Source of the DNA: a virus
Reading direction: 5' to 3' (one strand)
IMG/VR virus record: IMGVR_UViG_3300013126_000140
Span: 1 to 31,858 of that record
DNA length: 31,858 nt
A program made the position numbers and the translations under genes. Within the stretch, counting starts at the first letter, position 1. Every line of letters begins with the position of its first letter. The notes beneath the pieces were generated by a model. The model was not told where the DNA came from. It did not search any database and worked only from the letters and a program-made list of their open reading frames with translations. This document shows, piece after piece, positions 1 to 31,858 of the stretch.

Positions 1-298
1 CACTATCTAAACTAAAATATCCACCATTTCCTGAATTGTATGTTGGTGTGTTCTCTAGTGTGGTTGAATATCCATTTGTTGATAAATCTGTCCAAGTTGT
101 TCCACTACCAGGATACGATGATGCATTACAAGCATTCAGGTATAATTGTAATCCATCAGTTATAATACCACCTCCTCCATTTATTGCAGAAGCAGAAATG
201 AATCCAGAAGTTCCGTAAAAATCTTCTATAATGTTAAAACTACAATCAGATTCCATCTGAAGTTTTGTGATAAATGCATTTGAAATTGTAATTGCCAT
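1..298 (-). CDS. LamG/concanavalin-like phage structural protein, 3' end cut by window edge
   Basis: An open minus-strand frame runs from ATG at 298 to the left edge without a stop (99 codons seen). Residues from about 45 onward (DGLQLYLNACNASSYPG, then GSGTTWTDLSTNG and TPTYNSGNGGYFSLD) match the start of the concanavalin A-like/LamG fold often found in phage tail-spike or appendage proteins, where an aspartate-rich strand is followed by 'TW.DLS.NGN' and 'P.Y.S.NGG...FDG'. The first 40 residues look like a short virion-attachment segment. It starts 15 bases after the nuclease gene stops, so the two may share a transcript; AGGGA lies about 11 bases before the ATG. The likely role is carbohydrate binding on an appendage, by inference from the fold. 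The family call is fairly sure; the specific role is not. Confidence 0.72.
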   Translation of the reverse strand, partial: MAITISNAFITKLQMESDCSFNIIEDFYGTSGFISASAINGGGGIITDGLQLYLNACNASSYPGSGTTWTDLSTNGYSTTLENTPTYNSGNGGYFSLDS

Positions 299-313
299 AA
301 TTTTTAGTTATCC

Positions 314-931
314 CTATTTGTTGTGTTCTGATGGGTTACAAATTTTTCCTAATTGTTCCCATTTGAACTTTGGTTTTTCATTTAAAAACACGAAACATCT
401 CCACTTTTTTTGTCCTTCAAAATAAATATGTTTTTCTAAATGAGAAGGAATTGCAGCATTAGTTGGAATTCTTTTTACTGGATTATCAAAGTGAACGGTG
501 ATTAAAACTGAAAGATTTTCTGTATCATCCCATTTTCTTTCTTGTTCTTCTAACAATCTCCACTCACCACGATTTAGGTATTGATCTTGAAGTATAGAAT
601 TTAGGTAAGAAAATGTTTGTTTAAGGTTCTCCATATTATCGGAAAATGTTGCTGCAGGAGCACCATGACCTTTATCATATATATTTTTATAATAGTCATC
701 TGAATCCGAAGTTTTTACATTTGGTTCTTTGTAAAAATCCATCGTGCCTCTATTTACATTTGTAGGACGATTGGTTGAACGATATTTAATCCAAAGTGGT
801 TGTTCTAAATCTTGTGAATAAAGTACTTCAAATACATTATTCTTTATTCTAACATCACTTAATTTTTGAGCAGATAAATTACCTACAATTAAAAAAACTG
901 CCAATAATGACATTAATAAAAACTTTTTCAT
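314..931 (-). CDS. Secreted DNA/RNA non-specific endonuclease (NUC family, beta-beta-alpha metal)
   Basis: This 205-aa protein starts with a clear signal peptide: MKK, a hydrophobic core to about residue 17, then LSAQ at 19-22, the Ser-Ala-Gln ending typical of Bacteroidota secreted proteins. The mature part carries a NUC-type active site: DKGHGAPAA at 86-94 (general base His89; Lys replaces the usual Arg of DRGH), Asn111, and NRGEWRLLEEQER at 120-132, with Asn120 as metal ligand, Glu128 and Arg132. The Asn-8-Glu-4-Arg spacing equals that of N119/E127/R131 in Serratia nuclease. The product should cut DNA and RNA in the periplasm or outside the cell. A late-type ATATTTAT octamer and AAGGAGA precede the start. 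Being secreted sets it apart from phage nucleases that degrade host DNA in the cytoplasm. Family call firm; biological target inferred. Confidence 0.88.
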   Translation of the reverse strand: MKKFLLMSLLAVFLIVGNLSAQKLSDVRIKNNVFEVLYSQDLEQPLWIKYRSTNRPTNVNRGTMDFYKEPNVKTSDSDDYYKNIYDKGHGAPAATFSDNMENLKQTFSYLNSILQDQYLNRGEWRLLEEQERKWDDTENLSVLITVHFDNPVKRIPTNAAIPSHLEKHIYFEGQKKWRCFVFLNEKPKFKWEQLGKICNPSEHNK

Positions 932-956
932 ACTAAAATGGGTCTCCTTTTAGTAT

Positions 957-964
957 ATAAATAT
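957..964 (-). promoter_or_regulatory. Candidate late promoter octamer upstream of the nuclease gene
   Basis: The sense strand reads TTAATATTTATATACTAAAA; ATATTTAT lies 26 bases before the ATG and touches the stop codon of the polymerase gene. It is one of eleven identical octamers in the window. Confidence 0.5.
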
Positions 965-2247
965 TAAACTTTTGAGTAATCCATACCCCACGAGGCTTTA
1001 ATTGGAAACCCAAAAGATTCGAGAACGGATTTGACCCCCTTGATGATATCCACTTCAGTCTCATCAAATTGAAATAAAAAACTATCGTAGGTATAAAGTA
1101 GTGGTAGGGGAAGACCTTCTTCTTTTAACTTTTTCATCACTTCAATATTGAATTCAGTTTCAGTCGCTTGAAGTAGATAATTAAACATCTTTTGTGGATT
1201 TGGATTTTCTATCCAACTAATCGGAATCTTTCTCCCTTTAGGAGTTTGAATCCAACCTTTGAAAATGGAATCATCACCCAACTTTTGAATGAATTTATCA
1301 ACTTCATTAAAAAATGGTATCCCCTTATCTTCTTCACTCACACCCCCATAAAGGATTCGGAATGTTCTACCTTTAGATTCACCATAATCCATACCATATT
1401 GGTCCGCTAACCATTGGTGTACCGATGTATTGGGTAAAGGGTATTTAATCAACTTACCGATAATACGAACATGGTACGCATCATAATCAAATTGAAGAAA
1501 CATCTTACCCCCTTGTGGGATAAAACATTCTCGGGTTCCATCGTTTTTGTTCAAAGCACCGAAATTGATACCCCCATGACGATTGGATGGTCGGGATGTA
1601 ATGGTATATGGATTATATTCGGTATAGATTATATCACCTTGCAAGTTTTTGAGAGAGAAGGGCCATCTATCAATAAATTTTTTAGTGCCGACACGAATCC
1701 CCAATCGTTCAATATCTGAAAGGATTGGAATCATCGTATCATCAATCCAAGAAGTTTTAGATTTTAATTTCCAATCATTTGTAATACTTCGTAGAACCTC
1801 TCCCCACTTCATTATAGGGATACTTTTACCCAAACCATCTCTCATACCTAATCTATGATAAAAGTTCGTTAGCACCTCTAATTTGGAGTTAAAATCGTAT
1901 AATTTACCTTGTTCAAAAAATAAATAGGTTTGTATATCCTTTTGGTTTTGGATTTGAATATCGGTTTGTAAAAATCCTTTTTTATTCCAAACAAATTTAA
2001 ATGTCTTGGATTCGGAAAGGTCTATTTGTATATTATGACAATCATTATGATTGAATGGAATAATAAAATCAATTGGAAGATATCCTGCATCGGTTTCTTC
2101 ATCTCGGAATCGGATATAAAGAAAAGACAAACTATTATTCATAGGATGTCTTTCTAAATCTTCCCAAATTGGAATAATGATTGATTCTTCACGATTCCAA
2201 TAATTTAAAAATATTTCTTGTTCTTTTTGATTTTCTACTATAATCAT
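964..2247 (-). CDS. Family A DNA polymerase, compact and lacking a recognisable 3'-5' exonuclease
   Basis: The C-terminal half of this 427-aa protein is a PolA polymerase domain. Motif A is FDYDAYHVR (Asp254, residues 253-261), motif B is KGRTFRILYG (Lys292 to Gly301), the O-Q helix signature NYLLQATETEF begins at 356, and motif C is TYDSF (Asp388). The region around 214-232 (TITSRPSNRHGGINFG) corresponds to the usual T-G-R-L-S-S...N-L-Q stretch. Both catalytic aspartates are present. The glutamate of motif A that acts as sugar gate in Pol I is His259, and the HDE of motif C is YDS. Residues 1-165 sit where an exonuclease would be, but I see no DxE motif. Usual phage PolA proteins are 550-700 aa, so this one is short; the exonuclease may be degenerate or a separate gene. 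The start overlaps the preceding gene's stop by 4 bases. Confidence 0.88.
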   Translation of the reverse strand: MIIVENQKEQEIFLNYWNREESIIIPIWEDLERHPMNNSLSFLYIRFRDEETDAGYLPIDFIIPFNHNDCHNIQIDLSESKTFKFVWNKKGFLQTDIQIQNQKDIQTYLFFEQGKLYDFNSKLEVLTNFYHRLGMRDGLGKSIPIMKWGEVLRSITNDWKLKSKTSWIDDTMIPILSDIERLGIRVGTKKFIDRWPFSLKNLQGDIIYTEYNPYTITSRPSNRHGGINFGALNKNDGTRECFIPQGGKMFLQFDYDAYHVRIIGKLIKYPLPNTSVHQWLADQYGMDYGESKGRTFRILYGGVSEEDKGIPFFNEVDKFIQKLGDDSIFKGWIQTPKGRKIPISWIENPNPQKMFNYLLQATETEFNIEVMKKLKEEGLPLPLLYTYDSFLFQFDETEVDIIKGVKSVLESFGFPIKASWGMDYSKV

Positions 2248-2450
2248 TTTTTGGTTAAATCCAAAGTTGCGTTGTGATGTATTTTAATTTGGTCACTTCT
2301 ATAATGTCTAACTATACCACCATCACATAAAACCACACACCAAAAATCATTTTCAAAAGTTCCACCATCACTTACATAAATAGCATATCCTTCCTTACCA
2401 TTTTCCACAATTACTGGTATAGGATTTTTAAACTCTAACATGCGAATCAA
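2244..2450 (-). CDS. Small hypothetical protein preceding the polymerase
   Basis: This 68-aa protein is not recognised. Its core (KEGYAIYVSDGGTFENDFWC, then VVLCDGGIVRHYRSDQI) looks like a small beta-barrel, similar in style to phage or host proteins that carry a 'D G ... v r h y . s d q i' C-terminal strand. It overlaps the polymerase start by 4 bases (ATGA), implying translational coupling. The listed ATG gives a 23-base overlap with the gene before it; an internal ATG nine bases downstream (codon 4, at 2441) would cut that to 14 bases and is equally plausible. A polymerase accessory role is only a guess from position. Confidence 0.6.
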   Translation of the reverse strand: MIRMLEFKNPIPVIVENGKEGYAIYVSDGGTFENDFWCVVLCDGGIVRHYRSDQIKIHHNATLDLTKK

Positions 2451-2727
2451 AATTACTAAACTTCAATCCCCAATTCAAAGAGATCATACCCATTTCAGTT
2501 TCTGCGTATTTTTTACTACACCTAAATCTTTTAACTATTTCCTTGATACCCCATTGTTTCCACTCTTCATTTTGTTCTACACTCATAGTCCATTCTTGAA
2601 ACCAACTATCTTTTCTATCCTTAATATCATCAAAAGATATAGAATGTCCTGCAATTTCAAACATTTTGTTGATTACATCTTTGATAAATAGTTGGTTTTT
2701 TTCTTGTCTTGATAATCTCTTTTTCAT
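2428..2727 (-). CDS. Hypothetical helical phage protein
   Basis: This 99-aa protein has a basic N terminus (MKKRLSRQEKNQ) and is predicted by eye to be mostly helical. A central stretch (residues 45-70) is rich in tryptophan and glutamate (WFQEWTMSVEQNEEWKQWG), followed by IKEIVKRFRCSKKYAETEM and a WGLKFSNFDS tail. It overlaps the 68-aa gene downstream and starts 4 bases after the stop of the 74-aa lipoprotein-like gene. A DNA-binding role is conceivable because of the basic helix KEIVKRFRCSKKYAE, which resembles a helix-turn-helix recognition segment, but nothing decisive is visible. Confidence 0.6.
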   Translation of the reverse strand: MKKRLSRQEKNQLFIKDVINKMFEIAGHSISFDDIKDRKDSWFQEWTMSVEQNEEWKQWGIKEIVKRFRCSKKYAETEMGMISLNWGLKFSNFDSHVRV

Positions 2728-2731
2728 AATA

Positions 2732-2956
2732 CTATCTACAATCAGTTACGATATTACCCCAACGATAAACCGTTGTTTGAGTAAATGGTTCATTACATCC
2801 TTCTATTACATATTCATCAACTAAAACTCTATTGTATTGAAAATCAGTTGTAGTTTCAATACATCTGCATTGATTATCCCAATTCCAATTACAACTTGTT
2901 GTAATTAGTAAAATTAATCCCACCAACGGCGAATATTGTGTCCTATAAATTTCCAT
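2732..2956 (-). CDS. Putative small lipoprotein or secreted cysteine-rich protein
   Basis: This 74-aa protein has a hydrophobic stretch at residues 11-20 (LVGLILLITT) ending in Ser21-Cys22, which looks like a Bacteroidota-style lipoprotein signal, although the -3 residue is Thr rather than Leu. Cysteines at 22, 30, 32, 54 and 73 suggest disulfides and an extracytoplasmic location. The listed start overlaps the upstream 161-aa gene by 43 bases; an in-frame GTG at codon 12 would reduce the overlap to about 10 bases but would leave almost no N-terminal region ahead of the hydrophobic core. Phage lipoproteins often block superinfection or act in lysis, but no specific family is recognised here. 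Confidence 0.5.
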   Translation of the reverse strand: MEIYRTQYSPLVGLILLITTSCNWNWDNQCRCIETTTDFQYNRVLVDEYVIEGCNEPFTQTTVYRWGNIVTDCR

Positions 2957-3399
2957 AATAATTGTTCTGCTTTTTTTTGTTTTTCTCGTGAAAGTTTTAT
3001 GAGTGTATTTTTTACTACCTTAATTTCTTCGGCGTTATCCCAATTTTCGTATTTGTTTGTAATAAAAGATGAACCAGTTCCATCATTAGTATCTTCAAAT
3101 TCCCATTCTAATACTTCTTTACCGAATTGTTCTTCAAGTTTATCAATCCACTCCATTTCATAACTATCACTATAAACATTATCCATCAATTGGATTGCAG
3201 TTCGGATTCGGGCTGCTTGATGTTTTGAGTCTGAAGTATATGCTTTACCGCTTTCCAAAAACTTCGCCTCTCTTTCTAATTGTTTCCTAAATAGTTGAAG
3301 TGAGTAGTGATAATCAAAATCAAACCCTTTCCAAATAATTGGTAGAAAATCAATTACTCTTTGGATTTGTTGATATTTTCTTCTAAACCAATACATCAT
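2914..3399 (-). CDS. Conserved hypothetical phage protein (mixed helical, C-terminal NIRRWWD)
   Basis: This 161-aa protein is not assignable to a function. It has a hydrophobic aromatic N terminus (MMYWFRRKYQQIQRVIDFLP), a helical centre with FRKQLEREAKFLESG and an RIRTAIQLMDNVY helix, an acidic section around residues 85-125, and a C-terminal helix ending HNIRRWWD. The pattern 'L.R.A.FLES..A.....K...RIRTAI.LMD.VY' looks like a conserved domain of unknown function seen in tailed-phage genomes; I state that from memory of the style, not from a search. Its start overlaps the 133-aa gene stop by 4 bases, so it is translationally coupled to it. Confidence 0.65.
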   Translation of the reverse strand: MMYWFRRKYQQIQRVIDFLPIIWKGFDFDYHYSLQLFRKQLEREAKFLESGKAYTSDSKHQAARIRTAIQLMDNVYSDSYEMEWIDKLEEQFGKEVLEWEFEDTNDGTGSSFITNKYENWDNAEEIKVVKNTLIKLSREKQKKAEQLLWKFIGHNIRRWWD

Positions 3400-3797
3400 T
3401 GTGTTATTATTAAAAAGCCAGTTCCGTTGGATTTAAACTCTTTAATTGTTTTACCCATAAATTCCATATCTTCAGTTAAGTAAGGACCTCCACTTGGGTC
3501 TACCATAGAAATTACATCAAGGTTTGATTTCACTAATGGGCCGTATACTCTAGCAATATCACAAGGACCAACATATTCACCAGTTTCATCATAAATAGAC
3601 CTATGAACTTCTTCTTTGAATTCTTTCAAATTCATTTCCCCACCAAAATTCAAATAAGCAGTGTATGCTTTGGTATAATCGTTTGGCCAAGCCATTCTAC
3701 AATATGTAAAATCACCATCCCATTGGATGTTTCCATTTTCTAACAAGGTGAATGTATATTTATCACCATACCGATTTGTGTAATTTTCTACTATCAT
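3396..3797 (-). CDS. Hypothetical phage protein, first gene after a Bacteroidota-type promoter
   Basis: This 133-aa protein is not recognised. It begins MIVENYTNRYGDKYTFTLLE, has several aromatic beta-strand-like segments up to residue 50, then a helix (NLKEFKEEVHRSIYDET) and a C-terminal half with VDPSGGPYLTEDMEFMGKTI and a hydrophobic last strand. It is the first gene after the promoter at 3820-3850 and overlaps the next gene by 4 bases. It therefore probably heads a transcript running through the 161-, 74-, 99- and 68-aa genes into the polymerase. Confidence 0.65.
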   Translation of the reverse strand: MIVENYTNRYGDKYTFTLLENGNIQWDGDFTYCRMAWPNDYTKAYTAYLNFGGEMNLKEFKEEVHRSIYDETGEYVGPCDIARVYGPLVKSNLDVISMVDPSGGPYLTEDMEFMGKTIKEFKSNGTGFLIITQ

Positions 3798-3819
3798 GTT
3801 TTTAAATTTTAAATTTTAA

Positions 3820-3850
3820 CAAAGATACGAAATTAATTTGATATTTCAAA
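3820..3850 (-). promoter_or_regulatory. Bacteroidota-type promoter TTTG-N19-TATCTTTG
   Basis: On the sense strand TTTG (3850-3847) is followed by exactly 19 bases and TATCTTTG (3827-3820). This fits the known Bacteroidota primary-sigma consensus of TTTG at -33 and TAnnTTTG at -7. It lies 23 bases ahead of the 133-aa gene start and overlaps the end of the 49-codon micro-gene. Confidence 0.75.
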
Positions 3851-3982
3851 CCATTCTTTCTTCTTTTCTTCAATTCTTTTTTTGTGAAGGATTCCTTCTC
3901 TTAATCTGACAAACTCTTGAAAAGTAAGTGGGTTTCCTTTACACCTACTTAAATAACCTTGATATAATTCTTCCCAGTTCAT
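3833..3982 (-). CDS. Micro-gene, 49-aa basic helical protein
   Basis: A 50-codon frame from ATG at 3982 to TAA at 3833 encodes MNWEELYQGYLSRCKGNPLT followed by FQEFVRLREGILHKKRIEEK and a lysine-rich end (KKEWFEISN). It fills a space between two longer genes that would otherwise be empty. It starts 5 bases after the stop of the 28-aa micro-gene, so the set looks like one polycistron. It is amphipathic and helical, with no recognised family. Support is gap-filling position, close spacing and protein-like composition. Confidence 0.55.
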   Translation of the reverse strand: MNWEELYQGYLSRCKGNPLTFQEFVRLREGILHKKRIEEKKKEWFEISN

Positions 3983-3987
3983 TTCTT

Positions 3988-4074
3988 TTACAATTTACCG
4001 AATTGTTGATGTTTGTTTCTAAATTCATTTGCGAGAGTAAATCCTAACCAAATTTCTTTTAGTATTTTTTTCAT
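3988..4074 (-). CDS. Micro-gene, 28-aa protein overlapping the 208-aa gene stop
   Basis: The frame from ATG 4074 to TAA 3988 encodes MKKILKEIWLGFTLANEFRN and ends KHQQFGKL. Its ATG overlaps the TGA of the 208-aa gene in an ATGA arrangement, the same coupling used by neighbouring gene pairs (4694-4697, 3396-3399, 2244-2247). That shared architecture is the main support. No function can be assigned; the short amphipathic N terminus could associate with membrane or with a partner protein. Confidence 0.45.
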   Translation of the reverse strand: MKKILKEIWLGFTLANEFRNKHQQFGKL

Positions 4075-4697
4075 TTCTCTTTGGTGTTACGATTTTGTAA
4101 TTCCTCCAATTGTTCTTCCAATATTTTTACACTACCCCAAGTGATTTTAGCATTAGAGTCAAGTTTTTTAATTTGTTCTACTAACTCTTCTTGTCTTCCA
4201 CGAGAATAAAATCCTTGTTCAATATCATCTGCTAAATCTTGAAGGTGTTTGGGTGCAGATACACTAATTCTTAAATCATAATGAGACCATTTAGTTTTGT
4301 AATCCCATATGAAAATACCTTTGGTTAGTTTTTTTTCTAAATTGTGTAATCTAAAATTTCGGACTCTTACAACTGATTTATCACTACCAAAAGTGTGTAG
4401 AAACCGAAGAAACCATCTTGGACATCCTTTTGGTCTTGCCTCATAATCCATTGCGAGAATTAGTGGATACATTGCTTTGAATATATCACTATTCTCATTA
4501 TATGGAACTGAACCCAAATACCCATACTTTTCTTCAAACGATTGTGGAAAAAAGATTTCTCTAATATCACTCCATTCAATATCTCTGGTGTGTATCATTC
4601 TTTTTTTTCTACCTTTCCAAAATAGAAGTGATTGTAGAAAATCTACTGCCTTTTCTTTCAAAGGTCTATTATCTTTAAATTCAAATGTTTTGCTCAT
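4071..4697 (-). CDS. Hypothetical phage protein with C-terminal coiled-coil segment
   Basis: This 208-aa protein has a basic N-terminal third (LLFWKGRKKRMIHTRDIEWS), a middle section with GYLGSVPYNENSDIF, a region rich in tryptophan and arginine (GCPRWFLRFLHTFGSDKS), and a charged heptad-like C terminus (QEELVEQIKKLDSN and ILEEQLEELQNRN). I do not recognise a family. Both ends overlap neighbours by 4 bases (119-aa gene upstream, 28-aa micro-gene downstream), so it is translated as part of a coupled series. The coiled coil hints at oligomerisation or partner binding. Confidence 0.65.
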   Translation of the reverse strand: MSKTFEFKDNRPLKEKAVDFLQSLLFWKGRKKRMIHTRDIEWSDIREIFFPQSFEEKYGYLGSVPYNENSDIFKAMYPLILAMDYEARPKGCPRWFLRFLHTFGSDKSVVRVRNFRLHNLEKKLTKGIFIWDYKTKWSHYDLRISVSAPKHLQDLADDIEQGFYSRGRQEELVEQIKKLDSNAKITWGSVKILEEQLEELQNRNTKEK

Positions 4698-5053
4698 AAC
4701 TTAAATAATTCATATACCGAATTTGTGGTTTTAAATTTCACATATTCATCTCGTTGTTCTAAAATTTCGGTGACGGTTGTAGTTTGCCAGGTGAAGAATT
4801 CACTAAATGGGGACATGATAAGAGAACGATTCAAGCCAATCTCATCATATCGTTCTTTGAATCTACCATCATCGTTAAATTCAATCCACATTACCTTCTC
4901 GGATTGTTTACTCAACCCATCTCGTTCTCTGACGAGTTTCCAATTAAATTTTTTTTCTACTAATCCCATTAGTTCTGCCTGCATTTCATCTAGTTGCATG
5001 TTTCCATTTTCATCAAAGGAAACTAATAATTTTGGTTGTACTCCAGTTATCAT
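4694..5053 (-). CDS. Hypothetical phage protein
   Basis: This 119-aa protein starts with a short strand (PKLLVSFDENGNMQLDEMQ), then an amphipathic helix (AELMGLVEKKFNWKLVRER), an acidic centre and a C-terminal strand region with FTWQTTTVTEILEQRDEYVK. Family unknown. The start lies 10 bases past the 109-aa gene stop, and the stop overlaps the 208-aa gene by 4 bases. Composition and spacing support a real gene. Confidence 0.65.
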   Translation of the reverse strand: MITGVQPKLLVSFDENGNMQLDEMQAELMGLVEKKFNWKLVRERDGLSKQSEKVMWIEFNDDGRFKERYDEIGLNRSLIMSPFSEFFTWQTTTVTEILEQRDEYVKFKTTNSVYELFKL

Positions 5054-5063
5054 AATTTATAAA

Positions 5064-5393
5064 TTATATTCCACTTTCCATTTTTTGAACTCTTTCATGA
5101 TGAACTGCCTCTGAATATTCCACTACTGAAAGTCTTGGAGTAAACTTGGTTTCGTATAAACCTCTACCAAATACCGAAAGAATGTTATCTATATAATTTT
5201 GAATCATATAGGTCATATCAGAAGAACCAAACCCTTGGTCTTCTGGCCAGTCACTTGTCCATTCACTTGTAGTATCAAGTGCTATTTGCAATAAATCCCA
5301 ATTTGGAACTTTGAGTTCGTAAGTCATTTGGGCAAAACCATCAACTCGAAGAGAGTTAAACAATAAAGTTTGAGGGTCAACAAGGTAGTTCAT
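5064..5393 (-). CDS. Hypothetical acidic phage protein
   Basis: This 109-aa protein contains an acidic, tryptophan-rich section (residues 40-55, DTTSEWTSDWPEDQGFGSSD) followed by a helix (MTYMIQNYIDNILSVFG) and a strand (GLYETKFTPRLSVVEYSE). It is not recognised. It follows the promoter-like element at 5432-5439 and is the first gene of the coupled series leading to the 119- and 208-aa genes. Confidence 0.62.
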   Translation of the reverse strand: MNYLVDPQTLLFNSLRVDGFAQMTYELKVPNWDLLQIALDTTSEWTSDWPEDQGFGSSDMTYMIQNYIDNILSVFGRGLYETKFTPRLSVVEYSEAVHHERVQKMESGI

Positions 5394-5431
5394 AATTAAG
5401 GAGTTTTAAAGGTTATCTTTTATCTTGAAAA

Positions 5432-5439
5432 CAAATATA
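5432..5439 (-). promoter_or_regulatory. Bacteroidota-type -7 element TATATTTG
   Basis: The sense strand reads TTTCGTATATTTGTT, matching TAnnTTTG and sharing 14 of 15 bases with the corresponding part of the promoter at 3820-3850. No TTTG is found at the right distance upstream, so only the -7 box is supported. It is 39 bases before the 109-aa gene. Confidence 0.5.
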
Positions 5440-5475
5440 CGAAATCTTTTTCATATATCCTACTGTTTTTTTCAA

Positions 5476-5739
5476 TTATTTTTGACTAGTTCCAATAAAT
5501 TGGATTGTGTTTGCAATTCGTTGGAGAATGTGAGTAGGTAATCCGTATTGTTTTGCGGATTCCAACATCTCTGTGTAAAGGTATCCATCCCATACACCAC
5601 ACAATTGGTTATACAAATCGTTGAACCAACTCTTGTCTTGGTCAATGTAAAAATCTTCTACCATTCGTAGAGTTTGGGAGTGGTAATCCATCCAATCTTG
5701 GTTGAATAATTCGTGGCGGTTAAATCTTACAATGTTCAT
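5476..5739 (-). CDS. Hypothetical phage protein, first gene left of the tail module terminator
   Basis: This 87-aa protein is aromatic and mostly helical (DWMDYHSQTLRMVEDFYIDQ, then SWFNDLYNQLCGVWDGYLY and AKQYGLPTHILQRIANTIQF). The last part (residues 62-80) resembles a short helical bundle. No family is recognised. It sits directly after the terminator that closes the tail transcript and has its own promoter candidate (5774-5805), so it opens the small-gene region. Confidence 0.6.
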   Translation of the reverse strand: MNIVRFNRHELFNQDWMDYHSQTLRMVEDFYIDQDKSWFNDLYNQLCGVWDGYLYTEMLESAKQYGLPTHILQRIANTIQFIGTSQK

Positions 5740-5773
5740 AGTTTATCGTTTTAAGTATCTCTTGATTACATAG

Positions 5774-5805
5774 TAAATATATAAAAAAAAGTTGAGCTTT
5801 CCAAA
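5774..5805 (-). promoter_or_regulatory. Possible promoter TTTG-N20-TATATTTA overlapping the terminator
   Basis: The sense strand has TTTG (5805-5802), 20 bases, then TATATTTA (5781-5774), 35 bases ahead of the 87-aa gene. This is close to the Bacteroidota consensus but with A for the last G. The same bases give a 7-of-8 match to the late octamer, so either class is possible. Confidence 0.4.
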
Positions 5806-5823
5806 TAAATGCCCAACTTTTTT
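5783..5823 (-). terminator. Rho-independent terminator ending the tail/dioxygenase transcript
   Basis: The arms AAAAAAGTTG-x-GC and GC-x-CAACTTTTTT (5785-5797 and 5811-5823) form a stem with one mismatch and a 13-base loop. On the minus strand it is followed by a run of eight T, 21 bases after the dioxygenase stop codon. Confidence 0.75.
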
Positions 5824-5844
5824 CAAAAAATTTTTATTTTTTTT

Positions 5845-6624
5845 TTACTCACCCCAGTGTTTTTCACGAAGTTCGTAAATATCAATTGGTTCTCGTTTCA
5901 TATGAGAACCTTGATTAAAGTATGCACCTTTCTTCAAATATCCACCCAAAAAGTTTCTTCTGAATCTATTAGAATTATTTGATTCTGAGCCATGAACACA
6001 ATGTGAGTGAAGTAGAACTACTTGACCTTTTTTAATAATTCCTTCTATTTTTCGGAAATCATGACCTTCTGGCATTACACACGGTTTACCTCTTTCATTT
6101 CTCCAAAATTTAGGATTAGTTTTTGTTCTTTCTTCATCTACTTCAATTGGTAGAACTGGTAATCTATGAGAACCTTCGTAATTCCAAACTGCTCCATTCT
6201 CTTTATCGTGATTATCTAATGCAAGAGCAGTATTGATGATTTCATTATGACCACAACCAGTATAAAATGCGTTTTGATGTTGGTCTCTACCCAACTGTCC
6301 TGGTGGTTTAAAGTATGACCAAGTTTGTAATCCTACTAATTCACCTTCCATCAGGAATTCCATTGCCTCAATCAACTTTGGATGGGCGAAAAGTTTTTCT
6401 AATTTTGATGATAATTTATGTGGATATGCAAATGGGTCCCACTCTCCCCATTCTTCACCATTATCTTTGGTGGTTAATTGTCTTTCTTGACGAAGTCTTT
6501 CTAACTCATCATTGATTTCATCACATTCTTCTTCGGTCAAAAGTTCTATTGTGGTAAATCCTCTATATCGCCAATCAAAGGTCAATTGTTGGATTTCTTC
6601 TTGTGTAAGGTGTTTAAATAACAT
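5845..6624 (-). CDS. Phytanoyl-CoA dioxygenase-like (PhyH) Fe(II)/2-oxoglutarate oxygenase
   Basis: This 259-aa protein has the PhyH layout: an N-terminal helix pair (LLTEEECDEINDELERLRQE), then WSYFKPPGQ at 102-110, the proximal metal motif HQN at 116-118, LALDNHDKENGAVWNYEGSH at 134-153 (the usual 'aLDd.d.eNGal...GSH' signature), and the distal VHGSESNNSNRFRRN at 210-224, with His211 as metal ligand and Arg220 or Arg222 for 2-oxoglutarate. The proximal motif is normally HxD; here the acidic ligand is Asn118. Family members hydroxylate small molecules or residues; the substrate is unknown. It is the last gene of the tail module, before a terminator, with its own late octamer, so a virion-related or late metabolic role is plausible. 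Confidence 0.88.
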   Translation of the reverse strand: MLFKHLTQEEIQQLTFDWRYRGFTTIELLTEEECDEINDELERLRQERQLTTKDNGEEWGEWDPFAYPHKLSSKLEKLFAHPKLIEAMEFLMEGELVGLQTWSYFKPPGQLGRDQHQNAFYTGCGHNEIINTALALDNHDKENGAVWNYEGSHRLPVLPIEVDEERTKTNPKFWRNERGKPCVMPEGHDFRKIEGIIKKGQVVLLHSHCVHGSESNNSNRFRRNFLGGYLKKGAYFNQGSHMKREPIDIYELREKHWGE

Positions 6625-6646
6625 AACTTTTTTTTTGTTGTTTTAT

Positions 6647-6654
6647 ATAAATAT
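6647..6654 (-). promoter_or_regulatory. Candidate late promoter octamer upstream of the dioxygenase gene
   Basis: The sense strand reads ATATATATTTATATAAAAC; ATATTTAT lies 23 bases before the ATG, in the short gap after the 129-aa gene. Confidence 0.5.
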
Positions 6655-6657
6655 ATA

Positions 6658-7047
6658 TTATTTATGAAATTGTAAAAGATTTGGTAAATAAAATTTTAAA
6701 TTTGGTATTTTATCACTTACCAAAGATATTGAGATTCTGTTTGATTCCCTGACACCTTTATCTAATACATTACCACTTAAATCATATTGAGTTGTAATTG
6801 GTCCTGAAATTCTCCATCTTACCAAAACTCCGGTATATAAAGAATTTGATAAAATTCTAGTGTATTCGGAATAATTTACTTCGTATATAGTTGCACTTTT
6901 ATCGTTTGTTTTTTGAATAAAATATCGTGTAATCCAACCTCTCTTGTAATCACTATCAGTTGGAGTTGGAAAATGGGTATTTATATCAGAATTCAATATG
7001 AATAATGAATTTATTTTTAAATTTGAATATTTTTTGTTATTATCCAT
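6658..7047 (-). CDS. Probable baseplate-associated protein of unknown function
   Basis: This 129-aa protein begins one base after the hub gene stops. Its segments YKRGWITRYFIQKTND, YTGVLVRWRISGP, the DLSGNVLDKGVRESNRIS loop and a C-terminal IPNLKFYLPNLLQFHK give a beta-rich fold. Its position, in the same run as hub, LysM wedge and tape measure with nearly zero spacing, suggests a baseplate component. A gp25-like wedge is not supported by any motif I can see. It is followed by the dioxygenase gene after a 33-base gap. Confidence 0.6.
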   Translation of the reverse strand: MDNNKKYSNLKINSLFILNSDINTHFPTPTDSDYKRGWITRYFIQKTNDKSATIYEVNYSEYTRILSNSLYTGVLVRWRISGPITTQYDLSGNVLDKGVRESNRISISLVSDKIPNLKFYLPNLLQFHK

Positions 7048-7048
7048 T

Positions 7049-9511
7049 TTATTTTAATTTCATTTTACCACTTACCGAAGTTGTCCACAATCCTTGATCT
7101 AACGTATGTGAAATACCAACAACAGTGAATGCACATTTATCTCTATATTGAGCCGGTAAATCTGCTATTTCAAATAAATCTCCAGTTTTAATACCCGAAA
7201 CGCCATGTATTTTAAAATCAAATGCTATTTCTACTAAAATATTATTTGGAGTTGTTGAATTTTTTAAATTTAGATCTAATTTTCTAAATAGAGTTGAATC
7301 TTGCCATGCACCTACTGCTACGATTTGTTCTAAAGTTGGACTTTCTATAGCAGAGGCAACATTTCCAAATCCAAACATAGAGGTAATTGAATTAATTAAT
7401 ATAACACCAACTGTGTTAAAAAAATCTTTGAATTCACTTTTTGCAACATCTCTATTGATATTCCTATCCTTTATAGTAGGAATAACTGTAGCATGTTTCA
7501 TGAAAAGTTCATAATTTTGTTTTCGTGCTTCCTTTTCGGCTTCTTCAGCATCAGGTTCTTCATCCGGTTCATTGTCTGGGTCTTCAACAGGTTCAATATT
7601 TCGTTCTTGTTGTTCATCAATTAGAGCCTGTTTAAAAGAAGCTATTATATCAATAACTGGATCTGGTTTAGAGGCAAATAATGCACCTGAATCTATTGGC
7701 AAATTACCTTCAGGTGAAGAATCAACAGATATATTACCTTCTCCTGCAGTTCTTTCAGCAATAATCATGTTTTTCATTGCTGCCGGTATTTCAAAAGCAA
7801 ATTGAGAATCTATAAAAGGGCAATCTATACCACTTGAAAAAAATCCAGTTATACCATCTTTATTGGCTTTCCCCTGAAAATTTAAATCAGCTATTTCAAG
7901 TTGATATTTATTTTTATTCTCAGGTCTACGAGATGGTAATTGTACTATTTCAAAATACCAAATTGAGTTTGCTGCAGCAGAAATACCATTTAGTATTTCA
8001 TAGTATATATCTTTAGCAACATAATTAGATTTTTCTAAAACTTCAATAAAAAATTCAAAATTTACATATAAATCTTTTAAATATCCCCATTGCCCTGCCA
8101 AAGCATCAAATGGAACTGTATCTACTGGAAAAAGTGATGTATCTGTCAGTTGTTGTGTTTGTGGAAATTTGAATACATTACCGGCAGGATCTTTTTGTTC
8201 TAAATTAATAGTAGTAATTGGAGCCCCATTTCCACCTAATATAGGACCTACTTGTTGAACCGTTGTTGCTGATAATGCTTGGGCCATTCCAAAATCAGGA
8301 GTATTTCGGTTTGGTATAATTAACTTACTACCATCAATTGAAAACATATATGGATGTGCTCTACAAATAGTATCCCTATATTCTATACCTAAAGGGAAAG
8401 TTGGAACACCATCACCACAAATTGATGCAACTGATTTTGTTTCATATGCAACTTTGTTTAAAATTTCAAAAGCAAGTTCTAAACGAATATATGAATTTTC
8501 ACTAACTAATGGCATTCCTTCAGGTATAGATGCCTCTCCAGAACTAGAATTTCCTCCTTCACCACCCTCACCACCTTCTTGTTGTGATGATTCTACTGCA
8601 GTATCTTCCAATTCACCAATTAAATCTTTTCGAATTTCTTCATCCATATTGATAAAATTGGCTTCACTAATAAATGGAATTCCTCTACTATCTTTTTCTT
8701 GTATTAACTTTTTAACCCTTTCGGTTTTTTTAGCCATTGGTAAACGATTATACATTTGCATAAATAAAGCCAAACCAACATTTGATTCAGCAGTTGATTC
8801 GATTGTTCTATTATCGTATCGTTCACCACCTTCATTTTTTTTGTCATCTTTTTTACCACCACTTCTATGTTGTTGCAAATAAGCTGCAACTTCACCCATC
8901 GATGTCAATTCAACTTTTAAAATATAAGTTTCACCGGTACTAGTACTAAATCCACCATTTGTAATATAACCTAAAAATCCATCATAGGTATAATCAGATG
9001 CAGCTTGTTTTTGTTTTAAATGGTCATAACCATTAAACTTTGCAATTTCACAAGGACTTAAACTAACTCTTTGAGAATATGATTTTTCAGTATTCCATCC
9101 AAATTCTACTAAAACAGTATATCCTGGTTCAAGAAAATATTTCGATAATTCTTCAGCTTGTTTTAAACTAAAACATTTTATCTGAAATTGTGATTTTCGT
9201 GTTAATCCTCCATCACCAAAATCTATACCCATAGATTCAATGACAGGTGATGGTCTGAATCCTCTATCACCTTCCACAAATTGTGGTACACCTGCAAAAT
9301 CAGTACCAATTCTACCCGATTTGTTCGTATCACCATATCTTAAAAAAAATGAATTATCACCATCTGCTGGGATTGATTCCAATACCAATCCGCTTGAAGA
9401 TGACACTCTCATCCAAGCTTGTAATGAGGAAACACTTGCGTTATTTCCTGCTCTTGATTGGATAAGTTCTTTTATTTTTGGATTAAAATACGAATTAAAA
9501 GGAAATAACAT
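7049..9511 (-). CDS. Baseplate hub protein (gp27/tail protein D-like), with large insertions
   Basis: This 820-aa protein begins with a hub-like domain: GLTRKSQFQIKCFSLKQAEE and LSKYFLEPGYTVLVEFGWN (about residues 101-140) match T4-like hub proteins, where a strand is followed by 'eL.kYFl.PG.tVLVEwGW'. The C terminus (GDLFEIADLPAQYRDKCAFT, VVGISHTLDQGLWTTSVSG) is the typical hub barrel end, with the 'v.GisH.ld.GlWtTsv' strand. Between them lie low-complexity stretches: a Glu/Gly/Ser-rich segment near residue 320 and an acidic section near 650 (EPVEDPDNEPDEEPDAEEAE). The hub trimer connects tail tube and spike. The gene follows the LysM wedge gene with a one-base gap. No lysozyme or spike domain is visible. 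Confidence 0.78.
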   Translation of the reverse strand: MLFPFNSYFNPKIKELIQSRAGNNASVSSLQAWMRVSSSSGLVLESIPADGDNSFFLRYGDTNKSGRIGTDFAGVPQFVEGDRGFRPSPVIESMGIDFGDGGLTRKSQFQIKCFSLKQAEELSKYFLEPGYTVLVEFGWNTEKSYSQRVSLSPCEIAKFNGYDHLKQKQAASDYTYDGFLGYITNGGFSTSTGETYILKVELTSMGEVAAYLQQHRSGGKKDDKKNEGGERYDNRTIESTAESNVGLALFMQMYNRLPMAKKTERVKKLIQEKDSRGIPFISEANFINMDEEIRKDLIGELEDTAVESSQQEGGEGGEGGNSSSGEASIPEGMPLVSENSYIRLELAFEILNKVAYETKSVASICGDGVPTFPLGIEYRDTICRAHPYMFSIDGSKLIIPNRNTPDFGMAQALSATTVQQVGPILGGNGAPITTINLEQKDPAGNVFKFPQTQQLTDTSLFPVDTVPFDALAGQWGYLKDLYVNFEFFIEVLEKSNYVAKDIYYEILNGISAAANSIWYFEIVQLPSRRPENKNKYQLEIADLNFQGKANKDGITGFFSSGIDCPFIDSQFAFEIPAAMKNMIIAERTAGEGNISVDSSPEGNLPIDSGALFASKPDPVIDIIASFKQALIDEQQERNIEPVEDPDNEPDEEPDAEEAEKEARKQNYELFMKHATVIPTIKDRNINRDVAKSEFKDFFNTVGVILINSITSMFGFGNVASAIESPTLEQIVAVGAWQDSTLFRKLDLNLKNSTTPNNILVEIAFDFKIHGVSGIKTGDLFEIADLPAQYRDKCAFTVVGISHTLDQGLWTTSVSGKMKLK

Positions 9512-9512
9512 A

Positions 9513-9800
9513 TTATCTGAAGCTATTTAAAATGTCTAAATAATTTTTTGGGACTCTTAAAATAGTACCATCGGGTACTGCAAATGGTGCATCGTGAATG
9601 TTGTTTGCAGTTGCAATAATCCACCATAGAGATTGATCTCCATAGTATTGATATGCAAGAGTATCCAATCTATCACCACCCTGAGTAACGATATATATAT
9701 CACTATCTCTTAATGGTATATTTGGGTATATTTTAGTTCGATATACCTCTCTACCATCTTTTAGTTTTTGTATCCGATTTCTTTCGTATCTACTTGCCAT
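9513..9800 (-). CDS. LysM-domain baseplate wedge protein (gp53-like)
   Basis: This 95-aa protein has a basic N terminus, a strand pair (DIYIVTQGGDRLDTLAYQYY), then GDQSLWWIIATANNIHDAPF and IPDGT-type ending VPDGTILRVPKN. That is the LysM pattern found in T4 gp53 and in tail protein X: 'GDRLD.LAy.yYGD..lWW.Ia.aN.i'. In myophages such a protein joins wedge and hub. It sits between the 866-aa baseplate gene (16-base gap) and the hub gene (1-base gap), the expected neighbourhood. gp53-like wedge and tail-X/hub-LysM cannot be told apart from this alone. Confidence 0.8.
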   Translation of the reverse strand: MASRYERNRIQKLKDGREVYRTKIYPNIPLRDSDIYIVTQGGDRLDTLAYQYYGDQSLWWIIATANNIHDAPFAVPDGTILRVPKNYLDILNSFR

Positions 9801-9816
9801 GATTTATTTTGTTATA

Positions 9817-12417
9817 TTACCAACTACCACCTGCACCACCGCCACCAAAGGAACCACCACCAAATCCAGTAAAATTACTTTGTGTTACATTTACTTTTCC
9901 TGCATTCTTTGTTCCTGCAACTTTACTACCTTTCTTACTAGTAAGTAACAAATCTTCTTCTTGTGTTCTATCTCTACCAACATAAGGTTTTGTAATAGAG
10001 TTTTTTGGTTTCGGTAATTCTTTATTTGTATCAACACCATTCAACTTAGTTGCAACTGCACTTGGATACATGACAACTATTATTTCATCGGAGTATACTG
10101 ATATAAATTGTGTATAAGTAACTGATAATGTACCTTTATGTTTACTTGGTACAACAACTAAGTGTGAATAATTAGTTTCTGATATTTTCTTTACGCTATT
10201 TATATCATAAGTTGGGTCTGCCCAATATGAAAGAAGTACATCATCATCTACGAATGGGAACACCTTTTTAACCTCGGTCAATCTTTGGTCTAAATTAGCC
10301 AAAAATTCAGATGTAAACGCATCACTTGTTGTAATTGTGCCACCTTGATCTTGTTGTGGTGTAGATTCCGTTTTACCAGTTTCTAAATTAGTTTGTGGTT
10401 TATTTACACCACCTTCTATTGGTGGAGTTACTGCATTACCATTTTTATCAATTTTAAGATTTTTTCCAAAATTTCCAGTTGCTGCCAATGCATCTGCCCT
10501 TGCTTGAGTTGCTATTGCATCATTTTGGAAAGGTGATGCATTAATAGTAGTCCGAGCAGGTACAGCAGGTGTAGATGTAGAACTTGGAGTAGCAGTTGTA
10601 GTATTTGGAGATTGTGTATTTTGTATCGGTTCGGTCGGTGGTTGGGTTTCACCATTAGTAACTGATTCGTTTATTTTATTGACAGCTTCATCCGAAAGAC
10701 TAAAATTATATAAAGCAATTCCTGAACTTCTATCTTCAATAAATTTAATAGTCATAGATACTTCAATATACCTTGGTAATAATAACCCAACACTATTGGT
10801 TTCCCAACTATTATTATCGGGTATACTATAAGAAAGAGAATCAATAAATCCAGTTTTCTTTACATAAATATTTCCTAATCTAAATGTAATAATTGGAGGT
10901 TGCACATAATTTTTACCTTCTACTGATTGGAAAGATGGATATGTTTGTTGGGTTAAAAATTGTAATTTTTCCCAATTAGCTGCCAATTCTAATTTATTAA
11001 AACATACAACATTCAATGTAAACTGAACACTTCGTTCAACACCGGTATATGTGTAAAATTTGTAAGGATTTCCAAAAAAATTACTCGATTCCCAGCTAGG
11101 TGAAGTTGTTTCGGATAATCCAGTGATGTAGCTTCTAAAATGTACTGTTTTTGAATCTCTTAATGACTTGAACCAAAGTGGAATTAAATCTTTTCCTTCC
11201 ATTTCACTTAATTCCTCATTCGAACGAATTTTTGGTGGAGATTGATTTACAAGATCAAAACTATTATCTAATCCATAAACAGTTTTCCAAGTATTTTTCT
11301 TTTGTGAAAGAACTCCATAGGTATTTCCTTCAGTTGGATTATATGGAGAATATACTCCAGTGTTATTTTTTCTATCAGAAAAACCATATTCAGTTTTTCC
11401 AAATCTACCACCATTATCTTTTCTATCAACACCGAAAACTGGTGATACTAGTGTTAAATCGATAATAGGAGTATTTGCTTCTCTATAATCTTCTCGATAA
11501 TTACCAAGTGTTTCAGAATACTTAAAATCTGGATTTGGTTTTGGATTACGAGTTTGTTCTTCAACCGCTTTATCCAATGCATCTTTACTTGCATTAGATG
11601 TCCCTTTTAATTTGTTTTTTATTTCTACTGCTTCGGCACCAACTTTTCTTTTTAATTTTTCTTTTTCTAAAGTAGCCTTTATCAAAAAATCGTTTGTTGC
11701 CTCTAATAATGGGGCTAAATCTTTTTGTTGTTGTGCTCTTTCTCTAGCTACACGAATTTTATCAGAATAACTAAATTGAGATGAGTATTCATATGCACCA
11801 TTTGTAGGTTGTGCTGTGTTTGCACCCAATGAATAAGGGTCTCCAAAGAAAAAATCTCGTGCTTTATCTTTTACCAAAGATATTCCTTGACCTAAAAGTT
11901 GCTTTCCAATAGTTTGAGGAGTACCCCCACCTGATTGTTTTAAGAATCGACCCAATAAAGTACCTGCTGCATCGTTTTTTATACGAGCGATAGTAATCAT
12001 AGTATCGGGTTCTATGTTTCGTTGTAGTTCATCTGTGTTCTTTACATAGGTTGGTATTGTGAGCTGTGGAATACCCAATCTTGAATTTATACCATCTCTT
12101 GCTTGATTTAATGAGCTTACCTGTCCTCCAAATACAAATCTACCAAACCCACCCGAAGTAATTCTAGCTAATCCTTGTCCAACTAAACCACCATCACCTG
12201 CAGTTCCTCCAGTTGCTGCTTTCATTTGTTCTACTGCAGAAGTAGAACGAGTTGCTATACGAATGGATTGATTACCGTATAGTAAAGGGTTGTTTAATTC
12301 AACAGCAGAACGAGGTCTGATACCAGTTGTTTCAAATTCAGCAACAGTATCTCTATCGGGCTGAACTGCGGTATCAAATGATGAACCTTTAAATAAATCT
12401 CGTATCGTTCTTCCCAT
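9817..12417 (-). CDS. Large baseplate/tail-tube-initiating protein (gp48/gp54-like region)
   Basis: This 866-aa protein follows the tape measure gene after 3 bases. Its central part (IPLWFKSLRDSKTVHFRSYI around 415, FYTYTGVERSVQFTLNVVCF, then PPIITFRLGNIYVKKTGFID and SLSYSIPDNNSWE near 545) resembles the tube-like domain of baseplate proteins that nucleate the tail tube. The N-terminal 300 residues contain helices and Gly-rich linkers. A Thr/Pro/Ser-rich linker lies near 590-650 (TATPSSTSTPAVPART). The last 20 residues are almost all glycine (GFGGGSFGGGGAGGSW). It probably bridges baseplate and tube. It is larger than T4 gp48 or gp54, so a fusion is possible. Function from position and style. 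Confidence 0.65.
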   Translation of the reverse strand: MGRTIRDLFKGSSFDTAVQPDRDTVAEFETTGIRPRSAVELNNPLLYGNQSIRIATRSTSAVEQMKAATGGTAGDGGLVGQGLARITSGGFGRFVFGGQVSSLNQARDGINSRLGIPQLTIPTYVKNTDELQRNIEPDTMITIARIKNDAAGTLLGRFLKQSGGGTPQTIGKQLLGQGISLVKDKARDFFFGDPYSLGANTAQPTNGAYEYSSQFSYSDKIRVARERAQQQKDLAPLLEATNDFLIKATLEKEKLKRKVGAEAVEIKNKLKGTSNASKDALDKAVEEQTRNPKPNPDFKYSETLGNYREDYREANTPIIDLTLVSPVFGVDRKDNGGRFGKTEYGFSDRKNNTGVYSPYNPTEGNTYGVLSQKKNTWKTVYGLDNSFDLVNQSPPKIRSNEELSEMEGKDLIPLWFKSLRDSKTVHFRSYITGLSETTSPSWESSNFFGNPYKFYTYTGVERSVQFTLNVVCFNKLELAANWEKLQFLTQQTYPSFQSVEGKNYVQPPIITFRLGNIYVKKTGFIDSLSYSIPDNNSWETNSVGLLLPRYIEVSMTIKFIEDRSSGIALYNFSLSDEAVNKINESVTNGETQPPTEPIQNTQSPNTTTATPSSTSTPAVPARTTINASPFQNDAIATQARADALAATGNFGKNLKIDKNGNAVTPPIEGGVNKPQTNLETGKTESTPQQDQGGTITTSDAFTSEFLANLDQRLTEVKKVFPFVDDDVLLSYWADPTYDINSVKKISETNYSHLVVVPSKHKGTLSVTYTQFISVYSDEIIVVMYPSAVATKLNGVDTNKELPKPKNSITKPYVGRDRTQEEDLLLTSKKGSKVAGTKNAGKVNVTQSNFTGFGGGSFGGGGAGGSW

Positions 12418-12420
12418 TAG

Positions 12421-14961
12421 TTAAGCAAATTGAGTTCCAAATTTATTATCGGTACTCGTTTCAGTTTTTTTCCTTACAACACTTGTAACCTTTGCACTAT
12501 CCATATATACATCTTTATTTGCTAAAAATGCTGCTTTTAATTCTCGTAATTCTGCAATGACACCTTCCATAGAAACCATCGGAGAACCACCTCCACCACC
12601 CAATGAATCTGCCAATCCTGCTGGATTTTTAGTTGCTATTAAGAAATCATCAGGATGGGTTGATACAACTTGCCCATTTTGAACTACACCATCATCTATC
12701 GATTCACCCGATTCACTTGTTGATGGAGCAGCCTTCCCAAGTAAACCAAACGAATATGTATGAAGTTTATCTCCTATAGCTATCATTGGTTGAATAATAT
12801 ATTCATCTATCAAGCTTGCAAGGGACATAATACCCTCCGTCAAAAAATCTATAAACATAACAATTGGCTTTAGTAAAATTCCTATACCTTTTGCTATGAA
12901 TCCAATAATATCAAATACCAGACCCAATCCCCAAATCAAAAAATCTATTAAATAACCCAGTGGTCCAGAATCTACCATTTCAGCAAATAAATTACCTAAA
13001 GATCGAAATACCTCCATAATAGGTTCTACTGCCTCCATTGTTTTTTCTTTTAATTCTTTAAATTTATTAAACAATGGTTGTAATCTTTCTACAATTTTTT
13101 GAATAGGTGCGACTATCATTTCTAGTATTGCACCACCTACTGCAAATATTGGTCCAACTACTGCCTGAAATACATCATTCATAGCACCAATGACACCAAA
13201 AATTATACTCATTAATGATCCAAAAAATTTCATTATTGGTCTCAGGATTACACCGAAATTTTTCATTTGGTCTAACAAGTTATTCATAATAGTTGAACCA
13301 AGTGGGGCTAACATATCCATAAATCCAGTACCCAAGGATTGAGTTTCATTTTTCAGTGCATCGGTTACTGATTGCATCTCTTGTTGTTTTGCAAGTCTAT
13401 CGGTTTGTGCCTTTAAATCTGCCTCAGTCATTTTTGATATATCACCACCAGCTTCAGCAAGTGCTAACGCAGCTGCTAGTTGTTCTCTGTCTAAGTTACC
13501 AAATCGTTCTCTAATTTTTTGTTGAGTTGCTAGAGATTCGATAGTCATATTACTTGCTTCTGCAAGTTTTTCTTGTTCGAATGAACTGAGTTTTGTAACA
13601 TCACCCAATTTCATTACTTCATCAACCACTGCTTGCTGAGCACCAAGTACATCTTTTGATGCTGCTAATTGTCTTGCTTTACTAAAATTTAAATTTTGGC
13701 CTAACATAGCAGATGCTTCTAATTCAGAAGATATAGATTTTTCAAAATCTAATAAATTATCTGCTACTTTACCTGCTTCTCCAATAGAGGTTCCTAATTT
13801 AGCTGCCTGAACTGCTGCAGATGCTAATTCTTCAGCAGAACCACCAAAGTATTTGTAAGCATATTCGGAATTATCCGCCATATCTTTAATAACCTTATCA
13901 GGTGATACATTTGCCAGTTTTGCCATTTCAGCAGTTTGACCTATTAGTGCTTGAGATTGTTCTGCATTTAGGTCACCGATGTTTTGGAATATTTTATTTA
14001 ATTCTGAAGCTTCTTTAACTGAAACTCCAAAGTTTTTATTTAATACTAAAATAGAACCTAATACGGCTTCAGATGGTTGTTGTAATCCATCAAATGCATT
14101 TGTAAATTCTGCTGCTGCTTTTGCTGCATTTTCGGCACTTACACCTAAATTAGCGAAATCAACATTCGTATTACGAATGTTTTCCTGCATTCCTCTTGTT
14201 TGTGAAACTAATAAACCAGTTTCCTCTCTAAAAACTTTTGCTGCCTGGTCAAGTTCCGAAAATCTCTTTATTGCCATAGCGATTGTCGCCACTACAGCAG
14301 CAACTACTAATAATACTGCACCAATTGCAATTGCAGTTGCAGCTGCACCAGTTGAAAGACCGGCCATTGAACCTCTTAACGCAGTCATAACACTTTGTCC
14401 TTGTCCTAAATTTTTTGCAAAATTTGAAGTGAATTGTTTTGCTGCAACCCCTACTTGATCTTTAAAAATTGAAGAAGCTTTTTTACCAAGTTTGGATAAC
14501 ATACCACCAACAAGGGGAATATTATCAAATGTATCAACCAACCCATCAAAAGCATCACCCATGCTACCTGCTAACTCTTGTGCAGCATCATCTACCTTTT
14601 GTATAGTATCTAATCTTTTTAAATCTATTTGTAATCCTTCATTTGTTAATTGTAAAGCAGCTACCCTGGCTTCTACATCTTTTCTATTTGCATCAGTAAT
14701 ACCTCTTTGGAGATTATTTATTTCCTTATTATTTTTTACAATTTGTTTTTGAACATCTTCAGAATCTTCTAAAGTTTTTACTGAACTTTGTAGATTTTGA
14801 ATATATTTTTTTGTAGCATTACTTATATCATTTGTTGTATTAATTTGGTCTTCCAAATCTTGAATTATTGCACCAGTTATTGATTGAGATATTCTTAACG
14901 CCTCATTGTATTCATTTTGTAATTTTAGTATTTCTTTTTGTTGCTGGGAATTGATTGCCAT
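12421..14961 (-). CDS. Tail tape measure protein
   Basis: This 846-aa protein has a helical coiled-coil N terminus (residues 1-140), then a Gly/Ala-rich hydrophobic span near 205-235 (AIAIGAVLLVVAAVVATIAM). A long helical middle with repeated Ala/Glu-rich helices follows, then a second strongly hydrophobic region (PIVMFIDFLTEGIMSLASLI and neighbours, residues 660-760) and a C-terminal tail. This is the classic tape-measure layout. At roughly 1.5 angstrom per residue it would set a tail of about 125 nm. It lies after the tube, chaperone and 83-aa genes and before the baseplate genes, as expected. A small gap (11 bases) separates it from the 83-aa gene. Confidence 0.88.
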   Translation of the reverse strand: MAINSQQQKEILKLQNEYNEALRISQSITGAIIQDLEDQINTTNDISNATKKYIQNLQSSVKTLEDSEDVQKQIVKNNKEINNLQRGITDANRKDVEARVAALQLTNEGLQIDLKRLDTIQKVDDAAQELAGSMGDAFDGLVDTFDNIPLVGGMLSKLGKKASSIFKDQVGVAAKQFTSNFAKNLGQGQSVMTALRGSMAGLSTGAAATAIAIGAVLLVVAAVVATIAMAIKRFSELDQAAKVFREETGLLVSQTRGMQENIRNTNVDFANLGVSAENAAKAAAEFTNAFDGLQQPSEAVLGSILVLNKNFGVSVKEASELNKIFQNIGDLNAEQSQALIGQTAEMAKLANVSPDKVIKDMADNSEYAYKYFGGSAEELASAAVQAAKLGTSIGEAGKVADNLLDFEKSISSELEASAMLGQNLNFSKARQLAASKDVLGAQQAVVDEVMKLGDVTKLSSFEQEKLAEASNMTIESLATQQKIRERFGNLDREQLAAALALAEAGGDISKMTEADLKAQTDRLAKQQEMQSVTDALKNETQSLGTGFMDMLAPLGSTIMNNLLDQMKNFGVILRPIMKFFGSLMSIIFGVIGAMNDVFQAVVGPIFAVGGAILEMIVAPIQKIVERLQPLFNKFKELKEKTMEAVEPIMEVFRSLGNLFAEMVDSGPLGYLIDFLIWGLGLVFDIIGFIAKGIGILLKPIVMFIDFLTEGIMSLASLIDEYIIQPMIAIGDKLHTYSFGLLGKAAPSTSESGESIDDGVVQNGQVVSTHPDDFLIATKNPAGLADSLGGGGGSPMVSMEGVIAELRELKAAFLANKDVYMDSAKVTSVVRKKTETSTDNKFGTQFA

Positions 14962-14972
14962 TTTTTAAAATC

Positions 14973-15224
14973 CTATCTAATGTTTAAAATAGCTTTGTAT
15001 GTATGAGGAATTCTTTCTCCATTTTTTTGCATTCGTTCTACTTTTTTACGAAGATTTGCCATATCATTATCCAAACTTCTAGCAAGTTTTAAAAAATCAT
15101 CATCTTTTTCTAAATTTGAAACCATTTTTTTTCCAAAAATATAATCAACAACACCTTCTTTCATATCGTGTTTTTTAGATATAAATTCTTTTATTTTATT
15201 TTTTTTTGTTTCAGTAAGTTTCAT
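14973..15224 (-). CDS. Small basic helical protein between tail chaperone and tape measure
   Basis: This 83-aa protein is very lysine-rich and helical (TKKNKIKEFISKKHDMKEGV, LARSLDNDMANLRKKVERMQ). It has an ATATTTAT octamer 27 bases upstream and an AGGG just before the start. It occupies a position where other contractile-tail phages place tape-measure chaperones, but no sequence family is recognised. A helper in tape-measure folding or tube initiation is an inference from position. Confidence 0.62.
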   Translation of the reverse strand: MKLTETKKNKIKEFISKKHDMKEGVVDYIFGKKMVSNLEKDDDFLKLARSLDNDMANLRKKVERMQKNGERIPHTYKAILNIR

Positions 15225-15250
15225 AATAGTTTACCCTCAATTATACTCTA

Positions 15251-15258
15251 ATAAATAT
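15251..15258 (-). promoter_or_regulatory. Candidate late promoter octamer upstream of the 83-aa gene
   Basis: The sense strand reads TTTCATATTTATTAGAG; ATATTTAT lies 27 bases before the ATG and just after the terminator of the chaperone transcript. Confidence 0.5.
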
Positions 15259-15260
15259 GA

Positions 15261-15298
15261 AATAAAAAAAAATGTGAGGAGTTTTACCTTCTCACATT
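15261..15298 (-). terminator. Rho-independent terminator after the frameshifted chaperone extension
   Basis: AATGTGAG (15271-15278) pairs with CTCACATT (15291-15298), followed on the minus strand by nine T in a row. The extension frame's stop codon (15284-15286) lies inside the loop, so the transcript ends just after that frame rather than just after the zero-frame stop at 15495. Confidence 0.7.
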
Positions 15299-15517
15299 TA
15301 CATTTGGACTACTTACACCTGATTTAGATTTCTTAGATTGTTTTAAATCTTCTTGTTCTCTTTTTTTAGTATCTATCAATTGTTTGTAGTAGAAATTTCG
15401 TATGTGTATTGGTAATCGATAAACTCCTTCTTGAGTAAATCCATTACCAAAATAACATAATTCAAAAATTTGTTTATGAAGTATAACCGAATAATTACTC
15501 GGAAGGCCAAAAAAACC
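15284..15517 (-). CDS. Out-of-frame extension of the tail assembly chaperone (no start codon; probable frameshift product)
   Basis: A 77-codon open frame sits +1 (equivalently -2) relative to the 251-aa gene. It begins after a TAG at 15518-15520, overlaps the last codons of that gene across a run of seven T, and ends with TAA at 15284. It encodes GFFGLPSNYSVILHKQIFEL, CYFGNGFTQEGVYRLPIHIR, NFYYKQLIDTKKREQEDLKQ and a Ser/Lys-rich tail, which is protein-like and resembles C-terminal parts of tail chaperones. No ATG, GTG or TTG lies near its beginning, so it must be read by ribosomes shifting from the upstream gene. Known precedent: tail chaperone pairs between the major tail protein and tape measure genes are commonly made by programmed frameshifting (lambda G/GT). 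A frameshift mutation or sequencing error is the alternative. Confidence 0.68.
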   Translation of the reverse strand, partial: GFFGLPSNYSVILHKQIFELCYFGNGFTQEGVYRLPIHIRNFYYKQLIDTKKREQEDLKQSKKSKSGVSSPNVNVRR

Positions 15518-16250
15518 CTACGCCCATTGGAATTGAGCGTACCTCCATTTCTCCCGTTTGTGGGTCTTCATATTCAAACTCCATTTTGACATCTGGTTGT
15601 ATTTTTTTAATGTATTCTCTAAATGCTTTAGTATCTCTAGTTAAAAATTGGTTGTTGATAAAATTTGTGATAGAACCAGTATCAGTTTTACCATTTACCG
15701 AGACAATCATGTATCTATATCTAGTTGTCAATTCAGCACCTAAAGCACCTTTGTTTAATCTTTGTAATGATTTAATGTCTGCATCTATCTTCTTCTCATC
15801 ACCATGTGTCAGTAATCTAAATTCTAATTGATTTCCATTTAATGTGGTAAATTTATATCGATTTTCTCGATTTAACAAAGTAGTATCAATATCCTTTACC
15901 TGAACCTTTGATAAATCAACAACTACATCTTCTTTTTCATCTAAATTGTTTGTAAGTTGAATATTATATTCAGGTCCATAACCCAAAATACGAGTTGCTA
16001 ACATAATAGCATTTTTATCACCAAGTAGAATATCATCAACATTGATTTTATTATCTACTATAATAGATTCAAATAGTTTATCTAAAACTATACCTTTTTT
16101 AATTAAATTTTGAGATGTTAAGATTTCTTCTTCTTTTGCAGTCATGTATTTAATTTCTATTTGACCAGAAGAAAGTGGATTTGATTCAGGATAACATAAT
16201 CCTTGAGATGGAAGTGAAATTACTTCAGTTGGAAAATCATAATTTGCCAT
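15495..16250 (-). CDS. T4 gp26-like baseplate/tail assembly chaperone (upstream part of frameshift pair)
   Basis: This 251-aa protein starts MANYDFPTEVISLPSQGLCY followed by PESNPLSSGQIEIKYMTAKE and EEILTSQNLIKKGIVLDKLF. That signature (PTE...LPS.G..YPE.NPLSSG.IE.KYMTA.EE.ILT) is typical of the T4 gp26-type 'baseplate protein' family in T4-like phages. Residues 85-125 include LLGDKNAIMLATRILGYGPEY. The end is IPMGVGFFWPSE and a TAA at 15495. It lies after the tube gene and before the tape measure, where tail chaperones are encoded. A late octamer is 28 bases upstream. The product probably keeps the tape measure soluble and guides tube assembly; a longer form would carry the out-of-frame extension. 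Confidence 0.8.
   Translation of the reverse strand: MANYDFPTEVISLPSQGLCYPESNPLSSGQIEIKYMTAKEEEILTSQNLIKKGIVLDKLFESIIVDNKINVDDILLGDKNAIMLATRILGYGPEYNIQLTNNLDEKEDVVVDLSKVQVKDIDTTLLNRENRYKFTTLNGNQLEFRLLTHGDEKKIDADIKSLQRLNKGALGAELTTRYRYMIVSVNGKTDTGSITNFINNQFLTRDTKAFREYIKKIQPDVKMEFEYEDPQTGEMEVRSIPMGVGFFWPSE
15509..15515 (-). other. Putative frameshift site, run of seven T in GGG TTT TTT TGG
   Basis: In the 251-aa frame the codons are GTA GGG TTT TTT TGG CCT. A +1 slip of tRNA-Phe on the T run, or a -2 slip, moves ribosomes into the downstream open frame with full re-pairing of the Phe anticodon. A second possible +1 site is GAG TAA at the zero-frame stop, with poorer re-pairing. Confidence 0.55.
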
Positions 16251-16277
16251 AATAAACCTTTATTTGTTTGTTTGTAT

Positions 16278-16285
16278 ATAAATAT
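16278..16285 (-). promoter_or_regulatory. Candidate late promoter octamer upstream of the tail chaperone gene
   Basis: The sense strand reads TTATATATTTATATACAAAC; ATATTTAT lies 28 bases before the ATG. Confidence 0.5.
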
Positions 16286-16303
16286 ATAAATTAAAAAAAG
16301 TTG

Positions 16304-16333
16304 AAAAAAAAGAGTTCTCGGAATGAGAACTCT
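16304..16333 (-). terminator. Rho-independent terminator after the tail tube gene
   Basis: AGAGTTCTC (16311-16319) and GAGAACTCT (16325-16333) form a perfect 9-bp stem with a 5-base loop, followed on the minus strand by a T run. It lies 26 bases after the tube gene stop. Confidence 0.85.
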
Positions 16334-16359
16334 CTTGTATAAGAAAATGAAATAATGTA

Positions 16360-16851
16360 TTAGAATTCCAAGATTGCGTAATCGTAAGAAAGTGTTAATT
16401 CAATTGTAGCAGGGTCGGTACCAGTTGCCCAATCTAAATCACCAAAGTTAGCTTGTGTAATAAAAGCACCTTTCAATGTCCATTGTTCGATTTTATCACC
16501 TACTGGTCCTAACATATAACATTGAATATCTTTTTTATACATATCAGCGTATCCATTTCTACCAGTTAATGATTCATGAGATAAACGAACCCACTCCATT
16601 ACTGCCTGTGCTCCTGAAGGAACGATTGGGTCATAAAGAGTCATTGTAATATCTTGCCACTCACCTTTACCTTTGAGTTGTCTTTTTACGTTGATGTGAT
16701 CCAAAGTAACCTTTTCGAATTGAATTGTGGGTCTTTGAGATGCTTTTATTAAATATGAAGGAATACCACCTACTTCGAAGATGAAGCGGTTCTTCATCTT
16801 CGGTTCGAAATTGGTATAGAACATATCGTTAAATTCTAATACTTCTGCCAT
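16360..16851 (-). CDS. Tail tube protein (T4 gp19-like)
   Basis: At 163 aa this matches T4 gp19 (163 aa) in length. It has the family pattern: KMKNRFIFEVGGIPSYLIKA at 18-37, RPTIQFEKVTLDHINVKRQL, GKGEWQDITMTLYDPIVPSG at 61-80, AVMEWVRLSHESLTGRNGYA, and GAFITQANFGDLDW toward the end, with a final SYDYAILEF strand. The protein stacks as hexameric rings that form the inner tube of the contractile tail. TAGGAGA lies about 10 bases ahead of the ATG. It has its own terminator and late octamer, consistent with a high-copy virion protein transcribed as a separate unit. Confidence 0.95.
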   Translation of the reverse strand: MAEVLEFNDMFYTNFEPKMKNRFIFEVGGIPSYLIKASQRPTIQFEKVTLDHINVKRQLKGKGEWQDITMTLYDPIVPSGAQAVMEWVRLSHESLTGRNGYADMYKKDIQCYMLGPVGDKIEQWTLKGAFITQANFGDLDWATGTDPATIELTLSYDYAILEF

Positions 16852-16875
16852 TTTTTATTTTCTCCTATTATACTA

Positions 16876-16883
16876 ATAAATAT
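16876..16883 (-). promoter_or_regulatory. Candidate late promoter octamer upstream of the tube gene
   Basis: The sense strand reads GATTATATTTATTAGTATAA; ATATTTAT lies 25 bases before the ATG, between sheath stop and tube start. Confidence 0.5.
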
Positions 16884-16904
16884 AATCTTTTTTTATTTTT
16901 TAAA

Positions 16905-19229
16905 TTATGAGGTGAATGATGCACCAGTTGGTAAGATATTGAAATCTAACACGATGAATTCAGCAGTTCTTGTTGGTTGTAAGAAAATCTGTCCAGCCAA
17001 GATGTTTCTATCGATTACATCAGGTGTATTGTTAGTTTCATCCATCACTACTCTGAATGCAAATAAACCTTGTCTTTGTTGGATTCCTTCTAAGTAAGGA
17101 TTTACTGTATTCAAGAATCTTGAACGAGTTTGTGATGTATTTTGTTCAAATACCAAGTATCTTGAAGTAGATGCGATGTATTTCTTAACTTTAATCAACA
17201 ATCTTCTAACATTGATTCTATCTAACGCAGATGCTCTATCTTGAAGAGTTTTCTGTCCAAATGCTACAATACCTTCTCCAGGGAATTGAGCGATTGGGTT
17301 TACTTTGTTTTCATAAAGAGTATCTCTTTCAGCATGAGTCAATCTATTCAATACACTAACTGCACCAGTGATACCACCTCTATTCAAACCAGCAGGAGCA
17401 AACCATTCTGCTGCAATAGCATCATTGGCTGCGTAAATTCCTGGCATCAATACTGATGGTGGGACAATTGTTAATTTGTTTGTTCTCGAATCAATTGTTT
17501 TAACCCAAGGGTAGTATGAACCTACATAGTTAGAATCTACACTTTGTGCTTGTAATGTTACTAAATCAATTGAATCATCGTAATCACTTAGTTCACCGAT
17601 ATAGAAAGCATCCTCTCTAGCTTCTACCATATCAACAATCTTATCAAATACATAAGAGTGTAATCTTCTAACAACTCCAGGTGCAGCTACCAAGTTGATA
17701 TCAAAATCATCAGGATTAGATACTGCATTAATCGCTTTTACATAAGCAACTGAACCACTTGTTGTAGGATTAGCTAAGTTAAATCCTTGTGAGTTACCAG
17801 AACCCCATTCAGTATCATTATTTTTTGCTAAAGCATGTTTTACGGTTGGAGTTATTCCATCAAATCCACCTTGGAATCCTACTGTAAATTGTCTTTTTGC
17901 AACATCAGTAGTGTTTGACCCAGTCAACAAATAATTAAATGGTGCATCATCAAATGTGAAACTTGTATTTGAACCAGTACTAGCGTTATTTGGAATTGGT
18001 GCCAAGAAATAATTATTATCTACTTTTACAATTGGAGTTTCCAAATCAATACCTGAATATCTAAATGTGGATGATGCAGTATTATCAACAGAAGAAGTTG
18101 AGAAAACGATTGCAGGAGTTATTGAATCATTTCCTCTAATTGGAGAGTAATATGATTCATGTCCAAATGGACCTGCTGTAATTGGGAAAGAACCTTCTTC
18201 CGAAACTTCTACTCTAACCAATCTTGAACGATTCGTGTAATCACCATTCATTGACATTTTACCATTTCCATCAATAGTAATGTTTTGGTCACCAATTACT
18301 TTTAAGATGTAATTTGGAGATAATGGGTCTAAGTTTACATTATTGTAAGTTTCTAAGATAGATTTTCTTCTATCAGTATCAGAATATCCTCTAATTACAA
18401 CAGAGAAAGTTGCGTAATCAGTCGCATTTGATTCACCAGCTGCTTTTACATTAAAAATTGAAATTTTGTATTCAGTATTAGCGTAAGTACCATCACCTAT
18501 TGTATGGAATCGGAATAACTGATGTGTTTCACCTGAGATTTCTTGTGAAATAATCCAAGGAGTAGATGCAAAAGAACAGTCTTGGTCTGCAAAACTTTGT
18601 TCTCCTAAAGATACTAATGAAACTTCTGAACCAGATGATATATTGAATATTGATGCTGCAGCATTTTCAAAAAATTGAGATACATAAACACCTTTTGAAC
18701 CTCTTGGATTACCGCCAAATACATCTGATAAATCATTTCCAGCTGTATATAAGATAGATGCAGAAATTGCAGTATTGTATGCAGAATCAGAACCACTTAA
18801 TGTGATACTAAATGCAGATGATGATTCTTGTGCATCAATAGAAGCAGTGATAGCATCACCATTACCTGATGTAGTCCAGTTGTGAGTTGATTTTAGAACA
18901 CCAACTAATTTTTCTCCATTTGAACCTGATACTTTAATACCAACAGTTCCTCGTTGAGTATATCCACCGATATGTCCAACACGAACAATAGTTACTGTTC
19001 CAGCTTCTCTTAAATAATTTTGAACCGAGTAACCAGTATAGTATGAACCATCTGGTGTACCAAATATTGATTCAAATTCTGATTGAGTGTTTACTACGGT
19101 TGGAACGAAAGCAGGTCCTTTAACAAAAGGTCCGATAATTGCTGCTCCGATTTCTCCAATACCTTGTGATAAGAAAGATAAGTCATTCTCTCTTGTAAAT
19201 ACACCAGGTGATACAATCTTTTCTGCCAT
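16905..19229 (-). CDS. Contractile tail sheath protein (T4 gp18-like)
   Basis: This 774-aa protein opens KIVSPGVFTRENDLSFLSQG then IGEIGAAIIGPFVKGPAFVP and TQSEFESIFG, the standard sheath N terminus. The C terminus has the conserved ERDTLYENKVNPIAQFPGEG region, VAFGQKTLQDRASALDRINV, RRLLIKVKKYI and the final RTAEFIVLDFNILPTGASF strand. Those C-terminal strands form the inter-subunit mesh of the contracting sheath. The middle (about 120-480) contains Ser/Thr-rich variable domains exposed outside, making it longer than T4 gp18 (659 aa). AAGGAGT precedes the start. It is upstream of the tube gene, the usual order. Confidence 0.96.
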   Translation of the reverse strand: MAEKIVSPGVFTRENDLSFLSQGIGEIGAAIIGPFVKGPAFVPTVVNTQSEFESIFGTPDGSYYTGYSVQNYLREAGTVTIVRVGHIGGYTQRGTVGIKVSGSNGEKLVGVLKSTHNWTTSGNGDAITASIDAQESSSAFSITLSGSDSAYNTAISASILYTAGNDLSDVFGGNPRGSKGVYVSQFFENAAASIFNISSGSEVSLVSLGEQSFADQDCSFASTPWIISQEISGETHQLFRFHTIGDGTYANTEYKISIFNVKAAGESNATDYATFSVVIRGYSDTDRRKSILETYNNVNLDPLSPNYILKVIGDQNITIDGNGKMSMNGDYTNRSRLVRVEVSEEGSFPITAGPFGHESYYSPIRGNDSITPAIVFSTSSVDNTASSTFRYSGIDLETPIVKVDNNYFLAPIPNNASTGSNTSFTFDDAPFNYLLTGSNTTDVAKRQFTVGFQGGFDGITPTVKHALAKNNDTEWGSGNSQGFNLANPTTSGSVAYVKAINAVSNPDDFDINLVAAPGVVRRLHSYVFDKIVDMVEAREDAFYIGELSDYDDSIDLVTLQAQSVDSNYVGSYYPWVKTIDSRTNKLTIVPPSVLMPGIYAANDAIAAEWFAPAGLNRGGITGAVSVLNRLTHAERDTLYENKVNPIAQFPGEGIVAFGQKTLQDRASALDRINVRRLLIKVKKYIASTSRYLVFEQNTSQTRSRFLNTVNPYLEGIQQRQGLFAFRVVMDETNNTPDVIDRNILAGQIFLQPTRTAEFIVLDFNILPTGASFTS

Positions 19230-19273
19230 TTTATATTACTCCTTTATAATTTCAATTGTGTAATGATACGAAT

Positions 19274-19281
19274 ATAAATAT
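19274..19281 (-). promoter_or_regulatory. Candidate late promoter octamer upstream of the sheath gene
   Basis: The sense strand reads AATAATATTTATATTCGTAT; ATATTTAT lies 45 bases before the ATG, the longest spacing of the set. Confidence 0.45.
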
Positions 19282-19308
19282 TATTTACTTTTTGTAAAGA
19301 ATATTTTT

Positions 19309-19590
19309 TTATTGAGTAACCTCATTATTTATGGGAGTAAATATGCCAGTATTTGGGTCATAATTACCATCACCATACTTTTCATTCAAACTTTTAAATA
19401 ATTCTAATTCGGTATTCACCAATTCTTTGTGTTTTTCTAATAGTTGAGTTTCAAATTCATCTAATTCATCGTTTCTTCTTTTTCTCTCAACCGAAAGTTG
19501 TCCTAATTGAGTAAAAACGAGTTCAACATCTGTTTTTAACTGATTAATTGAATTGATTTCTTCTTGCGTAAACTTGATTTGTTCCATCAT
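19309..19590 (-). CDS. Small coiled-coil protein upstream of the sheath
   Basis: This 93-aa protein is a long amphipathic helix with heptad-like spacing (INSINQLKTDVELVFTQLGQ, LSVERKRRNDELDEFETQLL, KHKELVNTELELFKSLNEKY), ending in an unstructured GDGNYDPNTGIFTPI tail. Similar short helical proteins occur beside tail genes in T4-like marine phages, but no role is established that I can name. The second Met (19587) is an equally good start. An octamer lies 33 bases upstream. It may act in tail assembly, by inference from position. Confidence 0.68.
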   Translation of the reverse strand: MMEQIKFTQEEINSINQLKTDVELVFTQLGQLSVERKRRNDELDEFETQLLEKHKELVNTELELFKSLNEKYGDGNYDPNTGIFTPINNEVTQ

Positions 19591-19622
19591 TTTGATATAT
19601 TTTAGTTGTTGTTTTTATATAT

Positions 19623-19630
19623 ATAAATAT
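19623..19630 (-). promoter_or_regulatory. Candidate late promoter octamer upstream of the 93-aa gene
   Basis: The sense strand reads ACGATATATTTATATATAT; ATATTTAT lies 33 bases before the first ATG. Confidence 0.5.
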
Positions 19631-19671
19631 ATCGTTTTTCACCAAACAACAAAAATATTAATAATTATTTA

Positions 19672-20940
19672 TTAACTAACTACGGTAAATTCAAGAGGGG
19701 TTGACCATGCACCTTTTAATCCTTGGTCAATTGCTCGTACTCTGAACCAAAATGTTCCTGCTAATAAAAGACTGAATACTTCAACAATATTAGTACTCCA
19801 TTCATCTGCCGTATTTGTGACAGTTGCAAATGTGTTAGATGTTGCTATTTGCCATTCATATGCAGTGATACCAGTAGTTCCAGTTGAAGCAGGAGCAGTC
19901 CAAGTTATATTTGGATCAGTGTAGGTTACATTTGTTGGTGCACCCGGTGCAGGTAAATCAGTATGAGAATTACCACCTTTGTTGTGAGTAATATATCCAT
20001 TGACCATATAAGTATCTTCTGATTCAACATCAATAGAGACAATTTCGGTTGTTTTTTCAACGATTTCTATTGTTGTAATATCTACTTCAGTATTATCACC
20101 TTTAACCAATTTATCACCAACTACCAAGTTAAACATTTCTTTGAATAAGTAATCACCACTTACTGAATCTTTTACCAACATTGGGTGTTCTGCAGTAGCA
20201 GTAACCTCTCCATTATTAATATCATAATAACGAGGAGCGAAAGAATAAGTTAAATTAACAATTGTTACATCTTTTGGAGTAGTTGAAAGAGAGTTAGATG
20301 ACCAATCCAAGAAAGTTCCATCAGAATCTTCACCTAAACCACCAATTGAGAATCCTTTTAATAAATCTCCTTCATTCAAATCACCTGCTTCTACAATAGT
20401 TCCATCTGCCAAAGTGACAGGAGAATCAATCGTTAAACATAACGCAGTTGAGTTTCCATCATATGAATCTACCGAATAAACGGTCTTTGTTCTTGCAGTG
20501 TTATATCTAACTGCGTGTTGATTGAATCCATCTGCAAAAGTAGCAGAAACGGTATGAGAAATAATTGATTGTAAAACAGTTTGAGTAGATGCATTTGTCA
20601 TATTACCTACTGCAATAGTAGCAGAAGCACCATTATTTGCAGAAACCGATAATTTATCACCACCCGATATACCCCAAGTAACATTTGCACCTCTATCACT
20701 TATTTGAGAAAATCTAGTACCCCCTCCAGTAGTTCCTAAAGTGTAAGTTTCTGAAGTATTTTCTACTGCGTAAGTAAAACCTGATACATCATCAATTGAA
20801 TCTACTGCATAAGCAGAAAGACCAGTTGTAGTTGCAGAACCACGAATAGTACCAAGTGAAACATTAGAATTTTGTGTATTTCCAGTAGCACCTGCTAGTG
20901 CATTGAGTGATAAAGTATCTCCTGAAGTAAGTGTTGGCAT
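19672..20940 (-). CDS. Virion protein with an internal intein-like Hint domain and C-terminal fibronectin III domain
   Basis: The 422-aa protein has three parts. Residues 1-167 are a Ser/Thr/Gly-rich structural domain (GDTLSLNALAGATGNTQNSN). Residues 168-320 are a Hint domain: Cys168 starts CLTIDSPVTLADGT, block B is TAEHP with Thr249 and His252, then MVNGYITHN with His319-Asn320 at the end. Residues from about 329 form a fibronectin III domain (PGAPTNVTYTDPNITWTAP through RVRAIDQGLKGAWSTPLEF). All class 1 intein catalytic residues are seen, but the +1 residue is Lys321, not Cys, Ser or Thr, and no homing endonuclease is present. Like bacterial intein-like domains it should cleave rather than splice, releasing an N-terminal piece of about 18 kDa and the FN3 piece. 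It lies between fibre and sheath genes. Confidence 0.85.
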   Translation of the reverse strand: MPTLTSGDTLSLNALAGATGNTQNSNVSLGTIRGSATTTGLSAYAVDSIDDVSGFTYAVENTSETYTLGTTGGGTRFSQISDRGANVTWGISGGDKLSVSANNGASATIAVGNMTNASTQTVLQSIISHTVSATFADGFNQHAVRYNTARTKTVYSVDSYDGNSTALCLTIDSPVTLADGTIVEAGDLNEGDLLKGFSIGGLGEDSDGTFLDWSSNSLSTTPKDVTIVNLTYSFAPRYYDINNGEVTATAEHPMLVKDSVSGDYLFKEMFNLVVGDKLVKGDNTEVDITTIEIVEKTTEIVSIDVESEDTYMVNGYITHNKGGNSHTDLPAPGAPTNVTYTDPNITWTAPASTGTTGITAYEWQIATSNTFATVTNTADEWSTNIVEVFSLLLAGTFWFRVRAIDQGLKGAWSTPLEFTVVS

Positions 20941-20951
20941 AATATCGTTCC

Positions 20952-21947
20952 CTATATATTATAAATATAAAGTAATTCGTCTACCCACTTTTGTTTATCT
21001 GAAAAATTCATTATCATAAATGATTTAATTTTATTAAACCAAAAAGATTTTTCATTATAAGGGGTTTCCAATAACTTACTATAAATATCAACAAACTCCT
21101 TTTTAGATGAAACTCGGTAAGGATATTCTAATTCTTTACACCAATTATTATGTATTATTGGTAATTTACCTCTATCTACCGATTCAAATATAGAATATCC
21201 AAATGGTTCGGATGAAAATGCAGAATGAGATATTCCCCAATCCATATTATAAAATTTATCTTTGAATGATGAGTCATAATGATAAATTTTTGATTTTGAT
21301 GTATCTATCTTAGCACCATTTTTCCAAATTGAGTTAAATTCGTATGAATTAGTAAAAATATAAGATTTTAATCCATCTAAATAATGTGGATTCTTTCTAC
21401 CCTCACATCTTGCTGAAAATCCTAAATTATTTGATTCTGAAAGTGGTAAATCCCATTTAAAATCATAAAAATTACGAATATTCTTGTTTGGAATCAAAAT
21501 ATCGTATAATCCTATCCAAATTGAATGAGTTGCCCATTCATTTACTTGTGTTTCCCAAGAAGAATCCAAGTAAGGGTGCCAACCAAGTGATGCATCGGTT
21601 CCAACTTGTGATTTTATGATATGATCTACTGAATTGTGGAGAATATTTGAATGAATTTTATGTTTATTCTCTTCAATAACTCCCATCGGAGTATAATGAC
21701 CATGTAGAATGTTAATTCTTCTTGCACCTCTACAAATTTTTTCTACTTTTTGGATATCATCACCATGCCAGTATGCTTCTATTGGAAATTTGTACTCTTC
21801 ATGTCCTTTTGGTCGGTTTCGGTGAAGAATAAGGATAGGTTTTACCTTTAATTTCGGTGCAACTAACTCCATCCATAAATTTACCCAAGTATCTGTCCCT
21901 GCATTTACCCAAGGACCTCCACCAGTAGTATAATAGACATCGTACAT
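20952..21947 (-). CDS. Probable GT-B glycosyltransferase embedded in the fibre module
   Basis: This 331-aa protein starts with YYTTGGGPWVNAGTDTWVN, a Gly-rich N-terminal loop after the first strand as in GT-B enzymes. A C-terminal nucleotide-sugar site is EPFGYSIFE at 247-255 (E-x7-E) followed by DRGKLPIIHNN, the family GT4 style 'E.fG...lEa...G.PvI'. LHGHYTP at 81-87 fits an N-terminal domain loop. Donor and acceptor are unknown. The start overlaps the 283-aa fibre gene stop by one base and the stop lies 12 bases ahead of the Hint gene. It is thus inside the fibre operon, which suggests it glycosylates fibre or virion proteins, though cell-surface modification is also possible. Confidence 0.72.
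   Translation of the reverse strand: MYDVYYTTGGGPWVNAGTDTWVNLWMELVAPKLKVKPILILHRNRPKGHEEYKFPIEAYWHGDDIQKVEKICRGARRINILHGHYTPMGVIEENKHKIHSNILHNSVDHIIKSQVGTDASLGWHPYLDSSWETQVNEWATHSIWIGLYDILIPNKNIRNFYDFKWDLPLSESNNLGFSARCEGRKNPHYLDGLKSYIFTNSYEFNSIWKNGAKIDTSKSKIYHYDSSFKDKFYNMDWGISHSAFSSEPFGYSIFESVDRGKLPIIHNNWCKELEYPYRVSSKKEFVDIYSKLLETPYNEKSFWFNKIKSFMIMNFSDKQKWVDELLYIYNI
20963..20970 (-). promoter_or_regulatory. Candidate late promoter octamer upstream of the Hint gene
   Basis: The sense strand reads CTTTATATTTATAATATATA; ATATTTAT lies 23 bases before the ATG, within the last codons of the glycosyltransferase gene. Confidence 0.45.
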
Positions 21948-22798
21948 TATTTTTTAACTATAATTCTTCCCGAAAAAGTTGATGAAAAAGTAATTGATAA
22001 TGAATTTATCGAAGTTGATTCTACAATAGAAGGAATTTCTTGTCTTTTTGTAGAAGTGTTCCATGCTTGTACTAATGGATATTCTTCATTTAATGAATGT
22101 GAAACTGCATAGGTAGAACTACCACTAACATCTTGTTTATATGAAGTGAGGTTTGTAATTTGAGATGCACCTGAAATAAGACCATCTATGTTAAATAGGG
22201 TATCTATTTGGGCAGATGATGAAATAATACCACTTGGTATGTTTGTAAAATTATTATAATTTAAATAATAGGAACCTGATTGTCCATTTAATAGATTTGA
22301 ATCAGATGCAGAACCTGAAACAATATGACCACCTTTTGCAACTACAACATATCCACTATTATTACCTGAAAGTACAACATCAGCTGTATTATTTGTAGTA
22401 AGAGTTACTGATTGTGGTATAATTTGAGTATCATTACTTTGATAAACTGAAACAATTACATTCTTTGAATTAAAGTTGTGTGATACTGATATTGTAGATG
22501 TATTACTAAATGATGAGGTTATTGTACTAACTTGCGATACATCTGCTGCAGGTAAATTAGTTAATTGAGACCCATCTCCAACGAAAAAAGAAGCAGTTAC
22601 ATTACCAAGTATATTAAGAGAACCAGTTGTTTGAGAATTAGTGGTTACAACTTGTTGAATTGAAGGGGTACCATTATCTTTTTCAAAAAATATTCTACCA
22701 TCATAGGTATTGATTGCCAATTCACCTAATTCAATATTAGAGGTACTTGGAACTTTTCCTTCAACAGCGGTTCTTTTTAACTTAACTACTTGTGACAT
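21947..22798 (-). CDS. Fibre/adaptor protein, paralogue of the 214-aa protein
   Basis: This 283-aa protein opens VVKLKRTAVEGKVPSTSNIE then LGELAINTYDGRIFFEKDNG, the N-terminal adaptor motif 'LKR....G..P....l..GElAiN.yDgk.f.k' found in phage tail fibres. It then has FFVGDGSQLTNLPAADVSQV and a beta domain ending GYVVVAKGGHIVSGS, shared closely with the 214-aa gene (SYFVGNGSQLTN and GYVVVAKGGHVVSGS). The C-terminal part (GIISSSAQIDTLF, SGASQITNLTSY) carries the fibre repeat motif, and the last 60 residues form a small strand-rich domain. It overlaps the glycosyltransferase start by one base. It is probably an attachment or short-fibre subunit. Confidence 0.75.
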   Translation of the reverse strand: MSQVVKLKRTAVEGKVPSTSNIELGELAINTYDGRIFFEKDNGTPSIQQVVTTNSQTTGSLNILGNVTASFFVGDGSQLTNLPAADVSQVSTITSSFSNTSTISVSHNFNSKNVIVSVYQSNDTQIIPQSVTLTTNNTADVVLSGNNSGYVVVAKGGHIVSGSASDSNLLNGQSGSYYLNYNNFTNIPSGIISSSAQIDTLFNIDGLISGASQITNLTSYKQDVSGSSTYAVSHSLNEEYPLVQAWNTSTKRQEIPSIVESTSINSLSITFSSTFSGRIIVKK

Positions 22799-22825
22799 AT
22801 ATATGCTTTACTTCTTTCAATTTAT

Positions 22826-22833
22826 ATAAATAT
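22826..22833 (-). promoter_or_regulatory. Candidate late promoter octamer upstream of the 283-aa fibre gene
   Basis: The sense strand reads ATATATATTTATATAAATTG; ATATTTAT lies 28 bases before the ATG. Confidence 0.5.
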
Positions 22834-22846
22834 ATATATACAATAA

Positions 22847-22880
22847 GAGAAAATCCCTTATATAAGGGATTTATTTTCTC
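22847..22880 (-). terminator. Hairpin terminator after the 788-aa fibre gene
   Basis: A perfect 22-base palindrome (22851-22872, core TCCCTTATATAAGGGA) is flanked by GAGA and TCTC. It lies 15 bases after the fibre stop codon. The T run beyond it on the minus strand is interrupted (TTTTCTCTTATTG), so efficiency is uncertain. Confidence 0.6.
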
Positions 22881-22894
22881 TCATTATTTTATTA

Positions 22895-25261
22895 TTAAAA
22901 TCTTGACTTTAATTCGTCAATTTGTTTTTGTTGTTCCTTAATTGCCTCAATTAAAAGACCAGTCAATTTAGCATAATCTACACCTTTGAACCCATTTTCT
23001 CTATCGTGAACTAATTGGGGAAAAACTTTCTCTACATCTTGAGCAATTACACCAATATTTGGTAATGATTGTTGTAATTCATCTGCATTTTCATTCCATT
23101 CCCAAGTTACACCTTTTAATTGTTTTACTTTTTCAATTGGATTCAAGATGATTTCTATATTATTCTTTAATCTTTCATCCGATGATGCGAAAGCAACAAC
23201 ATCACCCCCAACATTTAGGGCTCCACTCACACCAACACCACCAGTTACTATAAGAGCACCAGTTGTTTTTGTAGTTGAAGCGGTTGAGTCAGTAATATTA
23301 ACTGCCGCAGAAAATGTTTTGGCACCACTAAATGTTTGAGTTGTGGTTAAGTGAGCAGTATCAGCATCTAAATAAGCAGATGCGATAACCGAACCTTGCC
23401 AAGTTCCTGTTCCAATTGTACCAAGAGTTGTGATTGAAGTTTGTCCAACATAAGTTGAAGCAATATCAACTGCATCTGCGGATACAGAAATTCTGTTGGT
23501 TGTACCTACAACATTAAGAGTTCTTGTGGATGATATATCACCACCACCAGTTAAACCATCACCTGCTGTAATTGATACTGCGGTATGATCAATATGTCTA
23601 TTTGCAGAATACCCAGTTGTAGAATCGTGTGATATTTGAGATGAACCTGAAACTACTCCACCTCCTGCTGAAATTGTATGTGTAATACCTTCACCTGAAG
23701 TTGCACCACTTGAAACAATACCATTTCCTGCAGTAATTGTTGCTACATAATTACCTGAAGTTCTTGTTCCTAAAGCAATATCACCAGTAGTTGATGAAAC
23801 ATTAATTTGTGATGAACCAGAAACGATTCCAGCAGGAATAGAAGAGATATTTGCGTAAGTAATTTGTGATGAACCTGATACTACTCCACTTGGAAGTAGT
23901 GGTGTTACTTGGGATGACCCTGAAACGATTCCAGTACCCCCTAAAACTTGTCCTGAACCTGATACTACACCACTTGGTAAAATTGCAGTAACACTACCAG
24001 CAGTTACGGTACCAATTGTAGTAATTGAATCATCACCACTATATGTACCACCAGCAACGGCTGCGAGTGTTGCATTATATGCCTGAACATCAGTTCCAAT
24101 TGCTACTCCTAAATTAGTTCTAGCAGTAGAGGTATTAGTTAAATCTGATAAGTTTGCTGATTTAGCCAGTTTACCATCAACTAATGTATTTAGTGTAGAA
24201 TCACCTGCCGCGAGTGAAGCAGAAATTTCAATTAAAGTATCAAATGCAGCATTAGCTCCACCGATTAAATCGGTTAGTTCTTGTTGAACATATGCAGTGG
24301 TTGCAATTTGAGTTGAGTTTGTATTTGCAACTGCAGTTGGAGCAGTTGGAGTTCCTGTAAAATCAGGAGAGGTAAACATCGTTGCTTTACTTTCGTTAGT
24401 TACATTTTGTAAAGATAAGAAAGTTTTAACATTTGATGCTGAACCTGAAACTACTAAATCTGCATCTAATTTATCTTTTACATTAGTATCAAAGTTAGTG
24501 ATTGAATCAGCATTAACTTGAAAAGATCCAGATACTACACCGCTTGGCAGTAAAGGTGTTACTTGAGCAGAACCCGATACAATACCTGCTGGAATGGAAG
24601 AAATTCCTGAATAAGTAATTTGAGATGAACCTGATACGATTCCAGCTGGAATAGAAGATATACTAGCATAATTTACTTGAGATGAACCTGATATAACTGC
24701 ATCTAAGTTCATCTTATCCTTGACATTTGAATCAAAATTAGTGATTGAATCAGCATTAACTTGAGATGAACCAGATACTACTCCACTTGGAAGTAATGGT
24801 GTTACTTGTGCCGAACCACTAACTATGCCTGCAGGAATCGAAGAAACTGATGCATAAGTGATTTGTGATGAACCTGATACTACTCCACTTGGAAGTAAAG
24901 GGGTTACTTGTGATGAACCAGAAACAATTCCGGCAGGAATATTTGATAGGCCAGGATACGAAACCTGAGATGAACCAGAAACTACACCATCACCTAAAGT
25001 ATCCAAAAATATTTCAGATAATTGAGCAGAAGATGATACAATACCACTTGGGATATTTGAAAGGCTTGGGTATGATACTTGTGAAGAGCCAGAAACCAAA
25101 GTTGGTTTTCCAGTTACATTATTAAATGCAACTGAATCTGCCTCTAAACCTACGAAGTTACCAACTCCTGTAAATGAACCCGAAAACGAACCACTTAAAT
25201 TTGCATACGCGGATTCTGCTTGATTTATTGAACCCGAAAATATTGGACTATGTATTATCAT
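22895..25261 (-). CDS. Tail fibre with SGSSQ repeats and C-terminal S74 self-cleaving chaperone
   Basis: The 788-aa protein begins with a short Ser/Gly-rich domain and then a repeat region (residues 56-275) with sixteen copies in the whole protein of a six-residue motif, typically VSGSSQ, alternating with LLPSG and SIPAG linkers. A middle domain (QIATTAYVQQELTDLIGGAN, a fibre motif) leads to TGALIVTGGVGVSGALNVGG. The end is an S74 intramolecular chaperone: SSDERLKNNI with Ser694 and Lys699 as the known Ser-Lys pair of endosialidase-type chaperones, GVIAQDVEKVFPQLV, and a coiled-coil helix EAIKEQQKQIDELKSRF. The chaperone trimerises the fibre and then cuts itself off before Ser694. The likely role is host recognition. 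Confidence 0.88.
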   Translation of the reverse strand: MIIHSPIFSGSINQAESAYANLSGSFSGSFTGVGNFVGLEADSVAFNNVTGKPTLVSGSSQVSYPSLSNIPSGIVSSSAQLSEIFLDTLGDGVVSGSSQVSYPGLSNIPAGIVSGSSQVTPLLPSGVVSGSSQITYASVSSIPAGIVSGSAQVTPLLPSGVVSGSSQVNADSITNFDSNVKDKMNLDAVISGSSQVNYASISSIPAGIVSGSSQITYSGISSIPAGIVSGSAQVTPLLPSGVVSGSFQVNADSITNFDTNVKDKLDADLVVSGSASNVKTFLSLQNVTNESKATMFTSPDFTGTPTAPTAVANTNSTQIATTAYVQQELTDLIGGANAAFDTLIEISASLAAGDSTLNTLVDGKLAKSANLSDLTNTSTARTNLGVAIGTDVQAYNATLAAVAGGTYSGDDSITTIGTVTAGSVTAILPSGVVSGSGQVLGGTGIVSGSSQVTPLLPSGVVSGSSQITYANISSIPAGIVSGSSQINVSSTTGDIALGTRTSGNYVATITAGNGIVSSGATSGEGITHTISAGGGVVSGSSQISHDSTTGYSANRHIDHTAVSITAGDGLTGGGDISSTRTLNVVGTTNRISVSADAVDIASTYVGQTSITTLGTIGTGTWQGSVIASAYLDADTAHLTTTQTFSGAKTFSAAVNITDSTASTTKTTGALIVTGGVGVSGALNVGGDVVAFASSDERLKNNIEIILNPIEKVKQLKGVTWEWNENADELQQSLPNIGVIAQDVEKVFPQLVHDRENGFKGVDYAKLTGLLIEAIKEQQKQIDELKSRF
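24437..25096 (-). repeat. Coding repeats of the 788-aa fibre
   Basis: Residues 56-275 contain imperfect repeats built from VSGSSQ plus linkers. A block beginning VNADSITNFDSNVKDKMN recurs 81 residues (243 bases) later as VNADSITNFDTNVKDKLD, and a third near-identical copy is in the 1426-aa fibre at about 26460-26520. Confidence 0.8.
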
Positions 25262-25289
25262 CTCTTTTTACCCTTTTTTTATTTATTAT

Positions 25290-25297
25290 ATAAATAT
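25290..25297 (-). promoter_or_regulatory. Candidate late promoter octamer upstream of the 788-aa fibre gene
   Basis: The sense strand reads AACAATATTTATATAATAAA; ATATTTAT lies 29 bases before the ATG. Confidence 0.5.
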
Positions 25298-25308
25298 TGT
25301 TTTTTTTA

Positions 25309-25953
25309 TTAAATTGAACCACCATCTAATTGAGTGATAACTACATTGTCTGCAGTTCCACTTACATCACCACCCATGATAACTTGAGAAGAACCACTAA
25401 ATACTCCTTCTGCATTCAATCTTGTTTTAACTGCATCATTAAATCCACTAATATTTTCAGCTGATATTGAACCTGAAACTACATGACCACCTTTTGCAAC
25501 TACTACATAACCACTTTCCAAATTAGAGAAAGTAACTGTAATAGTATTTGCATTCGTTACTCGTAAAGTTTGTGGTATTACTTGATAATCATTAACATCG
25601 TATACTTGTGCGATTGGATTTAGTGTATTTAAGTTATGAGTTACTACCCAAGTTGATTGATTTGTAAAAGTTTGTTTAATTGTGGCTGCTTGATCAACTG
25701 TAATATTTGTTAGTTGTGAACCATTTCCAACGAAATAAGATGCAGTGACTGAACCTGATATGTTAATGTTACCACCGATTGCCGTATGAGTATTTGTTGT
25801 TACAAATTCAACTACTTCATCAATACTACCACTTTTTCTTGTGAATGCCTTACCATCGTAGACGTTTATTGCAATTTCACCAGTTTGTAGTGCACCAGTG
25901 GTTGGTCTATCACCTGATGTATTTGACCTTTTTAATCTAATGATTTGAGCCAT
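25309..25953 (-). CDS. Fibre/adaptor protein, paralogue of the 283-aa protein
   Basis: This 214-aa protein has the same N-terminal adaptor (IIRLKRSNTSGDRPTTGALQ, TGEIAINVYDGKAFTRKSG), the SYFVGNGSQLTN motif and the GYVVVAKGGHVVSGS strand as the 283-aa protein. It ends with FNDAVKTRLNAEGVFSGSSQ and an ITQLDGGSI terminus. It starts 6 bases after the 1426-aa fibre stops, with AGAGGA inside the upstream gene as a plausible ribosome site and no late octamer, so it is co-transcribed with that fibre. An adaptor linking fibres to the baseplate, or a short fibre, is likely. Confidence 0.75.
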   Translation of the reverse strand: MAQIIRLKRSNTSGDRPTTGALQTGEIAINVYDGKAFTRKSGSIDEVVEFVTTNTHTAIGGNINISGSVTASYFVGNGSQLTNITVDQAATIKQTFTNQSTWVVTHNLNTLNPIAQVYDVNDYQVIPQTLRVTNANTITVTFSNLESGYVVVAKGGHVVSGSISAENISGFNDAVKTRLNAEGVFSGSSQVIMGGDVSGTADNVVITQLDGGSI

Positions 25954-25959
25954 GTTATA

Positions 25960-28900
25960 TTATCCTCTATTAATTTTTTCTTTTAATTCTTCAACTTGTT
26001 GTGATAAATCTTTAATACCTTCTATTAGTAATGATACTAACTTATCGTATTTTACAGCTTTATACCCATTTTCTCTTGTTTCTACCAATTCAGGAAGGAT
26101 TTTTTCAATTTCTTGGGCAATAACTCCGTAATCTTTACCTTTATAAATATCTTGTTTTTCTTCATTCCACACAAAAGAATATCCACCAATTTGATTAATT
26201 TTTTGTAAAGGATTAGAAATTAATTCTAAATTATTTTTTAATCTAATATCAGAGGATGCGTAAGCAACAACATCACCTCCTGCAAATATATCACCACTTG
26301 TTCCAATACCACCAGTTACCACTAAAGCACCAGTTGTTTTAGAAGTTGAAGCAGTTGAGTTAGTAATTGATATTGTTGTGGATGTAGTATTACCAGCAGT
26401 TGTTACTTCTTGTAAAGTTTTTGTAATTTGTGCTGAACCCGATACAACTGCATCTGCATTTAATTTATCTTTTACATTAGAATCAAAGTTAGTAATTGAA
26501 TCTGCGTTTACTTGGGATGAACCAGAAACTACACCACTTGGGAGTAAAGGAGTTACTTGAGATGAACCAGAAACAATCCCAGCAGGAATATTTGATAAAT
26601 TTGGATAGGAAACTTGAGATGAGCCAGAAATTAAGTTATTTGCAGATACTGTTCCATTAACAACTAAATTACCATTTACCTGAGAATTTGAATTTAATGT
26701 AATTAAAGTTCCACTATCTGAAATATTTGAATCATTCAAGTGATGATTATCAACTGCTTTTGGAATTCTATTAGAAGTTAAATAAGTTGGAGTTCCTTTT
26801 GTTGTATATTCGGGTCCAAAAATTGATACTGCAAAATCTACACCAGTAGAAGATGAGTATTCATACCCCCAATCGTTGGTTTGACCATCAAAATACAAAG
26901 ATGCCGTAGAAGGATTAGAACCCGAATCTATGATTATTAAACCAGCATATCTTTCAGCTGGAGTGTTGTTATTTAATTGTATAAATGCATCACCAATAAT
27001 TTTAGCAGAACCGGTTACTGATTCGATATGTGCGAACGAACCAGTTCCATTAACAACAATATTAGTGAATGTTTTTGTTCCACTTATGGTTTGATCACCA
27101 ACTAATGTAACATATCTATTATCATAAGATGATGTTAATTGTGATGAACCTGATACTAAAGTATGAGTCCCACTTGCTTTTTCTTCATATAATCCATCTA
27201 ATGAAGATGAATTTGATTCCAGCGAATCTAATCTCGAATCTACCGATTGAGAGAAGATATTGAAATTTTCATTTGATGAAGAAAGGATACCGCTTCCACC
27301 AATAACTTGGTTAGAACTTGAAACAATTCCACTTGGAATGTTTGATAAATCAGGATAAGATACTTGTGAAGAACCACTAACAATACCACTCGGTATAGAT
27401 GAAAGTGAAGTATAGATCACCTGAGAAGACCCACTTACTACTCCACTTGGTAATAAAGTAGTTATTTGAGATGATCCTGATATAATTCCACTTGGAATGT
27501 TTGATAAAGCAGGATAAGATACTTGAGATGACCCAGAAACTACACCACCAATTACATCTGCAGTTATTGTATCAACATTTCTAGTAAAGTTGATAGTAGT
27601 TGTATCACTAAATGTTAATGGATTTTCATTTGTCTCACCTTCAATCGAATCCAAACGAGAATCAAATGATGCAGAATCCAATAAATAAGAACCCGTATTA
27701 AGTTTAGTTGCAATTGAATCAATTAAACTACTTGTTGCACTTCCTAATTCTTGTTGTGTAACAAACCCAGCATCTAAAGAAGATGAGAATAATTCCAAAT
27801 CATCCAATCGAGTATCAACTGATTGTGAGAATGTTGATATTGTTGAATTTACACCATCAATAAAATGGACAGAACTTGTATCCAAAGAAAGTGTTGCTGG
27901 TCCTGAAACTGCCCCACCACTAATACCTTGTCCTGCAACAACTGCAGTAATATCACCTGCACCAATAATCAATAATTGTTCATCAATATAATCTTTTACT
28001 GCACCTGCATTACCTAAAACTTGTGGGTTACCATCGGATATGGATGCAGATACATTATACCATGCAGCAGAACCTAAAGAACCTGAAATTTGGTGAATAC
28101 CGACTAATTGTGCAACTGAACCTGATACTTCGTATCGTGTATCTAATGATTGTGTTAATTGTGATGAACCAGATACTATACCACCAATTACATCACCACT
28201 AATTACACCATTTGTAATTGTAAAATAAATCGTGGACGAATCAGATGACGAGGAAACTATACCTTCTACGTTTAATTTATTTTTAATAGTAGTATCAATA
28301 GAAGAAGTAAATCCTTCTAAATTATTTACTCTATTATCAGTAGATTGTGTGTATGAATTATAAAATCCATTTATAGTTTCTTGTGAAGAAGTAAATCCTT
28401 CTAAACTTGTCAATCTGCCACCTTGTGAACCCGAATCGGTTTCTAATTGAGAGATTCTACTATCTTGTGATGCAGAATCTAATTCTAAACTTGTTAATCT
28501 ATCACCAAATGAGCTTGAGAATGTAGTATACCCATTTGTTTGAGTTAAATCTATTTGAGATGAACCAGAAACTACACTATCACCATCTTTTCTAAGATAT
28601 AATGAATCCAAAGATGCGGTTATTTGTGATGACCCTGATAAAATATCATCGCCACCTCGTAATAATACAACGGATTCAGAACCACTAGGTCCAGCAACCC
28701 ATCTATCTATGGTAGAATCCCATAACATAGAACCTGATGTTAAAGTTCCAGTTGCATCTTTAACATAAAGACCACCTTTTGTTAATGCTCCACCATAATT
28801 TAATTCAATTATATTCTCACCAATATTAACTTGAGTTGAATCAATTTGGGTTGTCGTTCCTAATACAACCAAATCACCATTAACGGTTAAGTTTGAACCA

Positions 28901-30240
28901 GTAACCGAGATTGCAGTTTTTAACGATGCTGTATATTGGTTTATTTCAGAAATAGATACATCTACTGATGCAGATTTTTGTTCTAAATTATCTAATCTGC
29001 CATCTTGTGATGGTAAAGTACCAACAAATGACCCACTAAATACTGACGCAGTTATACTACCTAATACATTTACATCACCACTAAAATAAGTAGTACTTGA
29101 ACTTACTATTAATTGTTCTGAATCTGCAGTTATTAAACGATTAGTTCCTCTTATTTGTAAATTATCTGCAATTACATCACCATTGACTTCTATACTACCA
29201 GTTTGAATAATTGTTCCACTTATAAGTGTGGAACCTGATAATATTGTTAGACCTATGTTTCTAAAAGTAGATGACCCACTTACCGTCAAAGAACCACTTA
29301 AAAATATATCCCCAACTTGATGAGTAGACCCACTCATAAAAATTGAACCAGTTATAGTTTGGTCGCCTATAAATGTATTAGATTGAGTAGTTGCAAATCC
29401 TAAATTGTTTACCTTAGAATCTATTGATGCTGAAAAAGTATCAAAATCGGTTACTGATGATGATAATAAACCATCAGGAAGGGTTATTTTATCTAAAATT
29501 AATAAACTACTATCACCTTCTAATGTCACATCACCATTAATATCAACAGGACCCACTAACATTGCGTTATATCCATCAGGAACTGTGAATCCATTTAAAG
29601 TTTTTGGGTTAATATATACTTGTGATTTTATTGTACCACTTACATCAATTGATCCACTTATAGTTTGTGACCCACTAAATACATTTGAACCAGTTGTTGC
29701 AAAAGTTTGGTTTAAATCTTCTTGTGAAGATGTAAATAGTTGTAAATTATCTAAACGAGAATCAACTGATTGAGAAAAGGTTGTAAAATTTTCATTTGAT
29801 GATGATAAAATACCACTTCCTGGTAAAGAAATATTATCAATTGATGCAGAAACTACATGGAGTTCGTTAAATCTTTTACTTGGAGAACCTAAATCATCTT
29901 GACCATCTACTTGTGGAATCAATGAACCAGTAAATGGTGCATTTACCGTAATAATATCATTAGAACCTGTTCCTAATACGATATTTCCACCAATTAATAC
30001 ATTACCATCGATTTTTGCATCACCTGTAATATCAAGGGTTGACCCTGAAATACCACCGTTGATACTTAAATTTCCGATTAATGTGATATTACCAGTATTT
30101 GAACCTAATTTTACAAGAGTAAAAACACCACTTGTACCACCTACATTTAATGTATTTGTACTTGTATTAAAAAATAATTCGGATTGAGATAAACTTGGTG
30201 TGGTTGTTCCTCTTCTTAATGTTAATATTGCTGCAGCCAT
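25960..30240 (-). CDS. Long tail fibre (1426 aa) with C-terminal S74 self-cleaving chaperone
   Basis: The protein opens AAAILTLRRGTTTPSLSQSE then LFFNTSTNTLNVGG, a fibre attachment motif, and GSLIPQVDGQDDLGSPSKRF near residue 105. The long shaft contains many short coiled or triple-helix segments (FSQSVDSRLDNLQ and relatives) and thirteen copies of SGSSQ-type motifs. A domain near 460-520 (LGTTTQIDSTQVNIGENIIE, LNYGGALTKGGLYVKDATG) is repeated in the edge-truncated fibre gene. The end is an S74 chaperone, SSDIRLKNNL with Ser1330 and Lys1335, then YGVIAQEIEKILPELVE and a coiled coil. It is probably the main receptor-binding long fibre. It has a late octamer upstream. Confidence 0.88.
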   Translation of the reverse strand: MAAAILTLRRGTTTPSLSQSELFFNTSTNTLNVGGTSGVFTLVKLGSNTGNITLIGNLSINGGISGSTLDITGDAKIDGNVLIGGNIVLGTGSNDIITVNAPFTGSLIPQVDGQDDLGSPSKRFNELHVVSASIDNISLPGSGILSSSNENFTTFSQSVDSRLDNLQLFTSSQEDLNQTFATTGSNVFSGSQTISGSIDVSGTIKSQVYINPKTLNGFTVPDGYNAMLVGPVDINGDVTLEGDSSLLILDKITLPDGLLSSSVTDFDTFSASIDSKVNNLGFATTQSNTFIGDQTITGSIFMSGSTHQVGDIFLSGSLTVSGSSTFRNIGLTILSGSTLISGTIIQTGSIEVNGDVIADNLQIRGTNRLITADSEQLIVSSSTTYFSGDVNVLGSITASVFSGSFVGTLPSQDGRLDNLEQKSASVDVSISEINQYTASLKTAISVTGSNLTVNGDLVVLGTTTQIDSTQVNIGENIIELNYGGALTKGGLYVKDATGTLTSGSMLWDSTIDRWVAGPSGSESVVLLRGGDDILSGSSQITASLDSLYLRKDGDSVVSGSSQIDLTQTNGYTTFSSSFGDRLTSLELDSASQDSRISQLETDSGSQGGRLTSLEGFTSSQETINGFYNSYTQSTDNRVNNLEGFTSSIDTTIKNKLNVEGIVSSSSDSSTIYFTITNGVISGDVIGGIVSGSSQLTQSLDTRYEVSGSVAQLVGIHQISGSLGSAAWYNVSASISDGNPQVLGNAGAVKDYIDEQLLIIGAGDITAVVAGQGISGGAVSGPATLSLDTSSVHFIDGVNSTISTFSQSVDTRLDDLELFSSSLDAGFVTQQELGSATSSLIDSIATKLNTGSYLLDSASFDSRLDSIEGETNENPLTFSDTTTINFTRNVDTITADVIGGVVSGSSQVSYPALSNIPSGIISGSSQITTLLPSGVVSGSSQVIYTSLSSIPSGIVSGSSQVSYPDLSNIPSGIVSSSNQVIGGSGILSSSNENFNIFSQSVDSRLDSLESNSSSLDGLYEEKASGTHTLVSGSSQLTSSYDNRYVTLVGDQTISGTKTFTNIVVNGTGSFAHIESVTGSAKIIGDAFIQLNNNTPAERYAGLIIIDSGSNPSTASLYFDGQTNDWGYEYSSSTGVDFAVSIFGPEYTTKGTPTYLTSNRIPKAVDNHHLNDSNISDSGTLITLNSNSQVNGNLVVNGTVSANNLISGSSQVSYPNLSNIPAGIVSGSSQVTPLLPSGVVSGSSQVNADSITNFDSNVKDKLNADAVVSGSAQITKTLQEVTTAGNTTSTTISITNSTASTSKTTGALVVTGGIGTSGDIFAGGDVVAYASSDIRLKNNLELISNPLQKINQIGGYSFVWNEEKQDIYKGKDYGVIAQEIEKILPELVETRENGYKAVKYDKLVSLLIEGIKDLSQQVEELKEKINRG
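26440..26640 (-). repeat. Fibre repeats shared between the 1426-aa and 788-aa genes
   Basis: This block encodes LISGSSQVSYPNLSNIPAGI, VSGSSQVTPLLPSGVV and VNADSITNFDSNVKDKLN. It is nearly identical in protein, and closely similar in DNA, to blocks at 24460-24560 and 24710-24960, giving long runs of near-identity between two separate fibre genes. Confidence 0.7.
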
Positions 30241-30267
30241 CTATTTAGATTTCCATTTAATTTATCT

Positions 30268-30275
30268 ATAAATAT
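30268..30275 (-). promoter_or_regulatory. Candidate late promoter octamer upstream of the long fibre gene
   Basis: The sense strand reads AACATATATTTATAGATAAA; ATATTTAT lies 28 bases before the ATG. Confidence 0.5.
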
Positions 30276-30350
30276 ATGTTAATTTAATTATTTCTTTTTG
30301 GGAATTGTATAAAACATCACTTATATAAGTATAAGAAAATAAAAAGTATA

Positions 30351-30383
30351 AAAAAAATCCCCAACCAAGAGGAAGGGGATTTT
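30351..30383 (-). terminator. Rho-independent terminator after the edge-truncated fibre gene
   Basis: AAAATCCCC (30354-30362) pairs with GGGGATTTT (30375-30383), with an inner CC/GG pair in the loop. The minus strand continues with a T run of seven or more. It lies 20 bases after the stop at 30404. Confidence 0.85.
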
Positions 30384-30403
30384 TAAATTTAAATATATTC
30401 TAA

Positions 30404-31858
30404 TTAGAATGTACCACCATCAATAGTGTTTGATGCTACGAAGGCAGAACCATTCCATTGAATCATATCACCAGGATTTTGGGCAGTTACGGAAATAAGT
30501 TCCTTAGAAGCAGTTGATACTACGAATGAAGGTTCATCATCAAACCCGCCAATTGTCAAGTCACCAGTGATTGATACATCAACACCATCAGCAGTGATAG
30601 GAGCGTCTACTAATAGACCATTTGCTCCGATTACTTGAACTGAACCTGAAGTTGGAGCAGAGTTGAATCTTACAAGTTCTTTTTCAGAACCAAGAGCACC
30701 AGCAGTCCACTTATCAGTTGTTCCATTCCATACCAAAGAACCAGAAATGGTATTTGGTGCAGTAGCATCAGTTACTAATAAACCAGCAGTGATTTGAGAT
30801 CCACCGTAATTTAGTTCCAATATATTATCACCTATTTGAATTGTAGTTGAATCAATAGTTGTAGTAGTTCCTTGTACGAATAAGTTTCCTACAACAGTTA
30901 AATCACCACCTACTTCAAAATCACCGACAGTAGAACCAGTTTGCATGGTTACATCATCAGGTAATCCGATTGTTACGGTTCCACCAGCACCTAAAGTAAT
31001 TGATCCACCTGAAATTTCAATTTCGTTAGCAGTACCTTGAACAGTTAAGTTTGTATCACCTTCTACTGCAGTTCCTGCAACTGAACCATAATCTACTTCA
31101 AGTGAGTTATCAACACCATCTAAAGATAAACCAGTACCTGCAACATTAGAATTCAAGTTAACAGCTCTAACACCATTATCTTTGATAGATACATTTCCTG
31201 AAGATACAGAGAAATCATCAGAATCAAATGATGCAACACCTTTAGCAGATGTAGAAGCATTAACATTAGAGAATGTTACGGTTTGACCAGAAACTGAAAT
31301 TCCTAAACCTGCTCCTGAAGCAGAAGCGAAGGATAGACCTTGAGTTAATAAATCAACAGTACTATTTGATGCATCAGAACCAGTCAATTTCAAGGTTGTT
31401 ACCAAACCTGATAATTGAGAACCATCACCTACAAATGAACCAGTGAAAGTAGAAGTTCCAGCAACATCACCGATATTATCAGCTGAAACTCTACCAGTTC
31501 CAAAATCAGTTGCCTGATTTAGTAAGTGAGCAACAACTTGTGCGGAAGAAGAAACAACTGCATCTACATTCAATTTATTTTTAATTGTTGTATCAATTGA
31601 GTTCGTGAATGAATTCACTGCAGAAATATGAGCATCAACTGATTGAGTATAAGTTGCTAAAGTTGAATTCTTACTTTCTTCAGAAGCAGAGAATGCATTA
31701 AGTGAAGATAAGATACCTACTACTTGAGAAGAACCAGATACTACACCATTAGTTGCATTGATAGCACCGTAGATATTAGTTGCATGAACTTCAGCAAATT
31801 TATTAGAAGATGAACCTAAATCAAAAGTGTTATTTACAGATGGGATAATATCAGAAGA
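30404..31858 (-). CDS. Tail fibre protein, 5' end cut by window edge
   Basis: The frame is open from the right edge (31858) to TAA at 30404, giving 484 residues; a GTG at 31618 is internal, since 80 further codons upstream read on without a stop. The first visible residues (DIIPSVNNTFDLGSSSNKFA, EVHATNIYGAINATNG) match the fibre motif 'iiP......dLGs...kF.e.h', and VVSGSSQVVGILSS carries the repeat motif. Further on are SVSGQTVTFSNVNAS, VQGTTTTIDSTTIQIGDNIL and ELNYGGSQITAGLLVTDAT (paralogous to a domain in the 1426-aa fibre), and a terminus NTIDGGTF. There is no S74 domain. It is a fibre shaft or receptor protein and the first fibre gene of the module as seen here. Confidence 0.85.
   Translation of the reverse strand, partial: SSDIIPSVNNTFDLGSSSNKFAEVHATNIYGAINATNGVVSGSSQVVGILSSLNAFSASEESKNSTLATYTQSVDAHISAVNSFTNSIDTTIKNKLNVDAVVSSSAQVVAHLLNQATDFGTGRVSADNIGDVAGTSTFTGSFVGDGSQLSGLVTTLKLTGSDASNSTVDLLTQGLSFASASGAGLGISVSGQTVTFSNVNASTSAKGVASFDSDDFSVSSGNVSIKDNGVRAVNLNSNVAGTGLSLDGVDNSLEVDYGSVAGTAVEGDTNLTVQGTANEIEISGGSITLGAGGTVTIGLPDDVTMQTGSTVGDFEVGGDLTVVGNLFVQGTTTTIDSTTIQIGDNILELNYGGSQITAGLLVTDATAPNTISGSLVWNGTTDKWTAGALGSEKELVRFNSAPTSGSVQVIGANGLLVDAPITADGVDVSITGDLTIGGFDDEPSFVVSTASKELISVTAQNPGDMIQWNGSAFVASNTIDGGTF

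Follow-up and report, generated by a model that had tools for sequence, protein, structure and literature searches.

A probable programmed +1 frameshift in a T4-type phage tail chaperone gene

Does a tail assembly chaperone gene of a T4-like phage, which stops shortly after a run of seven T, also encode a longer protein through a programmed frameshift, and if so, in which direction would the ribosome slip? The question is raised by a locus in the window, as we call the whole stretch of DNA analysed here (31,858 nucleotides, positions 1 to 31,858 of IMG/VR virus record IMGVR_UViG_3300013126_000140). An initial annotation, made from the letters alone, had proposed that a gp26-type chaperone encoded between the tail tube and tape measure genes is extended, by a +1 or -2 shift on the T run, into a 77-codon open frame lacking a nearby start codon. 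Our analysis of this locus and its relatives, which combines sequence comparison with structure prediction, points to a gene that makes two forms of a T4-type tail chaperone via a programmed +1 frameshift, a reading to which we assign a probability of roughly 0.88.

The features of the locus are collected in Table 1. The 251-aa ORF ends, as described in the initial annotation, in GTA GGG TTT TTT TGG CCT TCC GAG TAA. In the +1 register, 77 codons without a stop run from 15517 to a TAA at 15286-15284, with a TAG at 15520-15518 as the upstream boundary, and the earliest ATG, GTG or TTG in this register is a TTG at codon 47. Mononucleotide shuffling gave a probability of about 0.0009 for an equally long open frame arising by chance; the -1 frame past the site closes after 40 codons. 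The TAA of the extension lies, again as described, inside the loop of an intrinsic terminator, which has a 9-bp stem (15299-15270) followed by a T run (-11.8 kcal/mol). The initial annotation had also remarked that, but for the extension, the roughly 190 bases after the zero-frame stop would be a rare empty stretch. The gap is real, with 270 nt separating the zero-frame stop from the next gene, about 210 nt of which are extension, but it is no one-off, as the window contains other gaps of 273 nt and 180 nt.

Three further observations concern other genes in the window. An 83-aa ORF at 14973-15224 (-), between the extension and the tape measure gene, gave weak coiled-coil-like matches only, and a long ORF at 7049-9511 (-) contains two further in-frame TTT TTT T runs, at codons 55 and 557. 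The 774-aa tail sheath protein (16905-19229, -) aligned over its full length with phrog_23, a profile of 496 positions, and therefore seems to carry extra domains.

Table 1. Positions of the chaperone locus and its neighbours in the window, with the evidence for each feature.
Feature	Position	Strand	Basis
Tail assembly chaperone short form, gp26-type (TAC-N), 251 aa	15495..16250	-	phrog_150 E 8e-9; structure
Putative slip site TTT TTT T, zero frame TTT TTT TGG	15509..15515	-	TTT-Y in 220/220 distinct +1 junctions
Short-form stop TAA, zero frame; 6 codons past the start of the T run	15495..15497	-	
+1-frame extension (TAC-C, 'gp51' C-terminus homologue by profile), including stop TAA	15284..15508	-	conservation, dN/dS, profile match, structure
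Possible stimulator (weak): small stem-loop CCGAGT-AATT-ATTCGG around the zero-frame stop	15487..15502	-	not universal
Intrinsic terminator overlapping the end of the extension	15264..15299	-	extension stop in loop
Tail tube protein (gp19-like), upstream neighbour	16360..16851	-	PF06841 E 1.6e-8; phrog_4542 E 1e-28
Tape measure protein, downstream neighbour	12421..14961	-	phrog_4211 E 7e-7

The short form was identified by a PHROG profile scan, in which its match was to phrog_150, annotated 'baseplate hub'. T4 gp26 and T4 gp51 each match this same profile over most of their length, and because both belong to the phrog_150/PF12322 family, the T4 pair are paralogues. A Pfam scan of the window protein did not reach PF12322; the homologue in phage GXN1 did (E 4e-25). 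We folded the short form and the extension as separate parts. The AlphaFold2 model of the short form (pLDDT 89) matched, in Foldseek, predicted viral proteins labelled 'baseplate hub (assembly)', including that of SP-15 (E 8e-18), and found no match in the PDB. The extension was modelled as three helices (pLDDT 81), for which Foldseek returned no viral match below E 0.001.

To place the arrangement among relatives, we scanned viral contigs, isolate phages and contigs from prokaryote genomes. The viral-contig and phage loci yielded 346 usable copies, reducing to 225 distinct junctions, and the extension was scored at each with an HMM built here. It lies in the +1 frame in 220 of the 225 junctions, or 220 of the 223 that are not cut by a contig end, and so departs from the canonical -1 shift (X XXY YYZ); of the remaining five, three have a -1-frame extension and two are truncated where their contig ends. 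The +1 arrangement spans phages of Flavobacterium (immuto), Microcystis (Mel-JY01), Bacillus (SP-15) and Listeria (LIS04) and is also present in phage GXN1. A search of the viral contigs with SP-15 as query found only SP-15 itself. The gene order of tube, chaperone and tape measure is common to the window, immuto and Mel-JY01. Existing annotation leaves out the extension in immuto and lists it in Mel-JY01 as a hypothetical gene in its own right, and our analysis corrects both. Contigs of bacterial and archaeal metagenome-assembled genomes (MAGs) contributed 14 loci with the arrangement (two being the same junction), with identities down to 33%. Many of the genome-contig matches (L380-L394) come from Bacteroidota MAGs. 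From these contigs, many Bacteroidota phages probably also use the +1 route, and the matches suggest Bacteroidota as the host group of the window phage.

Past the zero-frame stop, the extension has a dN/dS of 0.12 in the +1 frame, compared with 1.3 and 1.8 in the other frames, as estimated from 273 close pairs. (An earlier pN/pS estimate of 0.58 was saturated and is superseded by these close-pair values.) Across the extension region of 128 representatives, the continued zero frame is interrupted by 1129 stops and the -1 frame by 455. The conserved +1 junctions and the low dN/dS together identify the extension as a selected protein segment. A downstream protein signal is thus conserved over the 220 distinct junctions, and no relative has gained or lost a base that joins the frames; neither of the two refuting outcomes named in the initial annotation is thus borne out.

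What is this segment? Scanned alone against Pfam and PHROG, the extension gave nothing useful, and its homology rests on profiles built in this analysis. With hmmsearch, the +1-extension profile found small -1-frame ORFs behind gp26 in KVP40 (6e-8) and HTVC008M (1e-7). In a profile-profile comparison (hhalign) it matched the -1-frame marine 'gp51' at E 3e-7, and this marine protein in turn matched the C-terminus of T4 gp51 at E 3e-6. The direct comparison of the +1 extension with T4 gp51 was weak (E 0.07), so the tie to T4 runs through the marine phages. By these profile matches, the extension is homologous to marine 'gp51' and, via the marine phages, to the T4 gp51 C-terminus. The initial annotation had suggested looking for a single-frame homologue carrying the same tail; none of the surveyed junctions fuses the short form and the extension in one frame, and the tail instead corresponds to the C-terminus of a separate protein, T4 gp51. 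It had missed this occurrence in T4 gp51, as well as the presence of the extension in the -1 frame of other T4-like phages.

These -1-frame extensions follow T TTT TT(C/T/G), just ahead of the gp26 stop, in S-PM2, Syn9, P-SSM2, S-CRM01, HTVC008M and KVP40, and the same arrangement occurs in phiM12, Milchi, Yut3, RL38J1 and AS-zj. In the annotations of these genomes (L186, L187, L188, L191-L198), most of the extensions appear either as a free 'gp51' gene (45-60 aa) or as a hypothetical, and some do not appear at all; cyanophage gp51 has been noted as only ~20% of normal length (PMC3037559). A tree of the short form separates a T4-like group, with the -1 and two-gene members, from a group with all of the +1 members. 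One 595-kb uncultured phage, LR756511.1 (L086, ~6690-6920), has its extension in the -1 frame behind GCG GGT TTT TTC, and sits in the tree beside the deep +1 branches SP-15, LIS04 and GXN1. Because the branches of the tree are long, the order of the frame changes is unsure.

The conserved element at the junction is a zero-frame TTT, as the first or second codon, followed by a pyrimidine. It is present at all 220 of the +1 sites, compared with 17% of other Phe codons in the same genes, and at each of these sites tRNA-Phe can therefore re-pair one base forward. A slip of -2 on the T run would reach the same frame and yield the same two products, with one extra Phe. Mu-like phages make their tail chaperones by such a -2 frameshift, and at TTT TTT T, the sequence at 150 of the 220 sites and in the window, cognate re-pairing at -2 is possible. 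The two directions are separated by natural variants of the site. At TTT CTT T (54 sites), +1 re-pairing is cognate, but -2 re-pairing works only by wobble, with a first-position G.U. At another 14 sites (ten TTC TTT T, three TTT CTA T and one TTC TTT C), which fall at about six separate positions in the tree, cognate +1 re-pairing is permitted but re-pairing at -2 is impossible. These variants favour the +1 half of the initial proposal over the -2 half and, as far as sequence comparison can decide it, largely settle the question; we consider a -2 slip improbable.

The bases that follow the site are TGG CC, TAC CC or TTC CC. Most of them are constrained by double coding, with Pro in the zero frame and Leu or Gln in the +1 frame, and so they may or may not belong to the signal. 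In the immuto group the site reads CTT TGG C. The codon in the A site is UGG, UAC, UAU, UUC, CGU, AGU or CAC, with no stop or obviously hungry codon among them.

Somewhat less probable again is that initiation of its own, or coupled initiation, yields the extension as a separate small protein, which is how marine 'gp51' and the Mel-JY01 gene are annotated. This does hold for two loci, L369 (1855-2300) and L374 (1855-2211), in which an ATG just past the gp26 stop opens a stand-alone ORF for the extension, and an in-frame ATG lies somewhere ahead of the extension core in 32 of the 128 representatives. However, TTT-Y, which loci with an out-of-frame extension retain, is gone from both of these genomes (TTC CTT TGG in L369 and TTC TTG TAT in L374). 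They are nested inside the +1 clade, making the motif loss secondary, and as they are related to each other this natural control amounts to one event. Nor is the position of a start conserved among the 128 representatives: 82 have an ATG, GTG or TTG in the +1 frame ahead of the core and 46 have none, and the window has no such codon until well into the frame. It is at the slip site that the conserved frame begins.

Transcriptional slippage on the T7 run could also join the frames, and T7 is present in most members, but 70 of the 220 sites lack it with their frames unchanged, and at the TTT CTT, TTC TTT and TTT CTA sites no run exceeds 3-4 T, below the known slippage length, which rules this explanation out. 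A sequencing or assembly error in the T run, although homopolymers are error-prone, is refuted by the agreement of hundreds of contigs and isolate genomes, some without a homopolymer, and is excluded by the conserved junctions and selection described above.

If ribosomes shift +1 at these sites, they might be helped by a stimulator in the RNA. An upstream Shine-Dalgarno-like element showed no enrichment relative to other positions. A universal RNA structure was rejected, as the 60 nt downstream exceeded shuffled sequences in stability only slightly, with a mean z of -1.1 compared with -0.5 in controls. A covarying GC stem, stronger than the one in the window, was confined to one other subclade (L330, L332, L352, L080 and their relatives). 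It follows directly on TTTTTTTGGCC(A/T), past the CCA/CCT codon, and has 6 bp, three compensated pairs and 98.5% of cells paired, with the zero-frame stop inside the stem-loop. The small stem-loop of the window (Table 1) is a possible, weak candidate for a stimulator.

We infer the following course of events, including the occurrence, direction and rate of the shift and the roles of both products. Translation would mostly end at the TAA and release the gp26-like short form of 251 aa (TAC-N). A minority of ribosomes would slip +1 with the P-site tRNA-Phe on UUU-Y and UGG (or UAC, UUC) in the A site; in the window, this tRNA would slip from TTT to TTT. Having read past the zero-frame stop, the slipped ribosomes would attach ~74 further residues, so that the gp51-like long form (TAC-NC) would measure ~321 aa. 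If lambda gpG/gpGT is a guide, few long and many short forms may serve the tape measure protein, with the short form coating it and the long form recruiting tube subunits. The comparative data strongly support the proposal that the gp26-type chaperone encoded between tube and tape measure has a long form made by frameshifting, with conservation, selection and neighbouring genes in agreement.

Beyond this locus, the sites may define a widespread class of phage +1 frameshifts, probably in Bacteroidota phages and also in phages of Gram-positive hosts. Such a class would rely on UUU-Y by itself, ahead of a sense codon, would dispense with a stop codon, a Shine-Dalgarno stimulator and a universal RNA structure, and would have been exchanged with -1 shifting and gene duplication within one homologous family; we lean towards this broader view, with clearly less confidence than we have in the +1 frameshift itself. 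The set provides hundreds of naturally mutated versions of a bacterial +1 site at which a stop codon and a Shine-Dalgarno signal would both be dispensable, and is thus a good system in which to ask what makes +1 shifting efficient.

Tail chaperones made by frameshifting are already known, and lambda gpG/gpGT and its relatives reportedly arise by a -1 frameshift (Xu, Hendrix & Duda 2004; reviewed in PMC5009743). The lambda gene gives a short and a long chaperone through a shift near its 3' end, as the gene in the window would; the likeness is one of arrangement, the shift being -1 in lambda and probably +1 here. The window gene also shares with G/GT-type genes its position between the tube and tape measure genes and a conserved out-of-frame extension at a 3' slippery site. 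T4 has long been listed as an exception to frameshift-made tail chaperones, and a review describes G-T frameshifting as conserved 'except T4' (PMC5009743). According to papers citing Vladimirov et al. 2022 (Vladimirov, Gautam & Davidson, Virology 566:9), that work identified the tail chaperones of T4-like phages, some of which have separate short and long genes, as well as poly-T -1 sites in TAC-N genes of T4-like phages (PMC10885494, PMC12846349), so the -1 and two-gene routes were already known. We found no published report of the +1 route, with Vladimirov et al. 2022 represented here by its citing papers, and the +1 route is in this sense a variant within T4-type chaperones without a prior report found. 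T4 gp26 and gp51 belong to the same family as the window protein and share the homologous C-terminal extension, but T4 has two genes where the window has one. In marine T4-like phages the chaperone likewise precedes the tape measure gene, with the extension in the -1 frame there and in the +1 frame in the window lineage. T4 relatives thus have three solutions for one protein pair: two genes, a -1 shift and a +1 shift.

In the direction of the shift, a likeness among tail chaperone genes is to that of the haloarchaeal myovirus HSTV-2, an archaeal virus whose tail locus is a single predicted case described as 'very likely +1' (PMC5009743, PMC8211752). The prfB gene, encoding release factor 2, has a +1 site that reads CTT TGA C or, rarely, TTT TGA (PMC12421855). 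It has UGA in the A site and a Shine-Dalgarno-like stimulator, whereas the chaperone sites have UGG (or UAC, UUC) and no such stimulator. The two would share a +1 slip of the P-site tRNA on a Y-UUU tetranucleotide, and the chaperone sites CTT TGG C and TTT TGG C lie one base away from the prfB site.

Follow-up and report, generated by a model that had tools for sequence, protein, structure and literature searches.

The window analysed here, a 31,858-nucleotide stretch of viral DNA (IMG/VR record IMGVR_UViG_3300013126_000140), carries in its tail gene cluster a gene for a protein in which a Hint domain parts an N-terminal region (N-part) from a fibronectin type III (FN3) region, and in which the residue directly behind the Hint (+1) is a lysine that is fixed throughout the family. 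We tentatively propose, as a reading that falls a little short of probable, that this domain resembles type A bacterial intein-like (BIL) domains and may ligate the N-part to the FN3 part with Lys321 as the acceptor. The gene and the parts of its product are as follows.

19672-20940, minus strand: Hint gene, encoding a 422-residue precursor of 44.5 kDa (open reading frame, sequence and computed mass).
20440-20940, minus strand: N-part, residues 1-167, 17.0 kDa, ending in ...VYSVDSYDGNSTAL (alignment of 54 members; Leu167 at -1 invariant).
19981-20439, minus strand: Hint domain, residues 168-320, 16.6 kDa, without endonuclease (AlphaFold2 pLDDT 86.9; BIL2 and inteins the nearest folds).
20437-20439, minus strand: Cys168, Hint residue 1 and predicted thioester former (invariant, 54/54; sole Cys of the protein).
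20185-20196, minus strand: block B, T249-A-E-H252 (H 54/54, T 51/54).
19996-20046, minus strand: block F region, residues 299-315, EIVSIDVESEDTYMVNG (family alignment).
19981-19986, minus strand: His319-Asn320, predicted C-terminal cyclising pair (invariant, 54/54).
19978-19980, minus strand: Lys321, the +1 residue and proposed acceptor (155/155 family ORFs; Lys otherwise 1.0% of the C-part).
19675-19980, minus strand: C-part, residues 321-422, 10.9 kDa (sequence and computed mass).
19687-19935, minus strand: FN3 domain, residues 336-418 (Pfam fn3, 25.2 bits, cut-off 25).

In the proposed scheme, Cys168 would take over the carbonyl of Leu167 as a thioester and Asn320 would cyclise and cut behind itself, both steps being suggested by the conserved active site, and Lys321, with which the FN3 part begins, would act as the amine acceptor, with its epsilon-amine attacking the thioester. 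The 16.6-kDa Hint would be released and the N-part covalently joined to the FN3 part in a 27.9-kDa product, the link most likely being an isopeptide bond. We infer that the Hint is active, that Lys is its acceptor and that the product resides in the virion; lysine is taken as the acceptor because this family keeps it at +1 in a C-part with few other lysines, and because short tails carry one at varying positions from +1 to +8. The first-pass annotation had named fragments of 18, 16 and 11 kDa, of which the first is slightly high (17.0 kDa computed for the N-part) and the others compare with computed masses of 16.6 kDa for the Hint and 10.9 kDa for the C-part.

Judged from an AlphaFold2 model built on the 54-sequence family alignment (mean pLDDT 86.9, pTM 0.50, residues 324-328 below 50), domain 168-320 has the Hint (hedgehog/intein) fold. 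The best match of the model in the PDB was Tetrahymena BIL2 (Foldseek E 8.6e-10, TMt 0.80; VIA Z 19.9, 1.9 Å, 141 aligned), which a profile of the Hint domain also ranked first (E 0.0016); the next-nearest folds were the Clostridium thermocellum BIL and then class 1 inteins, with VIA Z scores of 18.5 for the C. thermocellum BIL, 18.3 for the Ssp DnaB intein and 17.1 for hedgehog. In the VIA superpositions, residue 168 falls on intein residue 1 and residue 320 on the last Asn, and the domain spans the solved inteins from end to end (Z 12.6-19.9); an endonuclease would not fit, as the first-pass annotation had read from the sequence. Curated sequence models matched the domain below their cut-offs: Pfam PT-HINT (PF07591) at 21.5 bits versus 27.7, NCBIfam intein_Nterm at 20.0 versus 24.5, and Pfam Intein_splicing at 12.3 versus 35.8. 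A search of genome contigs with the Hint domain alignment found no relative, and another scan of viral sequences, with the Hint plus the FN3 region, recovered known contigs only.

The reaction residues that had been noted in the single sequence (Cys168, TAEH at 249-252 and the terminal His319-Asn320) proved to be those that the family conserves. In a 54-member alignment, sampled at about 80% identity from members that are 35-89% identical to the window protein, L167, C168, H252, H319, N320 and K321 are invariant, and T249 is T in 51, N in two and S in one; Cys168 is the only Cys in the protein. By hand alignment, block F differs from that of many inteins at two positions: 302 is Ser/Thr instead of Asp/Asn, and 309 is Asp instead of His. 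The complete, invariant active site makes self-processing of the protein a well supported prediction, and to that extent the earlier interpretation, which foresaw self-cleavage or cross-linking, stands; the missing acceptor that it assumed is doubtful.

Of the flanking regions, the FN3 domain recognised earlier is borne out by a Pfam match (PF00041) at 336-418, at 25.2 bits just over the curated cut-off of 25. The description of the N-part as virion-type fared differently: we found no informative homologue of it, and the PHROG virion match of the whole protein (42.2 bits) is obtained almost wholly from the Hint domain (42.0 bits alone), so homology does not support a virion identity for the N-part. 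Matches of the whole protein in the structure searches (fold lists) were likewise taken up by the Hint and FN3 domains. A virion context for the Hint protein is suggested by synteny alone: the gene lies within a tail cluster, with tail sheath and tail tube genes downstream and tail-fibre-like genes upstream (PHROG matches), and in a conserved order of 331-residue gene, Hint gene, 93-residue gene and sheath.

20952-21947, minus strand: conserved 331-residue neighbour of the Hint gene (upstream in 78/78 loci with room).
19309-19590, minus strand: conserved 93-residue neighbour, between Hint gene and sheath (103/103 loci).
16905-19229, minus strand: tail sheath, constant downstream neighbour of the Hint gene (phrog_23, E 1e-68; 103/103 loci).

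These counts cover 103 loci for the sheath and, for the 331-residue gene, the 78 with more than 1,200 bases upstream, some contigs being counted twice. The 331-residue protein gave no Pfam or PDB profile match, and its fold prediction (pLDDT 44) was judged too poor for a structure search.

That the residue after Asn320 is Lys, as first read from HNKGG at 319-323, holds for the entire family. All 155 distinct ORFs of the family have K at +1 and 154 have G at +2, with +3 variable, and behind Lys321 there is always an FN3 part. Composition offers no explanation for K321, since lysines account for 1.0% of residues 322-422 and 2.3% of the N-part, and the presence of K321 in 155 of 155 ORFs in front of an otherwise nearly Lys-free C-part argues that Lys321 is no accident. 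No Hint-less relative of the N-part occurs among the best 80 of 108, of which 79 show HNK and one ends before that point.

Lysine at +1 recurs in other Hints. IMG/VR and GTDB genomes were scanned with the pattern TYxxNGxxVHN, which is blind to the +1 residue, and all counts refer to the matches listed; among these, +1 was K in 25 of 100 distinct viral ORFs and 37 of 111 distinct genomic ORFs. A block-F-like filter removed 25 rows (two with K) and left 93 distinct ORFs in each set; among the matches listed, +1 was then C/S/T in 59, K in 24 and another residue in 10 viral ORFs, and C/S/T in 36, K in 36 and another residue in 21 genomic ORFs. Lysine was thus by far the commonest residue among the non-C/S/T rows listed (24/34 viral, 36/57 genomic). 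In the same listed non-C/S/T rows, K stood at +3 in 2/32 viral and 1/51 genomic cases, at +5 in 6/30 viral cases (G/K-rich linkers) and at +2 in 11/52 genomic cases (DKGG-type). Single-linkage clustering of the listed non-C/S/T matches, in which the tandem loci L493 and L500 were counted twice, gave clusters with K in 46 of 74 at 60% identity, 21 of 39 at 45% and 5 of 9 at 35%, and on a weakly resolved Hint tree (124 rows, 134 columns) the K label changes 15 times, at least 4 of them on starred branches.

Two further patterns set the bounds of this trend. Among the matches listed for DTYxxNGxxxHN, 106 distinct ORFs (12 duplicate rows removed) had K at +1 in 98, P in 2, S in 2, L in 2, R in 1 and T in 1, most of the K being contributed by the window protein's own family. 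Among those listed for NFxxNGxxVHN, 116 of 119 distinct ORFs were kept and had S in 58, C in 47, T in 7, K in 3 and V in 1; as these are nearly pure inteins (112/116 C/S/T), lysine is a feature of some Hints and not of all His-Asn ends. Other placements of the lysine were also seen: a separate group of genomic Hints (L462, L463, L480, L485, L509 and relatives) has D/E/Q directly behind HN and KG(G) next, with Lys at +2 instead of +1, and at ten bacterial loci (L446, L458, L493, L500, L503, L513, L515, L517, L534, L549) a Hint ending in HN is followed by a Lys-Gly dipeptide only, behind which the next Hint starts with CFLP.

The non-family Hints nearest to the phage Hint on the tree lie at protein C-termini, and every one of their tails holds a Lys (HN-PAEKLPGFES, HN-RPVKI, HN-KDIP, HN-LENAPGEKQIT, HN-STLKN). 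Under a looser filter, tails of at most 15 residues not starting with Cys contained Lys in 37 of 39 cases versus 13.6 expected at 7% Lys or 16.2 at 9%, a count in which the two Lys-less tails (L248, L453) had earlier been dropped as not Hint-like, four tails come from phage proteins chosen for likeness to the window protein, and several tails are related to one another. Across 1,157 ORFs from the same loci, the last 10 residues had a background Lys frequency of 7.3%. Nine of the 39 proteins end in plain HNK, and in the short tails overall the Lys lies anywhere from +1 to +8, being present also where +1 is another residue (Pro, Arg, Leu or Val). The trend was checked in data that had not been used for noticing it: the matches listed for NFxxNGxxVHN gave the short tails HN-K, HN-KV and HN-KK, and 368 genomes of one phylum, with seven re-found Hints (L718-L724) excluded, gave five new Hints, of which four had tails within 15 residues (KH, KH, VAIKPQ and TLNKNGSSSNGAI) and were used, L729 (36 residues, +1 K) being left out. 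Lys was present in 7/7 of these few, partly related tails versus 1.6 expected (product of chances 6.5e-6). An N-end-rule reading of the +1 lysine was rejected as the main idea, tail Lys occurring at +2 to +8 as well.

On three phage contigs (L254, L284, L317), the central tail fibre protein gpJ, as identified by phrog_31 (E 3e-114 to 6e-94), carries at its very start a Hint with K at +1. This Hint is set within a G/K-rich stretch, ...KGG-[Hint]-KGGGKG... or ...GAKG-[Hint]-KGGGK..., and the Hint-less gpJ of other phages starts with one such stretch, for example MRIYGAKGGGGSSHTP or MATDKVLKGRKGGSSSS. Ordinary gpJ has no Hint, and natural Hint-less alleles of these K+1 proteins therefore exist; ligation across the gpJ Hint would give back something like the Hint-less stretch, and C-terminal cleavage would nearly do so too.

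Among known systems, profile search, Foldseek and VIA all put BIL2, from the BUBL1 polyubiquitin locus of Tetrahymena (PDB 6Y75, 6TMM), closest among solved folds. Like the phage Hint it has no Cys/Ser/Thr at +1, and passages of PMC8616854 report that it splices through a lysine epsilon-amine with formation of an isopeptide bond. The two differ in that the accepting lysine of BIL2 lies elsewhere, in ubl5, according to the same passages, that its +1 residue is Met in the crystals, and that its flanks are eukaryotic and ubiquitin-like; BIL2 is therefore a precedent for the chemistry and not for the position of the lysine. By hand count, its Zn ligand His125 in block F corresponds to Ser/Thr302 in the phage family (Ser302 in the window protein), so the Zn activation of BIL2 is not shared. 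Type A BILs are defined in parts of PMC4031507 and PMC7664689 as Hints with a His-Asn end and no Cys/Ser/Thr at +1, and the phage Hint fits this sequence definition, resembling the C. thermocellum BIL (PDB 2LWY) in Cys1, block B TxxH, terminal His-Asn, the lack of Cys/Ser/Thr at +1 and the fold (VIA Z 18.5). According to PMC7765530, BILs are located in the hypervariable parts of bacterial proteins that are not conserved; the phage Hint departs from this setting and from type A BILs generally in its strict Lys at +1 and in its conserved gene with fixed neighbours in 103/103 loci. Its fold and reaction residues (Cys at residue 1, block B TxxH, terminal His-Asn) are also those of class 1 mini-inteins (Ssp DnaB, Mtu RecA, gp41-1), from which it differs in having no +1 nucleophile. 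Among the best 80 of 108 N-part relatives no Hint-less allele was seen; for other K+1 Hints, those in gpJ, such alleles exist. A class 3 intein (no residue-1 nucleophile, block F Cys) was ruled out by Cys at residue 1 and Ser/Thr302 in block F. Related Hints, at about 29-32% identity, are found in the phrog_38766 proteins of Erwinia/Yersinia jumbo phages and Phage NCTB, which are annotated as virion structural or intein domain; unlike the window protein, these have the Hint at the C-terminus with a tail of 7-10 residues, Thr, Val or Ala at +1, Lys at +6 and no FN3 behind. Three Erwinia/Yersinia jumbo-phage virion proteins (L361, L363, L364) combine collagen-like GXY repeats with a C-terminal Hint and a 10-residue tail in which +1 is Thr or Val and Lys is retained at +6.

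The claim that splicing lacks its acceptor here goes too far and is doubtful, since passages of PMC4031507 describe type A BILs that can splice without a +1 nucleophile, passages of PMC8616854 give BIL2 the epsilon-amine of a lysine, and Lys is strongly enriched at +1 and in the tails. What the Hint does with Lys321 admits several readings. It may only cleave, at Asn320, Cys168 or both, and part the N-part from FN3, with Lys321 helping Asn cyclisation or thioester hydrolysis or simply making a good product N-terminus. We consider this somewhat unlikely, and the same auxiliary roles of Lys are what could be held against a lysine acceptor. BILs without a +1 nucleophile mostly cleave, as portions of the reviews state (PMC4031507, PMC7765530, PMC7664689), and in the close relatives, with C-terminal Hints and tails of 4-11 residues, ligation would seem to bring little gain; a single ligated lysine in the proteins ending in HNK would be of no obvious use. 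Cleavage needs no lysine, yet one is retained somewhere from +1 to +8 in the short tails, and in the family an FN3 part always stands behind Lys321.

A traceless route, in which Asn320 cyclises first and the alpha-amine that this frees on Lys321 then takes over the thioester to leave a normal peptide bond, Lys being favoured for speed or fit, appears unlikely to us. Ligation through a freed alpha-amine has been proposed for type A BILs (passages of PMC4031507), and the gpJ Hints, set in a G/K-rich stretch that ligation would return to something like its Hint-less form, would suit it; this route is, however, open to any +1 residue, and predicts neither Lys at +1 nor a tail Lys behind a +1 Pro, Arg, Leu or Val. 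That the Hint is an inactive relic or a structural spacer in a protein that stays full length is highly improbable: the unusual block F (Ser302, Asp309) and the sub-threshold scores of the curated Hint and intein models could point that way, and against them stand reaction residues that are all invariant in 54/54 members of a family 35-89% identical to the window protein. Ligation through the epsilon-amine of Lys321 is the reading that we tentatively retain.

Extended beyond this family, lysine-acceptor ligation would mean that a large, recurrent class of phage and bacterial Hints is tuned to a lysine acceptor, at +1 or in a short tail, whose epsilon-amine takes the thioester so that the flanks become isopeptide-joined; this broader reading is speculative and on balance doubtful. 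If it is true, the flanks would be conjugated in a ubiquitin-like, self-catalysed reaction independent of ATP, which in this phage would serve to attach an FN3 domain to a tail-associated protein. Passages of the reviews picture BIL-type Hints as having no C-side nucleophile and mainly cleaving; a strict Lys common to many unrelated Hint hosts suggests an overlooked acceptor, which would explain the purpose of many such Hints, bring branched, isopeptide-linked products into phage structural biology and offer a compact, enzyme-free tool for protein-lysine ligation. In the literature searched we did not find Lys at +1 of Hint or BIL domains, the primary BIL and BIL2 papers (Amitai 2003, Dassa 2004, Chiarini 2021) may report such a Lys, and the novelty of the lysine +1 acceptor idea is provisional.

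Elsewhere in the window, 22895-25261 and 25960-30240 encode two tail-fibre-like proteins rich in VSGSSQV-type repeats, whose C-terminal ends bear what we take to be a likeness to the motif of the self-cleaving S74 chaperone domain, and 5845-6624 holds an ORF of 259 residues whose product is presumably a phytanoyl-CoA dioxygenase-type enzyme.
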